Below, in pieces: positions 1-64,000 of a DNA stretch of 64,000 nucleotides. Made by a program: the position numbers and the translations under genes. Numbering within the stretch: the stretch's first letter is position 1; each line of letters opens with the position of its first letter. Under the pieces are notes generated by a model, which saw only the letters and a list, made by a program, of their open reading frames with translations, had not been told where the DNA came from and ran no database searches. Origin of the DNA: Gammaproteobacteria bacterium (GTDB lineage: Bacteria > Pseudomonadota > Gammaproteobacteria > Eutrophobiales > Eutrophobiaceae); NCBI GenBank assembly GCA_004297165.1, contig SCUJ01000008.1, positions 434,001 through 498,000 of the forward strand, read 5' to 3'.

Positions 1-591
1 CTCGATGCCCGTCTGGTCGTGGCGCATGTGCCTTCCACCCTCGAACCCTATGCCCACATGGCGATCCATCCCTATCCAGGCCATCTGGTCTCCCGCCTGC
101 AACTCGCGGACGGCACGGACATCGTCATCCGGCCGATCCGTCCGGAGGACGCCACCATCGAAAAGAGTTTCGTTCACAATCTCTCCGCGGATTCGAAATA
201 CTTCCGCTTCATGCAGGGGTTGAACGAACTGACACAAGACATGCTGATCCGTTTCACCCAGCTCGACTATCACCGGGAACTCGCGTTGATCGCGGTCTTC
301 TCGGATCAAGGGCAGGAACGGGAGGTAGGCGTCGCCCGCTACGTGATGAATCCGGACGGCGCGAGCTGCGAATTCGCTTTAGTGGTCGCCGACGCCTGGC
401 AGGGCAAGGGGATCGGCTCGAAGCTGATGACCGACCTGATGGGGGCGGCGGCGAAACGGGGGCTGAGTAAGATCGTCGGCGAGGTGCTCGCCACCAATGT
501 GAAAATGCTGATGCTGATGCGCAGCCTCGGTTTCACGGTCACGCCGGCTGCGGACGAACCCGCGATCTGCGAAGTAAGCAGGACGTTGTGA
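1..591 (+). CDS. Pat-type protein lysine acetyltransferase, C-terminal GNAT domain (partial)
   Basis: The reading frame is open from the first base, so this is the 3' end of a longer gene. The visible 196 residues begin in the linker before a GNAT domain (HMAIHPYP, then IVIRPIRPED) and include the acetyl-CoA binding segment around AWQGKGIGSKLM. This arrangement matches the end of the large bacterial acetyltransferases of the PatZ/YfiQ type, where an acyl-CoA synthetase-like part (CoA-binding and ATP-grasp) precedes the GNAT domain. These enzymes acetylate lysines of metabolic enzymes such as acetyl-CoA synthetase. The N-terminal part lies outside the window, so the fusion itself is inferred from the linker sequence. 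The stop is TGA at 589-591. Confidence 0.85.
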   Translation, partial: LDARLVVAHVPSTLEPYAHMAIHPYPGHLVSRLQLADGTDIVIRPIRPEDATIEKSFVHNLSADSKYFRFMQGLNELTQDMLIRFTQLDYHRELALIAVFSDQGQEREVGVARYVMNPDGASCEFALVVADAWQGKGIGSKLMTDLMGAAAKRGLSKIVGEVLATNVKMLMLMRSLGFTVTPAADEPAICEVSRTL

Positions 592-635
592 ACGATTCAA
601 ATCGCCACGGCTTCTGACAAGCTGCCGGGCCGCCG

Positions 636-1586
636 CTATTCGAACAACCGGCCGCCCCACCCGTCCTCAACGCCGTAGGGCACGGAGATGCCGAAGGCGA
701 ATATTCCCCGGAGCTTGCGGTTCCTGGTCTTGAACATATCGGCCCAGGGCATGCTGTTCGGCGACTTGAAGTAGCTTTCCACGACCGTACCGTCCGGCAA
801 CGGGATCTTGTCGATGCCCCGGTGATTGAACACGTAGAGACCCCAGGTGATGCCCTTCTCCTCGTCGATCACCGGTGTGCGGCGGGGCCGGACATTATGC
901 ACGGTCTTCAGCGCATAAGGGACCTTGCCGTCGGGGCTTTTGCAGGCGCGGCTCGCGGGCAGGCCCGCCGCCGGCGGGACCATGCCGGGGATCTTGCCGC
1001 AGGTCGCGATACCGTTTTCCACCCGGTAGGCGTCGTCATCCCAGGGGATCTGGCTCGCGTCCAGCGTATCGAGCGCCGCAAAATAAATTTCGACCACACG
1101 CAGCATGTCCGCGCGCGGCATGCGCTCTTCCGGAGGCAGGATTTCGTCGAACCCGGGCGGCGGCGATTTCAACGTGGCGAGGTTCCGCTCCTCGTTCACG
1201 TCGCGCACGACAATCGACTCCGCCTCGGTGATACGTCGGTTCACCACCTTGAGCCGCACCGAGAGCAGCACCGGCTTGGCGTGTTCCCTGGCGACGCCGG
1301 TCCACACCACCTGCCCCGTGTGCACATCGGCGACATAAAACTTGAAATCCCCGAGCCCGGACGCCGTGAACCAGAGCCCTTCAGTCGGCGGCAGCTTCGC
1401 CGTGTTCTCGGTGAAGATAAAACCTTCCGCCAACGGCGCCTTGGCGGCATCGTGCGCGACCATGGCGGCGAGATATTGATCGGCGATCCCCTCCAGACAG
1501 GCCCGGTCACAAGCGCCGGTGTCCTGGGCCTCTGCTGCGATAACCGCGGAGCTGACGAATACTGCGATGGCTGCTAATTTTTTCAT
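636..1586 (-). CDS. Secreted protein of unknown function (DUF8021/SnoaL-like)
   Basis: A 316-residue protein with a clear signal peptide (residues 1-20, ending near VIAAEAQ), so it is probably periplasmic or secreted. The part after the signal has a cysteine pair (CDRACLEG) and the pattern of a SnoaL-like fold: a helix with DQYLAAMVAHD, then strands with FTEN and GLWFTASG. It resembles the DUF8021 proteins known mainly from fungi and some bacteria. It lies 59 bp downstream of a carboxylesterase on the same strand, and the two may be co-transcribed. No catalytic role can be assigned; the family label is a recollection of pattern, not a search result. Confidence 0.7.
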   Translation of the reverse strand: MKKLAAIAVFVSSAVIAAEAQDTGACDRACLEGIADQYLAAMVAHDAAKAPLAEGFIFTENTAKLPPTEGLWFTASGLGDFKFYVADVHTGQVVWTGVAREHAKPVLLSVRLKVVNRRITEAESIVVRDVNEERNLATLKSPPPGFDEILPPEERMPRADMLRVVEIYFAALDTLDASQIPWDDDAYRVENGIATCGKIPGMVPPAAGLPASRACKSPDGKVPYALKTVHNVRPRRTPVIDEEKGITWGLYVFNHRGIDKIPLPDGTVVESYFKSPNSMPWADMFKTRNRKLRGIFAFGISVPYGVEDGWGGRLFE

Positions 1587-1645
1587 GATACCCCCCTGAT
1601 GACGTTGTTACTTGGGGTCAGGATGTCTCTCCCACCCCCGCAGTT

Positions 1646-3202
1646 TTACTTTGCCTGCCCTCTCAGCCAGTCGATATAGGCATCGTATGCCTTGAGTTTA
1701 TCCAGGTTGGGTACTGGTCTCGCGCCGGGCGCGGCATCGAACACCATCGCCTTCTGATCCTGCTCCGTGAACGCCGGCCACGCGGGCAGGCCCGATCCAT
1801 TCGGGTCGCCGGTCTTGGCGAAATTCACCCAGTACGCGCTGATCAGGCTGGAGAGTTTCACATCCTCCGGTGCGGGTTCCCGGCGTGAGGCGAGCGTCTG
1901 GAAGGCATACGGCACATCGCTGCCATGGCCCGAGCCGGTACCTTCCGGCGCGCCCGGATGATAATCGTAGAAATATTGGTAAACCTTCCCCTGGCCATGC
2001 CGGGACTGGAGCCTGGCCCAGGTCCAGGTATTCCAGGCGAAGGAGCTTTCCCGCCGGATCCCCCTGGCCGCGATGGCCGCCTCTGCCGCCGTCGCGTGAG
2101 GATAGGCAGCGAGGATGGAGTCGGCGTGCGGGCCGTATTGCGCTTTGATTTGCTGGGTAAAGGACTCCGGCGTGACCTCGCCGCCCGGAAACGCGGCGCC
2201 TTCGTCGGAGGTGTTGCCGACCAGGACGGGGGTGTCGTTGAAGCGCCCCGCCTCGTATAAGGAATAGAGGTCGCTAGTGATGATATGGCCGTCGGCCACC
2301 GGCCGAAAGCGAATGGCGTCCGGTCCGCCGCCGCTCGCGCCTTGTTGAATCTCCCCTGCGCTCAAGGCCCGCGCCGCCTTGAGGTCGGCAACGCCCAGCT
2401 TCCTGAAAAACGCCGCCCCATTTTCCTCCGCCACCGGGAGCGAGGGAATCCCGAGCCCCGTTACTTGTTGATTGGAGGTCTGGAGCGGGGCGAACGATCC
2501 GCCGCTCATGCAGATCGCGCGCTGGAAGAGACCCTTCGCGACCGGGGAGGCGGCCAGCGCACTCACCGCCATGCCGCCGGCCGAGTGGCCGAAGATAGTC
2601 ACCTGGCCGGGGTCGCCCCCGAAGCGGGCTATGTTATCCCTGACCCAGGCGAGACCCGCGATCATGTCCGCGAGTCCATAGGCGCCCGATCCATGACCGC
2701 TTTCGCGGCTGAGTTCGGGATGGGCCAGAAAACCGAACGGTCCGAGCCGATAGGCGACGCTGACGAATACCACACCCTGCTGCGCGAACCCGGCGCCGTC
2801 GTACATGGGAATGCTGGTCGAGCCGCCGCTGAAGCCGCCGCCGTAGATCCAGACGAGCACCGGGAGTTTGGCGTCCGCCCTGGCGGCCGGGGTCCACACG
2901 TTCAGATACAGGCAGTCTTCGGCGACCGGCGCGGTGTTGCCCATGGAGTTCTCGGGCTGCATGCAGGCGGGGGCGAAGGCATCCGCCTGTTTGACGCCGC
3001 TCCAGGCCGGCGTCGGCGTCGGCGCCTGCCAGCGCCTTTCACCCACCGGCGGGGCCGCGAATGGGATGCCTTTGAAGATTGACAGGCCATCGGTCACGAC
3101 CCCCTGGACCTTACCGCCGGTCACTTGCGCCGTTTCGATCTGCGCTACAACGGTCTGACACATGGCGCCGGCAAGGCAGAGAGTCATCAGCAGTTTCTTC
3201 AC
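1646..3202 (-). CDS. Type B carboxylesterase, exported
   Basis: A 518-residue alpha/beta hydrolase of the carboxylesterase/cholinesterase (type B) family, usual length for the group. It starts with a signal peptide (residues 1-20, ...CQTVVA-QIETA). Visible family marks are the N-terminal FKGIPFAAPPVGERRW block, the EDCLYLNVWTP signature, the oxyanion-hole motif YGGGFSGGS, the nucleophile elbow GHSAGG, and the acid region TSDEGAAF. A histidine in the GSGHGSDVPYAF segment probably completes the triad. It would hydrolyse carboxylic esters in the periplasm or outside the cell; the natural substrate is unknown. It is followed by the secreted unknown protein in the same direction and preceded by a 96-bp gap after the Ehr operon. 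Confidence 0.9.
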   Translation of the reverse strand: MKKLLMTLCLAGAMCQTVVAQIETAQVTGGKVQGVVTDGLSIFKGIPFAAPPVGERRWQAPTPTPAWSGVKQADAFAPACMQPENSMGNTAPVAEDCLYLNVWTPAARADAKLPVLVWIYGGGFSGGSTSIPMYDGAGFAQQGVVFVSVAYRLGPFGFLAHPELSRESGHGSGAYGLADMIAGLAWVRDNIARFGGDPGQVTIFGHSAGGMAVSALAASPVAKGLFQRAICMSGGSFAPLQTSNQQVTGLGIPSLPVAEENGAAFFRKLGVADLKAARALSAGEIQQGASGGGPDAIRFRPVADGHIITSDLYSLYEAGRFNDTPVLVGNTSDEGAAFPGGEVTPESFTQQIKAQYGPHADSILAAYPHATAAEAAIAARGIRRESSFAWNTWTWARLQSRHGQGKVYQYFYDYHPGAPEGTGSGHGSDVPYAFQTLASRREPAPEDVKLSSLISAYWVNFAKTGDPNGSGLPAWPAFTEQDQKAMVFDAAPGARPVPNLDKLKAYDAYIDWLRGQAK

Positions 3203-3298
3203 AAGGACCTCCCGTGGAAAGTATTTTTATTATTGCTGTGTGGCTAATTAAAAGCCTCTCCCCAAATAAAGACAAGGGGCGAATTGAAAGATGAAGCG

Positions 3299-3811
3299 CT
3301 AAGCCTTCGATCGCAGCAATGTGAGGATGCCGCGCATGATTTCCAGGGGCGGCGGGGGGCAGCCCGGTATCTCGAAATCGACGGGAATGACATTCGCGAC
3401 CCGTCCGCAACTTGCATAACCCTCGCCGAAGATCCCGCCATCACAGCCGCAATCCCCCACCGCCACCACCAGCTTGGGCTCGGGCGTGGCCGCATAGACC
3501 CGGCGCAACGCCTCCGCCATGTGGCGCGAAACCGGCCCGGTGACCAGCAGCATGTCCGCGTGTCTGGGGCTCGCGACGAAGCGGATCCCCAGACCTTCGA
3601 GGTTGTAATAGGGATTGTTCACGGCGTGGATCTCCAGCTCGCAACCGTTGCAGGAGCCGGCATCGACCTGACGGATGGTCAGGGCATCGCCGAGGATGGC
3701 GAGCAGTTCCCGATGGATGCGCAGACTTTCCTCATGCGGCAGATCCGCGCGCGGCGGCGCGGGTTCGGTGCGGATCCCGGTTTGCGCAATCCGTTTGAGA
3801 ATCCGCAGCAT
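3299..3811 (-). CDS. hyfI: Ehr/Hyf complex small subunit (HyfI/NuoB-like, [4Fe-4S])
   Basis: A 170-residue subunit of the NuoB/HycG/HyfI family, last gene of the operon. The cluster-binding cysteines are all present: C54 and C57 in SCNGCELE, C121/C123 in GDCGCDGG and C151 in PGCPPPP, so it should carry the proximal [4Fe-4S] centre equivalent to N2 of complex I. The ATG at 3811 was chosen because it overlaps the stop codon of hyfG by one base and gives the family length; the longer open frame upstream runs through hyfG. In the cell it would sit on the cytoplasmic side against HyfG. Keeping the iron-sulfur ligands while HyfG has lost the NiFe ligands is typical of Ehr complexes. Confidence 0.9.
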   Translation of the reverse strand: MLRILKRIAQTGIRTEPAPPRADLPHEESLRIHRELLAILGDALTIRQVDAGSCNGCELEIHAVNNPYYNLEGLGIRFVASPRHADMLLVTGPVSRHMAEALRRVYAATPEPKLVVAVGDCGCDGGIFGEGYASCGRVANVIPVDFEIPGCPPPPLEIMRGILTLLRSKA

Positions 3812-5340
3812 CAGAGATCGTGTCCCGAGTAGCTGAGGTTGAAGGATTTGTTGATGAGCGGGAAGTCCGGGACGATGTTGCCGATCACGGCGTGTTCCAG
3901 CACCGGCCAGTTCTGCCACGAGGGATCGTGGCAGTGGCAGCGGCGGATCGCCCCGTCTTCGAGTTCGAGCGCGACCAGGACCTCCCCGCGCCAACCTTCC
4001 ATCCAGCCCAGGCCCCGGGTCTTGCCCCGCGGCAGTTGCGGTTCACGGCGCAAGGCGGAGTTCGGCAGGCTTCCCAGGATCTCCCGGATCAGACGCAGCG
4101 ATTCCTGCGTCTCTTCAAAACGCACGGTGACCCGCGCCGCGACATCGCCGTTGCGATGGGTCGCCATCCCGGGAGCCAGCCGATCATAGGGCGGCCAGGG
4201 ATGATCGCAACGCAGATCGATGGCGTGACCGCTGGCCCGCCCGGCGAGACCGGTGAGGCCGAGCCGGCCCGCGAGCGCGGGAGTGACCCGTCCCGCCGCA
4301 ATGAAACGATCCTGGAGTCCGGCGTGTCCCTCATAGATATCGCGCAGCGCCCGGACCTCCCGTTCCAGGCTGTCGCAGTGCCGTGCGAGCCGCGCCGCCG
4401 CGGGGCCGTCAAGGTCCGCGGCGACTCCGCCCGGCACGATACGGTCCATCAGCAGGCGATGGCCGAAGTCCTCGCCCAGACGGCGCAGCCATTCCTCCCT
4501 TAGCCTTGAAAACTGGGCGAGACCGAAGGCAAGCCCGGCGTCGTTGCCGAGCGCGCCGAGATCGCCCAGATGATTCGCGACGCGCTCCAGTTCGAGCAGC
4601 AGCGCCCGCAACCAGGCGGCGCGTTCCGGGATCGCGCAACCGCAGGCGGATTCGAGCGCCATGCAATACGCAAAGGCATAGGCCACCGTCGAATCCCCCG
4701 AGATCCGCCCGGCCAGCCGGTGCGCCTCAAGCGGCGGCAGTTGCGTGAAACGCCGCTCGATGCCTTTGTGGGTGTAGCCAAGCCGCTCCTCCAGCCGCAG
4801 GACCTTTTCCCCGACGACGGAGAAACGAAAATGCCCCGGCTCGATGATGCCCGCGTGCACCGGGCCGACGGGGATCTCATGCACCCCGTCGCCCGCGACC
4901 TTGACGAAGGGATAATCGATGGATTCGCCCGCCTCGCATGCACCGGCCCCGGGGTGCAGCGGCAGGTAGTCCGCCGGCCAGGCGCCGTGCCGGAACCAGG
5001 GCCGCTGATCCACACTACCTGAGGCGCAAATGCCGAGGAGATCCGCGGTCGCGCGCTGCATCCGGCCCGCAGCGGGAAATATTGAAGCGAGATCGGGATA
5101 GACCGGGGCAGATGCCGGCAGCGGCAGCTCCACCCAGATGAGGCCAGCGTGAATGACATAGGCCGCGGCCACGGACAATCCATCCGCCGCGGATCCCCAC
5201 AAGGCCACCAGCCTCCCGCCGGCGGCAACGACGCTGCGGGCGGCGGCGAGCCATTCCTCTCCGGTCACCTCCACATGCCAGATCGGCACGGGCGCCGGCA
5301 GCGGCGCGGGCGTGGATCGCAGGCCTTCGAGCAAGGTCAT
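3811..5340 (-). CDS. hyfG: Ehr complex large subunit: HyfG-like, lacking NiFe-binding cysteines
   Basis: A 509-residue protein with an N-terminal NuoC-like part (about 1-160) and a NuoD/hydrogenase-large-subunit part (about 160-509), the domain order of HyfG/HycE. In real group 4 hydrogenases the NiFe centre is held by an N-terminal RxCGxC motif and a C-terminal DPCxxC motif. Here the first reads RISGDS (S214, S217) and the second DPSWQN (472-477), so all four ligands are gone. It therefore cannot be an ordinary hydrogenase. Such proteins are known as Ehr (energy-converting hydrogenase related) subunits; the electron partner is unknown. The ATG at 5340 was chosen because it follows the hyfF stop by one base and gives the expected N-terminus. 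Confidence 0.88.
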   Translation of the reverse strand: MTLLEGLRSTPAPLPAPVPIWHVEVTGEEWLAAARSVVAAGGRLVALWGSAADGLSVAAAYVIHAGLIWVELPLPASAPVYPDLASIFPAAGRMQRATADLLGICASGSVDQRPWFRHGAWPADYLPLHPGAGACEAGESIDYPFVKVAGDGVHEIPVGPVHAGIIEPGHFRFSVVGEKVLRLEERLGYTHKGIERRFTQLPPLEAHRLAGRISGDSTVAYAFAYCMALESACGCAIPERAAWLRALLLELERVANHLGDLGALGNDAGLAFGLAQFSRLREEWLRRLGEDFGHRLLMDRIVPGGVAADLDGPAAARLARHCDSLEREVRALRDIYEGHAGLQDRFIAAGRVTPALAGRLGLTGLAGRASGHAIDLRCDHPWPPYDRLAPGMATHRNGDVAARVTVRFEETQESLRLIREILGSLPNSALRREPQLPRGKTRGLGWMEGWRGEVLVALELEDGAIRRCHCHDPSWQNWPVLEHAVIGNIVPDFPLINKSFNLSYSGHDL

Positions 5341-5341
5341 C

Positions 5342-6805
5342 TCAGCCCCCCACCATACCGGCCGCCTGCCGGTACCAGCCGTCCAGATAGGGCGGGATGT
5401 ACAAACCGAGCAGGAGGCCGAGCCCGATATGGATGAAGACCGGCAGCAGGGCGGGCGGATGCGCCAGCGGCCGGATCGTGGCATCGCCGAAGACCATGGA
5501 CTGGACCCGGCTGAAAACGGCGGCGAAGGCCACGCCGAGGGCGAGCAACAGAAGCGGCGTCGCCCAGGGTTGTTCGCGCATGGCGGTGGTGAGGATCAGG
5601 AACTCGCTCGCGAAGACCCCGAAGGGCGGCATGCCGACGATGGCGAGCGCGCCCAGCATCATGCCCCAACCGATCGTGGGACTGACCTTGATCAGTCCCT
5701 TGATCTCCTCCATGAGCTGGGTCCCGGCGGTCTGCGCGGCATGGCCGACGGTGAAAAAGATCGCGGACTTTATGAGCGAATGCACGGTCATGTGCAGCAG
5801 GCCCGCGAAGGTCGCGAGCGGGCCGCCCATGCCGAAGGCAAAGGTGATGAGACCCATGTGCTCGATCGAGGAGTAGGCGAACATCCGTTTGATGTCCCGC
5901 TGCCGGGACAGAAAGAAGGCCGCCAGCACCACCGAGAACAGACCGAAGCCCATCATCAGATTCCCCGCGAGAGGCGATTCCAGCGCGCCGTCGGTCAGGA
6001 CCTTGAAGCGCAGCACGGCATAGAGCGCGATATTGAGCAGCAGTCCGGAGAGCACCGCCGAGACCGGGGTCGGGCCCTCGGCATGGGCATCCGGGAGCCA
6101 GTTGTGCATCGGCGCGAGGCCGATCTTGGTGCCGTAACCGATGAACAGAAAGGCAAACGCCAGGGTGATGATGTTGGGATCGAGGCGATCCTTCACCGCC
6201 TCGAGATTGGTCCACAGCAGGGCGTCATCGCCGCCCACCTCGATCACCTTTTCCGCCGCCATATATAAAAGGATGATGCCGAACAGGGCCTGGGCGATGC
6301 CGACGCCGCAGAGGATGAAATATTTCCAGGCCGCCTCCAGGCTCGCGGCGGTCCGGTAGACGCTGACCAGCAGGACCGTGGCGAGCGTCGCCGCCTCCAT
6401 CGCGACCCACATGATCCCGATATTGTTGGTCGTGAGCGCGATCAGCATGGTGCAATTGAACAACTGATACATGCTGTGATAAAGCCGGAGCCTGCGCGGC
6501 GTCATCTTGCCGTGGTCCTGTTCGATGCGCATATAAGGCCGGGAGAAGATCGCCGTGGTCAAACCGACGAAGGCGGTGAGCGTGACCAGAAATACGTTGA
6601 GCGGATCGATGAAGAATTCCCTGTGCCAGCCGAACACGGGCCCCTGGGAGATGACCTCGGCGGTCAGGACGCAGGCCGCTATGAAGGTGGCCAGACTGAA
6701 GCCCACGTTCAGATCCCGGGCGAAATCCCGGTGTCCGGTCCAGGCCAGGACCAGGCTGCCGAGCAGGGGGATGAACAACACGGCGTGCAAGGCTTCCAAG
6801 ATCAA
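5342..6805 (-). CDS. hyfF: Ehr/Hyf complex antiporter-like membrane subunit F
   Basis: A 487-residue membrane protein of the NuoL/M/N (Mrp antiporter) family, closest in pattern to HyfF. It has many hydrophobic helices and the family blocks MWVAMEAATLATVLLV, TKIGLAPMHNWLPDAH and SSIEHMGLITFAFG, including the lysine and glutamate residues used for ion translocation. It probably pumps protons or sodium ions. The start is a TTG at 6805 that overlaps the hyfE stop as TTGA, which suggests translational coupling; no ATG gives a fuller N-terminus. It sits between hyfE and hyfG in the operon. Confidence 0.9.
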   Translation of the reverse strand: MILEALHAVLFIPLLGSLVLAWTGHRDFARDLNVGFSLATFIAACVLTAEVISQGPVFGWHREFFIDPLNVFLVTLTAFVGLTTAIFSRPYMRIEQDHGKMTPRRLRLYHSMYQLFNCTMLIALTTNNIGIMWVAMEAATLATVLLVSVYRTAASLEAAWKYFILCGVGIAQALFGIILLYMAAEKVIEVGGDDALLWTNLEAVKDRLDPNIITLAFAFLFIGYGTKIGLAPMHNWLPDAHAEGPTPVSAVLSGLLLNIALYAVLRFKVLTDGALESPLAGNLMMGFGLFSVVLAAFFLSRQRDIKRMFAYSSIEHMGLITFAFGMGGPLATFAGLLHMTVHSLIKSAIFFTVGHAAQTAGTQLMEEIKGLIKVSPTIGWGMMLGALAIVGMPPFGVFASEFLILTTAMREQPWATPLLLLALGVAFAAVFSRVQSMVFGDATIRPLAHPPALLPVFIHIGLGLLLGLYIPPYLDGWYRQAAGMVGG

Positions 6806-7461
6806 TCCTCCTTCAGCCGCTCGAGGTGGCGGATATCGAGACTCTCGAACTGTTCGCGGATGTGGAACATGAACACGCCGAGGATGAGCACGCCGACCAG
6901 CACATCCAGAGCGATGCCGAGTTCCACCACCATCGGCATGCCGTTGGTCGAGGCCGTCGCGGCGAAAAACAAGCCGTTCTCCAGCGACAGGAAACCGATG
7001 ACCTGCGGCACGGCCTTCGACCGCGTGATCATCATCATGAGCGACAAGAGCACGCAGGCCAGCGCGATCCCGAGCGTGCCGCGGGCGATGGAGGTCGACA
7101 ACTTGGCGATGGGCAGGGCCAGATCGAAGGCGACGATCACCAGCACGATGCCGATGATCATCAGGGTCGGGATGTTGATGAGCGTCTCCACGTCCCAGCG
7201 CACGTTGAGGCGGTCGATGATGCGATGCAGCAGCAGCGGGATGAGGATCACCTTGAGCGCGAACGTGAGGCCCGCCGAAAGATAGAGATGCTCCTGTCCG
7301 GTCGCATGGGCGACGATCGCCGTCGTGGCCACCAGGGTGATCCCCTGGAGGGTGAACAGATGGATCAGCGACAGGATCCGCCGCTGCGAGATCATGGCGA
7401 ACGAGAGCATCAACAGCAGCGCCGCGAGGAAATCGATCAACTGGATGCTGAGTCCGCTCAT
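6802..7461 (-). CDS. hyfE: Ehr/Hyf complex membrane subunit E
   Basis: A 219-residue membrane protein matching HyfE of hydrogenase 4. It has about six hydrophobic segments, and the C-terminal half resembles NuoK (FLSLENGLFFAATAS, then VLVGVLILGVFMFHIRE). Its role in known complexes is structural and in ion translocation within the membrane arm. The ATG at 7461 lies one base after the hyfC stop, and its own stop overlaps the hyfF start. The length is the family norm. The presence of a separate hyfE, which formate hydrogenlyase 1 lacks, places the operon with Hyf/Ehr-type clusters rather than Hyc. Confidence 0.88.
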   Translation of the reverse strand: MSGLSIQLIDFLAALLLMLSFAMISQRRILSLIHLFTLQGITLVATTAIVAHATGQEHLYLSAGLTFALKVILIPLLLHRIIDRLNVRWDVETLINIPTLMIIGIVLVIVAFDLALPIAKLSTSIARGTLGIALACVLLSLMMMITRSKAVPQVIGFLSLENGLFFAATASTNGMPMVVELGIALDVLVGVLILGVFMFHIREQFESLDIRHLERLKED

Positions 7462-7462
7462 G

Positions 7463-8410
7463 CTAATGTCCCTGCAGGTTGTTGACCAGCATCCCGATTA
7501 CGGCCAGCAGAAAGGCCGTGGCGAGGAACTCCGGGACCCGGAAGATGCGCAGTTTGGCGCTGATCGTCTCCAGCACGGCCAGCAGGAACCCGCCGATCGC
7601 GAGCTTCAGGATCAACACGGGCAGGGCGTATAAAACCGCGAACGGCGATTGTCCCTCCGACACCCCCCACGGAAAGAACAGCGCGAGCCCGATCCCGGAA
7701 TAGGCGAACAGTTTGAGGCTTGCGGCCCATTCGATGAGCGCGAGATGGCGGCCGGAATACTCCAGGATCAGCGCCTCATGGATCATGGTCAGCTCGAGAT
7801 GCGTCGCCGGATTATCCACGGGTATTCTGGCGTTCTCGGCCAGCGCCACCAGGGTGAAGGCCACGCCCGCGAACATCACGCTGGTGTAGATCGCCGGCCC
7901 CTGATCCGCGAGACGTTCGACGATGGTAGTGAGCGAGGTGGAGCCCGCGATCTGCGACACCGAAAACAGCACCATGAGCAGAGCAGGTTCCGCAAGAAAA
8001 CCGACCAGCATCTCGCGGCGCGCGCCCAGCGTCCCGAAGGCCGTGCCGATGTCCATCGCCGCCAGCGAGATGAACAACCGGCCCAGGGCAAAAAGTCCGA
8101 CCAGGGCGATGGCGTCAGCCGCCGGGGCGAGCGGCAGATCGGTGGAAAGCGTCGGTACGATGGCGCAGGCAAGCGTCATGCAACCGAGCAGGATGTAGGG
8201 CGCGCCACGAAACAGCGGCGAGGCGTGTTCGGCCAGGACCGATTCCTTGTGAAAGAGCTTGTGCAGCAGGCGGTAAGGCTGCAACAGACTGGGCGCCGAG
8301 CGGTTCTGCAGCCGCGCGCGCCACTGATTCACCCAGCCGGTCAGGAGCGGCGCGAGCAGCAGGGCGATGACGATATCCAGAAACTGGGCGCTTAAACTGG
8401 CGGCGCTCAT
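7463..8410 (-). CDS. hyfC: Ehr/Hyf complex membrane subunit C (NuoH-like)
   Basis: A 315-residue membrane protein of the NuoH/HyfC family, which links the soluble arm to the ion-pumping subunits. Recognisable blocks are GWVNQWRARLQNRSAPSLLQ near the N-terminus, FAGVAFTLVALAENARIPVD and HLELTMIHEALILEYSG, containing the conserved acidic residues of the quinone-site/E-channel region. The ATG at 8410 overlaps the hyfB stop by 4 bp (ATGA) and yields the expected start MSAASLSAQ; the longer frame upstream is a shadow of hyfB. Genes for the ferredoxin-like subunits HyfA and HyfH and for HyfD are absent from the operon. Confidence 0.9.
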   Translation of the reverse strand: MSAASLSAQFLDIVIALLLAPLLTGWVNQWRARLQNRSAPSLLQPYRLLHKLFHKESVLAEHASPLFRGAPYILLGCMTLACAIVPTLSTDLPLAPAADAIALVGLFALGRLFISLAAMDIGTAFGTLGARREMLVGFLAEPALLMVLFSVSQIAGSTSLTTIVERLADQGPAIYTSVMFAGVAFTLVALAENARIPVDNPATHLELTMIHEALILEYSGRHLALIEWAASLKLFAYSGIGLALFFPWGVSEGQSPFAVLYALPVLILKLAIGGFLLAVLETISAKLRIFRVPEFLATAFLLAVIGMLVNNLQGH

Positions 8411-10437
8411 CTTCGCACCAGCAGCAACACGGCTATCAGGGTCAGGAAGCTGTACAGGAGATACACCGTGATCCGTCCCTGTTGCAAATGTCCGAGCAGG
8501 CGGGCCAGGCGTTCGACCCCGGCGGCGGCGGGCAGGTACAACCAGCGCCAGAAATAATCGCCCACCTGGACCCGGTAGACCGGCTCGCTGTCGAAGGGGG
8601 AAGGCAACTGCCGGTCCAGATCGAAGAAGGGTTCGAAGATCTGGCGGATCGGTTGACCGAAGCCTTCGGCGGTGTCCTGCATGCGCGCGGTCTGCCAGGG
8701 GAACCCGCAATCCCAGGGGGCGGAGCGGCGGACCCTGCCATGATAGATGCCGCGCACAATAATAAAGACCAGCGCGCAACAGATGGCGATACCGAGGAGA
8801 AAGATCGCCGGCCCGTAACTGGACCGATCCAGGGCGACCGGCACCAGCAGCCAGCCGTGATCCGCGACTGTCGCGCCCAGACCCGCGCCGGTCAGATATT
8901 GAGTGACGGGATCGATGACCTGGATGAACTGGATCGGCAGGAGCCCGAGGGCCAGGCTGCCGGTTACGAGCCAAGCCATACCGATCCGTTCCCAGGCGCC
9001 GGCGTCGTGCGCCAGCGCCAACCGCTCCTCCCGAGGTCGACCCAGGAAGATGATGCCGAAAAATTTGACCATGGTGTATCCGGCAAGCGCGGCGACCAGG
9101 GCTACCAGCGCCGCCACCACCGGGATCAACATATTAAGAAAGTAACTGGGCAAACCGGTGGCGAACAGAAACCCCTGCAACAAAAGCCATTCGGAGACGA
9201 ACCCGCTGAGCGGCGGCAGGCCGGCGCTGGCGATCACCCCCACCAGGCAGACCCACGCCACCCAGGGCATGTAACGCATCAGGCCGCCGAGCTTGCCGAG
9301 GCTGCGCTCGCTGGTCGCGTGCAGCACTGCCCCGGTGCCCAAAAACAGGAGGCTCTTGAACAGGGCATGGCCCGCGGTGTGATAGAGCGCGGCCGTGAGC
9401 GCAAGAGCCGCCATCGGCAGCATGCCGTAGGACGAAAACAGAACGGCCAGCCCGATGGCCGTGAACAGGATGCCGATGTTCTCGATCGACGAATAGGCGA
9501 GCAGGCGTTTCATGTCCACCTGCGCGGCGGCGAAGATGACCCCGAAGAGCGCGGTGACCACGCCCACGGCGATGAGCAGCACGCCCCACCACCAGAGCCT
9601 GAGGTCCAGGAGATCGAAACACACCCGCAGAATCCCGTAGATCGCCGTCTTCAGCATCACCCCGCTCAGCAGGGCCGAGACCGGCGAAGGCGCGGCCGGA
9701 TGCGCCTCCGGCAGCCACACATGCAACGGGAGAAGACCGGCCTTGGCGCCAAATCCGCAGAGGGCCAGCAGGAAGGCGATCGATGCCCAGAACGGCGAGA
9801 GCTGCTGGGCGCGCATGTTTTCGAAACTGTAGTCCCCGGTATTGGCCTGCAAGACGCCAAAACAGAGCAGGATGCCGATCGCGCCGATGTGCGCGATCAG
9901 TAAATAAAGAAAACCGGCGTTGCGGATCTCGGGGATGCGGTGGTTGGTGGTGACCAGCAGAAAGGAGGCCAGCGCCATCGTCTCCCACATCACCATGAAG
10001 GCATAGGCGTCATCCGCCAGCACCACCAGCGTCATCGCGGCGAGAAAGACGTGATATTCCAGACAAAGCAGTCCCGGCGGCGTGCCCTCGCCCTTGCGGA
10101 AGTAACCCGCGGCGAAGGCCGATACGCCCGCCGCGACGCCGCCTATCACCATCAGGAAAAAGGCCGAGAGACTGTCGAGGCGGAAGTGGAACGGCAATTG
10201 CGGCAGTCCGATCGGCAATACCGCCGTCTCGGGCGCAGCCTGAGTGGCGATGAGGGCGATACCGAGGAGAACGACGCCGAACACCCCGCCGGCCGGAAAC
10301 AGCACCTTGGCCACCAGGGCGAGGCGGCGTAAGGCAAAAACTCCAATCAAACCGATCGACAACCAGGCGCTGGCGACCAGCAGGACCCAATCCAGGTACA
10401 ACCACTCTCCGGGGTGAAACAGAACGCTGGAGTTCAT
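8407..10437 (-). CDS. hyfB: Ehr/Hyf complex antiporter-like membrane subunit B (NuoL-like)
   Basis: A 676-residue polytopic membrane protein of the NuoL/HyfB family, first gene of the six-gene operon. It shows the proton-conducting antiporter core (METMALASFLLVTTNHR, FGAKAGLLPLHVWLPEAHP, YSSIENIGILFTAIGLAV) and a long C-terminal extension with further hydrophobic segments, as in HyfB. It should form one of the ion channels of the membrane arm, with HyfF the second. The CO2-uptake system DabAB also uses a NuoL-like subunit, but there is no DabA here and the full HyfC/E/G/I set follows. The start ATG at 10437 is the first in frame; the Shine-Dalgarno sequence (AGGGAT) is weak. Confidence 0.9.
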   Translation of the reverse strand: MNSSVLFHPGEWLYLDWVLLVASAWLSIGLIGVFALRRLALVAKVLFPAGGVFGVVLLGIALIATQAAPETAVLPIGLPQLPFHFRLDSLSAFFLMVIGGVAAGVSAFAAGYFRKGEGTPPGLLCLEYHVFLAAMTLVVLADDAYAFMVMWETMALASFLLVTTNHRIPEIRNAGFLYLLIAHIGAIGILLCFGVLQANTGDYSFENMRAQQLSPFWASIAFLLALCGFGAKAGLLPLHVWLPEAHPAAPSPVSALLSGVMLKTAIYGILRVCFDLLDLRLWWWGVLLIAVGVVTALFGVIFAAAQVDMKRLLAYSSIENIGILFTAIGLAVLFSSYGMLPMAALALTAALYHTAGHALFKSLLFLGTGAVLHATSERSLGKLGGLMRYMPWVAWVCLVGVIASAGLPPLSGFVSEWLLLQGFLFATGLPSYFLNMLIPVVAALVALVAALAGYTMVKFFGIIFLGRPREERLALAHDAGAWERIGMAWLVTGSLALGLLPIQFIQVIDPVTQYLTGAGLGATVADHGWLLVPVALDRSSYGPAIFLLGIAICCALVFIIVRGIYHGRVRRSAPWDCGFPWQTARMQDTAEGFGQPIRQIFEPFFDLDRQLPSPFDSEPVYRVQVGDYFWRWLYLPAAAGVERLARLLGHLQQGRITVYLLYSFLTLIAVLLLVRR

Positions 10438-10542
10438 ATCCCTGGCTGGTCAGTCATTACATTGAGTTAACATTGAAAGTGAATTATATTTATCTTAAAT
10501 TAGATTGCAATTATAATCCAATTACACTGAAACGGCTCAATC
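10438..10542. promoter_or_regulatory. Divergent promoter region between hyfB and the RHH regulator
   Basis: A 105-bp AT-rich gap between two divergent genes in an otherwise GC-rich region, so it probably contains promoters for both. On the plus strand a perfect TATAAT lies at 10512-10517, 25 bp ahead of the RHH gene; no good -35 is seen at the right distance. The small RHH protein encoded next to it is a natural candidate to bind here, but no clear palindromic operator could be picked out by eye. Confidence 0.4.
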
Positions 10543-10737
10543 ATGGAAAACCGCACCGCCCGCCTGACTGTCCTGGTCGACCCCCGCAAGAAGCAGCTCT
10601 TTGAGGAGATCTGCGCCAGTCACGACCTCACCCCCTCCCAGGTGGTCAGGAAACTGATCCGGCAGTACATCATCGATAACGCCGGCAGCCGGGAGCTTCC
10701 GGACTGGTTGCGCCCTCCGGAGCGGGAACAGGAGTGA
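10543..10737 (+). CDS. Small ribbon-helix-helix (CopG-like) DNA-binding protein
   Basis: A 64-residue protein with the ribbon-helix-helix pattern: an N-terminal strand with alternating residues (ARLTVLVDPRKKQ), then two short helices (FEEICASHDLTPSQVVRKLIRQYI) and a proline-rich tail. Such proteins dimerise and bind DNA through the strand, usually as repressors or antitoxins. No toxin gene is adjacent. It is divergent from hyfB and 129 bp upstream of the selenoprotein gene, so it might regulate either, but that is inference from position alone. Confidence 0.7.
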   Translation: MENRTARLTVLVDPRKKQLFEEICASHDLTPSQVVRKLIRQYIIDNAGSRELPDWLRPPEREQE

Positions 10738-10785
10738 TGATACATTCTTTAAAGTAGTAAGTATTATGCAAGTCTGAGCCAACCC

Positions 10786-10811
10786 TTGATTCATCTCGCC
10801 GTTCCTATAAT
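10786..10811 (+). promoter_or_regulatory. Candidate promoter of the selenoprotein operon
   Basis: A perfect -10 hexamer TATAAT lies at 10806-10811, about 55 bp before the GTG start of the UGSC selenoprotein. The best -35 candidate is TTGATT at 10786-10791, but the 14-base spacer is short for sigma-70, so the assignment is weak. No terminator-like hairpin separates the RHH gene from this site. Confidence 0.35.
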
Positions 10812-10866
10812 GTAGACACCGCAATTCGCGGCGAACGCCGTCATTCAATTCAAGAGGGGTAATCCA

Positions 10867-12603
10867 GTGAACAAGAGTCTTTTTAAATCAGGCCTCACGG
10901 CGCTTGCCGTCGCGATTGGCCTCTCCGGCAACGCGATCGCCGCCGACCAGGACGTGGTGACGGTCTTGAATCCCATCGTCGAGAGCAAGATGGCGGAGCG
11001 CCTCCCGCTCTCGCCCCGCCTGGATACCCTGTCCGGCAAAACGCTTTATCTGGTCGACATCAACTGGGGCGGACCGCAGGCGGCCTGGAGCGTCTATGAA
11101 CAGATGGAGGCCTGGATGGCGGAGCACATGGCCGACGTGAAGGTCGTGAGAAAGCGCCTCGCCGCCTCCTACATGGTCGACGACCCGGCGTTGTGGGCGG
11201 AGATTGCGGAAAAGGGAGACGCCGCGCTCGTCGGCATCTCGGGTTGAGACGGCTGCACATCGGCCGTGGGCCGATTCGCCAAGACCCTGGAACTGAAAGG
11301 CGTCCCGACCGTCGGCGCCGCCGCGGAGACCATGGTCAACTACGGGATCGATTATGACTTCAAGTACACCAACGGGATGCCCATCCGTTATGTGGCCTTC
11401 CCCTTCCCCGTCGCGGGACAGCCCCCCGAGGTGCACAAGCGTTATGTCGAAGGCGAGGATCGCCTGAGTCACAAACCGATGATGACCGCCATCGTCGATG
11501 CGCTGACCAAACCGCTCACCGAGAACGAAACCTTCAAGGGCGTGCCGCCGGAGGCCCGGCCTGAGCCGCGCCTGCTCCCGCCGGATACCGAGGCCAACCT
11601 GCAACGGTTATTCAAGGACAAGGACTGGACGGATTACAACTCCATCATCCTCCCCACCGAGGAACGGGTGGCGGCGATGCTGAAAGGCACCAGCCACAAA
11701 CCGGATGAGGTGGTCGCCACGCTCTCCTGGCCCGGCGGCGATCGCAAGCTCACCGTGGAGAAGGCGGCCATCGCGGCGGTCATGGCCGGGGCGCGGCCGG
11801 AGTTCATGCCGCTCATCCTGGCCGTCGCCACCCGCGTGCCCTTCGGCAATTCGACTTCATCCATGGCCAACATGATCGTGGTCAACGGTCCCATCCGCAA
11901 GGAGCTCGGGATGAATTCCGGCACGAACGCGATGGGCCCGCACAACGAGGCCAACGCGGTGATTGGCCGGGTCTTCACCCTGCTCTCGAAGACCGTGGGC
12001 AACCTGCACAGCGGCAAGACCACCTTCAGCACGCTCGGCAGCAACCTGCAATACAACAACCTGACCATTGCCGAGAACGAGGAATTGCTGCCGGAAGGCT
12101 GGCTGCCCCTGCACGTGCAGATGGGCTTCAAGCCCGAGGACAGCGTGGTGACCATCGGCATCGGCTGGACCTACATCTCGAGTGTTGGCGAGGTGCAGAT
12201 CGGTTATCCGCCGCAGAACCTGATGCGCGATTACATGCACGCGCTTTCATCCTCCGGCTCGGCAGCGACCATCGTCGTGGATCCGACCGTGGCGAAGCTC
12301 CTGAAGGATGTGCATGGCTTCAACAAGAAGGAGGACCTCAGTGCCTGGCTCTCCGGCAATGTGGAGAAAACAGTCGCCTCCTACTGGGGCAACGGCGTGG
12401 TCTCTACCGTCAATTCCGCCATGGCCCTGCAGGGGCTGGAGCCCCTTGCCACCTGGCTGAAGGCCCCGCCGGACACCTTGATCAAACCCTTCAACAATCC
12501 GAAGAGCATCCAGATCCTAGCTGTGGGCGGTAACATCCAGACCACCTGGTTCGTTACCGATTTCCGTCTGGGTCGTGGCGTGAAGGTGGATGACTGGAGA
12601 TAA
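10867..12603 (+). CDS. UGSC-family exported selenoprotein (UGA at 11245 read as selenocysteine)
   Basis: Two open frames in the same frame, 10867-11247 and onward from 11248, are separated only by the TGA at 11245-11247. Read through, they give one protein of about 578 residues with a signal peptide (GNAIAADQ near residue 26) and selenocysteine at position 127 in the motif GISG-U-DGC, with C130 three residues on. This fits the UGSC (seleno)protein family known from marine metagenome selenoproteome studies, although here the motif reads U-D-G-C. A hairpin with loop GUG begins 11 nt after the UGA (see 11259-11275). The start is GTG with AAGAGGGG eight bases upstream. The U-x-x-C pair suggests a thiol/selenol redox role in the periplasm; the substrate is unknown. 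A selenocysteine rhodanese follows. Confidence 0.85.
11259..11275 (+). promoter_or_regulatory. bSECIS-like hairpin after the UGSC UGA codon
   Basis: ATCGGCC at 11259-11265 and GGCCGAT at 11269-11275 form a perfect 7-bp stem closed by the triloop GTG at 11266-11268. Bacterial SECIS elements have a short stem, a small apical loop with a guanosine in its first two positions, and roughly 16-37 nt between the UGA and the loop. Here the first loop base is G and the distance from the UGA is 18 nt, so all three conditions are met. Confidence 0.75.
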
Positions 12604-12612
12604 ATGCTAATT

Positions 12613-12647
12613 GGGTCGGAGTAATTTTGGATAAATCACTCCGACCC
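12613..12647. repeat. Inverted repeat between the two selenoprotein genes
   Basis: GGGTCGGAGT at 12613-12622 pairs perfectly with ACTCCGACCC at 12638-12647, leaving a 15-base loop. There is no run of T after the stem, so it is not a classical intrinsic terminator; it may protect mRNA ends or attenuate expression of the second gene. Its form is that of the REP-like elements scattered in many gammaproteobacteria. Confidence 0.6.
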
Positions 12648-12670
12648 CTTAAATTACAGGATCTGGACTT

Positions 12671-13123
12671 ATGAAAATACAAAAACTGATCGGCTGCACC
12701 TTGTTGCTACTGCTGTCTCTCGTCAATCTTTCAGCCCTCGCGGCAAACGAGGAACTGCCAAACCCCGAGATCCTGCGCATCACCCCGCAGGAGTTGAAGG
12801 GCCTGCTCGATGCCGGCACGCCGCCGGTCATCGTCGATACCCGAGACAGCCTGAGCTACAGCACCGGGCACATCCCCGGCGCCATCAACATCTATTACGA
12901 CCCCTCGGGCGATCCCATGAACCGCGAGATGATGCTGATCGCCCTGCCGATGGACAAACTGGTGGTGCTCTATTGTCCTTGAGTGGACGATGAAGAGAGC
13001 TCCAGTATGGCGCTCGAAATGATTCAACTGGGATACGACAAAAATATGGTCAAGGCCCTGAGTGGCGGCTCCCTGATGTGGGAGGACCTGGAATATCCGC
13101 TGGAGGAAACCAAGACCGAGTAA
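12671..13123 (+). CDS. Exported rhodanese-like selenoprotein (UGA at 12980 read as selenocysteine)
   Basis: The frame from 12671 reaches a TGA at 12980-12982, then continues without interruption to TAA at 13121-13123. Read through, it is a 150-residue single-domain rhodanese with a signal peptide (cleavage near LSALA-ANEE), the block PPVIVDTRDSLSYSTGHIPGAINI and the active-site stretch VVLYCP-U. The residues after the UGA (EMIQLGYDKNMVKALSGGS) are the normal C-terminal part of a rhodanese, which shows that the UGA is not a true end. Selenocysteine is residue 104, two after the presumed catalytic C102. Rhodaneses of this CPU type are known among bacterial selenoproteins. With the upstream UGSC protein it forms a pair of periplasmic selenoproteins. 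Confidence 0.85.
12997..13015 (+). promoter_or_regulatory. bSECIS-like hairpin after the rhodanese UGA codon
   Basis: GAGC (12997-13000) pairs with GCTC (13012-13015) and CCA (13002-13004) with TGG (13008-13010), with a single U/C mismatch between the two helices and the triloop GTA at 13005-13007. The loop starts with G and lies 22 nt after the UGA, inside the range for bacterial SECIS elements. The stem is weaker than that of the first selenoprotein. Confidence 0.6.
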
Positions 13124-13137
13124 TAAAAGACTTCGTC

Positions 13138-13166
13138 GGGTGGGCACGTCGTACGTGCCCACGCGG
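13138..13166. repeat. Dispersed palindromic repeat (GTGGGCACG family), copy 1
   Basis: A near-palindrome of TGGGCACGT and ACGTGCCCA with GC-rich flanks, 29 bp. Another copy in the same orientation lies at 18554-18582, and reverse-oriented variants lie at 15910-15938 and 18688-18716. It follows the rhodanese stop by 15 bp and could fold in either transcript. The copies mark the borders of the accessory region downstream of trpE. Confidence 0.7.
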
Positions 13167-13191
13167 ATTGATCTGAGATTAGAGGGACTGC

Positions 13192-13722
13192 CTACTTCGC
13201 CTGACAGATCTCTTCCAGGGCGTAGAGCGTTTTCTGTGGGTAGTCTTTCAAAGGGTAATATCGGGAAATGACCTCCAGTGCCTTCGAGTAGTCGTCTATA
13301 TTCAAATAGCGCAACAGATACCGGATATCATCCAGATCGTGAAACTCCTCCCCAATGCGCATCGCCAGACATTTCATCGCCAGGAGATACTCGGCTTGAG
13401 CTACCATGACCTTCAAATGGCTGAGTTCGAGGAACGGCGCAAACAAACCTGAATCGCTCAAGTATCCCTTCACGCCGTCATTCAACCAGTGCTCGTTCAG
13501 GCCGAGACGGATCCCCACCCGGGCAGCGGCTTCACGGATCTTGCGGCTCGGTTTGAAATAGGCGTCGATATCGCGCGTGGAGGCCCTGGCCCCGAACACC
13601 AGACACATCACCGCGCCGCCGACCAGATATAACTCGCCCTGTGTATCTTCTTTCTCCAATTCCGTATTCAATGCCTCGAACAACTGCATTATTTGTTTTT
13701 TAGTGAGTATTGTTTCCGTCAC
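13192..13722 (-). CDS. Nucleotidyltransferase (DUF6036/AbiEii-like), possible toxin
   Basis: A 176-residue protein with the minimal nucleotidyltransferase pattern: a glycine-rich segment YLVGGAVMCLVFG followed by STRDIDAYF, where the DID aspartates would bind metal. This resembles DUF6036 and AbiEii-type proteins, some of which are toxins that modify tRNA or proteins. The GTG at 13722 was chosen because it overlaps the stop of the upstream RHH gene as GTGA, giving a compact N-terminus (VTETILTKKQ). The pairing with an RHH protein and the palindromic operator upstream suggest a toxin-antitoxin or defence module; activity is inferred, not known. Confidence 0.7.
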   Translation of the reverse strand: MTETILTKKQIMQLFEALNTELEKEDTQGELYLVGGAVMCLVFGARASTRDIDAYFKPSRKIREAAARVGIRLGLNEHWLNDGVKGYLSDSGLFAPFLELSHLKVMVAQAEYLLAMKCLAMRIGEEFHDLDDIRYLLRYLNIDDYSKALEVISRYYPLKDYPQKTLYALEEICQAK

Positions 13723-14216
13723 AGCCGATCTCCCAGGGTCGCGTCGATGAATATATTCCGGCGGCGAAATGCCGCGGGCGAATGGGTCAACAGGTAAAGT
13801 CGCAAACTCATCAACGACGCGCCAAAGTACGGCATCGAGAGCGGTGGTATACGCGCTGTCCATCCCGGAGGCGGCACGCCATTTTGAACCGCGGCGAGTT
13901 CGACCATCGCGGCAAGATAGTTCAACGCATAATGCGATAAGCGACGGTTCGGCTCAGTGCCGCAAATATCGAGGAACGCCGCGGGCGAAAGACCGGACAA
14001 CAGGTCATTCAATTCCGCATAGGCGAACTTGTTGTGGTCGTCTGCGCACAACGCATCCAGCAATTGGCCGAACTTCAACTCCTGGGGCGGCAGCAACTTG
14101 CCCATTATCCATGCCGACATCGAAAGTCCTGCCCCCCTGGCGGCACGCTCGATGAATGACTTTTCATCGTCAGTCACCCGGATTTGCAACTGCGATGCCT
14201 TGTTATGCTTCCGCAT
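13719..14216 (-). CDS. RHH-type regulator/antitoxin with C-terminal extension
   Basis: A 165-residue protein. The first 45 residues have the ribbon-helix-helix pattern of plasmid mobilisation and antitoxin proteins (SQLQIRVTDDEKSFIERAARGAGLSMSAWIMGKLL). The C-terminal 120 residues are of unknown fold and may neutralise the partner. It is the first gene of a two-gene unit, overlapping the downstream nucleotidyltransferase by 4 bp. A perfect 10-bp inverted repeat 24 bp ahead of its start (14241-14272) is a probable autoregulatory operator. Confidence 0.65.
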   Translation of the reverse strand: MRKHNKASQLQIRVTDDEKSFIERAARGAGLSMSAWIMGKLLPPQELKFGQLLDALCADDHNKFAYAELNDLLSGLSPAAFLDICGTEPNRRLSHYALNYLAAMVELAAVQNGVPPPGWTARIPPLSMPYFGASLMSLRLYLLTHSPAAFRRRNIFIDATLGDRL

Positions 14217-14240
14217 GAATCGATCTTGAAACCGGTCTGA

Positions 14241-14272
14241 TTATTTGTCAATACATATGACATGACAAATAA
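14241..14272. promoter_or_regulatory. Palindromic operator upstream of the RHH/nucleotidyltransferase pair
   Basis: TTATTTGTCA at 14241-14250 and its exact complement TGACAAATAA at 14263-14272 are separated by 12 bases; a shorter nested repeat TGTCA/TGACA lies inside. The site is 25 bp ahead of the RHH start codon, the usual place for an antitoxin-type repressor to bind. The base composition is strikingly AT-rich against its surroundings. Confidence 0.6.
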
Positions 14273-14279
14273 TTCGGGC

Positions 14280-14360
14280 AAGCAAACTGGACACCCCGGA
14301 TCACCGCTGCCTATACTTGGACAAACGCCGTCCCGATGAATCACAGGGGGGGTTGCCGCA
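14280..14360 (+). promoter_or_regulatory. Promoter/leader repeat, copy R1
   Basis: First of four copies of a repeat with GCAAACTGGACACC followed by GCTGCCTATACTTG. It reads as a sigma-70 promoter: TGGACA at 14288-14293, an 18-base spacer, TATACT at 14312-14317. Downstream homology to copies R3 and R4 continues as a purine-rich ribosome-binding region ending in GCATGTCC at the start codon. It drives the small secreted protein at 14360. Confidence 0.7.
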
Positions 14361-14737
14361 TGTCCTCAACAGGCCGTACCGATAACCTTCATCTTTTGGC
14401 GCTGCTCCTGCTTTTTGTTTCCATACCGCAAGCCATGGCAGGAGGTTGCACGGCGATCATGGAACTCGAATATTCCCAGCGGAATACGATCGCGAACGTC
14501 CGGGGTACCATCGATAACGAAGAATGCGCGGCATCCAGCGGCGACTACAAGCTCGCAGTCAAAATCAGGGACGCGAATGGCGAACTGAAGACGCTCGAAT
14601 TCCCCGAAACGTGGCAACGTCAGGATGATCAGCCCGTCGCGTTCAAGGGCGATTACCCCATCGGCGAGAATGTCGACCTCGTCAACGTGCGAACCAAGCA
14701 GATGCACTGTAAGTGCGCCGAGACGCCGGTAGAGTAG
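14360..14737 (+). CDS. Small secreted cysteine-containing protein, unknown function
   Basis: A 125-residue protein with a signal peptide (hydrophobic LLALLLLFVSIPQAMA, cleavage before GGCT) and cysteines in GGCTAI, EECAAS and HCKCAE, which could form disulfides in the periplasm. The mature part looks all-beta (immunoglobulin-like pattern with alternating residues and DGEL-like turns). No family was recognised. The ATG at 14360 was preferred over 14336 because it has a ribosome-binding run of G (14345-14351) and because the promoter repeat upstream would put the transcript start near 14325. Confidence 0.6.
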   Translation: MSSTGRTDNLHLLALLLLFVSIPQAMAGGCTAIMELEYSQRNTIANVRGTIDNEECAASSGDYKLAVKIRDANGELKTLEFPETWQRQDDQPVAFKGDYPIGENVDLVNVRTKQMHCKCAETPVE

Positions 14738-14871
14738 TCGTGATATGAGCCGCCCTGGAGGCGTCTCCGGGAATTGGGAGCTACCAGAGTGAATCCCGCG
14801 CATGGTCTGGTGTGGTGGATACTTATTCAGTGTTTCCCTAGAATTGAATCAGTATCGCAGTGGAGCCCCAC

Positions 14872-15231
14872 ATGAACATCAAGCCCATCCGTAATGACAA
14901 AGATCTGCGTCAAGCCTTTAAGCGGCTGGAGGCAATCTTCCATGCAAAACCCAAGACGCCCGAGTATGACGAGATGGAGATTCTGGCAACGCTAATCGAG
15001 GCTTACGAGAACAAGCACTACCCCATCGGGCCTGCAAGTCCGGTTGAAGCCATCAAGTTTCGTATGGAGCAGCAGGGTTTGACCCCGCGTGACCTTGAAG
15101 CCTACATCGGCAAGAGTGGCCGCGTATCCGAGGTTCTAAATGGCAAGCGTTCCCTGAGTATGCGAATGATAAAAAACCTCCATGATGGCCTGCGCATACC
15201 GTATGAAAGTCTGCTTTCGTCTTCTGCGTAA
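14872..15231 (+). CDS. HigA-like antitoxin/transcription regulator (orphan)
   Basis: A 119-residue protein in two parts: an N-terminal helix bundle (RNDKDLRQAFKRLEAIF, EYDEMEILATLIEAYE) and a C-terminal XRE-type helix-turn-helix (AIKFRMEQQGLTPRDLEAYI, SGRVSEVLNGKRSLSMRMI). This is the architecture of HigA antitoxins. The 134 bp upstream contain no recognisable HigB, so it is an orphan antitoxin or has lost its partner. The ATG at 14872 gives the family start; an in-frame GTG at 14860 is possible. Confidence 0.8.
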   Translation: MNIKPIRNDKDLRQAFKRLEAIFHAKPKTPEYDEMEILATLIEAYENKHYPIGPASPVEAIKFRMEQQGLTPRDLEAYIGKSGRVSEVLNGKRSLSMRMIKNLHDGLRIPYESLLSSSA

Positions 15232-15294
15232 GGCGCATTCACGCGCATTGGTATAGATATCGCCACCCCGCCCCTTCACCACTATCACAATGGA

Positions 15295-15362
15295 ATAGGC
15301 AAACTGGACACCCTGGAGATACGCTGCCTATACTTGACCCATCAACCATCCTGATGATGTGC
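15295..15362 (+). promoter_or_regulatory. Promoter/leader repeat, copy R2
   Basis: Second copy: TGGACA at 15305-15310, 18-base spacer, TATACT at 15329-15334, then a stretch (CCATCAACCATCCT) shared with R3. The preceding 30 bp (15262-15292) resemble the bases that precede R3, which themselves copy the end of trpE. It lies 80 bp upstream of an antitoxin gene. Confidence 0.7.
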
Positions 15363-15415
15363 AGGGATTGGAGATCTGGAATCTCTCTATATTTTCTGGT
15401 GTAATCAGACCCATT

Positions 15416-15613
15416 ATGAAAGTACAGATTATCGAGAAAGAAGTTCAGTCCCTGAATAAAAAGGAATTGGCTGAATTTCGCAATTGGTTTCAGGAATTCG
15501 ATTCCGAGGCATGGGACGCTCAAATTGAACAGGATGCCCGCTCGGGCAAATTTAATCACATTGCGCAGGAAGCCCTGGATGAACATAAGCGGGGCGAGAG
15601 CAAGGCTTTGTGA
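15416..15613 (+). CDS. Antitoxin of a ParE/RelE-type pair
   Basis: A 65-residue acidic, helical protein (EKEVQSLNKKELAEFRNWF, then DSEAWDAQIEQDARSGKF) of the kind encoded ahead of RelE/ParE-superfamily toxins. The final part with KFNHIAQEALDEHKRG is the usual toxin-binding tail. Its stop overlaps a GTG start of the toxin frame as GTGA. The toxin is interrupted, so the antitoxin may now act alone. Regulation is probably from the R2 promoter repeat upstream. Confidence 0.7.
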   Translation: MKVQIIEKEVQSLNKKELAEFRNWFQEFDSEAWDAQIEQDARSGKFNHIAQEALDEHKRGESKAL

Positions 15614-15864
15614 AACATCATGCCTCCCATAAATTTTGGGAGTCGTACGAAAAACTGCCTGCCTCCATCCGCACTCGTGCGGATAAAAATTTCCAACTCC
15701 TCAAAAATAATCCAACCCATCCTTCACTTCATCTTAAATCCATTGGCCCATACCGTTCAGTACGTATCGGCCCGTGATACCGTGCGTTGGGGATCGAAGT
15801 TAAAGATGGAATTCTATGGTTTTGGGTTGGCTCACATGCTGAATACGATCAGATACTGGGTTAA
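15610..15864 (+). pseudogene. ParE/RelE-superfamily toxin interrupted by an in-frame TGA
   Basis: From the GTG at 15610 the frame gives a typical toxin start (HASHKFWESYEKLPASI, then NFQLLKNNPTHPSLHLK), hits TGA at 15775-15777, and continues with the typical end (YRALGIEVKDG and WVGSHAEYDQIL) to TAA at 15862. Intact relatives have an arginine or similar residue at the TGA position, between VRIGP and YRAL. The stop would remove about a third of the protein, including catalytic-surface residues, so the gene is probably inactive. There is no SECIS-like hairpin after this TGA, so it is not treated as a selenoprotein. Confidence 0.7.
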
Positions 15865-15896
15865 CCAGAAAACCCATCTTGTCGCGCTCGCTCTGA

Positions 15897-16014
15897 GAAT
15901 ATTTTTCCCGCGTGGGCACAAAAGACGTGCGCCACCCTAACCGGCACCTCGGCGCGTTTATCGAACGAAACAGGATTCGTGGGATCTCTACTCCAGCCCC
16001 TTCTCCGCCATCGC
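15897..16014. repeat. Left direct repeat with trpE 3'-end copy
   Basis: Starts with 34 bases (15897-15930) identical to 18676-18709 and ends with 22 bases (15993-16014) identical to 18754-18775, the last codons of trpE in antisense. The middle is diverged with small insertions. Read on the minus strand it would encode AMAEKGLE and a stop, close to the end of TrpE. With the right copy it brackets the DUF6998/5'-nucleotidase/DUF3800 unit. Confidence 0.75.
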
Positions 16015-16023
16015 AATGGGAAA

Positions 16024-16107
16024 ATGCAAACTGGACACCACAGATATGGGCTGCCTATACTTAGCCCATCAACCATCCTAATGATTTACAAGGAGGTTAC
16101 TCGTATG
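16024..16107 (+). promoter_or_regulatory. Promoter/leader repeat, copy R3
   Basis: Third copy: TGGACA at 16032-16037, 18-base spacer, TATACT at 16056-16061, then a strong Shine-Dalgarno AGGAGG at 16091-16096 and the start ATG of a leader peptide at 16105. The stretch AAGGAGGTTACTCGTATG is almost the same as in copy R4 (AAGGAGGTTTCTCGCATG), so the conserved unit includes promoter, leader and start codon. Confidence 0.75.
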
Positions 16108-16161
16108 TTCAGTACCTCAATTTACAGTTATCGGTCAAAGTATCTGATAACCGCTAATTAG
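16105..16161 (+). CDS. Short leader peptide ahead of the DUF6998 gene
   Basis: An 18-residue open frame (MFSTSIYSYRSKYLITAN) with an excellent ribosome-binding site, ending in TAG four bases before the DUF6998 start. The beginning of the frame after copy R4 also has a SYR motif at a similar position. Its role may be to bring ribosomes to the next gene by reinitiation; whether the peptide itself matters is unknown. Confidence 0.45.
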   Translation: MFSTSIYSYRSKYLITAN

Positions 16162-16165
16162 CTGC

Positions 16166-16624
16166 ATGAAGCCAAACGCCATCGCTGCTGTCCCAGCACT
16201 GGTTAAGCAACTCTACGAGATCGTCCGAGAGTTTGAACGCCTATTCCCTGGTCGCAGATTCACACCTGACGGACATCTCGTGGGGAGCATCGGCGAAGTC
16301 ATTGCTGCTCATCGCTACGGTTTGAATCTCCTCCCCGCATCGATAGAAGCTCATGACGCTAAAACCCCTGGCGGAGTTTTGGTCCAAGTTAAAGCTACTC
16401 AAGGAAGGTCTGTTGCCTTACGTGCCGAACCTAACCACCTTCTCGTTTTGCAACTAACGCCTAGCGGTGAAGTCATGGAAGTATTCAACGGTCCTGGCTC
16501 AATTGCGTGGGCAGAATGCGGCCCTATGCAGCGAAATGGTCAGCGCTGTATCGGGCTTTCAAAGCTCCGAACACTAATGGCTGTAGTTAAGCCTTCGGTA
16601 CGACTGGGGGTTGTATGTGGCTAA
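16166..16624 (+). CDS. DUF6998 protein, putative PD-(D/E)XK nuclease fold
   Basis: A 152-residue protein resembling DUF6998. It has a nuclease-like series of acidic residues: E44 in GSIGEVIAAHRYG, D64 in EAHDAKTPGG and Q74-V-K76 in VLVQVKAT, the order seen in PD-(D/E)XK enzymes such as restriction endonucleases. Enzymatic activity is inferred. It is the first gene of a tightly packed operon with a 5'-nucleotidase and a DUF3800 protein, placed behind the R3 promoter repeat and between direct repeats, which suggests an acquired defence or stress module. Its base composition is lower in GC than the flanking housekeeping genes. Confidence 0.7.
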   Translation: MKPNAIAAVPALVKQLYEIVREFERLFPGRRFTPDGHLVGSIGEVIAAHRYGLNLLPASIEAHDAKTPGGVLVQVKATQGRSVALRAEPNHLLVLQLTPSGEVMEVFNGPGSIAWAECGPMQRNGQRCIGLSKLRTLMAVVKPSVRLGVVCG

Positions 16625-16713
16625 CCCATCTTCCACCGGATCTGCGCGAAATTCTCGCAGGTTGGTATATTCAGATGCCAGGTTTCGTCAGGTTATGCCA
16701 TGGACCTGTCTGA
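16615..16713 (+). CDS. Possible small ORF bridging DUF6998 and the 5'-nucleotidase
   Basis: A 32-residue frame (starts MWLTHLPPDLREIL) that overlaps the end of the DUF6998 gene by 10 bp and the start of the nucleotidase by 14 bp. It fills the only gap in the operon and could couple translation across it. No family was recognised and there is no strong ribosome-binding site, so it may be chance. Confidence 0.25.
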   Translation: MWLTHLPPDLREILAGWYIQMPGFVRLCHGPV

Positions 16714-17668
16714 CACTCTTGTAATCGGCATTTCGTCCACGGCTCTCTTCGATTTAACGGAGGCTGATGCAGCATTCCGCGAACGCTTCAGTACCGATTG
16801 CGTAGCTGCGGTGAAAGCGTATCGCAAGTACATGCTTCAACGTGAAGATGATCCACTTGAGCCTGGCACAGGGATGCCCCTAGTCAGAGCACTACTGGAT
16901 CTTAACATTCAGGCTGACGCAAGTGCGCACGAATCTGAATCGCCACTCGTTGAAGTTGTTGTAATGTCACGTAATAGCCCAGAAACAGGTGTGCGGGTGT
17001 TAAAGAATATTCGGCGATTAGGGCTGCAGATAACTAGACATGCGTTTACTGGCGGTGAGTCAGTAGTTGACTATCTGAATGCGTTCGATGTCGACCTTTT
17101 TCTCACAACAAATGTAAGTGACGCTCAAAAAGTCATTGATGGAGGGCTTTGTCCAGCTGCTGTCGTCAAACCGCCGCCGACACAGAAAGGTGCTATTCCT
17201 GACGGACAGGTCCGTATCGCGTTTGACGGTGACGCTGTACTTTTCGATGAAGCAAGCGAGATTGTTTACAAAGCCGAAGGCCTGGAGAAATTTCAACAAC
17301 AAGAAGATGCGAATCAAGATGTCCCTATGAGGGATGGGCCATATGCCACATTACTTCGCAAACTAGCGCGCTTACAAGAGCGTTTGCCGGTGGCAGTAGA
17401 ATTCTCCCCAGTTCGCATCGCGATTGTTACGGCCCGTAATGCTCCTGCGGAAATGCGAGTAATTATGACTCTTCGCCACTGGGGAGTATATGTCGACGAA
17501 GTATTTTTCCTTGGGGGAATGGAGAAAACGAAGATACTTGAGGCATTTCGCCCTCATATTTTCTTCGATGACCAAGAATTGCATCTCGAGAAAATTGCAA
17601 CCGAATTCCCGGCTGGTAAGGTTCCCTACAAATCGTCGTCACCGCTAAACAAGTCGGAGTCGGACTGA
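16700..17668 (+). CDS. Cytosolic 5'-nucleotidase, cN-I type
   Basis: A 322-residue protein of the 5'-nucleotidase family that includes animal cytosolic 5'-nucleotidase I. Visible marks are the start DTLVIGISSTALFDL, the block VEVVVMSRNSPETGVRVLKNI, HAFTGGESVVDYL and the catalytic DGDAVLF (176-182), a HAD-like aspartate motif. It should dephosphorylate nucleoside monophosphates such as AMP or dAMP in the cytoplasm. Bacterial copies are uncommon and scattered. Its place between DUF6998 and DUF3800 suggests a nucleotide-depletion or signal-degrading role in a defence module, which is inference. Its stop overlaps the next start as ATGA. Confidence 0.85.
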   Translation: MDLSDTLVIGISSTALFDLTEADAAFRERFSTDCVAAVKAYRKYMLQREDDPLEPGTGMPLVRALLDLNIQADASAHESESPLVEVVVMSRNSPETGVRVLKNIRRLGLQITRHAFTGGESVVDYLNAFDVDLFLTTNVSDAQKVIDGGLCPAAVVKPPPTQKGAIPDGQVRIAFDGDAVLFDEASEIVYKAEGLEKFQQQEDANQDVPMRDGPYATLLRKLARLQERLPVAVEFSPVRIAIVTARNAPAEMRVIMTLRHWGVYVDEVFFLGGMEKTKILEAFRPHIFFDDQELHLEKIATEFPAGKVPYKSSSPLNKSESD

Positions 17669-18541
17669 TGAAACTGAATCACTTGCTCCATTTCGACGCG
17701 CTGATGCGCCCGACAGAGCGCCGACGAAGGAGGTTATACGACTTCTGACAATCCGGGTGTTCGACGTTGGGTTATAGCGTGTGATGAATCTGGAGTTCAT
17801 GGCGCAACACATTATGGATTCGGCAGCCTTTGGTTGAAATGGCAAAGAAGAGGAGATTTTCATCGCGACTTCTACGATATAGCGAAGCGCCATCACTTTG
17901 AAGACGAATGTAAATGGACTACTGCTACGCGGCGTTACTTCTTGCCGTTCTATTGCGAGTTAATCGAGTACTTCTTCAAACATCCCTGGCTTGTCTTTCA
18001 TTGCGTAGTTGTACGTAAAGAAGCAGTGAAGGTCGACGTGTACCATGACCGGAATTGGGATCTCGCAAGGCGGAAACACTTCACGATGCTGCTCACAGAC
18101 AAGATGCGAAAGGCATTGAAGCGATTCCCAAACCGTCAACACGAGTTCCGCGTCTGGTGTGACCCCATCGCGTCAAGCTATGCGAAAGCTGACGAGGCAA
18201 TCGAAGTAATATCAAATAACATCCTCAACCAGCGTTTTAGAAGCATACAACCAGTAACATCTGTTGTTACGCGAGACTCAAAAGAGACGCCCGCAATTCA
18301 GCTTTGCGATTTGTTGCTTGGCGCGGTCATGGAGACGTGGCAAAGAAAATCGACTAACAATACGAAAAATGAGATACGGAAACAAATTGCAGAGCACCTT
18401 GGTTGGAGTGCCCTAGATTCCGACACGAATCCGAATGAACGGAAATTTAATATTTGGTATTTCTTCGATCCCACCCGTGAGATACGGCGAGTCTCTACAC
18501 GAAATGTCACTCTTCGTTATCCATACCCCAATGTGCGCTAA
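17668..18541 (+). pseudogene. DUF3800 protein (RNase H-like), apparent +1 frameshift near the start
   Basis: Most of the protein is in one frame, open from 17705 to 18541: DESG at 17783-17794, DECKWTT, and the end block ETPAIQLCDLLLGAVM are diagnostic of DUF3800, a probable RNase H-like nuclease family. This frame has no ATG, GTG or TTG before 17834, which would remove DESG. An ATG at 17668 overlapping the nucleotidase stop opens the neighbouring frame for 26 codons (MKLNHLLHFDALM) and ends at TGA 17746-17748. A +1 shift at UUC-UGA-C would join the two. It could be programmed, a mutation or a sequencing error. Confidence 0.65.
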
Positions 18542-18553
18542 CTAGTCATCGAA

Positions 18554-18582
18554 GGGTGGGCACGTCGTTGGTGCCCACGCGG
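18554..18582. repeat. Dispersed palindromic repeat (GTGGGCACG family), copy 2
   Basis: A 29-bp near-palindrome that matches 13138-13166 except in the centre. It lies just after the DUF3800 stop, and a reverse-oriented variant follows at 18688-18716 inside the right direct repeat. Confidence 0.65.
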
Positions 18583-18675
18583 TCAGAGCGGGATTGAAAA
18601 AGCTTGTACTGATATCACCTTTACCATAGTGTCGCTGCACTTGAGGCAATCCTTCAAGATATCGAATCGTTCCGG

Positions 18676-18775
18676 GAATATTTTTCCCGCGTGGGCACAA
18701 AAGACGTGCCCACCCTCGCTCGGCGCGTTCATAGAACGCGTAGAATCTTTACCCCAGCCCCTTCTCCGCCATCGC
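18676..18775. repeat. Right direct repeat covering the trpE 3' end
   Basis: Matches the left repeat at 15897-16014: 34 identical bases at 18676-18709 and 22 at 18754-18775. The last part is the coding end of trpE on the minus strand. This copy keeps the normal TrpE ending (AMAEKGLG, stop TAA), so it is the native border and the left one the duplicate. Confidence 0.75.
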
Positions 18776-20236
18776 CACGGCGCGGAAGGTGGAGCGGCCC
18801 TTGTTCATGGTCTCTTCCCACTCAGTCGCGGGGACGGAATCCGCCACGACGCCGCCACCCGCCTGGATGTGCAGTACGCCGTCCTTGATCACGGCCGTGC
18901 GGATGGCGATGGCCGTATCCATGTTCCCGTCCCAGGAGAGATAGCCCACCGCCCCGGCGTAGATCCCGCGCTTGACGGGTTCGAGCTCCGCGATGATCTC
19001 CATGGCGCGGATCTTGGGCGCGCCGGATACCGTGCCGGCCGGGAAGGTGGCGCGCAGGACATCGAGCGCGTTCCTGCCCGCCTTGAGCTTGCCGGTGACG
19101 TTGGAGACGATGTGCATGACATGGGAATAACGCTCGACGACCATCTGTTCGGTCACGTGTACCGTGCCGATATCGGCCACGCGGCCGACATCGTTGCGCC
19201 CCAGATCGATCAGCATCAGGTGCTCGGCGATCTCCTTGGGGTCGGAGAGCAGGTCTTCCTCGAGCCAGCGATCCGCCGCGTCATCCCGTCCGCGCGGCCG
19301 TGTCCCCGCAATCGGCCGGACGGTGACGGTATCGCCTTCCAGCCGCACCAGGATCTCGGGCGAGGCCCCGACGATGTGGAAATCGCCGAGATCGAAGTAA
19401 TACATATACGGCGAGGGATTGGTGCAGCGCAGGGCCCGGTAGAGATCGAGCGGCGCGGCCCGGAAGGGAATGGACAGCCGCTGTGACGGCACCACCTGCA
19501 TGACATCGCCCTCGACGATATAGCGCTTGATGGATTCCACTACCGCCTCGTATTCAGGCTTGGTAAATCCGGAAATAAAATCCTTCTCGTCGACCACGCG
19601 GCCGGCTGCGGCCGGCTGCCGGCGGGTCGGCGTTTCGGCCAGACGTGACGCAAGCTGATCGAGATCGGAGAGCGCCTGGTCGTAGGCCCCCGCCTTCGCG
19701 GGATCGGCATGCACGATGAGGATGATCTTGCCGCTGACGTTGTCGAAGATGACCAGCCGGTCCGAGGTCAGCAGCAGGATATCGGGGCAATTCAGGGGGT
19801 CAGGCAACGGCGCGGTGTCGAGGCGCGGCTCGATATAGCGCACGCAATCGTAGCCGAAATATCCCACCAGCCCGCCGGTGAAACGCGGCAGGCCGGGGAC
19901 GTGCGGCACGCGATATTCCTGTTGGAAGCGTTCGATCTCGGCCAGCGGATCGGCGGCCTCGCGTGACCACAATACGCGACCGTCGGCCCCGGATAATGTC
20001 ACTGTTCTATCCCGGACCCGCAGGATCCGATCGGCGGAGAGGCCGATCATGGAATAGCGCCCCCATTTCTCGCCGCCCTGCACGGATTCGAGCAGATAGG
20101 AATACGGTCCGCCCGCGAGTTTCATGTAGGCGCTGACCGGGGTATCGAGATCGGCGAGGATCTCGCGGCTCACCGGCACGAGGTTGTAACCCTCCGCCGC
20201 GTAGGCCGTGAACTGTGCGTGGTCGATCGTCTCCAT
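18749..20236 (-). CDS. trpE: Anthranilate synthase component I
   Basis: A 495-residue TrpE of normal length. The N-terminal domain has the tryptophan-binding LLES motif ([15 protein letters not shown]), and the C-terminal chorismate-binding domain has [21 protein letters not shown] and [18 protein letters not shown]. With TrpG it converts chorismate to anthranilate; feedback inhibition by tryptophan is expected from the LLES motif. It lies 2 bp after rpe, a common gammaproteobacterial order, although gph, often found between them, is missing. trpG, trpD and trpC usually follow trpE; here the accessory island follows instead. Confidence 0.95.
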
Positions 20237-20238
20237 GA

Positions 20239-20916
20239 TCAGGGGCGGGAGACTTGCGCAAGCTCCCGGCGCATGGCGCGGATGACGGCGGCGTAATCCC
20301 CGCTGCCGAAGATGGCCGATCCGGCGACGAAGGTGTCCGCGCCCGCCTCGGCGATCGCGCAGATGTTCTCCGGCTTCACGCCGCCGTCGATCTCGAGCCG
20401 GATCTCCCGGCCCGAGGCGGCGATCAGCACGCGCGCCTCGCGGAGCTTCGGCAACGCCGAGGGGATGAAACTCTGCCCGCCGAAACCCGGATTGACCGAC
20501 ATCAGCAGGATCATGTCCACCTTGTCGATGACGTACCGGAGACAGTCGAGCGGTGTGGCCGGATTAAAGACGAGGCCGGCCTTGCACCCGCATTCGCGAA
20601 TCAACTGCAAACTGCGATCGATGTGCGCGCTCGCCTCGGGATGAAAGGTGATATAGCTCGCGCCGGCCTTCGCGAACTCGGGGATGATGGCGTCCACCGG
20701 CTCGATCATGAGGTGCACATCGAGCGGGGCCGTGATGCCATACCGGCGCAGGGCCTCCACCACGACGGGGCCGAAGGTCAGATTGGGGACATAGTGATTG
20801 TCCATGACATCGACATGGATCAGATCGGCGCCGGCCTTGAGCGCTGCGGCGGTCTCTTCTCCGAGGCGCGCCAGGTCGGCCGAGAGTATGGAAGGCGCGA
20901 TCAGGAAATCGGTCAT
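20239..20916 (-). CDS. rpe: Ribulose-phosphate 3-epimerase
   Basis: A 225-residue TIM-barrel enzyme that interconverts ribulose 5-phosphate and xylulose 5-phosphate in the pentose phosphate and Calvin cycles. It has the start [16 protein letters not shown], the metal-binding [39 protein letters not shown] and [11 protein letters not shown]. The length is normal. It is directly followed by trpE on the same strand and preceded by 83 bp after a membrane-anchored protein gene. Confidence 0.95.
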
Positions 20917-20999
20917 CGTCTGGCTCTCGCGTTACCGGGGATGGATGAGGTGCGCACTTTAACCCATCACAGCGTTGTCCGCCAAGCGGAACGACCGCG

Positions 21000-21644
21000 T
21001 CATTGAATGACGCCGGATCGGTTCAGCTCCACGACCTCGCGGTAATAACCCGAGAGTTGGAGACGGATCGTGACGGGGAATTCGTTGTAGTTGAGAAAAT
21101 ACCAGCCATGTTTCCCGGAGAATGGCGCGACCAGCGAACCGTGTGCGTTGGCGCGGCCGTCGCCTTCCTCGTAGCGCACCCAATAACCCGGCGGGCCGGA
21201 CTCCGCTTCCGCGTGCATGTCGTAATAGATGTCGCCCCGATCCAGTTCCCACGAATAGAGGATCGTCTGATCCTGATCCATGACGACCTTGAATTCGAGC
21301 TGTTCATCCGCCGCCATGCGGATCTCGATGGTCTCGCTCCGGTAAATGGTCTGCTTCGCCTGATGCACCTCGGGTTCCGCGAGTGTGGCCGGGGTATCGC
21401 GGTCGTAATTCTGCACGGGCGCCGCCACGGGTAATGAGTCCATCTGTTCGGTAGCGGCCGGTTCAGCCGCGGAAATACCCAGCAACCCGATCCTTGCGCC
21501 GATCCCCGTAGGGTCCAGGGAAAATTCCGCGGGCAGGATGACCAGCACGAGGAGCGTGGCGGCGACGGAGAGCGCGATCAGCAGGGCCCGAACGAGACTC
21601 GCGAGACCGGGCGGGTGTTGTTCGTAAGGCGAGAGATCCGGCAT
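21000..21644 (-). CDS. Transmembrane anchor protein next to HupE/UreJ
   Basis: A 214-residue protein with one hydrophobic helix near the N-terminus (LLIALSVAATLLVLVILPA, about residues 22-40), a variable proline/alanine-rich linker, then a soluble domain with TIEIRMAADEQLEFKVVMDQ and KHGWYFLNYNEFPVTIRLQLSGYY. The topology suggests a membrane-tethered periplasmic domain. Proteins of this kind are encoded next to HupE/UreJ genes, and here the gene starts 9 bp after one, so the two are probably a functional pair. The ATG at 21644 was chosen because it opens the anchor and avoids overlap with hupE. The role is unknown. Confidence 0.75.
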   Translation of the reverse strand: MPDLSPYEQHPPGLASLVRALLIALSVAATLLVLVILPAEFSLDPTGIGARIGLLGISAAEPAATEQMDSLPVAAPVQNYDRDTPATLAEPEVHQAKQTIYRSETIEIRMAADEQLEFKVVMDQDQTILYSWELDRGDIYYDMHAEAESGPPGYWVRYEEGDGRANAHGSLVAPFSGKHGWYFLNYNEFPVTIRLQLSGYYREVVELNRSGVIQ

Positions 21645-21652
21645 GGTATTCC

Positions 21653-22375
21653 TCAAGCTGCGTAATAACCGGTGAGTTGATAGCCTGCCAGCGTGAAACC
21701 GGCGGCCATCAGCAGGATGTTGGCGGCGAAGGCGTTTTGGGTGAAGCTCGCGGACCTGCGCCAGAGATCGATTGCAATGATGATCCCGGCCAGCGCCAGG
21801 AACTGCCCCAGTTCCACGCCCAGATTGAAGGCCAGGATATTCGCCACCAGCCCCTCGTCGGAGAGGGTGAGGGTCTGCAATTTGGTCGCAAGCCCAAAGC
21901 CGTGAAACAGACCGAAGCAGAGCACCATGAGGCGGCCATCGAGACGCCAGCCGAGCCACCGGAATCCGCCGATATTTTCAAAGGCCTTGTACGCCACTGA
22001 CAGGCCGATCACGGCATCGACCAGCCAGGGATTGGCATGCACGCCGCCGAGGACGCCAACGAGCAGCGTCGTGCTGTGCCCGATCGCGAAGAGCGTTACG
22101 TAGACCGCGATATCCTTGAAGCGATACAGAAAGAACACGATCCCGGCGAGATAGAGCAGGTGATCGTAACCGGTGACCATGTGTTTCGCCCCGAGATAGA
22201 TGAACGGGACGATCCGCATGCCCGCGCCACGCAGGAGAAAACCCTGATCGTCCGCCGCCACGCCATGCGCCTGGCATAGCAATGGCATAACAGCGGCAAG
22301 GACCAGGCACGCTGCCGACGTCAACTTCCCGGCCCGGGCAAGATGAGACAATTGTCGCCGCGAGGTTGGCAACAA
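21653..22375 (-). CDS. HupE/UreJ family membrane protein
   Basis: A 240-residue membrane protein with a signal-like N-terminus, a histidine-containing segment YLGAKHMVTGYDHLLYL, the motif FAIGHSTTLL and FGLFHGFGLATKLQ, which are hallmarks of the HupE/UreJ family (second subtype). Some members transport nickel or cobalt for hydrogenase and urease, but many have no known substrate. No NiFe hydrogenase or urease is visible in the window, so a nickel role cannot be assumed. It precedes the anchor protein in an apparent two-gene unit. Confidence 0.85.
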   Translation of the reverse strand: MLPTSRRQLSHLARAGKLTSAACLVLAAVMPLLCQAHGVAADDQGFLLRGAGMRIVPFIYLGAKHMVTGYDHLLYLAGIVFFLYRFKDIAVYVTLFAIGHSTTLLVGVLGGVHANPWLVDAVIGLSVAYKAFENIGGFRWLGWRLDGRLMVLCFGLFHGFGLATKLQTLTLSDEGLVANILAFNLGVELGQFLALAGIIIAIDLWRRSASFTQNAFAANILLMAAGFTLAGYQLTGYYAA

Positions 22376-22386
22376 CGATTACCGCG

Positions 22387-22869
22387 TTAATCCGACGCCT
22401 CGCCGTCCCAGTAATCCGTTCCGGTCCCTTCCTTCGCGATGAAGGCGAAGCGGGGCTTGCGGCTGTAGGCCCCGTACTTTCCGGAGTCGGGGTAGTAACA
22501 CACCTCCGTGTCGCTCGCGGAACTCAACGCGAGATATCTTAATCTGGCCCCGGAGGTATTGACGATCTGATGCGCGGTGCCCTGTCCCGGCGGGGTGAAG
22601 ATCACATCGCCCGCGCGCACCGGATAACGCTCGTCGTCGTAGCGGAGCGTGCCTTCACCCTCCAGGATGACAAACAACTCCTCCTGCGCGAAATGCAGAT
22701 GGTAGGGCCAGGCGCATTTGCCGGGCTCGAGTTCCACCAGGCTGCAACCGCCTTTCTGCATGCCCAGCAGCTCGCCGATGCGCGCGGTCCGGGCGGAGAA
22801 TTTCTCCCCCTTGCCGAAGGCGTTCAGTTCGATCTCGTCGATATGTACCTTTTGAGGTTTGTTGGCCAT
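22387..22869 (-). CDS. Cupin domain protein
   Basis: A 160-residue single-cupin protein. Motif 1 is PYHLHFAQEELFVILEGEGTLR, with histidine and glutamate residues placed to bind a metal, and motif 2 is DVIFTPPGQGTAHQIVN. Such small cupins include sugar isomerases and dioxygenase-like or stress proteins; the substrate cannot be told. It lies 11 bp upstream of hupE and 13 bp after queG on the same strand, so it belongs to the same operon. Confidence 0.85.
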   Translation of the reverse strand: MANKPQKVHIDEIELNAFGKGEKFSARTARIGELLGMQKGGCSLVELEPGKCAWPYHLHFAQEELFVILEGEGTLRYDDERYPVRAGDVIFTPPGQGTAHQIVNTSGARLRYLALSSASDTEVCYYPDSGKYGAYSRKPRFAFIAKEGTGTDYWDGEASD

Positions 22870-22882
22870 GGTTCGCTCCCGA

Positions 22883-23983
22883 TCATCTCTGCGTTAATTG
22901 TTGCAGGGCCCATTGTACATGCTCGACCACGAGTTGCGATGGGTCGAGCAGGCGCCTCGTCAACGCTGTCCTGACCAGCGGCGTATCCGGTCCGTTGCCC
23001 AGCGCGACCGCCAGGTTTCGCGACCAGCGGGCAAAACCGATCCGGCGGATCGGGCTGCCTTCAGTCCGGCGCGAAAACTCTGCCTCGGTCCAGGCAAACA
23101 GTTCCAGCAGCAGCGCGTTGTCGAAACCATTGCGGGGCTGAAAATCCATCTCCGCCCTCATCTGCGCGAAGCGGTTCCAGGGGCAGACGAGCTGGCAATC
23201 ATCGCAACCGAAGACCCGGTTGCCGATGAGCGGCCGCAACTCCAGCGGGATCGAGCCGTGCAATTCTATGGTCAGATAGGAGATACAGCGCCGCGCATCC
23301 AGTTGATAGGGCGCGACGATGGCCCCGGTCGGACACGCACTAATGCAGCGGCTGCATGTGCCGCAATGGGAATCAGCGAATGGCGTGTCCCTGGGCAGAT
23401 CCAGATCGGTGTAGAGCTCTCCGAGCAGAAACCAGGACCCGGTCCGGGGATGGATGAGGTTGGTGTGTTTCCCGATCCAGCCGAAACCCGCCTGGCTGGC
23501 GAGCGGCTTTTCCAGCACCGGGGCGCTGTCCGTGAACGGCCGCCAGACGAAGGCCCCGGTCTCTGCCTCGATCCGCGCCGCGAGTTGTCGCAAGCGCCCG
23601 CGGATCAAACGGTGATAATCCCGCCCCAGGGCGTAGCGGGCGACAAAGGCGCGTTCCGGATCCGCCAATACCTCCGCCGACGATCTCGATCTGTCCGTCT
23701 GGTAATTCATCCGCGCCGAGATCACGGAGAGCGTTCCGGGCAGCAGTTCGGCGGGCCGGCTGCGGCGCGCGCCGTGGCGCGCCATATAGGCCATCGTCCC
23801 GTGCCAGCCGCGGGCGAGCCAGATATTCAGGTGTGCCTCTGCCTCATGCAGATCGATACCGCTCACCCCGATCTGCTGGAATCCGAGTTCCGCCGCCCAC
23901 TCACGGATCCGTGTCAGGAGTTCACGGCCGCCGGGGTGATGCGATTGCTGCGCGGGGACCTGGACAGATACCGGGCGGGTCAA
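22883..23983 (-). CDS. queG: Epoxyqueuosine reductase
   Basis: A 366-residue QueG, the cobalamin-dependent iron-sulfur enzyme that makes the last step of queuosine in tRNA. Two [4Fe-4S] motifs are seen, CGTCSRCISACPTGAI and CDDCQLVCPWNRF, together with the N-terminal DLHEAEAHLNIWLARGWHGTM and YALGRDYHRLIRGRL blocks of the family. The HEAT-like end (LVRTALTRRLLDPSQLVVEHV) is short but present. It starts 4 bp after the phoH stop, in the same operon. Confidence 0.92.
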   Translation of the reverse strand: MTRPVSVQVPAQQSHHPGGRELLTRIREWAAELGFQQIGVSGIDLHEAEAHLNIWLARGWHGTMAYMARHGARRSRPAELLPGTLSVISARMNYQTDRSRSSAEVLADPERAFVARYALGRDYHRLIRGRLRQLAARIEAETGAFVWRPFTDSAPVLEKPLASQAGFGWIGKHTNLIHPRTGSWFLLGELYTDLDLPRDTPFADSHCGTCSRCISACPTGAIVAPYQLDARRCISYLTIELHGSIPLELRPLIGNRVFGCDDCQLVCPWNRFAQMRAEMDFQPRNGFDNALLLELFAWTEAEFSRRTEGSPIRRIGFARWSRNLAVALGNGPDTPLVRTALTRRLLDPSQLVVEHVQWALQQLTQR

Positions 23984-23986
23984 GGA

Positions 23987-25405
23987 TCAGAGGATCTCGC
24001 TGGCGTAATCCGCGAGGCGGGAGCGCTCCCCGCGCATCAGGGTGATGTGGCCGCTGTGCTCCCAGTTGCGGAAGCGATCCACGACATAAGTAAGACCCGA
24101 GGTGATCTCGCTGAGATAGGGCGTGTCGATCTGGCTGATATTGCCGAGACAGACGATCTTGCTGCCCGGCCCGGCGCGGGTGATGAGCGTCTTCATCTGT
24201 TTCGAGGTGAGGTTCTGGGCCTCGTCGATGATGATATAGCGGTTGAGGAAGGTGCGGCCGCGCATGAAATTAAGCGAGCGGATCTTGATCCGCTTGTTGA
24301 GGAGATCGGCCGTCGCCTCGCGGCCCCAGTCGCCGTTGGTGGTGTCGGTCCGGTTCAGGACCTCAAGGTTGTCGTGCAGGGCGCCCATCCAGGGCTCCAT
24401 CTTCTCCTCCTCGGTACCGGGCAGAAAACCGATGTCCTCGCCGACCGGGATGGTCACGCGGGTGATGATGATCTCCTTGTAGCGTTTGGCCTCCATGGTC
24501 TGCTGAAGACCCGCGGCCAGCGCGAGCAGGGTCTTGCCGGTGCCGGCCACGCCGAGCAGGGTCACGAGATCGACCTCCGGATCCATGAGGAGATTGAGGG
24601 CGAAGTTCTGTTCCCGGTTGCGGGCCTGGATCCCCCAGACGTTATGGTTGTCCTTGCGGTAATCCGTCGCCAGCACGAAGGTGGTGGAATCGGCCCCGCA
24701 CTGCGTCACGCGGACCTCGAAATTCTCCACGTCATTGCTGTAGAGGCACTGATTCGGATAGCAGGACGCAGCCGCCCGGCCCGGTACCCGGTAGTAGGTC
24801 CTGGCGTTTTCCTTCCAGGATTCGAGCTTGCCGGTCTGGTTCGACCAGAAGCCGTCGGGCAATTGGTCCATCCCGGTATAGAGCAGATCGGCATCGTCCA
24901 GGACCTTGTCATTGTAATAATCCTCGGTGTGAATCCCGAGGATGCGGGCCTTGATGCGCAGGTTGATGTCCTTGGACACCAGCACGACATCGCGGCCGGG
25001 GTGTTTCGCCTGCAGGGAAAGGGTGATGGAGAGTATGGAGTTGTCCGCCTTGCTGCCGGGCAGCGTGCCGGGGACGGTTTCGGACAACACCTCAGTCTGG
25101 AGGAACAACCGGCCGAGCGGCTGCGGCTCGCCATCGTGCTGCAATTCGAGTTTGCCGATCGGCAGGCCCGCGGCGATCTCCTTCGCCTTGCCCTCGTCGA
25201 TGATCCGATCGATGAAGCGGCTCGCCTGGCGGGCGTTGCGGGCGACCTCGGACAGGCCCTTCTTGCCCATGTCGAGTTCTTCCAGCACCACCATGGGGAT
25301 GAAGAGATCGTGTTCCTGGAAGCGGTAAAGCGCCGTGGCGTCGTGCATCAGCACGTTGGTATCCAAGACAAACAGGCGGGTGGCATTCACAGAGGCTGAG
25401 GTCAT
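23987..25405 (-). CDS. PhoH family protein with PIN domain (PhoH2-like)
   Basis: A 472-residue protein: an N-terminal PIN domain (FVLDTNVLMHDATAL, acidic residues of a nuclease active site) and a C-terminal PhoH ATPase with Walker A GVAGTGKTLLALAAG and Walker B YIIIDEAQNLT. PhoH2 proteins combine RNA unwinding and cleavage, so an RNA-quality or toxin-like role is known for the family. It is the first gene of the minus-strand operon running to trpE and is divergent from dapA with a 181-bp gap that should hold both promoters. Confidence 0.92.
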   Translation of the reverse strand: MTSASVNATRLFVLDTNVLMHDATALYRFQEHDLFIPMVVLEELDMGKKGLSEVARNARQASRFIDRIIDEGKAKEIAAGLPIGKLELQHDGEPQPLGRLFLQTEVLSETVPGTLPGSKADNSILSITLSLQAKHPGRDVVLVSKDINLRIKARILGIHTEDYYNDKVLDDADLLYTGMDQLPDGFWSNQTGKLESWKENARTYYRVPGRAAASCYPNQCLYSNDVENFEVRVTQCGADSTTFVLATDYRKDNHNVWGIQARNREQNFALNLLMDPEVDLVTLLGVAGTGKTLLALAAGLQQTMEAKRYKEIIITRVTIPVGEDIGFLPGTEEEKMEPWMGALHDNLEVLNRTDTTNGDWGREATADLLNKRIKIRSLNFMRGRTFLNRYIIIDEAQNLTSKQMKTLITRAGPGSKIVCLGNISQIDTPYLSEITSGLTYVVDRFRNWEHSGHITLMRGERSRLADYASEIL

Positions 25406-25586
25406 TCGATCATCCGGTTCTAATCACAGGCAAGCCTATGATATCACCCTGCGCGATGGTAGTATTGGCAACCTGATCCGCCACGGTGATCGCGGTCCCG
25501 CACAGGCAGTTCGGCATGACCCGCGCGCTTCTCACCGAGTGCCGCGCGGCGCAATTTTTCAAATCGCTCAAACCACAGGATAACGC

Positions 25587-26474
25587 ATGTTCCAAGGCAG
25601 CCTTGTCGCGCTGGTCACCCCGATGCAAGCCGGGGTCGGGCCCGCCACCGCCCTCGACCGGGAGGCCCTGGCGCGGCTGGTCGAATTTCACATCGAGCGG
25701 GGCACGGACGCCATCGTTGCCGTGGGCACGACGGGGGAATCCGCCACGCTCACCCCCGAGGAACATTGCGAGGTCATCCGCCAGGTGGTGGATCTGTGCC
25801 GGGGCCGCGTGCCCGTGATCGCGGGGACCGGCTCGAATTCCACAATCGAGGCCATCGACCTCAGCCAGCGCGCGAAGGAGGCCGGGGCGGATGCCTGTCT
25901 GCTGGTCACGCCCTATTACAACAAACCCACGCAAGAAGGACTTTATCTCCATCACAAGGCGATCGCCGAGGCGGTCGCCATCCCGCAGATCCTGTATAAC
26001 GTCCCAGGTCGCACCGCCTGCGACATGCAACCCGAGACGGTGGCCCGGCTGTCGCGGGTGCCGAACATCATCGGCATCAAGGAGGCGACGGGGGATCTGG
26101 CGCGGCTCGATCGGATCCGGGAACTTTGTCCCGAGGATTTTTATCTATACAGCGGCGATGATGCCACCGGTTGCGAGTTCCTGCTCCGCGGCGGCCATGG
26201 CGTGATCTCCGTAACCGCCAACGCCGCGCCGGCGGCCATGAGCTCAATGTGCCGGGCGGCCCTGGCCGGCGACGCGCCGACAGCGCGAAGCTGGAACGCC
26301 AGGCTGGAACTGCTGCACCGCGACCTGTTCCTGGAGGCGAACCCCATCCCGGTCAAATGGGCCGTGCGAAGATTGGGCCTGATCGCGGCGGGGATCCGGC
26401 TGCCGCTCACCTGGTTGTCGGAGAAGTTCGAGAACCAGCTCGAAGCCGCCATGCGCGCCGCGGAATTAATCTAG
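25587..26474 (+). CDS. dapA: 4-hydroxy-tetrahydrodipicolinate synthase
   Basis: A 295-residue TIM-barrel enzyme of lysine and diaminopimelate synthesis that condenses pyruvate with aspartate semialdehyde. Visible: [14 protein letters not shown] near the N-terminus, the catalytic tyrosine in LYNVPGRT and the Schiff-base lysine in GIKEATGDL. Length and start ([13 protein letters not shown]) are normal. The lipoprotein gene bamC follows 17 bp later, an order usual in gammaproteobacteria. Confidence 0.95.
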
Positions 26475-26491
26475 TCAAAGGTAAGATAATC

Positions 26492-27577
26492 ATGCGTCTA
26501 TGTTGCGTCATCATTCTGATCAGCATCCTTGCCGGATGTTCCTACATTCCCAAACTGGATGCGGTACTGCCGGACAAGCGGACCGAATACAAGAAGAGCG
26601 AATCCCTGCCCGAGCTGGAGGTCCCGCCCGATCTGACCGCCGCACAGGGCGAGGGCGCCATGGGCATACCCGGCGAGGCCACGCTTTCGGAATACAAGCG
26701 CCAGGAGGAAGGCCGCGACAATCCGCAAGCGATCAGTGGCGCGGTCATGGCGCAAGCGCCTTCCGCATCGCCCACGGCGGGCGCTAACTGGGTCCTGGCG
26801 CCGGGCGAAACCGCCGAGGTCTGGGCGCGGCTCGGCCGCTATTTCATCGATCAGGGCTACCTGCTGGACCTGAACGACATGGAGTTGGGCGTGCTGGAAA
26901 CCGACTGGTCGCCGCCATTGCGGGAAGGCGGGTTCATCTACCACGACAAATTCAAGATCTTCTCCGAACCCGGCCAGACCCCTGGGACCCTGGTGCTCTT
27001 CATCGGCAACTCACGACAGGAACAGGTCTTCGGATCCAACGGGACCGAGCACTGGGTCGATCAGGGCAACAACCCCGCCGCGGAACAGCGGCTCGCCGCG
27101 GAGCTTGATGTCTTCTTCAACGGCGCCGCGCAACCCGCGCCCGCGGTGGCGATCAGTCCCGCCTCCGCCACGCCGAGCTATGCCAGCGCCGCTGGCGGCG
27201 CGGAGATCCAGCGGATCAACGACGGCCGGGAGTTCCTCAATCTGCCCGAGGAATTCAGCTTCGCCTGGCGGAAGATGGAAACGGTCCTCGCCTCCGCGGG
27301 GCTCGTCATCGCCAGCATGAACGAGTCGGAAGGCATCTACTCCGTCACTTACTACCCGGGCGGCAAGACCGAAAAGAAAAAAGGCTGGGTCTCGAAACTG
27401 AAATTCTGGGATCGGGACGAACCCCGCAATACCGGCGGCTCCGAATTCAAGATCAGCCTGACCGGGGTCGGCAACCGGACGGAACTTATCGTCCTTGACG
27501 CCAACAGTAACTGGGAGACCAGCCCCGAGGCCACGGACGTGCTTGAACTCATCCGCAGTTATTACAACCGATCCTAA
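26492..27577 (+). CDS. bamC: Outer membrane assembly lipoprotein BamC
   Basis: A 361-residue lipoprotein with lipobox LAGC (C16) after a short hydrophobic signal, the disordered BamC N-terminal region (KKSESLPELEVPPDL, which in E. coli lies along BamD) and two helix-grip domains (around AEVWARLGRYFIDQG and EFSFAWRKMETVLASAG). It is the non-essential subunit of the BAM complex that folds outer-membrane proteins. The ATG at 26492 is the one that gives the lipoprotein signal; the open frame upstream runs through dapA. BamB is encoded 1.7 kb away on the other strand. Confidence 0.9.
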   Translation: MRLCCVIILISILAGCSYIPKLDAVLPDKRTEYKKSESLPELEVPPDLTAAQGEGAMGIPGEATLSEYKRQEEGRDNPQAISGAVMAQAPSASPTAGANWVLAPGETAEVWARLGRYFIDQGYLLDLNDMELGVLETDWSPPLREGGFIYHDKFKIFSEPGQTPGTLVLFIGNSRQEQVFGSNGTEHWVDQGNNPAAEQRLAAELDVFFNGAAQPAPAVAISPASATPSYASAAGGAEIQRINDGREFLNLPEEFSFAWRKMETVLASAGLVIASMNESEGIYSVTYYPGGKTEKKKGWVSKLKFWDRDEPRNTGGSEFKISLTGVGNRTELIVLDANSNWETSPEATDVLELIRSYYNRS

Positions 27578-27589
27578 AGGAAGCTCTGA

Positions 27590-27730
27590 ATTCCATTGGT
27601 CGTCTTTCCGGCGAAAGCGACCCACAGGAAGTGGGAAATGTCGCGAGAGGACAGGAAGTCCGGAGCGACCGGAATCCAGTCAAAAACAATTGGTACTGGA
27701 TGCCGGGTCAAGCCCGGCAAGACGAAATAG
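27590..27730. repeat. Dispersed repeat between bamC and der
   Basis: The 204-bp gap contains a mosaic of sequences typical of common proteobacterial dispersed repeats: TTTCCGGCGAAAGC near 27606, CCGGAATCCAGT near 27668 and CTGGATGCCGGGTCAAGC with GCCCGGC forming a small hairpin near 27700. The elements look degenerate. The two flanking genes converge, so the repeat lies in a safe site; it could act as a terminator region. Confidence 0.5.
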
Positions 27731-27781
27731 ATACTGATACAGAGGCTCCTAAAGTAGACCTGAAGTTGGGGACACTGCCGG

Positions 27782-29182
27782 TCAGGACCTCTTCCCGGTA
27801 TGCCGCAACATCCGTTTGCGTTTCACGATCTGGCGCGGGGTGAGTTCGTTGCGCCGGCCCTTGAAGGGGTTATCCCCGGTCTTGAGGCTGATGAGGACAG
27901 GCGTACCCGTCAACCGCAAACGCTGCCGGAAATAGTTGGCCAGATATCGCTGGTAGGCCTCCGGCAGGAACTCCGTCTGATTGCCGTGAATGACGATCCG
28001 CAGCGGGTTGTGGCCGCCGAGGTGGGCATAGCGCAACTTGATCCTGCGTCCTCTCACCAGCGGCGGTGAATGCTCCATGAGGGCCCGCTCCAGGAATTCA
28101 GTCAACTGGGAGGATTTGTATTCGCGGGATTGCACCTGCCGGATCTTCTCGATGCTCTCGAACAGTTTGCCTACCCCGGTGCCATGGCGGGCCGAGATGA
28201 AATGCAGGCAGGCGTGGGAGACGAAGTCGAGTTTGCGCTCAAGTTGATCCCGAATCCGCTTTCGCTGGTAGGGATCCAGCCCGTCCCATTTGTTCACCGC
28301 GATCACCAGGGCCTTGCCCAGTTCGACTGTCATCCCGATGAGGGAGATGTCCTGCTCCGTCACGGCCTCGGTGGCGTCCAGCACCACGATGATCGCCGCC
28401 GCGGCGTCCATGGCGGCGAGTGTCTTGACCACGCTGAATTTCTCGATCGCATCGGTGACCCTGGCCCGGCGCCTCACCCCGGCGGTATCGATCAACCGGT
28501 AATCGCGACCCTGACGGCGGAAGGGGATGCTGATGGAATCGCGCGTGGTGCCGGGCTCCGCCGAGGTCAGCAAGCGTTCCTCGCCCAGGATGCGGTTGAT
28601 CAGGGTCGATTTCCCAACGTTCGGACGGCCGATGAAGGTGATGGGCAAACCCTCCGCCGGTCCGATATCGTCTTCAGGGTGATCGGGGATCTCCCGGCAC
28701 ACCTGGTCCAGCAGCGCCTCCGTCCCGGATCCCCGTTGCCCCGAAATGGCGATCGGCTCGCCGACGCCGAGGCGATGGAAATCCGCGGTCGCGAGATGTG
28801 GATCGAGTCCCTCCACCTTGTTTACCAGCAGATACAACCGGGGGCACAGCGGCCGCAGTTCCTGCGCCAGCGCCTCGTCGGCGGCGTTGATCCCGGCGCG
28901 GCCATCGACGATCCAGAACACGGCATCGGCCTCGGTGGCGGCGCGGATCGATTGACCTGAGACCTGCTCCTCCAGGGACTCGTTGCCCGTATCGGCATCG
29001 TGCAGACCCCCGGTGTCGATCAGCAGGATATGACGTTCCGCATGACTGAAAGCCCCGTACTGGCGGTCGCGGGTGACGCCGGGCGAATCGAGCACGATCG
29101 CCGCGCGGGTCCCGGTCAGCCGGTTGAAAAGCGTGGATTTACCTACGTTCGGACGACCGAGGATTGCGATGGTGATGGTCAT
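27782..29182 (-). CDS. der: Ribosome biogenesis GTPase Der
   Basis: A 466-residue double-GTPase needed for assembly of the 50S ribosomal subunit. Both G domains are complete: GRPNVGKSTLFNRLTG with DTGGLHD near the N-terminus, and GRPNVGKSTLINRI with DTAGVRRRAR and NKWDGLD in the second. A KH-like C-terminal domain follows, ending in a basic tail. The gene closes the bamB-der block and lies 46 bp after bamB. Confidence 0.96.
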   Translation of the reverse strand: MTITIAILGRPNVGKSTLFNRLTGTRAAIVLDSPGVTRDRQYGAFSHAERHILLIDTGGLHDADTGNESLEEQVSGQSIRAATEADAVFWIVDGRAGINAADEALAQELRPLCPRLYLLVNKVEGLDPHLATADFHRLGVGEPIAISGQRGSGTEALLDQVCREIPDHPEDDIGPAEGLPITFIGRPNVGKSTLINRILGEERLLTSAEPGTTRDSISIPFRRQGRDYRLIDTAGVRRRARVTDAIEKFSVVKTLAAMDAAAAIIVVLDATEAVTEQDISLIGMTVELGKALVIAVNKWDGLDPYQRKRIRDQLERKLDFVSHACLHFISARHGTGVGKLFESIEKIRQVQSREYKSSQLTEFLERALMEHSPPLVRGRRIKLRYAHLGGHNPLRIVIHGNQTEFLPEAYQRYLANYFRQRLRLTGTPVLISLKTGDNPFKGRRNELTPRQIVKRKRMLRHTGKRS

Positions 29183-29228
29183 GGTCGCCGCCCCTGCCTG
29201 TGTATGAAACGCCCCCGGGCGTTTCCGG

Positions 29229-30428
29229 TCAACGAAATGTGCTAGCCGTCAGGGTTCCGTCACTGCTGAAGGCATAGAGGATATTTCCCACGACGAGCGG
29301 CGGGGCGATGTAAGGGGCATCGGCCGGCCGGGTGCGGGCGACGAAATCGCCGGTCCGTTTGTCCAGCCAATGGAGATAGCCTTCCACATCGCCGACGACG
29401 AGATAATCGCCGACCCGCGCCGGGGCCGTGACGTTGCGCATGTTCAGGCGGCCCTGCTCCCAGATCTGCTCCCCGGAAAAACGATCGAAGGCGCGGATGT
29501 GGCTGGACTGGTCGGAGATATAAAGATAATCCTCATCCACCGCGAAGCCGGCGTAGGAAGACAGATCCGTGGTCCAGAGGATCCGGCCGGTCTCCAACTG
29601 GACCGCCGCCACCTGCCCTTGATAGGTGGCCGCGTAGATCACGCCTTCCAGGATGATCGGATCGGAATCGATATCCACCATCTGCTCCATATCCGTGCTG
29701 CCGCGCGGGGTGGTGATTCGGGCCTCCCACAGCAGGCGACCGGTCTTCAGTTCCAGGGCCACGAGGCGCCCCTCATCGAACCCGGCGATCACCTTGTCGT
29801 CCTGGATGAGCGGCGTGGCCGTGCCGCGCAGACTGAGCGATGGCACCTCGCGATCGTAGACCCACAGGCGGCGGCCGTTCTCGCCGTTCAGGGCATGCAA
29901 TTTGCCGTCGATCGATCGCACGATGACCGTGCCGCCCGCCCGTTTCGGGGCGGACAGGATCTCGCTGGAGACCCGGGCGCGCCAGAGGAATTTGCCGTCC
30001 TGGGATCGGTAGGAGAAGACCTCGCCGTCGTTCGTGCCCACCAGCAGGCTTTCCTCGCCGTAACCGGGACCGGCCGAGATCTTGGCCTTATCGCCCTTGG
30101 ACCAGAACCGCTGTTTCTGTATGGCGTTGCGCGACCAGAACTCCCGCCCGTTGGTGGCGTCGAGGGCTTGCAGCCGGCCGCGGGAATCCACGATGTATAG
30201 CCGCTGCGCGGCATAAACAGGGGAGAGCCGGAGATAATATTTATCGTTGCCCTTGCCAATGCGCCGCGACCAGAGTTCGGCCACGTTCAGCGAGGGCATG
30301 AATTCGACCAGTTCCGCCGGGGGGATGGCGTTGTCTTCGTCGCCGGCAAGCATCCTTTTGGCGTCTTCCATCATGCTGCAACCGCAAAGCGAGAGCAGCA
30401 GCGCGCACACAAGACTTTTATACATCAT
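29229..30428 (-). CDS. bamB: Outer membrane assembly lipoprotein BamB
   Basis: A 399-residue beta-propeller lipoprotein of the BAM complex. The signal ends in lipobox LCGC (C17), and the body has repeated PQQ-type blades (ALDATNGREFWSRN, LNGENGRRLWVYD, LELKTGRLLWEARI, VQLETGRILWTTDL). It acts at the inner face of the outer membrane with BamA. Either methionine at 30428 or 30425 can start it; the first overlaps the upstream TPR protein gene by 4 bp. Order yfgM-bamB-der is the gammaproteobacterial norm. Confidence 0.94.
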   Translation of the reverse strand: MMYKSLVCALLLSLCGCSMMEDAKRMLAGDEDNAIPPAELVEFMPSLNVAELWSRRIGKGNDKYYLRLSPVYAAQRLYIVDSRGRLQALDATNGREFWSRNAIQKQRFWSKGDKAKISAGPGYGEESLLVGTNDGEVFSYRSQDGKFLWRARVSSEILSAPKRAGGTVIVRSIDGKLHALNGENGRRLWVYDREVPSLSLRGTATPLIQDDKVIAGFDEGRLVALELKTGRLLWEARITTPRGSTDMEQMVDIDSDPIILEGVIYAATYQGQVAAVQLETGRILWTTDLSSYAGFAVDEDYLYISDQSSHIRAFDRFSGEQIWEQGRLNMRNVTAPARVGDYLVVGDVEGYLHWLDKRTGDFVARTRPADAPYIAPPLVVGNILYAFSSDGTLTASTFR

Positions 30429-31069
30429 TCTTGACCGGCGCCGCCGAGACTTTCGAGTTTCATCTCCAGAACAACCGTATCGCTCTGCTCGGCGCGGGCA
30501 TTCTCCAGGGCCTGCTGGTAAAAGGTTCGCGCCGCCTTCAGATCGCCGAGGGCCAATTGGATATCCCCGCGGAGTTCGTCAAAGGCCGCTGCAAAGGTCC
30601 CCGGGTCCTTCGCCTCCAGTTCCTTGAGCGCCGCCTCGTGATCGCCATTCGCCGTCAATACGGCGCTGAGGCGCAGGCGGATCAGCGGTTGCAGTTTCGC
30701 GTCATCGTTGCTTTCCAGGGCCTTGCGCAGGTGTTCCGCGGCCTTGGGATAATCATCGGCCGCCACTGCCATGCGCGCCTGCGCCAACCCCGCAAAGACC
30801 GCATACCGCATGGACGGATAATCGTTGATCAGCTCCTCGGCGCGTTCGTTGGCCTCTTTCTGGGCCTCCGGGTTGCCCAGCGCCGTGAGCAGCTCCTGAT
30901 AAATATCGGAAGCGGCCTCCGCCCGCACGCGCAAATGATCCTGCCAGGCGCGCCAACCAAAGATGGCGGCGAGTCCCAGCACTATGCCGGCGATCACCGA
31001 CTTGCCGTTCTCGCCCCACCACTTTCTCAGGGCCTCGACCTGTTCCTGTTCTGACAGATAATCTTCCAA
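30425..31069 (-). CDS. yfgM: YfgM-family membrane-anchored TPR protein
   Basis: A 214-residue protein with a short cytoplasmic N-terminus (SEQEQVEALRKWWGENGK), one transmembrane helix (SVIAGIVLGLAAIFGW) and a periplasmic domain of tetratricopeptide-like helices (AEHLRKALESNDDAKLQ, AALKELEAKDPGTFAAAF). In E. coli YfgM works with the chaperone PpiD at the Sec translocon. Its gene lies between hisS and bamB, as usual. The length is near the family norm. Confidence 0.9.
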   Translation of the reverse strand: MEDYLSEQEQVEALRKWWGENGKSVIAGIVLGLAAIFGWRAWQDHLRVRAEAASDIYQELLTALGNPEAQKEANERAEELINDYPSMRYAVFAGLAQARMAVAADDYPKAAEHLRKALESNDDAKLQPLIRLRLSAVLTANGDHEAALKELEAKDPGTFAAAFDELRGDIQLALGDLKAARTFYQQALENARAEQSDTVVLEMKLESLGGAGQE

Positions 31070-31124
31070 ACAAACCTCCCGGATTTAACCGAGCGTTACT
31101 TTAATAGGCAAAACAAGCGCCGCA

Positions 31125-32396
31125 TTATACATTCATTAACAACTCAGACAATGCGCCGGGCAGCGCCGGCCAGGCGACCTCCCGCTGCGGCAGATCCCGG
31201 CGCAGGTGCTTGATGGCCACGGTATTTCTGGCCAGTTCATCTTCCGCCAGGATCAGGGCCAGCGAGGCGCCGGAGCGATCGGCCTTCTTGAACTGGCTCT
31301 TCATGCCGCCGCCCCCGCAATGCAGGATCACCTTCAGGGATGGATGGGCATCACGGACCTGCTCGGCAAGCTGCATGGCGCGCGCCTCGCTGCCGGCCCC
31401 GGCATGGATGAAATAGAGATCCGGACGCGAATCCAGCGGTTCCTTCAGATCGGCCAACTCCAGCAGGCGCTCCATGCCGAGGGCGAAACCCACGGCGGGC
31501 GTGGTCTTGCCGCCGAAATGCTCCACCATGCCGTCATAGCGGCCGCCCGCGCAGACCGTACCCTGCGCGCCGAGCCGGCTGGTGACCCATTCGAACACGG
31601 TCTTGCAATAATAATCGAGCCCCCGCACCAGCCTGGGATTCACCGTGAATGTCACCCCGGCCCCGGTCAGCAGCTCTTGCAGACCCGCGAAGTGGTCCGC
31701 GGACTCCGGGTCCAGATAACCGCTCATGGCCGGCGCATTGGCAATAAGGTTCTGGAGGTCCGGATCCTTGCTGTCCAGTATCCGCAGGGGATTGCGCTCG
31801 AGCCTGGCGCGGCTGTCCTCATCCAACTGATCTTTGTGTCCGGTGAAATACTCGACCAGGACATTGCGGTAAGCGAGGCGCGCCGCCGCCGAGCCGAGGG
31901 AATTGATCTGGAGCGTGATGTCGTCAAGACCGAGTTCCCGCCAGAGCCTGGCGCAGAGCAGGATCAGTTCGGCGTCGATATCCGGTCCCGGCAGGCCGAA
32001 CGCCTCGACCCCGGTTTGATGAAACTGGCGCAACCGGCCTTTCTGGGGCCGCTCCCTCCGGAACATGGGGCCGTTATACCAGAGCTTTTGCACCCCAGTC
32101 TGAAACAGGCTGTGCTGCAACCCGGCCCTGACGCACCCGGCGGTGCCTTCGGGCCGCAAGGTCAGATTGTCGCCGTTGCGATCGACGAAGCTGTACATCT
32201 CCTTGGAGACGATGTCGGTGGTCTCGCCGATGGAATGCGCGAACAGCTCGGTCTTCTCCAGGATCGGAAAACGGATCTCCTGGTAGCCGTATTGCTCCAG
32301 CACGCGCCGGATCAGCGCTTCGAGAGATTGCCAGCGTCCGGTCTCGTCGGCCAGGATATCGTTCATGCCCCTGATGGCCTGAATCTTTTCCGTCAC
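31125..32396 (-). CDS. hisS: Histidyl-tRNA synthetase
   Basis: A 423-residue class II synthetase of normal length, charging tRNA-His. The class II motifs are visible: motif 2 around [17 protein letters not shown], the histidine-binding [15 protein letters not shown], and motif 3 [13 protein letters not shown]. The C-terminal anticodon-binding domain follows ([15 protein letters not shown]). In many relatives ispG lies between rodZ and hisS; here the 79-bp gap has no gene, so ispG must be elsewhere. Confidence 0.96.
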
Positions 32397-32475
32397 GGTC
32401 TGTTATGGGCTCCTGTGGTAGTGGGCACGATCAATCATCGGATGCGAAATCTCGCCTGGAGCGCCGACAGCGCCT

Positions 32476-33426
32476 TTACTCCAGAGTAAAACTGGCGACG
32501 CCGGAGTGGGAATAGGGGGCGGGATCGAAGGGCTCGCCGTTGAACTCCAGGATGACGCCCTGGGAGAAGCCCAGTTTCACGGCAAAGGGCGCCGCGCCCG
32601 AGAGCGAGATCTGATCGCCGGTCCGCGCCAGGTTTTCATACAGGCGATGGCCGTCGCGATCGGTGACCTCCACCCAGGAATCCGCGGTAAAGCGGAGCTT
32701 GAGCAGGTCCGGGCCCTGGGCGATCGCGGCGTTATCCGCGGCGCCAGCCACACCGCCGTCAATCGCCGCTGCCTGCGTGGTTGCATCGGCTGCGGTTTCG
32801 GTCAGAGCGGCATTAACGCCAGCCTCGACAAGCTCTGTCAAATCGCCGCCTGCCGCCGGTATCGGCGAGTGGTCAGGGGATATAACAGTATCGGTGAATT
32901 CGTTCTCGATTTCTTCGGGGGCGACATCCGCGAGGAGATCCGTGGCGATAGCGGCTGTCGCTGGAATGGGCTGCGGCACAGCGGGCGCCGTGGTTTGGGC
33001 GGCCTCCGCGGGCTGGTCAGGCTCATCCACCAGGTAATTGCTGCGCACCCACGAGAACACCAGCAGCCCGATCACCAGTAAGACCACCCAGGTGAAGGCC
33101 TGAACCGGTTTGTCGCGGCTGCTGATCTGGGCCGGGGGCCGGACTTCGGGGATGATCTCGGGCGGGCCCGGCGCGACCTTGTTGTAGATGGCGATGATCA
33201 GGTCCGCATCCGCGCCGACCAGTCGCGAGTAACTGCGGAGATAGCCGCGGGTATAGGTCGAGGCCGTGAGGTCGACGAACTTATTCTGTTCCAGGGCCTC
33301 GATGATGCTGGCATCGAGATAGAGTTTGGCGGCGATGTCCTGCACGGTGAGCTTGCGCTCCTCGCGCAGCGCCTTCAGCATCTCGCCTGGCGATGCCTGG
33401 ACTTCATGCAATGGCGCTTCTTTCAT
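32476..33426 (-). CDS. rodZ: RodZ-like cytoskeletal/helix-turn-helix protein
   Basis: A 316-residue RodZ-type protein: N-terminal HTH_25 helix-turn-helix (GEMLKALREERKLTVQDIAAKLYLD), a transmembrane helix (FTWVVLLVIGLLVFSWV, about 115-131), a long proline/alanine-rich periplasmic linker and the C-terminal DUF4115 beta domain (LKLRFTADSWVEVTDRDG). It anchors MreB and helps to keep the rod shape. It starts 2 bp after pilW in the pilW-rodZ-hisS order. Confidence 0.9.
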   Translation of the reverse strand: MKEAPLHEVQASPGEMLKALREERKLTVQDIAAKLYLDASIIEALEQNKFVDLTASTYTRGYLRSYSRLVGADADLIIAIYNKVAPGPPEIIPEVRPPAQISSRDKPVQAFTWVVLLVIGLLVFSWVRSNYLVDEPDQPAEAAQTTAPAVPQPIPATAAIATDLLADVAPEEIENEFTDTVISPDHSPIPAAGGDLTELVEAGVNAALTETAADATTQAAAIDGGVAGAADNAAIAQGPDLLKLRFTADSWVEVTDRDGHRLYENLARTGDQISLSGAAPFAVKLGFSQGVILEFNGEPFDPAPYSHSGVASFTLE

Positions 33427-33428
33427 GA

Positions 33429-34196
33429 TCAGCGCAGGCCGGATTGCTCCAGCAATCCCGCTTCCCGCGAATCCGGAAAATTATTTTTCAGCATCAGGAC
33501 ATAGCTCGAAACCGCGTTGGTATCGCCCAGCTCCCGTTCGATCTGGATACCGAGCCAGAGGGATTGCGCGGTGGGTTTGGCGTTAGCCAGATAGCGCTGG
33601 AGGAAACCGCGGGCGGAGAGCGCGTTGCCCTGCTCCTGGGAGATCTGCGCCATGCGGATCAGGGCATCGGCGAGATCGCGGTTCAATTCGAGCGCCTTTC
33701 TGTAGTACTCCTCGGCCTTGACCAGTTGTCCCGATTTCTGCATGCAGATGCCGGCATTGGTCAATGCCACCTCGGGCATCTGGTTCAGTGGATTGCCGGC
33801 CGCCTGGAGAAAAATCTTCTCGGCCTCGGCGGCCCGTTCCGTGTTGCACAAGAACTGGCCGAAATTGTTCAACACCGCCGGGTCATTGCTGGCGAGGCCC
33901 AGCGCCTTGCGGAAATTCCTCTCGGCGTCGGCATTCTGCCCCATCCGTTGATAAAGCAGGCCGTAGATGTTGTAGGTGCCGTAGTAGCCCGGATCGATCG
34001 CCCTGGCGCGATCCAGCTTCTCCAGGGCCTTTTCATAGTTGCCTTCCCGCATGTATTCGGCGCCTACATTAATATTGGCGGTGACCGCATCCTTGGTTGC
34101 GGCGCGGGGGCGGAGATTGCTGCTGTTGCCGGCCTGATTGCACCCCCACAGTGGCAGGCACATCAGCGCCGGGATAATCAGTCGTGTCAGGTTCAT
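33429..34196 (-). CDS. pilW: Type IV pilus biogenesis lipoprotein PilW/PilF
   Basis: A 255-residue lipoprotein (lipobox LWGC, C19) with six tetratricopeptide-like repeats (for example [22 protein letters not shown] and [20 protein letters not shown]). In Pseudomonas and Neisseria relatives it is the pilotin for the secretin PilQ and is needed for pilus assembly. Its start overlaps the rlmN stop by 4 bp, the standard genomic place. No other pilus genes are present in the window. Confidence 0.9.
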
Positions 34197-35284
34197 CGGG
34201 TCTGTGCCGTCCGGCTGTGCTGTATCGTGGCTTTGCGTGCCTTCACCATGCCGGTCAACTGGCCGCAGGCGGCGTGGATGTCATCGCCGCGCGTCTTGCG
34301 GGTGATCGTCATGAGTCCGGCCTTGATCAGAATATCACGGAATGCGTCAATTGTTACCTTGGGCGAGCGGGCGTAGCCGACGCCGGGGAAGGGATTGAAC
34401 GGGATCAGGTTGACCTTGGCCGGGATGCCGGAGAGCAGGCGCACGAGTTGCCGGGCCTGTTCCGGGCTGTCGTTGACGCCATCCAGCATCACATATTCGA
34501 AGGTGATCGGTTCGTCAGAATCGGCGCGGGCGTAATGGCGGCAGGCCTCCATCAACTCGCGCAGGGGGTAGCTCCGGTTGATCGGGACCAGGACATCGCG
34601 CAATGCGTCCGTCGGGGCGTGCAGGGATACCGCGAGACAGATCCGGTGCCGCTCGGCCAATTTATAGATACCGGGCACGACGCCCGCGGTGCTCAGGGTC
34701 ACCCGCTTGCGGGCGAGACTGAAGCCGAGGTCATCCAGCATCAGATCGACGGCCTCCGCCACATTATCGAAATTGAGCAGCGGCTCGCCCATCCCCATCA
34801 GGACCACGTTGCTGATGATCCGTTGGCGCTGGTCGAAATAACCCAGCTCCCGGTTGGCGAGCCACAACTGGCCGATGATCTCGGCCACGCCCAGATTCCG
34901 GCTGAACCCCTGTTTGCCCGTGGCGCAGAAACTGCACGCCAGCGGACAGCCGACCTGCGAGGAGACGCACAGTGTGCCGCGGTCGGGTTCGGGTATGAAC
35001 ACCGTTTCCACGCAATTCTGCGTATCGACCCGCAGCAGCCACTTGCGCGTACCGTCCGCCGAGACCTCGCTGCTGTGGATCTCCGGTAAAGTGAAACATA
35101 CAAGGTCCCGCAACCTGACCCGCAGGTCCCGCGCCAGATCGGTCATGCGATCGAGGTCGGTGACGCCGTGATGGTACAACCACTTCAGCACCTGGGTCGC
35201 GCGATAGGGCTTCTCACCCAGCGCGGCGAACCAGTCCCGCATGGCGGCGGGATTGAGGTCGAAGAGGTTGGTCGCGGCTGTCAC
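34193..35284 (-). CDS. rlmN: Dual-specificity RNA methyltransferase RlmN
   Basis: A 363-residue radical SAM enzyme that methylates C2 of A2503 in 23S rRNA and A37 of some tRNAs. The radical SAM CxxxCxxC motif is in [14 protein letters not shown], and the family blocks [22 protein letters not shown] and [13 protein letters not shown] are present; the cysteine of [11 protein letters not shown] near the end is the methyl-carrying one. The GTG at 35284 gives the expected start; the ATG at 35374 lies inside ndk. Confidence 0.95.
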
Positions 35285-35291
35285 AATCAAA

Positions 35292-35732
35292 CTAACGGGT
35301 GCGCTTGCAGAGCTCGCCCGGCTGGAAGAAAAAGGCGATCTCGACGGCCGCGTTCTCCAGGCTGTCCGAGCCATGCACCGCGTTCTCGCCCTGGTCGCCC
35401 GCGGGGTCGCAGAAATCCGCGCGGATCGTGCCCGACGCGGCGTTCTTGGGGAAGGTGGCGCCCATCATGTCGCGGTTCTTCGCCATGGCGTTCTCGCCTT
35501 CGAGCACCTGGATCATCACCGGCCCCGAGCACATGAACTGCACCAGGTCGTTGTAGAAGGGCCGCTCCTTGTGCACGGCATAGAAGGCCTTGGCCTGATC
35601 TGTCGTCAGTTGCAACATCTTCGCAGCGACAATGCGCAGTTGCGCCTTCTCGAAGCGAGTGTAGATCTCGCCGATGATGTTTTTCGCCACCGCGTCGGGT
35701 TTGATAATGGATAATGTCCTTTCGATTGACAT
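35292..35732 (-). CDS. ndk: Nucleoside diphosphate kinase
   Basis: A 146-residue enzyme that balances nucleoside triphosphate pools. Family marks are the start [20 protein letters not shown], the helix [14 protein letters not shown] and the phosphohistidine motif NAVHGSDS. The length is normal. It is the first gene of the ndk-rlmN-pilW-rodZ-hisS series, and the 180 bp upstream end in a dispersed repeat. Confidence 0.96.
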
Positions 35733-35848
35733 GGAAAACTCCGGTTGATTCGATTGTTTTTGGAAGGATTTTGAAGGCCGCGATTATACGGGACAAACCC
35801 GTTGCGGGGTACTCTCAGCGCACTCGCGGCTTCCGTTCATGGAAGAAG

Positions 35849-35892
35849 GTAGCCTGGATGCAGCGCAGCATAATCCGGGGAAGCATTACGTC
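35849..35892. repeat. Direct repeat flanking vapBC, left copy
   Basis: A 44-bp element starting GTAGCCTGGATGCAGCGCAG and ending CATTACGTC. It differs at only a few positions from 36637-36680. The two copies enclose 744 bp that contain exactly the vapBC module. The motif resembles a dispersed repeat found in many proteobacterial genomes. Confidence 0.75.
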
Positions 35893-35915
35893 AAAATACC
35901 CGCAACATTGTCGCT

Positions 35916-36287
35916 TTATTTTGAATAGTATTTCACGTCTTTCAAATCCTTGAAATCAGCATCCTGGGTCCATAACGTCGCGTTATATTTCTGCGCTGTG
36001 GCATAGACAATGCTGTCCGCCAATGGCAAACCATGTTCGACGCCACAATAGGCGGCATCTACTGATAGTTCCTTATCGAGGGATATCACCGTTCCTTGTT
36101 CCATATGAGCTATAGCCAGCAGGGCTGATTCTTCCCCTTTCTGACGGAGAATATTTTTAAACACTTCCGTAAGAGTAATACTGGGCACCAACAGTTCATC
36201 TATCGTTTCTATCGGTTTTGCAAAATAACCGGAGTTTTTGTCCCCGGCAAAATACGATAGCCAGGCGGACGAATCGACGACATTCAT
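35916..36287 (-). CDS. vapC: VapC-type PIN-domain toxin ribonuclease
   Basis: A 123-residue PIN-domain protein. Acidic residues are placed as in the active site: VVDSSAWLSYF (D4), TLTEVFKNI (E41), LADSIVYATAQ and TQDADFKDL. VapC toxins cut tRNA or rRNA when the antitoxin is lost. Its start overlaps the antitoxin stop by 4 bp. The pair lies between 44-bp direct repeats and so may have entered as a unit. Confidence 0.9.
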   Translation of the reverse strand: MNVVDSSAWLSYFAGDKNSGYFAKPIETIDELLVPSITLTEVFKNILRQKGEESALLAIAHMEQGTVISLDKELSVDAAYCGVEHGLPLADSIVYATAQKYNATLWTQDADFKDLKDVKYYSK

Positions 36288-36490
36288 ACCCTGTCATTTT
36301 CCCGGCTGACATTGGTATCGATGCCTTTCAGGAAACCTCTCATTTTCTTCATCGGCTTGATTGGGATGAGTTCGATGCGATTCCGATAGGTCAATATCTG
36401 TATCTTTTGGCCGGAAACTATCCCCATCGAATCACGCACTTCTTTAGGGATAACGACCTGGAATTTTGGCGAAACGGTTACGGCAGTCAT
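36284..36490 (-). CDS. vapB: VapB-type AbrB/SpoVT antitoxin
   Basis: A 68-residue protein with a swapped-hairpin AbrB DNA-binding domain (VSPKFQVVIPKEVRDSMGI, KIQILTYRNRIELIPI) and a C-terminal tail for binding VapC. It should repress its own operon. The direct repeats of CTATCG and its complement at 36501-36539, just ahead of its start, are the likely binding site. Confidence 0.9.
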   Translation of the reverse strand: MTAVTVSPKFQVVIPKEVRDSMGIVSGQKIQILTYRNRIELIPIKPMKKMRGFLKGIDTNVSRENDRV

Positions 36491-36500
36491 GTACGAATCT

Positions 36501-36539
36501 CTATCGATAGCGATACCGTATGACGATAGCCATATCGAT
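36501..36539. promoter_or_regulatory. Candidate VapBC operator
   Basis: A 39-bp stretch 10 bp ahead of vapB with repeated CTATCG/CGATAG half-sites (36501, 36508, 36523) and ATCGAT at both ends (36503-36508 and 36534-36539), arranged around a near-palindromic ATACCGTAT at 36513-36521. This density of half-sites is typical of antitoxin operators; no footprint-like precision can be given. Confidence 0.45.
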
Positions 36540-36592
36540 GGTGCCTGTCAAGCCGTGCAACTCGTTTGGGAACCTCTGAACAAAATCGAATT

Positions 36593-36622
36593 CGTTCGCC
36601 CTGAGCTTGTCGAAGGGCAACG
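36593..36622. repeat. Dispersed repeat of the CCTGAGCTTGTCGAAGG type
   Basis: A 30-bp element with the core CCCTGAGCTTGTCGAAGGG, a sequence seen in many bacterial genomes as a mobile-like repeat. It lies next to the right-hand vapBC direct repeat, so at least two repeat families meet here. Confidence 0.55.
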
Positions 36623-36636
36623 AATTTAATGAGAAC

Positions 36637-36680
36637 GTAGCCTGGATGGAGCGCAGCGTAATCCGGGGAAACATTACGTC
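36637..36680. repeat. Direct repeat flanking vapBC, right copy
   Basis: Second copy of the 44-bp element at 35849-35892, same orientation. It is followed by TTTCCCGCATTGC and a GCGGGCTACC, which is partly the complement of the element start, so this copy may be the more complete one. Confidence 0.75.
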
Positions 36681-36754
36681 CGATTTCCCGCATTGCATTT
36701 CATTCCATGCGGGCTACCATGCTAAGGAGTATTGGGCCAAGGTGTCCTTATTGT

Positions 36755-37579
36755 TCAATTTGTTAGCGACTTTTTAGCAGCTTTGAGTCGTCTAGCCGCA
36801 AGATCGATTGCATCATGTATTGCAATTCTGTCATCGTCGCAGGATTGAGTAAGTGAGTTTACGAGTCTTAACAATGCATTCATGGCTGAGTCGTTATTTA
36901 TATTATAGTTAGTAACTCCCGATAATATGCCGTTAGGCTCGATCTCCATCGAGAAGTAAAAAGCCACGCCGTCTCGAGTGTTATCTTCTCTGGGTGCGGC
37001 TTGGTCTAGAGCGATTCGCCAAATCTCAATCAACTTGACAGCAGAATCAGTATCGATCGATTTCTCACAAATATCTGTAGAAATCTCATTCTCTGCCCGC
37101 GAACGTAACTTCTCGAATATTTCCGTACGATGTTCCTCGTAATAGTAAAATCGTTTCCGAATGTCTTCATACATCGAATTTATTTTAGATATCTCTTCGG
37201 AATGCATCTTGGATAACGAGCTGCTCAAACGAATCACGATTAGGGTGTAAGTTATTCTTCCTTCTGAATCGTCATTCTTAAGGATACCGATTGCGCCTTC
37301 GGCCTCGAACGCTGGAATTACGATCACTTTCGCTACGACTCGGGGTGTGTAAATACGACGAAATATATGAGTGAGATGTATCTCATAGTCATCAGGAGAC
37401 GAAGCAAATCTTGGATCTGGAATAAGGTGATCGCTCTGAGCAGTCGTTACTGAGCAATAGAGCAGAAAAAAGATAGCCGATACGAGCGCAAATCGGGTCA
37501 TCGAATGTGTCTCTGAAGGCTGCCTAGGATTTAGTGGGCACCTTGTCCGATAAGAATCAATAGCGGAGTAACAGGACAT
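36755..37579 (-). CDS. Exported protein of unknown function behind promoter repeat R4
   Basis: A 274-residue frame. The first start (37579) has a strong AGGAGG site, part of repeat R4; the internal ATG at 37501 (residue 27) begins a good signal peptide (MTRFALVSAIFFLLYCSVTT, cleavage near AQSDH) but has no ribosome-binding site. Either the signal peptide has a long N-terminal extension or the first part is a leader. The mature protein has a helical middle with charged residues (SKMHSEEISKINSMYEDIRK) and two cysteines. No family was recognised. It is poorer in GC than its neighbours, a sign of transfer. Confidence 0.6.
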   Translation of the reverse strand: MSCYSAIDSYRTRCPLNPRQPSETHSMTRFALVSAIFFLLYCSVTTAQSDHLIPDPRFASSPDDYEIHLTHIFRRIYTPRVVAKVIVIPAFEAEGAIGILKNDDSEGRITYTLIVIRLSSSLSKMHSEEISKINSMYEDIRKRFYYYEEHRTEIFEKLRSRAENEISTDICEKSIDTDSAVKLIEIWRIALDQAAPREDNTRDGVAFYFSMEIEPNGILSGVTNYNINNDSAMNALLRLVNSLTQSCDDDRIAIHDAIDLAARRLKAAKKSLTN

Positions 37580-37656
37580 GCGAGAAACCTCCTTATCCTT
37601 CGTTGCGCTACCTTGAGGTCAGAGTATAGGCAGCCGATATCCGGGGTGTCCAGGTT
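37577..37656 (-). promoter_or_regulatory. Promoter/leader repeat, copy R4
   Basis: Fourth copy, on the minus strand: TGGACA at 37652-37647, 18-base spacer, TATACT at 37628-37623, then AAGGAGGTTTCTCGCATG leading into the unknown exported protein. It is 21 kb from the other three copies but shares promoter spacing, ribosome-binding site and start codon context with R3. The rest of the 211-bp gap to the Rieske gene shows nothing else of note. Confidence 0.75.
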
Positions 37657-37790
37657 GCTTTGACCGGCATGATCCTGTCTTGGCGTGCTTTGCGGCTTGG
37701 CGAGGGATTTCTATGTTGGGGTTCGTTTCACTCACCGCCAACCTACGCCATTGAACATACTCTTTCGCCCTCTGGGAGAAGGGGGTATTT

Positions 37791-38123
37791 TTAGTCGAAG
37801 CGCGCGTCACGCACCTGGATCAGCCCATCGACCACGCGGGTGGGAAACACGGCGACGGGTTCGTATGCGGGCGGGGCCGTCGCCGCGCCTGTCCTGAGAC
37901 AAAAACGGGCGCCATGGCGGGGACAGCGGATCTCCTCGCCGTTCACGATGTCCGCATGGCCATCACCGACCAGGGGAAATCCGTCGTGGGTGCAGACATT
38001 TTGAATGGCATGGATCTCGCCATTGACATTGAATACGGCGACCAGGACATCGTCGAGATCCACCAGACGAGGCGAGCCCGGCATCAATTCGGCGAGCGGC
38101 GCCACGTCAACCCAGTCACTCAT
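37791..38123 (-). CDS. Rieske [2Fe-2S] ferredoxin, SUF-associated
   Basis: A 110-residue soluble Rieske protein with the two cluster motifs CTHDGF (C-x-H) and CPRHGARF (C-x-x-H). Such small ferredoxins are often the last gene of SUF operons and may supply electrons for cluster assembly or for a dioxygenase-like partner. It follows sufT by 53 bp on the same strand. Length and motifs are complete. Confidence 0.88.
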   Translation of the reverse strand: MSDWVDVAPLAELMPGSPRLVDLDDVLVAVFNVNGEIHAIQNVCTHDGFPLVGDGHADIVNGEEIRCPRHGARFCLRTGAATAPPAYEPVAVFPTRVVDGLIQVRDARFD

Positions 38124-38176
38124 GCCCCGTACCCGGGGTAGATAAGAAAATGTTCACGGTGGAAACCTGCTGAAGA

Positions 38177-38737
38177 TCAATACATGCCCAATTCGAGCCG
38201 CGCCGATTCCGACATCATCGACAGGTTCCAGGGTGGATCGAACGCGAGATCCACACTCACGTCGCTGACTCCCGTGACGCCCGCCACCCGGCGGCGCACA
38301 TCGGCGGCCAGGAACTCACCCATGCCGCAGCCCGGCGCGGTCAAGGTCATCCGGATGATCGCCCGCCAGCCGCCCTGAACGTCAGGTTCGATCTCGCAGG
38401 CGTAGACCAGACCGAGATCCACGATATTGACGGGGATCTCCGGGTCATAGCAGGTCTTGAGCTGCTCCCAGATGCGCTCCTCCACCACCTCGCGGTTCAG
38501 AGCCGCGCCCTCCGCCCCCGCGTGCGCCTCCCGCACGGCCTCGAAGCCCAAGGCATCCGCGTCGCGGGCGGCGACCTGCGCGAGATTGCCGTTGATGTTC
38601 ACGGTGTAATTTCCGCCCAGCGCCTGGACGATGAAGACCGTGCTGTCCTTAGGGAGCATGATCGGCGTGCCGACCGGGATCAGGAGGGCATCGCAGTCCC
38701 GACGCAGGACCACAGGCTCCTTCTGCTGGATGTTCAT
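38177..38737 (-). CDS. sufT: SufT (DUF59/MIP18 family) iron-sulfur maturation protein
   Basis: A 186-residue protein with the DUF59 domain in its second half (ERIWEQLKTCYDPEIPVNIV, LTAPGCGMG) and the N-terminal extension typical of SufT (VVLRRDCDALLIPVG). SufT helps to mature some [4Fe-4S] proteins. The ATG at 38737 overlaps the sufU stop by 4 bp and gives the family start; an upstream ATG lies inside sufU. Confidence 0.9.
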   Translation of the reverse strand: MNIQQKEPVVLRRDCDALLIPVGTPIMLPKDSTVFIVQALGGNYTVNINGNLAQVAARDADALGFEAVREAHAGAEGAALNREVVEERIWEQLKTCYDPEIPVNIVDLGLVYACEIEPDVQGGWRAIIRMTLTAPGCGMGEFLAADVRRRVAGVTGVSDVSVDLAFDPPWNLSMMSESARLELGMY

Positions 38738-39183
38738 TCCGTGGACACCGACGCGCGTTCCCCCTGGATGATGGAATGCAACGTGTGCCAGCAGAGGGTG
38801 GCGCATTTCACCCGCGTGGGATAATCCCGCACGCCGGCGATGGCAACGAGTTTCCCCATCTTGTCGAAATCGGGTTCGCCGGAATCCGTCGTGACCATGT
38901 CATGGAAGGAATGAAAGATCCCCTCGGCCTCGCCGGTGGATTTGCCCTTGATGGTCTCCGTCATGAGCGAGGCGGAGGCGACCGAGATCGCGCACCCTGA
39001 TCCGTCGAAGGTGATGTTCTCGATCTTGTTATCCTTCACGTTGAGATAGAGCGTCAGGCGATCCCCGCACAGCGGGTTGTAACCCTCCAGCACGCGGTTG
39101 GCGCCGGCGAGCTTGCCGAAATTGCGCGGGCTGCGGTTGTGGTCGACGATGACCTCCTGATAAAGATCCTTGAGCTCGTGCAT
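38734..39183 (-). CDS. sufU: SufU/IscU-like sulfur acceptor or scaffold
   Basis: A 149-residue protein of the SufU/NifU N-terminal family. The three ligand cysteines are in NPLCGDRL, GSGCAIS and VKCATLCWH, and the region MTETIKGKSTGEAE is the SufU-type insertion. It accepts sulfur from SufS. SufU is common in Gram-positive bacteria and in several proteobacterial SUF operons. It overlaps the sufS stop by one base and sufT by 4 bp. Confidence 0.92.
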   Translation of the reverse strand: MHELKDLYQEVIVDHNRSPRNFGKLAGANRVLEGYNPLCGDRLTLYLNVKDNKIENITFDGSGCAISVASASLMTETIKGKSTGEAEGIFHSFHDMVTTDSGEPDFDKMGKLVAIAGVRDYPTRVKCATLCWHTLHSIIQGERASVSTE

Positions 39184-40445
39184 CAGTGGAATACCTGTCT
39201 GGCGTGGGCGATGGCCTTGATGAGCGCATCGATGTCCGCGCGGTTGTTGTAGAAGGCGAGCGAGGCCCGGGCCGTCGCCTGGACCTTGTAAAACTCCATC
39301 ACCGGCATGGCGCAGTGATGCCCGGTCCGGATGGCGACGCCGTCGTGGTCGAGGATCGTGCCGATATCGTGTGGGTGGATCCCCTCCAGGACGAAGGACA
39401 GGATCCCCGCCTTCTCTTTTGCCGTGCCGATGATCCGCAGGCCCGAAATCCCGCGCGCGGCGTCGGTGGCGTATTCCAGTAGGTCCCGTTCGTGGGCGGC
39501 GATCCGATCCAGGCCCACGGCCGTAACATAGTCCACGGCGGCGCCCAACCCGATGACGCCGGCGATGTCGGGGGTGCCGGCCTCGAAGCGGTAGGGCAGA
39601 TCGTTATAGATTGTTTTTTCGAACGACACCATTTTGATCATGTCGCCACCGCCCTGGTAGGGCGGAAATTTTTCCAGCACGGCTTGGCGGCCGTAGAGCA
39701 CGCCGATCCCGGTCGGGCCGAAGAGTTTGTGGCCGGAGAAGGCGTAGAAATCGCAGTCGAGCGTCTGCACATCCACTGCGGTGTGGGGCACGGCCTGCGC
39801 CCCGTCGATCAAAGCCAGCGCCCCGCGCGCGTGCGCCATCTCGATGATCTGCTTCACGGGATTCACGGTCCCGAGGGCGTTGGAGATGTGTGTCACCGCG
39901 ACGAGGCGCGTGCGGTCGGAGAGCAGCCTCGCATACTCCTCCATTATCAGCTCGCCGGCCTCGTTGATCGGGATCACCCGCAGCACGGCCCCGCTGCGTT
40001 CGCAGAGCAGTTGCCACGGCACGATGTTCGAATGATGTTCCATGGCCGAGATGATGATCTCGTCGCCGCGCTGCACGCCGCCCCAGCCCATGCAGGTGGC
40101 GACCAGGTTGATCGCCTCCGTCGTGCCGCGCACGAAGACAACCTCGGCGTTCGCGCGGGCGTTGATGAATTTCCGGATCCGATCCCGCGCGCCTTCGTAG
40201 GCGGCAGTCGCCTCACCGCTGAGCGTATGCACGCCCCGATGGATATTGGCGTTGTAATTCCGGTAGTAATTATCCAGGGTTTCCAGGACCACGCGGGGTT
40301 TCTGCGCCGTGGCGCCGTTGTCCAGATAGACCAGCGGTTTGCCGCGGATGCGGCGCGCGAGGATGGGAAAATCCCCGCGCAAGGCCTCCACATCGAGGAC
40401 CGTCCCCGCGCCGGTTTTGGAGATATCTTTGTGCGCGACATTCAT
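39183..40445 (-). CDS. sufS: Cysteine desulfurase SufS
   Basis: A 420-residue group II cysteine desulfurase. Visible: VYLDNGATAQKPRVVL near the start, AMEHHSNIVPWQ, the PLP lysine in YAFSGHKLFGPTG and the persulfide cysteine in IRTGHHCAMPVM. It takes sulfur from cysteine and passes it to SufU. The ATG at 40445 overlaps the sufD stop by 4 bp. Confidence 0.95.
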   Translation of the reverse strand: MNVAHKDISKTGAGTVLDVEALRGDFPILARRIRGKPLVYLDNGATAQKPRVVLETLDNYYRNYNANIHRGVHTLSGEATAAYEGARDRIRKFINARANAEVVFVRGTTEAINLVATCMGWGGVQRGDEIIISAMEHHSNIVPWQLLCERSGAVLRVIPINEAGELIMEEYARLLSDRTRLVAVTHISNALGTVNPVKQIIEMAHARGALALIDGAQAVPHTAVDVQTLDCDFYAFSGHKLFGPTGIGVLYGRQAVLEKFPPYQGGGDMIKMVSFEKTIYNDLPYRFEAGTPDIAGVIGLGAAVDYVTAVGLDRIAAHERDLLEYATDAARGISGLRIIGTAKEKAGILSFVLEGIHPHDIGTILDHDGVAIRTGHHCAMPVMEFYKVQATARASLAFYNNRADIDALIKAIAHARQVFH

Positions 40446-41770
40446 TGCACGAATTCCTTTATCAGCCCCGAGTCGGGCAGTTTGCCGAGGATCATGGCCT
40501 CGAGCCGCTCCCGGATCGGCCGGAGCCCAATCCGGCTGACGACGGCATCGGCGAAGGCGAAGATCAGAAGGCTTCTCGCGGTGTCCGCGTCCACCGCCCG
40601 CGAACGCAGGTAGAAGAGCATGTTCTCGTCCAGTTGGCCGATGGTCGCGCCGTGGCTGCATTTCACGTCATCGGCGTGGATCTCGAGTTCAGGCTTGGTG
40701 TCGATCTCGGCGTTGTCGGAGAGCAGCAGGTTGTCGTTGGCCTGACGGGCATCCGCCTTCTGCGCGTGCTCGTGCACGATGACCTTGCCGTTGAAGACGG
40801 CGCGGGCGTGATCGTTCAACACCCCCTTGTACTCCTCGCGGCTGGTGGTATGCGGGCTGCGATGATGGATCCAGGTGTGGTTGTCGACATGTTGTCTGCC
40901 GTTGCCCATATACAGGCCGTCCAGCGCAACTTCCGCGCCTTCTCCGTCCAGCGAGGCGGTGATGTCGTTGCGGACCAGGGCCCCGCCCAGGGCGATGGAG
41001 CAGGACTCCACCCGGCAGTCGCGCGCCTGACGGATGTGCGTCGCCGCAATGTGATAGCTCTTCTGGCTTTCGCCTTGCAGTTTATAATGCCGCAGACTGG
41101 CGCCCTCGCCGCCGCTGATGCAGGTGGTGACGTTGGTCATGTATTCGGCATCTGCTGTGCCAGAATAATCCTCGATCACGGTGAGACTCGCGCCCCGCCC
41201 AAGCACGATGAGATTGCGGAGAAAGGCCATCCGCGGCTCCGGCTGGCGATTCGAACGGAAGATGAGATGCACCGGCGTCGCCACGGTCACGCCCGCGGGC
41301 ACATAGAGCAATGTGCCGTGGGTGAGGAATGCGGTATTCAGGGCCTGGAAGCCGTTCGCATCGAGGCCGGGAAAATTCGCGAGGCAATCCTTCACCTGTT
41401 GGGGGTATTTGATTAGGGCCTCGGCGAGCGAGGTCAGGATCACGCCTTGCGGCAGCGGACCAAGACGTGAGAGGCCTTTGTCATAGTGACCGTTGATGAA
41501 CGCCAGTTCATGCGCATCGAGTCCGGCGAAACGCATCCCCTCGAAGCCCGCATCCGCCGCCAGATCCCCGGAATCTCCGGCTTGAACGAAGCGTCGTTTG
41601 AGAATGGGGCGGACATCCGTATATCTCCAGTCTTCCTGCCGGGTATCCGGAAATCCGGCACGGCGGAAGTTACTGAGAGCGGATTGACGCAGCCCGTGCA
41701 GCCAGTCCGTATCCAGCGCGATCGTCCGGGCGTGCTCGGCGACGTAAAATTCCAGCGCTTCCTGGCTCAT
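40442..41770 (-). CDS. sufD: Fe-S assembly scaffold subunit SufD
   Basis: A 442-residue SufD, paralogue of SufB in the SufBCD scaffold. It has the parallel beta-helix core (for example LIVLGRGASLTVIEDYSG) and the C-terminal block KCSHGATIGQLDENMLFYLRS with a conserved cysteine and histidine used for cluster building. It overlaps sufC and sufS by 4 bp on either side, so translation is coupled along the operon. Confidence 0.95.
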   Translation of the reverse strand: MSQEALEFYVAEHARTIALDTDWLHGLRQSALSNFRRAGFPDTRQEDWRYTDVRPILKRRFVQAGDSGDLAADAGFEGMRFAGLDAHELAFINGHYDKGLSRLGPLPQGVILTSLAEALIKYPQQVKDCLANFPGLDANGFQALNTAFLTHGTLLYVPAGVTVATPVHLIFRSNRQPEPRMAFLRNLIVLGRGASLTVIEDYSGTADAEYMTNVTTCISGGEGASLRHYKLQGESQKSYHIAATHIRQARDCRVESCSIALGGALVRNDITASLDGEGAEVALDGLYMGNGRQHVDNHTWIHHRSPHTTSREEYKGVLNDHARAVFNGKVIVHEHAQKADARQANDNLLLSDNAEIDTKPELEIHADDVKCSHGATIGQLDENMLFYLRSRAVDADTARSLLIFAFADAVVSRIGLRPIRERLEAMILGKLPDSGLIKEFVQ

Positions 41771-42522
41771 GCGACGGCGGCCTCCTCCCGGACCCGGTCA
41801 TAACCTTCCGCTTCGAGCTTGAGGGCTAGGTCCTTGCCGCCCGATTTGATGATGCGTCCGTCGGCGAGGACATGCACATGATCCGGGACGATGTAGTTCA
41901 GCAGCCGTTGATAATGGGTCACCATCACGATAGCGCGCTGCGGTCCGCGCAGGCTGTTGACGCCCTCGGAGACGATCCGCAGGGCATCGATGTCGAGCCC
42001 TGAATCGGTTTCGTCCAGGATCGCCAGTTTCGGCTCCAGGATGGCCATCTGAAAAATTTCATTGCGTTTCTTCTCGCCGCCGGAGAAACCCTCATTGACC
42101 GCGCGGCTCATCAGGTCTTCGCGGACCTTCACCAGTTTCATTTTATCCTTCACCAGCTTCAGGAATTCCATGGCGTCGAGTTCCTGCTCGCCGCGATGTT
42201 TGCGGATCGCGTTCAACGCGGCCTTGAGGAGATAGACGTTATTCACGCCGGGTATCTCCACGGGATATTGAAAGGCCAGGAAGACGCCCTCCCGCGCCCG
42301 GATCTCCGGGTCCATGTCCAGGAGATTTTTTCCCTCGTAGGTAATGGTCCCCGCGGTAACCTCATAGCCCGATCTGCCGGCCAGGATGTTCGCCAGCGTG
42401 CTCTTGCCGGAGCCGTTTGGTCCCATGATGGCGTGCACTTCGCCCGTCTTCACCTCGAGGTTCAACCCCTTGAGGATCTTTTTGTCCGCGACGTTCGCGT
42501 GCAAATTTTTAATGCTTAACAT
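41767..42522 (-). CDS. sufC: SufC ATPase
   Basis: A 251-residue ABC-type ATPase of the SufBCD complex. Walker A is GPNGSGKSTLAN, the signature is FSGGEKKRNEI and Walker B is LAILDETDSGLD. It drives conformational changes in SufB and SufD during cluster assembly in the cytoplasm. It starts 37 bp after sufB and overlaps sufD. Confidence 0.96.
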   Translation of the reverse strand: MLSIKNLHANVADKKILKGLNLEVKTGEVHAIMGPNGSGKSTLANILAGRSGYEVTAGTITYEGKNLLDMDPEIRAREGVFLAFQYPVEIPGVNNVYLLKAALNAIRKHRGEQELDAMEFLKLVKDKMKLVKVREDLMSRAVNEGFSGGEKKRNEIFQMAILEPKLAILDETDSGLDIDALRIVSEGVNSLRGPQRAIVMVTHYQRLLNYIVPDHVHVLADGRIIKSGGKDLALKLEAEGYDRVREEAAVA

Positions 42523-42559
42523 TGCCTTGTCCTGATTATGATGATTCGTAAAGCCGGGC

Positions 42560-44008
42560 TCAGCCGACGGCGCCTTCGAGGGTCACGCCGAGGAGCTTCT
42601 GCGCCTCGACCGCGAATTCCATGGGTAGCTCCTTGAAGACCTCCTTGCAGAAGCCGTTCACGATCATGTTGACCGCGTCTTCCCCGGAGATGCCGCGTTG
42701 CATGCAGTAGAACAACTGGTCGTCGCCGATCTTGGATGTGGTGGCCTCGTGCTCCAACACCGCCGTGGCATTCCTGGTCTCGATATACGGGAAGGTATGG
42801 GCGCCGCAGCGATCGCCCATGAGCAGGGAATCGCATTGTGTATAGTTACGGGCGTGTTCCGCGCTTTTCGCGATCCGCACCAGGCCCCGGTAGGAATTCT
42901 GCGCGTGTCCAGCGGAGATGCCCTTGGAGACGATGGTGCTGCGGGTATTCCGGCCGATGTGAATCATCTTGGTGCCCGTGTCCGCCTGCTGATAGTTGTT
43001 GGTGACCGCGACGGAATAGAATTCGCCGACGGAATCGTCGCCCCGCAGCACGCAACTCGGGTATTTCCAGGTGATGGCCGAGCCGGTCTCGACCTGGGTC
43101 CACGAGATCTTGGAACCTGTCCCGCGGCAATCGCCGCGTTTGGTCACGAAATTGTAGATGCCGCCCACGCCGTTCTCGTCGCCCGGATACCAGTTCTGCA
43201 CCGTGGAGTACTTGATTTGCGCGCGATCCAGCGCGATGAGCTCCACTACCGCGGCATGCAACTGGTTTTCATCGCGCATGGGGGCCGTGCAGCCTTCGAG
43301 ATAACTCACATAACTGCCTTCCTCGGCGATGATGAGCGTGCGCTCGAATTGTCCCGTATTCGCAGCGTTAATTCGGAAATAGGTGGACAGTTCCATCGGA
43401 CAGCGGGTGTTTTTCGGGATGAAACAGAACGACCCGTCGGTGAACACCGCGGAATTCAGCGCGGCGAAATAATTGTCCGTTGCAGGCACGACGCTGCCAA
43501 GATATTGCCGCACGAGTTCCGGATGATTCTGCACGGCATCGGAGAATGAGCCGAAGATCACGCCGGCCTCGGCGAGTTTCTCCTTGAAGGTGGTCGCGAC
43601 GGACACGCTGTCGAATACTGCATCCACCGCGACCCCGGCAAGGAGTTTCTGCTCCTGCAAAGGAATGCCGAGTTTGGCGTAGGTCTCCAGCAGCTTGGGA
43701 TCGACTTCATCCAGACTTTTCGGTCCATCCTTCTTCGACTTGGGCGCCGAATAGTAGGAGATCGCCTGAAAATCAATCTTTGGGTAATGCACATGCGCCC
43801 AGGCGGGCTCCGTCATCGTAAGCCAGTGGCGATAAGCGGTCAGCCGCCACTCCAGCAGCCACTCGGGCTCGTTTTTCCTGGCGGAGATAAGGCGGATGAC
43901 GTCTTCGTTCAGCCCTGGCGGAACTGTGTCGGTGCTGATGTCGGTGACGAAACCGTGCTTGTATTCCTGCCTGACGAGCTGTTCGACATCATGCGGCTGA
44001 CTGGACAT
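42560..44008 (-). CDS. sufB: Fe-S assembly scaffold subunit SufB
   Basis: A 482-residue SufB of normal length. Marks are the N-terminal [18 protein letters not shown], the core [20 protein letters not shown]-like block (here [11 protein letters not shown]), [18 protein letters not shown] and the cysteine-bearing [16 protein letters not shown] and [16 protein letters not shown]. It is the main site of cluster assembly. It is preceded by sufA at 24 bp. Confidence 0.96.
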
Positions 44009-44032
44009 TCGGGTCTTCCATCTTGTTTGTTG

Positions 44033-44380
44033 TTAGTGTTGTTCGCCCGTGATGCTGAAACTGGTTCCGCACCCACAGGTCTCCATGACGTTCGGATTGC
44101 TGAAGCGGAAACCCTCCTGCAAGCCCTCCCTGACATAATCGAGCTCGGTCCCGGCTAGATAACGGATGCTGAGGTCATCGACCACGATCCGGATTCCGTT
44201 CGACTCAAAAACCTTGTCCTTATCGGATATGGCCGATGCGGGTTCTATCACGTACGAGTGCCCGGAACAACCGGAGGGTTTTACGCCGACCCGCAATCCA
44301 ACGCCGCCACCATGTTTTTGCAAAAACCGGCTGACATGACCGGCGGCCCGTTCGGTTAGCTTGATGCCTTCAGATCCCAT
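44033..44380 (-). CDS. sufA: A-type iron-sulfur carrier SufA/IscA
   Basis: A 115-residue A-type carrier. The three ligand cysteines are in PSGCSGHSY and METCGCGTSF. It transfers clusters from SufBCD to target proteins. The ATG at 44380 was chosen because AAGGAAGG precedes it by a normal distance and it gives the family start (GIKLTERAAGHV); the ATG at 44410 would overlap iscR. It is the second gene of the operon. Confidence 0.92.
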   Translation of the reverse strand: MGSEGIKLTERAAGHVSRFLQKHGGGVGLRVGVKPSGCSGHSYVIEPASAISDKDKVFESNGIRIVVDDLSIRYLAGTELDYVREGLQEGFRFSNPNVMETCGCGTSFSITGEQH

Positions 44381-44393
44381 ATTGTCGCCTTCC

Positions 44394-44846
44394 TTACAGA
44401 TTAACGACATTGTCGACTGGCTGCATGATGACGGTCTGTTTTTCGTGTTTCTGCGCGACGAGATCCCCGAGACTGATGCCGCTGAGGAATTCGTTGATCT
44501 GCATGCTCAATCCTTCCCAGAGGTCATGGGTGATGCAACCCGATTTCCCCTGACAATCGCGGGCGCCGCCGCAGCGGGTCGCATCCACGGTTTCGTCCAC
44601 CGCCCGGATGACCTCTGAAACCGAGATATCAGACGCGGGCCGGCCCAGAAGATATCCGCCGCCGGGGCCGCGCGCGCTATCCACCAAGCCGCGTTTGCGC
44701 AACCGGGAAAATAATTGCTCAAGATATGAAAGGGAAATGCACTGGCGTGATGAGATCTCCGCCAGATTGATGGGTCCCTCACCGTAATGCAATGCGAGAT
44801 CCAGCATCGCGGTAACCGCATAACGGCCTTTGGTCGTGAGTTTCAT
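44394..44846 (-). CDS. iscR: Rrf2-family regulator IscR
   Basis: A 150-residue IscR. The N-terminal winged helix ([38 protein letters not shown]) and wing ([10 protein letters not shown]) bind DNA, and three cysteines in [13 protein letters not shown] with CX5CX5C spacing hold a [2Fe-2S] cluster. In E. coli the cluster form represses at type 1 sites when iron-sulfur supply is good. Such a site lies 85 bp upstream (44931-44955), so autoregulation of the whole operon is expected. Confidence 0.94.
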
Positions 44847-44930
44847 ACGTGTGTGCTCCTAATATGTACAATGTCATCGCCCCGGATAAATCACTAACAC
44901 CAGACCTATCCATTGAGAATGCAGGATTTC

Positions 44931-44955
44931 ATATCCGACTGAAATAGTCAAGTAT
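44931..44955 (-). promoter_or_regulatory. IscR type 1 binding site
   Basis: On the minus strand this 25-bp site has the form ATACTTGACT-ATTTC-AGTCGGATAT. The published E. coli type 1 consensus has ATA, YYGACT, a central AT-rich stretch, AGTCRR and TAT; only one position in the right half departs from it. The embedded TTGACT can also serve as a -35 element, so binding would block transcription of the suf operon. The remaining bases to the ABC-F gene (44956-45099) are AT-rich and hold no gene. Confidence 0.8.
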
Positions 44956-45099
44956 TAAACCCTAAGCATGAAGGGATTTAATTAAGGTTTAATAACATAT
45001 TGATATAACGCAGGTTAATGATTAAGCTTCAGCCCCCCGATACCCTTGGAACGGGTCCACTTACACCATTACACCAACCAACATTAGAAGGTCTATCCC

Positions 45100-47001
45100 C
45101 TGCTACGCTTCGATGACGTATCCCTGGATTTCGGCGATCAACGCATACTGAAAAATGTCACCTTCGGTATTACCGAGGGAGAACGTGTCTGCCTGCTCGG
45201 TCGTAACGGTGCGGGGAAATCAACTTTGCTGCGCATAATCTGCGGTCAGGTGCTTCCCGATCAGGGGGAAGTGCGGATTAATCCCGGCATTCGAATCAGC
45301 ATGCTGCAACAGGGTTTCCCCACCGCCGAGAACCTGACCGTGACCGAATATGTCAAGGAAGGTCTCAAGGAACTCAACGGTCTCATCGAGGAATTTCAGA
45401 AGTTGTCGCATCATGCGGTTGGCGATCCGGATGTAAAGCGACTCGCATACCTACAGCATGAAATCGAAGTCCGGGGGGGCTGGCAGATCGATACCCAGGT
45501 ATCTACAGTCCTCTCCGAACTCGATCTCCCGGCGAACAAAAGACTGACCGACCTCTCCGGTGGCTGGCAACGAAGGGCAGCCCTCGCCCAGGCGCTGGTG
45601 AACCGGCCGGACCTGTTATTACTCGATGAACCAACCAATCACCTGGATTTCAGCACGATCGAATGGCTCGAGCGCAAGATACAACTCTATGCCGGCAGCG
45701 TGCTGTTCATTACCCATGATCGCGCCTTCCTGCAAAAGCTTGCCACACGGGTCCTCGAATTGGATCGTGGAATCCTGACCAGTTGGACAGGCACTTATCG
45801 AAAATACCTGGAAGGTAAAATGGCCCGTCTGGAGGAAGAGCGACGCAACAACGCCCTTTTCGACAAGCGTCTTGAGCAGGAAGAGGCCTGGATCCGCCAG
45901 GGGGTAAAGGCGCGGCGAACGCGCAATGAGGGTCGGGTGCGGGCCCTGTACGCCATGCGCGAAACCCTGGAACAGCGAATCAAACCCCTGGACAAGGTCA
46001 GGATCGTAGTCCAGACCGCGGAATTATCCGGGCGCAAGGTCATCGACGCCCATAATGTCAGTTACGGTTACGCCGACGAGACCCTGATCCACGGTTTCAC
46101 CCTCAAGATCCGGCGCGGGGATCGCATCGGTCTGGTCGGGAATAACGGCGTGGGCAAGACCACACTCCTCAAGTTACTGCTGGGGGAGTTGACTCCAGCC
46201 AAAGGAACCATCAAGTTCGGAACAAACCTCGTGACGGGTTTTTTCGATCAGCACCGGCGTGAACTGGATGGCGAAAAGACCGTGGCCGACATCATCGGCG
46301 ACGGCTCGGACTATATCCGTATCAACGGCCGTGAACAGCATGTCATCGGTTATCTCAAAGGTTTCCTGTTCAGCCCCCGGCGGGCGATGTCGCCCGTAAA
46401 GGTATTATCCGGCGGCGAATGCAACCGGTTAATACTGGCGCGGCTGCTGAGCCGCGAGAGCAATCTGCTGGTGCTGGATGAACCCACCAACGATCTCGAC
46501 CTCGAGACCCTGCAAGTTCTCGAGGCCCGCCTGCGGGAGTATGAAGGAACGCTGATCGTCGTGAGTCACGATCGGGAATTCCTGGACAACGTGGTGACGA
46601 GCACCCTCGTCTTCGAGGCCGATGGCGTCATTCGTAAATATCCCGGCGGCTACACCGACTGGTTGCGGCAGGGGAAACAACTGGAAGAGCGGGACAATCC
46701 TGCCGCAAAAACCGAGGGCACCCCCGGACTGGATTCCGCCCGATCAAAACGACCTTCGACGAAACTCAGTTACAAGCTGAAACTCGAACTGGATGCGCTG
46801 CCGCAACGAATAGAGATGCTGGAAGCGGAGATCCGCGACCTCCATGCGCAGACCCTGACAACGGAGTTCTATTCCAGGCCCTATAACGAGGTTCAGGAGG
46901 TGTTGGAATCGATACGGGTGCGCGAGGCTCTGTTGGACGAGGCCATGCGCCGCTGGGACGAACTGGAAGGCATGCAGAAGCAATTACAGGCGAGAAATTG
47001 A
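45100..47001 (+). CDS. ABC-F family ATPase (Uup/YheS-like) with non-standard start
   Basis: About 633 residues with two ABC domains: Walker A GRNGAGKST and GNNGVGKTT, signatures LSGGWQRRAALAQAL and LSGGECNRLILARL, a charged linker between them and a coiled-coil C-terminal domain (PQRIEMLEAEIRDLHAQTL), as in Uup. ABC-F proteins act on the ribosome or in DNA repair. The family N-terminus (LLRFDDVSLDFGDQRIL) is present, but between the stop at 45085 and Walker A there is no ATG, GTG or TTG. CTG at 45100, eight bases after AGAAGG, is the likely start; the first TTG at 45226 would cut into Walker A. Confidence 0.85.
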   Translation: MLRFDDVSLDFGDQRILKNVTFGITEGERVCLLGRNGAGKSTLLRIICGQVLPDQGEVRINPGIRISMLQQGFPTAENLTVTEYVKEGLKELNGLIEEFQKLSHHAVGDPDVKRLAYLQHEIEVRGGWQIDTQVSTVLSELDLPANKRLTDLSGGWQRRAALAQALVNRPDLLLLDEPTNHLDFSTIEWLERKIQLYAGSVLFITHDRAFLQKLATRVLELDRGILTSWTGTYRKYLEGKMARLEEERRNNALFDKRLEQEEAWIRQGVKARRTRNEGRVRALYAMRETLEQRIKPLDKVRIVVQTAELSGRKVIDAHNVSYGYADETLIHGFTLKIRRGDRIGLVGNNGVGKTTLLKLLLGELTPAKGTIKFGTNLVTGFFDQHRRELDGEKTVADIIGDGSDYIRINGREQHVIGYLKGFLFSPRRAMSPVKVLSGGECNRLILARLLSRESNLLVLDEPTNDLDLETLQVLEARLREYEGTLIVVSHDREFLDNVVTSTLVFEADGVIRKYPGGYTDWLRQGKQLEERDNPAAKTEGTPGLDSARSKRPSTKLSYKLKLELDALPQRIEMLEAEIRDLHAQTLTTEFYSRPYNEVQEVLESIRVREALLDEAMRRWDELEGMQKQLQARN

Positions 47002-47166
47002 CCGTAGGTTGTCATCCGGCGGCGACAAAATACCCCTTATACGAACTCGTCATCCACCCTGCGCGGGATGAACTGACTCGAGGCTTGCCGCGACAACATT
47101 GAGATGCTTCTCCTCCTTTCGCAGCCGTTCTGATGGCGTCGGGAGAGTTTTATTCAGCCCCTAGGA

Positions 47167-47418
47167 CTAATCGTCCAACCGCTTGTTCCAGGTGACATTT
47201 TTAAACAGGGTGTATCGTTTGCGGGCCTGATAAAGCATGGGCATCGATACCAGATTCACTTTCTTCTCCTGCTCCAGTTTCCGGATGTGCTGGTTCCAGG
47301 CGTCGGGGTGCGTGAAGAGATTTTTTGCCGGATTTCCGCTCATTTTGACCATCCTCGCCGGTAGGCCGTTACTCACATGAGCTTTGACAGCATTTCTCAT
47401 GCCAATTCCATTCGTCAC
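47167..47418 (-). CDS. Small hypothetical protein
   Basis: An 83-residue basic frame, or 58 residues from the ATG at 47343, which has a GCGAGGA ribosome-binding site at a good distance and is the better start. The conserved-looking part (NPAKNLFTHPDAWNQHIRKLEQEKKVN) suggests a short helical protein. No family was recognised. It lies in a 440-bp space between convergent and parallel genes, with no longer frame competing. It may still be chance. Confidence 0.4.
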   Translation of the reverse strand: MTNGIGMRNAVKAHVSNGLPARMVKMSGNPAKNLFTHPDAWNQHIRKLEQEKKVNLVSMPMLYQARKRYTLFKNVTWNKRLDD

Positions 47419-47444
47419 ATGAGATGTCCCGGCGAAGGGATGAT

Positions 47445-48140
47445 TCAGTCCTTTGATCGATCCCGGATCTGCTCTACCTCCTCCTCCAGTTTATGCATGT
47501 GATCGAGAATGGATTGGAGCGCATTCTGAATCGGATCCGGCATGTCCTTGCTGGCCCCATAGGCGCTGAAGCCGATCTTGCGGGCCATCGCCTCGCGTTG
47601 GGCCTCGCGGTTTTCGCCATTATCCTTGTTGCGGGTGACGATCTGCCCCGGGATGCCAACGACGGTGGCGTTATCCGGCACTTCCTTGACCACGACCGCA
47701 TTGGAGCCGATCCGCGCGCCGTTGCCTAGCGTGATGGGTCCGAGGACCTTGGCGCCGGCGCCGATGATCACCCCATTCTTGAGCGTTGGGTGGCGTTTGC
47801 CCTTGTTCCAGGTGGTGCCACCGAGAGTCACGCCATGATACAAGGAGCAATCGTCCCCGATCTCTGCCGTCTCGCCGATCACCACGCCCATCCCGTGATC
47901 GATGAAGAACCGCCGGCCGATGGTCGCGCCAGGATGTATCTCCACGCCTGTGAGGAACCTGGCGATGTGGGATCCCAGTCGCGCAAGGAGATTTAAATTG
48001 TGTTGCCACAGCCAATGATTGACCCGGTGCATCAGGATGGCGTGCAGACCGGGGCAGCACAGGAGGGTTTCGATGGCGCTGCGGGCGGCGGGATCCCGGT
48101 CGAACACGACCTGGATATCTTCTTTCAATTGACTGAACAT
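47445..48140 (-). CDS. cysE: Serine O-acetyltransferase
   Basis: A 231-residue enzyme with left-handed beta-helix hexapeptide repeats ([53 protein letters not shown]). It makes O-acetylserine for cysteine synthesis. It is the short form of CysE, without the long N-terminal domain of E. coli CysE, often encoded near isc or suf genes. The C-terminal tail is helical and charged. The SUF operon 2.6 kb away uses cysteine as sulfur source, which may explain the neighbourhood. Confidence 0.92.
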
Positions 48141-48294
48141 GAACTCTCACCTCTCTTGAAGCGGCCACAGCGACATCGCCCGTACCGCCATGCCTGTTAG
48201 ACAGTATATATCCCGAACTGTATCAGGATCACCGAACTGACGTCCCTGAGCAAATGAACTGACGGTCTTCCATACATGACTTATACTCGACGCC

Positions 48295-49071
48295 ATGCGC
48301 GACGACCAACTCATACGCTACAGCAGACAGATCATGCTACCCGAGATCGATGCCGCCGGTCAGTTGCGCCTAGCCAACGCCAGAGTGCTCATTATCGGCC
48401 TCGGTGGACTGGGATCCCCCGCATCCATCTACCTGACGGCGGGAGGAGTAGGGCATCTGACGCTGGTCGACTATGACCGCGTGGATCTGTCCAACCTGCA
48501 ACGCCAGATCGTTCATCGCACGCGGGATATCGAACGCAAGAAAGTGGAATCGGCGGCGGATCACCTGAAAGAGCTGAATCCCGATGTACAACTTGACCTG
48601 ATCGATCATGCCCTGGAGGAAGCCGAGTTAAGGAAAGAAGTTACCGGCGCGGATGTGATCATCGATGCCTCGGATAACTTCAGGACGCGGCACGCGATCA
48701 ACCGGGTCTGCATCGAACATGGACGTCCGCTGGTCTCGGCCGCGGCCATCCGTTTTGAGGCGCAGATCAGCGTCTTCGATCCAAGGCGTCCTGACTCACC
48801 CTGTTATCATTGCCTCTACCCGGAAAATGCGACTGTAGAGGCTACTTGTACGGCAAATGGCGTGATCGCCCCCCTTTTAGGGATCGTCGGCAGCATTCAG
48901 GCGGCCGAGGCGATGAAATTGATCATGGGGATCGGCAAGACCCTGACCGGCAGGTTGCTGCTTGTGGACTTGATGACCATGGAATGGCATAACACGCTCC
49001 TGCCCAAGGATCCGCAATGCCCTGTGTGCAGTCATGCAGCCCCACAATCCAAGGCTTCAATTACCACCTGA
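48295..49071 (+). CDS. HesA/MoeB/ThiF family adenylyltransferase
   Basis: A 258-residue E1-like enzyme. It has the nucleotide-binding VLIIGLGGLGSPASIYL, LVDYDRVDLSNLQRQI, the aspartate in DASDNFRTR, a possible catalytic cysteine in EATCTANGVIAP and a zinc tetrathiolate (CYHC and CPVC). It would adenylate the C-terminal glycine of a ubiquitin-like sulfur carrier such as MoaD, ThiS or a CysO-like protein. The start ATG at 48295 is normal. It overlaps the JAMM protease gene by 38 bp, so the two act together. Confidence 0.92.
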   Translation: MRDDQLIRYSRQIMLPEIDAAGQLRLANARVLIIGLGGLGSPASIYLTAGGVGHLTLVDYDRVDLSNLQRQIVHRTRDIERKKVESAADHLKELNPDVQLDLIDHALEEAELRKEVTGADVIIDASDNFRTRHAINRVCIEHGRPLVSAAAIRFEAQISVFDPRRPDSPCYHCLYPENATVEATCTANGVIAPLLGIVGSIQAAEAMKLIMGIGKTLTGRLLLVDLMTMEWHNTLLPKDPQCPVCSHAAPQSKASITT

Positions 49072-49459
49072 AATTGGTCGGGAGTTGATCGCCATGGCTC
49101 TTCAGAGTCCTCAGGTTGAAGTCTGCGGCCTGTTGGGCGGGAACCGGAATGAACTGCGGTCGTTTTATCCCATCTGTAATATCGCTGACGATCCGGGGCG
49201 GTTGTTCGTCATGGACCCCGTCGAGCAACTGCGCGCGTTTCGGCAGATGAATCAGCGTGGCGAGGAATTACGCGCGATATACCATAGTCACCCGGCCAGC
49301 GCCGCCCTGCCTTCCGGCACGGATCTCGCGCTGGCCAAGTATCCGCAGGTCTACTATCTGATTGCTTCCCTGCTGAGTACGCCGCCTGAGATGCGGGCTT
49401 ACTACTTCACCGGCGAGGCATTTACCCCGGTCGAACTCGACGACCGATATCGCGCGTAA
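49034..49459 (+). CDS. JAMM/Mov34 family metallopeptidase (Mec-like)
   Basis: A 141-residue single-domain JAB/MPN protease. The JAMM motif is complete: glutamate in QVEVCGLLGG, then HSHPASAALPSGTD with the two histidines and the aspartate that hold zinc. Bacterial relatives such as Mec cut a ubiquitin-like sulfur carrier after the cysteine or other group it has received. The overlap with the E1-like gene and the nearby cysE suggest a role in sulfur carrier processing. The carrier gene itself is not in the window. Confidence 0.9.
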   Translation: MQPHNPRLQLPPEIGRELIAMALQSPQVEVCGLLGGNRNELRSFYPICNIADDPGRLFVMDPVEQLRAFRQMNQRGEELRAIYHSHPASAALPSGTDLALAKYPQVYYLIASLLSTPPEMRAYYFTGEAFTPVELDDRYRA

Positions 49460-49464
49460 AAATC

Positions 49465-49962
49465 CTACAACGCCGCGAGGGCGGCCTCGTAATCCGGCTC
49501 GTTGCCGATCTCGGGAACCAATTGACGGTACACGACCTTGTTGTTGGCATCCAAAACCACGACGGCCCTGGCGCTGATCCCGGCGAGTGGACCGTCGGTA
49601 ATGAGGACGCCGTAATCCTTGGCGAAATTCCGGGAACGCATCATGGAGAGGGTAACCACATTACTGGCGCCTTCAGCGGCACAAAATCGCTTCATGGCGA
49701 AGGGCAGATCCGCGGAGATCATCAGAAACACGGCGTCAGTCCGGCCTGCCGCGCGCTCATTGAATTTCTTCGTAGAGATCTGGCAGACAGGCGTATCCAG
49801 AGAGGGCACGATATTAAGCAGTTTTTTCTTGCCCTTGTAGGTTGCGAGAGTCACATCGCCCAGATCTCCATTCACCAAAATGAAATCTGGCGCCTGGGCG
49901 CCGACCGCCGGCAACTCGCCGTTCGTTGATACCGGATTACCTTTGAGTGTCACCTTAGCCAT
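49465..49962 (-). CDS. tpx: Thiol peroxidase Tpx
   Basis: A 165-residue atypical 2-Cys peroxiredoxin. The peroxidatic cysteine is in [12 protein letters not shown] and the resolving one in RFCAAEGA. The usual serine or threonine three residues before the peroxidatic cysteine is present. It reduces hydroperoxides with thioredoxin. It is convergent with the JAMM gene, 5 bp apart. No in-frame UGA is present, in contrast to the selenoproteins at 10.9-13.1 kb. Confidence 0.95.
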
Positions 49963-50105
49963 CTTGATCTCCTCACATTGATTCCAGATTGATTAAAGTT
50001 GTCCCGCCCCGAACCTCGACCAGGCTCGACTGGACGGGTATAAAACTCGTGCAATCATATCACAGGGGCGCGCCTGGCCAGACCGATGCAAGTTAATGAC
50101 AGAAA

Positions 50106-50867
50106 TTATCTGTCATTATAAACACCCGCCTGCGCCGCGAGATTCATGCGCCTTCTCAGGCGCGAGACCCAGAGACCGCTTAACGATAACAAAAGAATAA
50201 GGATGGCGAACAAATCGCTGAGATATTTGCCCACTTTACCGAGGACTGCCCCGCTGTGAACATCCAGGACAAATCTCTCCAGACTTACACCTTCGCCATG
50301 ATGTTTTAGTTCTATCTGCCGCAGTATCTGATCCGGCAGCCGCTCAGGCACAGCCCAAACTGGCCCGTCATCGCGTATCTGCCGCCAGGCTGTTAATTCC
50401 ATATCTCCTGCGTACGAGCCATCCGTTGTTTGCAGTACAGGAATATCGCCGATCTTGCCCAAGGCCAGGAGAGTCCCGCTGATGCCAGGTAATGCCGCTA
50501 TCTTCTCCACGAATTCACCGGAGGAAGTCATGACCAATAAGCTGTCAGGCAAGGCGACCAGTAACAAATCATCCAGCTCGATAACCCCGATCAGTTGTTC
50601 CGTGTTCTGGCCCGTATCCTGATAGTTCACATAGAGTCTTGAGCCGTAGCGGCTGAGCCAGGTTTGTCCGGCCTTGAATGCAACGGGATCTGTCTCGACC
50701 TCGATGCCGTATAGACCCATTAACCAATCCGAATCGAGCATTACTTGATCCAGCTCCAACTCATCGGTGTGATTCAGTAACAGACCGGTGCCGGCAATGA
50801 AGACCACCAGCATGGCCGCCAGGAAACCGAGGGATCGATGCCACCATTGAAAATGCTGGATGGTCAT
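50106..50867 (-). CDS. PepSY-associated membrane protein
   Basis: A 253-residue protein with an N-terminal transmembrane helix (SLGFLAAMLVVFIAGTGLLLNH), a periplasmic part with PepSY-like features (SLERFVLDVHSGAVLGKVG) and a C-terminal helix (YLSDLFAILILLLSLSGLWVS). The pattern is that of PepSY_TM proteins of iron-related redox systems. It follows the FMN-binding protein by 9 bp and may pass electrons across the membrane to it, as proposed for flavinylated extracytosolic redox chains. Substrate and electron donor are not visible here. Confidence 0.8.
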   Translation of the reverse strand: MTIQHFQWWHRSLGFLAAMLVVFIAGTGLLLNHTDELELDQVMLDSDWLMGLYGIEVETDPVAFKAGQTWLSRYGSRLYVNYQDTGQNTEQLIGVIELDDLLLVALPDSLLVMTSSGEFVEKIAALPGISGTLLALGKIGDIPVLQTTDGSYAGDMELTAWRQIRDDGPVWAVPERLPDQILRQIELKHHGEGVSLERFVLDVHSGAVLGKVGKYLSDLFAILILLLSLSGLWVSRLRRRMNLAAQAGVYNDR

Positions 50868-50876
50868 GCTCAGAGC

Positions 50877-51419
50877 TTATTTTGCGTCGTCGGACTGGAC
50901 GAAGTCGTGCAGAACCAGCGCCAATCTCGCCAGACGGGTTGCGGCCGACACTGACAAGGTCGCCCCGGTGATGCCGTCGACCTTGCGATCCAGTTGGTTT
51001 TCATTTAACTGCAAACCGGCGCCGCGAAATTGATCCTTGAAAAAAGGATAGCGAATCTCCCAACCCCGCGACTCCCTGAAGGCGAGTACCTCCATCTGCT
51101 CGATCCGGTTCGCGTAAACCACAAACCCTATGGTGATGAACTCTTCCTTCCCGATCTCTTCGAGGATCCAGGCAGTCCGTCCATCCAGTTCCCAGTAGCT
51201 CAACCTGAGCAGATTCAATTCATGACCGAGAATTTCCGTTACGGTCTTTTTCAAATCACCCTTAATCCAAATCTTGTTCCTTAGTGCCGTGCGTCCGTCG
51301 AATGCCTGTTGCAAAAATTCCTCGGGCGACAGGTAATCCTCCCGTCCATGCACCTGTCCCGTGAGGGCCATGAACAGGAGCAAGGCCAGGATGCAGCCAT
51401 TTGTAAAAAGACCTTTCAT
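50877..51419 (-). CDS. Exported FMN-binding domain protein with flavinylation motif
   Basis: A 180-residue protein with signal peptide (LALLLFMALTGQVHG, cleavage before REDYL) and a C-terminal FMN_bind domain. The motif DGITGATLS fits the D-x-x-T-G-A-T sequence in which ApbE attaches FMN to the threonine. It should be a covalent flavoprotein in the periplasm. The ATG at 51419 gives the signal peptide; the longer frame runs into the porin gene. It sits between the porin and the PepSY gene in one operon. Confidence 0.85.
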   Translation of the reverse strand: MKGLFTNGCILALLLFMALTGQVHGREDYLSPEEFLQQAFDGRTALRNKIWIKGDLKKTVTEILGHELNLLRLSYWELDGRTAWILEEIGKEEFITIGFVVYANRIEQMEVLAFRESRGWEIRYPFFKDQFRGAGLQLNENQLDRKVDGITGATLSVSAATRLARLALVLHDFVQSDDAK

Positions 51420-51448
51420 CGGCACTAAGAAGGTGTTTATTCCGAACC

Positions 51449-52810
51449 CTAGAATTGATAGCCAAACCCGAGGTTGAATCCATCCCGCAGCGCATCCACA
51501 TCGCCATCGGCATCCTCCCACTGGTAGTCGAACTTTACCGCGACATTGCGGTGCGGCCACCAGTTCAGGCCAATCGCGAACTGATCGAATTCCTGATATC
51601 GGAACGGCGTGACCCCGTTGCGTTCATCCCAGACGCTGTATCGCAAGAAAACTCCAATATCTCCAAGAGTGTAATCGCTCACATTAAAGCGATAGGATGG
51701 TTCTATGTACCATCCATCCAGGGTATCCGCTCCCACGCTCGCGGGCACAAGGCCGTTATCCGCGGACAAGTCCCAATGCGCGATTAGCGCACGCAGACCC
51801 AGCCCGCTGGCATGCCTATAATCGATGTGGGACTCCACCAGAAAGGCATCGATTTCGAAGTTGTCTGCCGTGCCGGTGATATCCGATTGGTACTGCCCCG
51901 AGACTGCCACCTCAAGGCCCGCGATACCGGTATAACGCAAACGGCCGGTCAAGGCCAGGGCCTGAAAATCGGCCTCCGCCACCTTCAACCGGCCGCTGCG
52001 CGGACGGAAGGCTGAACCCCCGGAGGTGGGCGTACGCAAACCGGAGTGCAGTACGACATCATAATTCCAGCCCGGCATGACCTCGCCGTTCGCCCCGAGT
52101 CCTGCCTCCCACCAGGTCGATGGGATGATCTCGGTTTCAACCCGATTGCGTTCAACGCCGAAAAAGGTGTTCGGTTCATGAGTCGTGTTGAGCAACCCTA
52201 TCGGCAGGATGTCCAAACCGGCACGGATCCGGTGTTCATTGTTGATATCATACTCCAGCCAGGCCTGTTCCAGTTCCACTTCTCCCGGCGATCCTGTGCC
52301 GGTCAAAGAATGCTCCACCTCCAGCTCGGAAAAGAAGCGCAAATCGTCCGTAAAGTTATGACCGACAAACAGAATGAAACGATGATAATCCGTGCGTTCC
52401 ACAGAATCGTCTCCGCCGACGGTATCGTTAGAATCGGTAAGATTGTTGTAATGAAGCTCGCCATAACCACCCAGGACAGTGCGGCCACCGTCGCGCATAC
52501 CCCGGGAGAATCGCGTGCCATAACTTTGTTGTGCAACCTGAGCGTCAACCGGCTCTGTTGATTCCTGTCGGACTACTTCATCAACCACATCAGCAGTGGC
52601 CGCGACGGCCTCAGCCGTATCGGCGGCCTGTTTATCCGTTTGCGCGAGACGTTCCTCCAGAGAATCTATGGTCGCCTGCTGTTGCTGGATGATACGCCAT
52701 AGCTCTTCAACCGAAGGGGTCGCTGCCATGGATACATCTGTTGAAAAAACTCCCGCCAAAGAAAGGAGGGCGTATATCCGTATTTTTCTGAGATATCTGA
52801 AGTGATGCAT
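51449..52810 (-). CDS. Outer membrane porin with coiled-coil N-terminus
   Basis: A 453-residue protein: signal peptide (IYALLSLAGVFSTDVSMA), a coiled-coil stretch (WRIIQQQQATIDSLEERLAQ) and a beta-barrel with alternating strands that ends in FGYQF, a C-terminal phenylalanine as required by BAM. It resembles carbohydrate-type or phosphate-type porins. First gene of the set with the FMN-binding and PepSY genes, it may admit an iron complex. The ATG at 52810 has AAGGAG seven bases ahead. The AT-rich region upstream has Fur-like sequences. Confidence 0.85.
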   Translation of the reverse strand: MHHFRYLRKIRIYALLSLAGVFSTDVSMAATPSVEELWRIIQQQQATIDSLEERLAQTDKQAADTAEAVAATADVVDEVVRQESTEPVDAQVAQQSYGTRFSRGMRDGGRTVLGGYGELHYNNLTDSNDTVGGDDSVERTDYHRFILFVGHNFTDDLRFFSELEVEHSLTGTGSPGEVELEQAWLEYDINNEHRIRAGLDILPIGLLNTTHEPNTFFGVERNRVETEIIPSTWWEAGLGANGEVMPGWNYDVVLHSGLRTPTSGGSAFRPRSGRLKVAEADFQALALTGRLRYTGIAGLEVAVSGQYQSDITGTADNFEIDAFLVESHIDYRHASGLGLRALIAHWDLSADNGLVPASVGADTLDGWYIEPSYRFNVSDYTLGDIGVFLRYSVWDERNGVTPFRYQEFDQFAIGLNWWPHRNVAVKFDYQWEDADGDVDALRDGFNLGFGYQF

Positions 52811-53384
52811 CGAACTACTCCTTAAACTAATAAATAAAAAATTTTGGAACACTAAATTAAGAAACTACATATAGGATAGATATATATAGTGAATAATTAT
52901 CATTAAAAAGCGAATGCCACTAATGATAATCTCCTGATTCGTTATATACAGCTCTTATAATTTAAATTTTCGCAGACCATGAACTAAGCAAATATGATAC
53001 GATATAATTCAATATATAAATGTATTAATACGGTAGTATGTGCTAACTCCAAATATAAATTAGCCATTGATTCAACCACAAATTTAAGACAAACCACCAT
53101 TCTGACATGGTTCAAGTTAATGATATTGTTAATAAGAACAATTATCAATAATAATATGTCAATTGATAATAATTACTATTTGATCTGGATCATATTAGCG
53201 AGACTTCTCTAATCCGTGTCATGAAATAGACATCGCTCTTAGTCTTAGTGGCATGGGATAAATCTCCGAAAAAAAGACTATGATGTGATCGTCAATTTCC
53301 GGACAATTGACTGAGAAAAATCTGCCCCATAAAAAATACAGAAAACTCATTACTCCATTTGATTCTCTGACAAGGAGAACACCC
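52811..53384. promoter_or_regulatory. AT-rich intergenic region with Fur-like sequences
   Basis: A 574-bp gap between divergent genes, far richer in A and T than the window. Stretches resembling Fur boxes are GAATAATTATCATT at 52891-52904, TAATGATAATC at 52921-52931 and AATTGATAATAATTAC at 53161-53176. The first two lie 80-120 bp upstream of the porin, so Fur control of the porin-FMN-PepSY operon is plausible. A 72-codon open frame at 52994-53212 has no ribosome-binding site and looks random. No other gene is seen. Confidence 0.5.
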
Positions 53385-53957
53385 ATGACTGTCACAGCTT
53401 TCATTTTTCTGGGCATCATCGGCGCGATCGCCCTCTATGCAATCGTCCTGTATAACAACCTGGTTACCCTGAAACATAATGTCGACAAGGCATGGTCGAA
53501 TATCGATGTTCTTCTTAAGCAACGCCATGATGAACTGCCAAAACTCGTGGAGACCTGCAAGCAGTACATGAAATTCGAACAGGAAACACTACAAAAAGTC
53601 ATGCAGGCGCGTTCCGCGGTTTTCAGTGCCCGGGAAAAAGGGGACGTCGGCGCGCTCGGACCGGCCGAAACCCAGTTGCGCATGGGTCTCGGAAATCTCT
53701 TCGCAGTAGCGGAATCCTACCCGGAATTGAAAGCCAACAACGACTTCAAGCATCTGCAGGAACGCATCTCCGGCCTGGAGAACGGCATCGCCGATCGCCG
53801 GGAGTTCTACAACGAGAGCGTCAACCTCAACAATATCCGGATCGAGCAATTTCCCGATGCCCTCATCGCGCGGAACTTCAATTTCAAACCCAGGCAATTG
53901 CTCGAATTCTCCGCCGAGGAGAAAAGAGACGTGGATATCAAGGCGCTGTTTTCCTAG
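53385..53957 (+). CDS. LemA family protein
   Basis: A 190-residue LemA protein: one N-terminal transmembrane helix (AFIFLGIIGAIALYAIVLYN) and a cytoplasmic or periplasmic helical bundle (LVTLKHNVDKAWSNIDVLLK, ETQLRMGLGNLFAVAESYPE, FYNESVNLNNIRIEQFPD). The function of LemA is not settled. The ATG at 53385 has AAGGAG just ahead and matches the family start. A GIDE-domain protein gene follows 56 bp later, a frequent partner. Confidence 0.92.
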   Translation: MTVTAFIFLGIIGAIALYAIVLYNNLVTLKHNVDKAWSNIDVLLKQRHDELPKLVETCKQYMKFEQETLQKVMQARSAVFSAREKGDVGALGPAETQLRMGLGNLFAVAESYPELKANNDFKHLQERISGLENGIADRREFYNESVNLNNIRIEQFPDALIARNFNFKPRQLLEFSAEEKRDVDIKALFS

Positions 53958-54013
53958 TGACCGCTTCCGGGAATATCGAAATCTGCTGCCGCGATAGTAA
54001 ATAGACCACGAAC

Positions 54014-54952
54014 ATGTTCACCGAGTTGACTCGCTGGGCACAGGTCAGTCCGGCAGACGATTTCTGGGGCGCGATGACCATTCTGATTGTGCTTACCCTG
54101 GGCGGTTTTATCGGGGCGTTTTACTACTTTTCCCGCAAACGCATGATGGAGAACACTCCGACATCCAAGATACGTTCCGCAGCACAGGGTTTCGTGGAAC
54201 TTGAAGGCCGGGGGCAATTACTCGATGGTCCGCCCATCATTGCTCCGCTATCCGGGATAACCAGTCTGTGGTTTTCATACGAGATAGAGGAGCATCGCGG
54301 ATCAGGCAAGAACTCACGCTGGGTCACCGTTGAGAATGGCGTGAGTGATGGTCTCTTCCTCCTGAAGGATGACACCGGCCAGTGCATTATCGACCCGGAT
54401 GGCGCCGTGGTTACGCCATCGGAGGTAAACATCTGGTATGGCAGTTCAAAACGCCCGTCATCCGGACCTCGAGTCAGGGGTAAGCGATGGTTTTCCTTCG
54501 GCATTGGCAGATTTCGCTATACGGAAAAACGCATTCATCCAAAAGAAGCTATCTACGCGATAGGGTTATTCAAGACTGTGGGCGGGGCGGGTATGGAGAT
54601 TGATTTGGAAGCGGACCTGAAGGAACTTTTGAAGGAGTGGAAAAAGAATAGCGAGCTTTTGCTGGAACGCTTCGATCAAAACAAGGATGGACAGATAGGC
54701 ATGGAGGAATGGCAGAATGTACGGGAGGCAGCCCTGAAGGAGGTCACAAAAATGCAGGCCGAGCGTCACACTATCCCTCCAGTAAACACCCTGTCGAAGA
54801 CCATGGACAAACGCCGTTCTTTCATCATCTCGGCGGTGCCGCAACAAGTGCTCATCAAGCGTTTTCAAAATTACTCCGCAGGTTTGATATCCTTATTTTT
54901 CCTGGCCGGTTCTCTGGCGACATGGCTCATCAGTATCCGTACAAACAGCTAG
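54014..54952 (+). CDS. GIDE-domain membrane protein with EF-hand
   Basis: A 312-residue membrane protein. Helices lie near the N-terminus (AMTILIVLTLGGFIGAFYYF) and at the C-terminus (AGLISLFFLAGSLATWLIS). Between them is a GIDE-like domain (SLWFSYEIEEHRGSGKN, EAIYAIGLFKTV), first defined in eukaryotic mitochondrial E3 ligases such as MUL1, and an EF-hand loop DQNKDGQIGMEE near residue 228. There is no RING domain. Bacterial GIDE proteins are usually encoded with LemA, as here; the role is unknown. The EF-hand adds possible calcium binding. Confidence 0.75.
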   Translation: MFTELTRWAQVSPADDFWGAMTILIVLTLGGFIGAFYYFSRKRMMENTPTSKIRSAAQGFVELEGRGQLLDGPPIIAPLSGITSLWFSYEIEEHRGSGKNSRWVTVENGVSDGLFLLKDDTGQCIIDPDGAVVTPSEVNIWYGSSKRPSSGPRVRGKRWFSFGIGRFRYTEKRIHPKEAIYAIGLFKTVGGAGMEIDLEADLKELLKEWKKNSELLLERFDQNKDGQIGMEEWQNVREAALKEVTKMQAERHTIPPVNTLSKTMDKRRSFIISAVPQQVLIKRFQNYSAGLISLFFLAGSLATWLISIRTNS

Positions 54953-54996
54953 GGGCGGCTCGACCAAGTCAGGACACTACATTAAGGAGCATATGC

Positions 54997-55755
54997 ATGC
55001 ATCAAGGCAGGACACTTATCCTGTATCTACTCATGATGTTCATTACCGCCACGGCCGCGGAAACGGCCCATATTACCAACGAGATACAAGTAGGATTGCA
55101 TACAGATAAAACCGTCGATAGCCCAATTGTGAAATTGCTGCCTTCCGGCTCTGCTCTGGAGATCATAAAAAAGGACGGCAGCATGAGTTTTGTGCGTGAC
55201 TCGACCGGCGCTACTGGCTGGCTGGATAATGCCTATCTTTTGACGGGACAACCAGACAGCCAGGATACACAGGACTTGCAGAAGAAGATTCGCGATCTGG
55301 AACAGCAACTTCTCGCGGCAAACCGGATGGTTCAGGAAGGCGGTAAGGGAACGGCGCCTTTGTCTGGCGTGGAAACAGACTCGGAGTCGACCGCTGAGTT
55401 CGAGCAACTGCAACAGGAACTCAATTCGGAACGCATTCGTAATGGGGAACTCCAGGTCGAATTGACGGAATTAAAGAAACACGTTGGCCAGAACAACGAT
55501 AACAAATCTCTCTTCGACAAGATCCTGGCGCTGGAAGATGCCAACAAAAAACTTCGCATCCAGATCGACTCACTGCAGAGCGGAGATGGAACCAGTGGTG
55601 TCGCGATAACTCCTCGGGATATCCAGACTGGATCCACGACCAATTGGAGGAGACTGTCGATCTATCTGGCTGTCACGTTGTTGGTTGGACTTGGACTTGG
55701 CGTGTATCTGATGGATTACCTCAACCGGCGACGTCATGGCGGATTCAGAATTTGA
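54997..55755 (+). CDS. SH3-domain/coiled-coil membrane protein (TIGR04211-like)
   Basis: A 252-residue protein: signal peptide (YLLMMFITATAAETA), a bacterial SH3 domain (VGLHTDKTVDSPIVKLLPSG, GATGWLDNAYL), a long coiled coil (QDLQKKIRDLEQQLLAANRM and more) and a C-terminal transmembrane helix (YLAVTLLVGLGLGVYLMDYL). It matches the YgiM/TIGR04211 type. The SH3 part would face the periplasm. The ATG at 54997 has AAGGAGC at a normal distance; an ATG four bases earlier is out of frame. Confidence 0.85.
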   Translation: MHQGRTLILYLLMMFITATAAETAHITNEIQVGLHTDKTVDSPIVKLLPSGSALEIIKKDGSMSFVRDSTGATGWLDNAYLLTGQPDSQDTQDLQKKIRDLEQQLLAANRMVQEGGKGTAPLSGVETDSESTAEFEQLQQELNSERIRNGELQVELTELKKHVGQNNDNKSLFDKILALEDANKKLRIQIDSLQSGDGTSGVAITPRDIQTGSTTNWRRLSIYLAVTLLVGLGLGVYLMDYLNRRRHGGFRI

Positions 55756-55809
55756 TCGCCATGCAAGTATTTCGATTCTGATTCCAGTACGCCCAGCAAT
55801 ACTCTACTC

Positions 55810-56601
55810 ATGAGCAGCCAGCATCGCGTGCTGAAAATCGGCACATGGAATGTCAATTCTCTCACTGTGCGTCTCACCCAGGTCATTGACTGGCTGAAAC
55901 AGGAAGGACCGGACATCCTAGCCCTACAGGAAACCAAGCTTGTCGATGAGCGCTTCCCTACCATGGCGTTTGTTGAACAGGGGTATCACGCGATATTTTC
56001 AGGCCAGAAGACCTACAATGGCGTAGCCATCCTCAGCAGGCAGCCCCCCGTGAAATGGGATACCGGGATGCCCGGTTTCACCGACCCGCAGAAACGGGTG
56101 ATTCTAGGTGAATTTTCAGGAATTCAAATATTAAATTTGTACGTGCCTAACGGGTCAGAAGTCAGTTCGGATAAATATGCCTATAAACTCGATTGGCTCA
56201 GTCGTTTGAACACTTACATCGATGAATTGCACGGTCATGAAAAACCACTGGTTCTGTTGGGCGACTTAAACATCGCCCCCGAGGATATCGATGTCCATGA
56301 CCCAAAGGCGTGGGAAGGGCAGGTACTCGTCAGCGCCCCAGAAAGGGCGGCGTTCGCTCGACTGCTGGGCCGAGGTCTGGCGGATTGTTACCGGCTGCAT
56401 AACCAGCAACCCGGTGGATTCTCCTGGTGGGATTACCGCGCCGGCAGTTTTCCTCGCAATCGGGGACTGCGAATTGACCATATCCTGGCATCACAAAATC
56501 TGGCATCCCGGTGTATTTCATGCACTATAGATACATCGCCCAGGAGAAGCGAACGCCCTTCTGATCATGCCCCGGTGATAGCAACCTTCAACCTGGAATG
56601 A
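55810..56601 (+). CDS. xthA: Exodeoxyribonuclease III
   Basis: A 263-residue enzyme of the exonuclease III/AP endonuclease family, for repair of abasic sites. Catalytic motifs are LKIGTWNVNSLTVR, LALQETKLVDERF, LLGDLNIAPEDID, and the end GLRIDHILAS with RPSDHAPVIATF. The start is ATG at 55810. It stands alone between the SH3 protein and rpmE. Confidence 0.94.
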   Translation: MSSQHRVLKIGTWNVNSLTVRLTQVIDWLKQEGPDILALQETKLVDERFPTMAFVEQGYHAIFSGQKTYNGVAILSRQPPVKWDTGMPGFTDPQKRVILGEFSGIQILNLYVPNGSEVSSDKYAYKLDWLSRLNTYIDELHGHEKPLVLLGDLNIAPEDIDVHDPKAWEGQVLVSAPERAAFARLLGRGLADCYRLHNQQPGGFSWWDYRAGSFPRNRGLRIDHILASQNLASRCISCTIDTSPRRSERPSDHAPVIATFNLE

Positions 56602-56704
56602 TGTCGAGCAACTCTTGTAGTGGTTTGCATAAGCCTCTGGTTTCGAATAAACTCTCGCCCCCTGCAAATCGGGCCTTATCTTCCTGCAATCACCAGGACT
56701 TACC

Positions 56705-56929
56705 ATGAAAAGCGATATACATCCGGAATACTCTGAAATCGAGATCGTCTGTAGTTGCGGCAATACCTTCAAGACACGCTCAACACACGCCGAAAATCTG
56801 CATATCGAAGTCTGTTCACAATGCCACCCTTTCTACACCGGTAAACAAAAGATGGTGGATACGGCAGGCCGCGTGGATAAATTCCGCCGAAAATATGGGA
56901 TACAAGGGCAGTCCACATCATCAAGTTAG
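56705..56929 (+). CDS. rpmE: Ribosomal protein L31
   Basis: A 74-residue L31 of the zinc-binding form: cysteines in IVCSCGN and [15 protein letters not shown]. Start MKSDIHPEY is the family norm. The C-terminal tail has a basic region (VDKFRRKYG) and a short serine-rich end. Zinc-type L31 is used when zinc is plentiful. Confidence 0.95.
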
Positions 56930-57328
56930 TATCGTAAGCTCAGACAATTTCGAGCTTACTGAACTTAACTCATTGCTCCAAAAGACCTAAGTTCCTTATC
57001 CACATTTTTTGTGGATAACTTTGTGGATGAAATGCGAACATCGGTCTGTGACTGGCATTAATATAGGGACTATTACAAAACTGTCAAAAATTATGCAAAT
57101 ATATTTTTGCATATACTACATGTAGTTATACCTGAGTATGCGCCTTTGCGGGGAGTTTGTACCAAACAAGCCACAATCAATCTCCCATCTCAGTCCATAT
57201 TGTGTATAAAAACAGAGGAAGTAACGTTCACAAGGAACCAGTACAGGGTAAATGTGTCATAAAAAATACAGTCGATTGCCGTAACTTATACTTCGCAATC
57301 GTGGCCCCGGCCAGCATGACGGGTGCTT
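56930..57328. other. Intergenic region with DnaA-box-like repeats and possible small RNA
   Basis: A 399-bp stretch without a gene. It starts with two perfect DnaA-box sequences in inverted orientation, TTATCCACA at 56996-57004 and TGTGGATAA at 57010-57018, and a third with one mismatch at 57022-57030. The inverted pair can also form a hairpin. Further on are AT-rich palindromes near 57100 (GCAAATATATTTTTGC). A TATACT at 57287-57292 could be the -10 of a short transcript ending at the terminator 57329-57384; its -35 is weak. No known RNA family was recognised. Confidence 0.4.
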
Positions 57329-57384
57329 GACCCCGGTAATAATCCCCTGACCCCCCCATCATTCATTACCGGGGTCTTTTTTTT
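57329..57384 (+). terminator. Intrinsic terminator upstream of engB
   Basis: GACCCCGGTAAT at 57329-57340 pairs with ATTACCGGGGTC at 57365-57376, a perfect 12-bp stem with a 24-base loop, followed by a run of T to 57384. It would end transcription on the plus strand, from rpmE or from a small RNA in the gap. On the minus strand it has no T run after the stem. Confidence 0.8.
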
Positions 57385-57411
57385 CTTATCCTTAGGTATC
57401 GCTGCTCCGAC

Positions 57412-58014
57412 TCAGCGTCGATCCAGCAGATGAGCCGTTATCCAGTTTCTCAATTCATCAATTCCCGTCTTTTTCAGGACGGAGAAAAGTTGAACAGATA
57501 CCTCACGGGATTTTGAACCCTTTTTGATCTTTTGCAGAACACCGTGCGACGCGCCACGGCTCATCTTATCGGCCTTGTTCAGCAGCACGTGGACTGGAAG
57601 ATCGACCGCCTGACACCACTCCAGCAGTAACCGGTCCGAATCGCACAACTCCCTGCGAATATCTGTAATCAACACCAAACCCGTGAGCGACTCCCTGGTA
57701 GATAAGTAGTTGTTCATGGTTTTATCCCAGTATTCGCGCAGATTTTTCGGGACCCTGGCATAACCATACCCAGGCAAATCCACCAATCGCACTGCCTCCC
57801 CAAGGGCAAAGCTGTTCATAGTCCGGGTTCTGCCAGGAGTCCTGCTGATGCGCGCCAGACCTTTGTGATCCGTAATCAGATTGAGCACGCTCGATTTTCC
57901 GGAATTGGATCGCCCTGCAAAAGCGACTTCCCTGCCCTTATCCACGGGGAGTTGGGCGAGGGTATGCGCACTGGTTAGAAATTCGGCTTGTCTAAAATCC
58001 AGTGAGAGAGTCAT
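57412..58014 (-). CDS. engB: Ribosome biogenesis GTPase EngB/YihA
   Basis: A 200-residue small GTPase for 50S subunit assembly. Motifs: GRSNSGKSSVLN (G1), PGRTRT (G2), DLPGYGYARV (G3), LNKADKM (G4). It is convergent with the rpmE side and divergent from cytochrome c4, with 114 bp between. In gammaproteobacteria engB is commonly next to cytochrome c4, as here. Confidence 0.95.
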   Translation of the reverse strand: MTLSLDFRQAEFLTSAHTLAQLPVDKGREVAFAGRSNSGKSSVLNLITDHKGLARISRTPGRTRTMNSFALGEAVRLVDLPGYGYARVPKNLREYWDKTMNNYLSTRESLTGLVLITDIRRELCDSDRLLLEWCQAVDLPVHVLLNKADKMSRGASHGVLQKIKKGSKSREVSVQLFSVLKKTGIDELRNWITAHLLDRR

Positions 58015-58128
58015 CGGTAGTTGAGAACAGTAATTAAGAGGGCCATATTTTCAATATTTCCGGTAAAATGGCATGATAAAATGACAGTTGCAATACACAC
58101 CTCATATAACAAAGTAGGAACTCCAGGA

Positions 58129-58737
58129 ATGTTCAAGTTTATAACCACGATCCTTGCCGTATTTTCCCTTATATATTCGACCGCCGCGAATTCGGCGGGC
58201 GATCCCGCGGCAGGGCAGCAAAAATCGGCGATCTGCGCCGCCTGCCATGGCGCTGATGGTAACAGTGTGGTGGCGGCGTGGCCCAGTATCGCCGGCCAGC
58301 ATCAGGATTACTTTCTAAAACAAATGCTGGATATTCAGAAAGGTGTCCGGAAAAACGATCAGATGGCGCCAATCATCGCCGCCATGACCGAACAGGATTT
58401 TCAGGATCTGGCCGCCTACTTTTCCGGTCAGGTAGCACAGCCCAAAGAGGCTGCGCCTGAAACTATAGAAATGGGCGAGCGGATCTACCGCGCAGGCAAT
58501 AACGAGACCGGCCTGGCGGCCTGCATGGCCTGTCATGGGCCAAACGGCATCGGCAATTCGCCGGCCTCGTTTCCCGCGGTACGCGGACAACAGGCGGAAT
58601 ATACAACCCTGTCGCTCAAGGCCTATCGATCGGGAGAACGGGCCAACGATCAGAACGCCATCATGCGCGACATCGCGGCCAAGATGACCGATGCGGAGAT
58701 CGCCGCTGTCGCCAATTACATCATGGGACTGAACTGA
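58129..58737 (+). CDS. Cytochrome c4 (diheme)
   Basis: A 202-residue periplasmic dihaem cytochrome. Signal peptide ends near TAANSAGDPA, and two haem motifs, CAACH (36-40) and CMACH in the second half, each sit in a cytochrome c fold with downstream methionines. It moves electrons between the bc1 complex and terminal oxidases or other periplasmic partners. The ATG at 58129 opens the signal peptide; upstream starts add an unlikely extension. dsbA follows on the same strand. Confidence 0.92.
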   Translation: MFKFITTILAVFSLIYSTAANSAGDPAAGQQKSAICAACHGADGNSVVAAWPSIAGQHQDYFLKQMLDIQKGVRKNDQMAPIIAAMTEQDFQDLAAYFSGQVAQPKEAAPETIEMGERIYRAGNNETGLAACMACHGPNGIGNSPASFPAVRGQQAEYTTLSLKAYRSGERANDQNAIMRDIAAKMTDAEIAAVANYIMGLN

Positions 58738-58811
58738 TCTGCCTACTCGTGAATCTTTTCGGGTCTGACAGATCTAAAGAAAACCCATCAACCCAGCAAG
58801 GAATAACTACC

Positions 58812-59438
58812 ATGCGATATTTACGGCCTGTGGTCCTCTCCCTGTTAATCCCCGTGCTCTCGCTGGTCTCGCCGGGTCTTTCGGCGCAGTCGTCCGCAGA
58901 AACATACAAGGAACTCAAACCGGCGCAACCAACGCGAAGCGGCGATAAGGTTGAGGTACTCGAGGTATTCTTCTACGGTTGCGTACACTGCTACAACCTC
59001 GAACCCTTCGTCAGACAATGGATCGAGACCAAGCCCGACAATGTCGCATTCTATCGCATGCCCATCGTCTTCCGGGAAGACTACAAACCCCTGGCGCAGG
59101 CCTTTTACACCGCGGAGAAAATGGGCGTTCTCGATAAAGTTCATGAACAACTTTTCAGCGCCATCCACAAGGATCGTGCGCAGTTGTTCACTGAAGCCCC
59201 GTTAAAGGAATTTTTCGTGGCACAGGGGATTAACGGGGATGAATTCACCAGGGTCTATAATTCGGCGGAGATCTCCACCAAGGTCACGCAGGCGGAGGTC
59301 ATGGCACGAAGATACATGATCTCCTCGATCCCCACCGTAATCGTCAATGGAAAATATCTGACCAGCCCGGCAATGGCGGGGGGGCAACGGGAACTCTTTA
59401 CGGTAATCGACCAACTGGTCGGTAAGGAGTCGCACTAA
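58812..59438 (+). CDS. dsbA: Thiol:disulfide interchange protein DsbA
   Basis: A 208-residue periplasmic oxidase. Signal peptide ends at LSAQSS, the active site is CVHC in VFFYGCVHCYNLEPF, and the cis-proline loop is SSIPTVIVNG. It introduces disulfide bonds, for example in exported proteins. The ATG at 58812 gives the signal peptide. Its last 41 bp overlap the 3' end of glgA on the other strand. Confidence 0.93.
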   Translation: MRYLRPVVLSLLIPVLSLVSPGLSAQSSAETYKELKPAQPTRSGDKVEVLEVFFYGCVHCYNLEPFVRQWIETKPDNVAFYRMPIVFREDYKPLAQAFYTAEKMGVLDKVHEQLFSAIHKDRAQLFTEAPLKEFFVAQGINGDEFTRVYNSAEISTKVTQAEVMARRYMISSIPTVIVNGKYLTSPAMAGGQRELFTVIDQLVGKESH

Positions 59439-60882
59439 TCAAATCGGCAAACAAACGCGCATAGCCTCTGGCGCTGTTTTGCCAACTGAAATCCTTCTGC
59501 ATGGCTGAAGTGACCAACCTCTGCCATGCGCGGGCATCGCCCCGGCGCATGGCAAGCGCCCGCCGCACTGCCGTCACCAGACTGCTCGTGGCAGGCTCCT
59601 GAAATTGAAATCCCGTCGCTGTCCCGTCCTTCAAGGATTGATCATCGACATCGGTGATTGTATCCGCCAGTCCGCCGGTTGCGCACACCACCGGGATACA
59701 ACCATAACGGAGGGCATATAGTTGTGTCAGCCCGCAGGGTTCAAACCGCGAAGGCATGAGCAACAAATCGGCGCTGGCCTGGATGCGGTGCGCCAAACCC
59801 TCGTCGAAATACAGGCAAACCGACATCTGTCCGGCCCTCGCGCTGGCCGCCGTCAGCAACGCAGTCTCAAAACCTGATTCCCCCGTGCCCAGTACGACCA
59901 GTTGCAGATCGTTATCGGGCAACAAATCCGCCAGACCAAAGAGTATCAAATCGGTGCCTTTCTGCCCGGTAAGCCTGCTGATATGGGCAAGAATTATGGC
60001 CTCGGGATCCCGGTTCAGGCCCAGTTCCTCCTGCAGTTCGAGTTTGTTCAGCCTCCGCTTCTCCAAGCTGTCTATCCAATAGTGATGCCAGATGTGCGTA
60101 TCATTGCGCGGATCCCAGTACCGATAATCGACACCGTTCAGAATCCCTGTCAATTGCTCCCGTCGATTCGACAGCAAGCCATCCATCCCACAACCGTATT
60201 CGGGCGTGGTGATCTCCTCGGCGTAACGCGGACTGACGGTTATCAATCGATCGGCGTAAACCAACCCACCCTTTATGAATGACATATTGCCGTAGAACTC
60301 CAGCGCATCGGGTGACCAGAAGCCGGCCGGCAGCCGCAAGGATCGAAACAATTCGTAAGGAAAGATCCCCTGATAAGCGAGATTGTGGATAGTGAACACA
60401 ACAGGCAGGCGACTGCCGCCGGCCTTGAGGAGCGCCGGCGCCAGCCCGGTATGCCAGTCATTGCATTGCAGCAGATCGGGACGCCAATGCAGTCCGGTTT
60501 GATTCAAGGCCATTGCCACAATCACCCTGCAGAACTGTGCATAACGCAGGGCATTATCCGGCCAGTCGGCCCCGCTCGAGTCTGTGTAAGGTCCGCCGGG
60601 CCGGTCATACAATTCCGGAATATCCACCAGATAGACGGGCACCTGACTGTCTGGCAGGGTGACTTGCAATATCCGGTAGCGTATTCCCGCTTCCGGCAGA
60701 CTGGTCTCGGCGCAGACCCGGTATTCATGAATCTGGCTTAATATCGAACGATAGGCAGGCATCACGATCCGTACATCGATCCCCGACTCGTTCAGGGCCA
60801 TGGGCAGATAACACGCCACGTCCGCGAGACCGCCGGTTTTGACCCAGGGAAAAACCTCACTCACGGCAAACAACACGCTCAT
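59398..60882 (-). CDS. glgA: Glycogen synthase
   Basis: A 494-residue GT5 enzyme that builds alpha-1,4-glucan from ADP-glucose. The KTGGLADV motif lies near the start, and the C-terminal glycosyltransferase motifs [20 protein letters not shown] and [12 protein letters not shown] are present. It is the last gene of the glk-glgB-glgA operon and overlaps glgB by 4 bp. Its 3' end runs 41 bp into dsbA; the frame has no earlier stop. Confidence 0.95.
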
Positions 60883-63080
60883 GACACCCGTTCCAGAATC
60901 AAACCCCCGAGCGGGGGCAGCTTCAAGGTGATCGAGTCCTGACGGCCCATCCAGGGAATTGTTGTGCTTTGCACGCCATCGCTGTTGCCGATATCCCCGC
61001 CGCCGTAGAAACGCGAATCGGAATTGAAGAGTTCCCGGTAGTAACCAGACGCCGGCACTCCGAGACGGTAGTCATGCCTGGGTACCGGAGTGAAGTTCAG
61101 GACAATGACCAGCACGGCAGAGTCCCCTCGCCGCAAATAACTCAGCACCGACTGGGAGGCGTCATGACAATCGATCCACTCGAAACCCTCCTGTTTAAAG
61201 TCATATTGGTGCAGTGGCGCCCGCTCGACATACAAGCGATTGAGCGCCGCGATCAGGTCCCTGATTTGTGCATGAGCCGTGATCCCGAGGAGCTCCCAAT
61301 TCAAAGGGCTGTCGCTCGACCATTCATTCCACTGCGCGAGTTCGTTGCCCATGAACAGGAGTTTTTTACCCGGATAGGTGTACATGTAGGTATACAGGAG
61401 GCGGAGATTGGCGAATCGCTGCCACTCGTCTCCCGGCATTTTTCTCAGCATCGATCCCTTGCCGTGCACCACCTCATCATGGGAAAACGGCAGGATGAAA
61501 TTTTCGTGAAATGCGTAGAGCAGCCCGAAGGTGAGCTGCTCATGATGATAAAGCCGATGGATCGGGTCCTTGGTCAGGTACATGAGGGTATCGTGCATCC
61601 ATCCCATGTTCCATTTCATGGAGAAACCGAGCCCGCCGACCCAGGGCGGGCGGGTGACCTGTGGCCACGCGGTCGATTCCTCCGCGATTGTCACTACACC
61701 CGGGTAAGTCCCCAACAACCGGCTGTTGAGATCGCGCAGGAAATCGATCGCCTCGAGATTTTCGTTGCCGCCGTACTGGTTAGGCAGCCATTCGCCTGCC
61801 TTGCGCGAATAATCCAGATATAACATCGAGGCCACGGCATCCACCCGCAGACCGTCGAGATGAAATTCGTCGACCCAGTAAAAGGCATTCGAGATCAGAA
61901 AATCCCTGACCTCGTTGCGGCTGTAGTTGAAGATGAGCGTGCCCCAGTCGCGATGTTCCCCCCGGCGCGGATCGTCGTGTTCATAGAGCGGGGTGCCGTC
62001 ATAGCGCGCCAGGGCATGATCATCCTTCGGAAAGTGTCCGGCCACCCAGTCGAGAATGACGCCGATGTTGTGGCAATGGCAGAGATCCACGAAATAACGG
62101 AAATCGTCCGCGCCGCCGAAGCGGCTGGTGGGTGCGAAGAAACCGGTGGTCTGGTAACCCCAGGAGGCATCCAGGGGATGTTCGGTCACGGGCAGCAATT
62201 CCACATGGGTGAAACCGAGTTCCGCCAGATAAGGGACGAGCTGCCCGGCGAGTTCCCGGTAATTGAGGAACCCGCCGTCCCCGGCGCGGCGCCAGGAACC
62301 GAGATGCAACTCGTAGATGGTCATCGGTTCGTGCAACCAGTCGCGTCGCGCTCGCCGTTCGAGCCAGTCCCCGTCGCGCCAATGCCAGCGGCTTGCGGCT
62401 GGCACGATGCTGGCGTTCGCCGGACGCATCTCGAAGGCCCGGCCATAGGGATCGGCCTTTAGCAGGATGGCGCCGGCATCCCGGTTACGGATCTCGAATT
62501 TGTAGCGGTTGCCCGGCTCTATGCCCGGTATGAAGATCTCCCAGATCCCGGTGCTGCTGCGCACGTTCATCGGGTGCCAGCGGCCATCCCAGGCATTGAA
62601 ATCCCCCACCACGCTGACGCGGCTCGCATTCGGCGCCCAGGTGGCGAAATGTACGCCCTCGATCCCGTCAACGCTGGTCAAGTTGGCGCCGAGTATGCGA
62701 TAGGCCTGCTGATGCCGGCCTTCATGAAAGATATGCATATCGAAATCGCCGATGAGCGGCGGGAAGGCGTAGGGTTCATAACGGAGGTGGGAATTGCCCG
62801 CGCGATCGAGCCAACGGATGCGAAAATGTTTTGGCAGGCGTTCGGCAGGGCCGGACCATTGAAAGAGGTCCGTTTCTCCATGGCGTTGCATGGCCTCTCC
62901 CGTTTCGATCAGCGTCACCTCAAGGGCGCCGGGAACCAGACAGCGTGCCGTTACTGTTTTTCCGTCGCCGTGACCGTGCCTGCCGAGGATCGATCCGGGG
63001 TAGTGATGATTCGTGTGGAGCAGGCGATCCAGTTCCTGGCGCGGGATGGATTCGCTCACGTTCGCGATTTTCCGCGTCAT
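60879..63080 (-). CDS. glgB: 1,4-alpha-glucan branching enzyme
   Basis: A 733-residue GH13 enzyme with N-terminal carbohydrate-binding domains ([20 protein letters not shown]), the barrel motifs [25 protein letters not shown] with the catalytic aspartate, AEESTAWP and [14 protein letters not shown], and a C-terminal beta domain. It makes alpha-1,6 branches in glycogen. It overlaps glk by 4 bp and glgA by 4 bp, so the operon is translationally coupled. Confidence 0.96.
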
Positions 63081-64000
63081 AAGTCGTCGATCAGCCCCGC
63101 GTATTCGGCGGCGATCATCGCGGCGCCCGCCAGATTGACGTCCGTGGTGGTCATATATACCGGAAAGATCTTCAGCCAGTCCGCTCGCACCGGATTTTCA
63201 TGGAATGCCCGCAGGAATCCGCTCTCCCGGATCAGGGCCAGGTTCTGCCGGGTCGATTCCCCCGCCAGAAAGACGCCGCCGAAGGCCTGAAATCCCAACG
63301 CGAGCAGTTGGGCGAGACTGCCCGCGCATCGATAGAAGATCTCCAGCGCGGCGCGACAGAGAACATCCTTCGCTCCCGCACGGTTTGCGATCGCCGCCGC
63401 CGACATGACTTCGACCGATTCCGCGTCGTGCGCCGCATGCCGCCCAAGGCAGGCGTAGATGCGTTCAAGTCCCCGGCCGGAAATAAAATCCTCCCAGGAC
63501 GGCCGCCCGCCAGGGATTTCGTCCCGCAGCGCCGCCAGAACCGCCGCCTGCTCGGCATCAAGCTCGGGGATGGGTGTATGTTGCAGCTCGCAGGAGACGG
63601 TAACCAGACGCCGGCCGCGTCCGGGTATGGGATCCTCCAGCACGCCGGCCACGCCGGTTCCGGTGCCCGGCATGAGGATAACGGAGTTCTTCCTGCGTCC
63701 GGCCTGTTGCCCGTCGCCTGGCGCCAGCGTCATCAAATCTATCTCAGCCAGTTTTCGGTGGTGGGCCGCCACGCTCGCGGCCGCGGCCTCCATGTCATTC
63801 ACCATCACGGTGTGATCCACGGGCAGGCCGCACTCCGCGAGCTCCGCGAGATGCAGATCGGGGACACCCTCCCAGTTCGTCATGGATACCGAGACATCCG
63901 TCATTGGACCCGCGCAACAAAATACGGCTTGGCGAGGCTGGCGTTCAAGCTCATCGATTGTCTCGCCGAGATATCCGAGGAACGATTGTTTGCGGGAGAC
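63077..64000 (-). CDS. glk: Glucokinase (N-terminus outside the window)
   Basis: The frame is open to the last base; 307 residues are visible and an N-terminal part with the ATP-binding strand is missing. Marks of bacterial glucokinase are [28 protein letters not shown] with the catalytic aspartate, [12 protein letters not shown] and [11 protein letters not shown]. It phosphorylates glucose and feeds glycogen metabolism with glgB and glgA. An internal ATG at 63904 is not the true start, since the preceding codons also match the family. Confidence 0.88.

Follow-up and report, generated by a model that had tools for sequence, protein, structure and literature searches.

Selenoproteins of the UGSC type (PF24696/NF041046) hold selenocysteine (Sec) in a UxxC site, and their fusion to a C-terminal domain, UGSC/Unknown_1, was described together with a proposed thioredoxin-like fold for UGSC (Zhang and Gladyshev, 2008; PMC2398784). 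Another described family, form 3 of the rhodanese-like selenoproteins (CxU; NF041203, rhodanese_LYCAU), consists of a single rhodanese domain with an LYCxU motif. UGSC selenoproteins, the C-terminal fusion, and CxU rhodanese selenoproteins are each already in the literature (PMC2398784, PMC9312934, PMC13188914). Several selenoproteins in one neighbourhood are also found in the Tso and SAO operons (Haft and co-workers, cited in PMC13188914), the former including the rhodanese-like selenoprotein TsoB; the passages of that review consulted here do not list UGSC as a Tso or SAO component. A UxxC site is also present in selenoprotein B of glycine and D-proline reductase, GrdB/PrdB (PF07355, TIGR01917, TIGR04483).

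Here we describe a UGSC-type gene (gene 1) directly followed by a CxU rhodanese gene (gene 2) in a gammaproteobacterial genome of 3.53 Mb (13 contigs, 98.95% complete). The window, meaning the whole stretch of 64,000 nucleotides that was analysed, is G000:C2:434001-498000, where G, C and L numbers denote genomes, contigs and loci, respectively. Gene 1 shares the UxxC site and the fusion to a C-terminal domain with the published UGSC proteins, but its motif is UDGC instead of UGSC, it is predicted to be exported, it is one of 16 paralogues in one genome, it is paired with a Sec rhodanese, and its predicted fold does not look thioredoxin-like. Gene 2 shares the single rhodanese domain and the LYCxU motif with form 3, yet it adjoins a UGSC gene, and it reached only 34 bits against 805 for the TsoB model. 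Because gene 1 matched the equivalog model NF041046 with 35.5 bits (curated cut-off 125) and gene 2 matched NF041203 with 55.1 bits (curated cut-off 115), both products are divergent members, and gene 2 is a non-member of NF041203 by the curated test. A search with NF041203 across the class returned generic rhodaneses only, none of them above its cut-off. We found no mention in the literature consulted of the UGSC-rhodanese pairing, the paralogue expansion, or the link to GrdB/PrdB, all of which appear to be new; recent work may hold an earlier mention.

Two adjacent genes with in-frame TGA codons

The features of the locus are the following.

10867..12603, + strand: gene 1, UGSC-type selenoprotein with homologues, predicted exported; 578 aa, Sec127, GTG start
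10867..10941, + strand: predicted signal peptide of gene 1, residues 1-25, cleavage between AIA and AD placed by eye
10960..11445, + strand: UGSC domain, residues 32-193, predicted alternating alpha/beta
11245..11247, + strand: TGA codon of Sec127; codon of the partner Cys130 at 11254-11256
11259..11275, + strand: SECIS-like hairpin of gene 1, ATCGGCC-GTG-GGCCGAT, 18 nt between TGA and loop, with covariation
11572..12600, + strand: C-terminal domain, residues 236-578, fusion of the 'Unknown_1' type, without Pfam or PDB sequence relative
12613..12647, + strand: perfect intergenic 10-bp palindrome GGGTCGGAGT ... ACTCCGACCC, without a T tail
12671..13123, + strand: gene 2, single-domain rhodanese selenoprotein, predicted exported; 150 aa, Cys102-Pro-Sec104
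12671..12742, + strand: predicted signal peptide of gene 2, residues 1-24, cleavage between ALA and AN placed by eye
12974-12976, + strand: Cys102, the usual rhodanese Cys, kept in gene 2
12980..12982, + strand: TGA codon of Sec104, aligned with Cys in L080, L092 and L093
12997..13015, + strand: SECIS-like hairpin of gene 2, GAGC-T-CCA-GTA-TGG-C-GCTC, 22 nt from TGA to loop, kept in L083

With TGA read as U, each gene contains exactly one U, in the motifs UDGC (U127/C130) and LYCPU. The first-pass annotation of this DNA had claimed that both TGA codons are flanked on both sides by family sequence. The Pfam matches bear this out: UGSC (PF24696) covers residues 32-193 of gene 1 with 56.2 bits (cut-off 25) and spans U127, and Rhodanese (PF00581) covers residues 38-138 of gene 2 with 56.8 bits (cut-off 22.2) and spans U104. 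Likewise, both N-termini look by eye like signal peptides of the Sec type, signal peptides having been claimed for both proteins; residues 1-30 of the gene 1 model have a pLDDT of 53-60. A gap of 67 bp separates the two genes. Given this short distance and a palindrome that lacks a T tail, co-transcription of gene 1 and gene 2 is likely. The palindrome is unique among the loci compared.

The machinery for Sec insertion, which the first-pass annotation had proposed to look for, is complete in the genome: selA (527 bits), selB (363 bits), selD (363 bits), and tRNA-Sec (70.8 bits) were all found, and selD itself contains one TGA. On contig C2 (L030), selB, selA, and tRNA-Sec lie together in a cluster that also contains two UGSC-type genes, one of them between selB and selA, and a CxxC thioredoxin-reductase-like gene adjoins selB.

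Bacterial SECIS elements were assessed via alignment. The hairpins were found as they had been predicted, both with a triloop starting with G at the claimed distances past the TGA codons. Codon shuffling of single genes gave p=0.037 for gene 1 and 0.07 for gene 2; since this test is weak for many members of the family (median p 0.18), it is covariation that carries the case for SECIS elements. In clade A (16 sequences), 92.7% of the cells of the stem are paired and double changes occur at three pairs, and in clade B (16 sequences) 97.9% are paired with double changes at two pairs. The covariation score of each clade was reached by 0 of 500 shuffles, and sliding the partner destroyed it. In the rhodanese hairpin of L083, a U-C mismatch is replaced by a G-C pair. 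Rfam at its gathering thresholds gave no match within the 64-kb window.

Among 11 homologous GTDB contigs, every copy of gene 1 aligning over the site has TGA at the position of U127, which is also kept in second and third copies on those contigs that are only 30% identical. Cys takes this position in Neorhizobium, Variovorax, and two halophilic archaea, and TGA is found in a homologue on an Acidovorax plasmid. Across all 44 aligned homologues, each of which matches PF24696, Cys or Sec is shared in two columns only, those of U127 and C130. The rhodanese partners on L083 and L084 retain the TGA, and a Cys form, LYCPC, adjoins another UGSC paralogue in three genomes (L080, L092, L093). In G002:C128 (L084) the orthologous pair is damaged: the UGSC gene contains an assembly gap of Ns, and the rhodanese carries a tandem repeat inside the gene at the contig end.

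A residue other than Cys or Sec at the TGA positions had been named beforehand as evidence against the selenoprotein reading. Close and mid-range homologues have only TGA or Cys at the tested positions, but other residues do occur, in distant paralogues from other phyla. We inspected 57 targeted sites from the Acidobacteriota/Myxococcota MAGs, deliberately including stop-free matches: TGA stood at 41, a non-thiol residue at 15 (Ser 7, Thr 2, Leu 2, Asn 2, Ala 1, Gly 1), and Cys at none, while one site fell in an alignment gap. Most of the non-thiol copies have also lost the second Cys. Judging from these residues, part of the UGSC family would have to work without a selenol, or would have lost activity. 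For gene 1 and gene 2, we consider it close to certain from the sequence evidence that both encode selenoproteins.

Elsewhere in the window, a small RelE/ParE-like toxin-type reading frame (15610-15864, + strand) is broken by an in-frame TGA, as seen by eye; an HTH antitoxin-like gene stands beside it at 14860, and in this context a broken gene is more probable than a selenoprotein. Directly upstream of gene 1, on the opposite strand, lies a membrane-bound hydrogenase-4/complex I-like operon (3299-10437, - strand), and such a set also adjoins the gene 1 orthologue in G002 (L084).

Paralogues and gene neighbourhoods

The main oddity is the 16-fold paralogy rather than the gene pair. PF24696 matches 16 places in the source genome, each with exactly one TGA, and in all 16 paralogues this TGA falls on the aligned U127 site and is followed by xxC. 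A match to gene 1 was present in 4 of 53 genomes of the order, and a class-wide sample of 369 genomes held the UGSC domain in 5. Seven MAGs of unstated quality from Acidobacteriota or Myxococcota, which were reached through loci, contained 12, 27, 15, 17, 28, 16, and 23 UGSC-domain matches, most with one TGA. In the tree, the paralogues of the source genome pair with orthologues from genomes of the neighbouring genus and family; the copies are thus old and not assembly duplicates. In L164, a stand-alone Sec UGSC domain (G422:C100, 17100-18712) lies beside a CxxC thioredoxin-reductase-like gene, and belongs to a run of four UGSC-type genes, two of which have lost the Sec site.

Whether the UGSC and rhodanese genes stay together in other genomes had been raised by the first-pass annotation, and the answer is divided. 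The pair recurs with a CxU rhodanese in G002 (L084) and G019 (L083), two more UGSC pairings with CxC rhodaneses were found in other phyla, and three of the eight rhodanese genes of the source genome adjoin one of the 16 UGSC genes (simple binomial P ~5e-5). The pairing is not obligatory, however, as most UGSC paralogues lack a rhodanese neighbour; most have no thioredoxin gene beside them either. L080, L092, and L093 share a row of UGSC, Cys-rhodanese, a small YVCEFQ protein, and a WCPPC TlpA-like thioredoxin. UGSC paralogues free of a signal peptide (L073, L164) have a CxxC thioredoxin-reductase-like flavoprotein next door, and in Variovorax (L106) such a gene is one gene away from the Cys form of UGSC. 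The position of UGSC genes beside rhodaneses, TlpA-type thioredoxin, or CxxC thioredoxin-reductase-like flavoproteins suggests an electron supply. Of the periplasmic pathway that had been supposed for the pair, either of redox or of selenium or sulfur transfer, the redox version thereby gains from the TlpA and thioredoxin-reductase-like neighbours, whereas nothing found speaks in favour of selenium transfer. Furthermore, Cys homologues lie within catabolic clusters (CoA-transferases, CoA-ester lyase, carboxylate transporters), and some Sec copies are near Mo hydroxylase or aldehyde-ferredoxin-oxidoreductase-like genes, as judged partly by eye.

Two further families, both predicted to be exported, recur near UGSC genes. 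A small DUF4352-like protein adjoins them in at least nine loci, with about 50% identity across genomes within one UGSC clade, and a family starting with CDRxCL(E/K)G lies close to them in several genomes; three members of the latter that were checked had no Pfam match.

DUF4352-like neighbour: L030 9303-9842; L072 9594-10178; L071 9565-10068; L165, L168, L169, L173, L174, L176
CDRxCL(E/K)G family: window 636-1586 (- strand); L074 9663-10781; L083 195-1217 and 1254-2354; L023 5698-6573; L173 7199-8122

Predicted fold and proposed remote relation to GrdB/PrdB

The AlphaFold2 model of gene 1 has a mean pLDDT of 89.7. Its UGSC domain consists of alternating strands and helices of the Rossmann type, with Sec at the N-terminal end of the helix that follows strand three. 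A fold search with the whole model matched only the N-terminal domain, to CheY, PurE, and lumazine-synthase-like structures with Z-scores of 8-9.5, a common Rossmann arrangement. From the matches listed, the domain is predicted to be flavodoxin/CheY-like, in apparent disagreement with the thioredoxin-like fold proposed in 2008.

The C-terminal residues of gene 1, about 340 in number and passed over in the first-pass annotation, gave no Pfam family and no confident fold match, and neither the whole protein nor this domain alone had a meaningful match in PDB sequence searches. The best fold match, class I fumarate hydratase, was too weak (Z 5.2) and was rejected. The likeness to Unknown_1 is one of fusion type. 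In haloarchaea, the C-terminal region is a separate gene adjoining a stand-alone UGSC gene, so the two domains probably work together.

Among NCBIfam models run against the 44 UGSC members, GrdF matched 11, GrdB 6, GrdH 2, and PrdB 5; these matches are weak, the best having an E-value of 1.3e-3, and fall on the stretch that holds Sec. For a profile comparison, hhalign was used to align the UGSC family with four PrdB/GrdB-like sequences of the same class, of which three carry TGA and the fourth Cys. This four-sequence alignment gave a probability of 86-92 and P-values of 5e-6 to 7e-7, in a register placing Sec on Sec and Cys on Cys, with the following Glu and Gly-(Ile/Val)-Pro-Thr at the same spacing. 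The C-terminal domain did not match the same alignment in hhalign, and PF07355 had no match anywhere in the source genome. Judging from these profiles, we place UGSC in the GrdB/PrdB superfamily as a remote member that lies outside PF07355. Gene 1 differs from GrdB/PrdB in its predicted export, in the domain fused to it, and in lacking a family-level match; moreover, no pyruvoyl partner of the GrdE/PrdA type was noticed among the neighbours listed. In Clostridia, the GrdB/PrdB operons carry thioredoxin-type reductants, to which the UGSC neighbourhoods can be likened.

Proposed reaction and competing readings

Starting from the Sec use, export signals, paralogy, GrdB/PrdB-like active site, and neighbour genes seen in the sequences, we propose that the UGSC proteins could be exported, Sec-dependent two-domain reductases of small substrates that are re-reduced via a thiol relay including the CxU rhodanese, a proposal on which our own judgement is evenly balanced. 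Since UGSC is distantly homologous to the selenol subunits GrdB/PrdB, reductive cleavage is the most likely reaction. The selenolate of Sec127 would cleave a small organic substrate reductively, leaving a Sec127-Cys130 selenenylsulfide. Substrate binding would fall to the C-terminal domain, and each of the many paralogues would act on a substrate of its own. Outside the membrane, the selenenylsulfide would be re-reduced by a thiol relay of TlpA-type thioredoxin and CxU/CxC rhodanese, in which the Cys102-Pro-Sec104 rhodanese of the window would meet gene 1 as its relay partner, relaying electrons, or carrying sulfur if the reaction releases it. For cytoplasmic paralogues, the CxxC thioredoxin-reductase-like flavoprotein encoded next door may take over re-reduction. 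Against a reductase stand the remoteness of the GrdB/PrdB relation (single-protein E-values of ~1e-3, a four-sequence comparison alignment, and no PF07355 match), the many paralogues without a rhodanese or thioredoxin next door, and the non-thiol residue (Ser, Thr, Asn, Leu, Ala, or Gly) that some paralogues in other phyla have in place of Sec.

The pair could instead serve general periplasmic thiol/selenol redox repair, the kind of role supposed for most UxxC selenoproteins. UGSC would then be an antioxidant or disulfide oxidoreductase for proteins or peroxides, and the rhodanese would be its thiol partner. The UxxC motif, the predicted export, a TlpA thioredoxin as neighbour, and the Trx-like fold assumed for UGSC in the literature (PMC2398784) would suit this role. 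We nevertheless consider it unlikely, because the model shows a Rossmann/CheY-like alternating alpha/beta domain and the sequences relate to GrdB/PrdB, and because 16 to 28 paralogues and the catabolic neighbourhoods of Cys homologues suit substrate-specific enzymes better. With its single Sec/Cys pair, its GrdB/PrdB-like site, its paralogues, its catabolic company, and its reductants, the family is better explained as a selenol reductase with specific substrates than as a general antioxidant. We give a similarly small chance to sulfur or selenium transfer, in which the CxU rhodanese would exchange sulfane sulfur or selenium with Sec127 and the pair would handle persulfides, polysulfide, thiosulfate, or selenite. 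The rhodanese fold with its usual Cys102, the recurrence of rhodaneses beside UGSC genes, and the isolate label Zod of several related MAGs, which we take to mean the sulfide-rich Zodletone spring, are compatible with such an exchange; yet the pair itself comes without a sulfur-transfer or selenium-metabolism gene, the TlpA and TrxR-like neighbours point to a flow of electrons rather than sulfur, and most UGSC genes have no rhodanese neighbour.

It is more doubtful still that the two genes are functionally unrelated, having become neighbours by chance in a single lineage that passed the arrangement on. In favour of this, no rhodanese match lies on the contig of the G019 orthologue (L081), where only ~0.85 kb downstream is available, and most paralogues have no partner; pairing in different UGSC clades (window/L084, L083, L080/L092/L093, L072, L177/L179) and the binomial value for the source genome argue the other way. 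TGA normally means stop, and the codons might therefore be ordinary stops or the genes might be decaying. This reading has a negligible chance, since tens of homologues from three phyla share a single TGA at the same alignment position, to which are added the Cys replacements, the SECIS covariation, and the full Sec machinery.

In its broadest form, the reductase proposal would describe a new superfamily of exported GrdB/PrdB-like selenol reductases, expanded in the genomes of uncultured Gammaproteobacteria, Acidobacteriota, and Myxococcota to tens of substrate-specific paralogues each and equipped with a periplasmic selenium/thiol relay of its own (CxU rhodanese and TlpA); we put this forward tentatively, as somewhat less probable than not. 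The expansion would be comparable in kind to those of reductive dehalogenases. As standard annotation truncates the genes at TGA, the UGSC family is easily overlooked in databases. If the proposal is true, a single family of selenoproteins has grown to 16 copies here and 12-28 UGSC-domain matches elsewhere, an expansion expected of a catabolic enzyme class. UGSC selenoproteins are abundant in aquatic metagenomes, and their function, a question since 2008, is now testable through the link to GrdB/PrdB and the neighbouring reductants.
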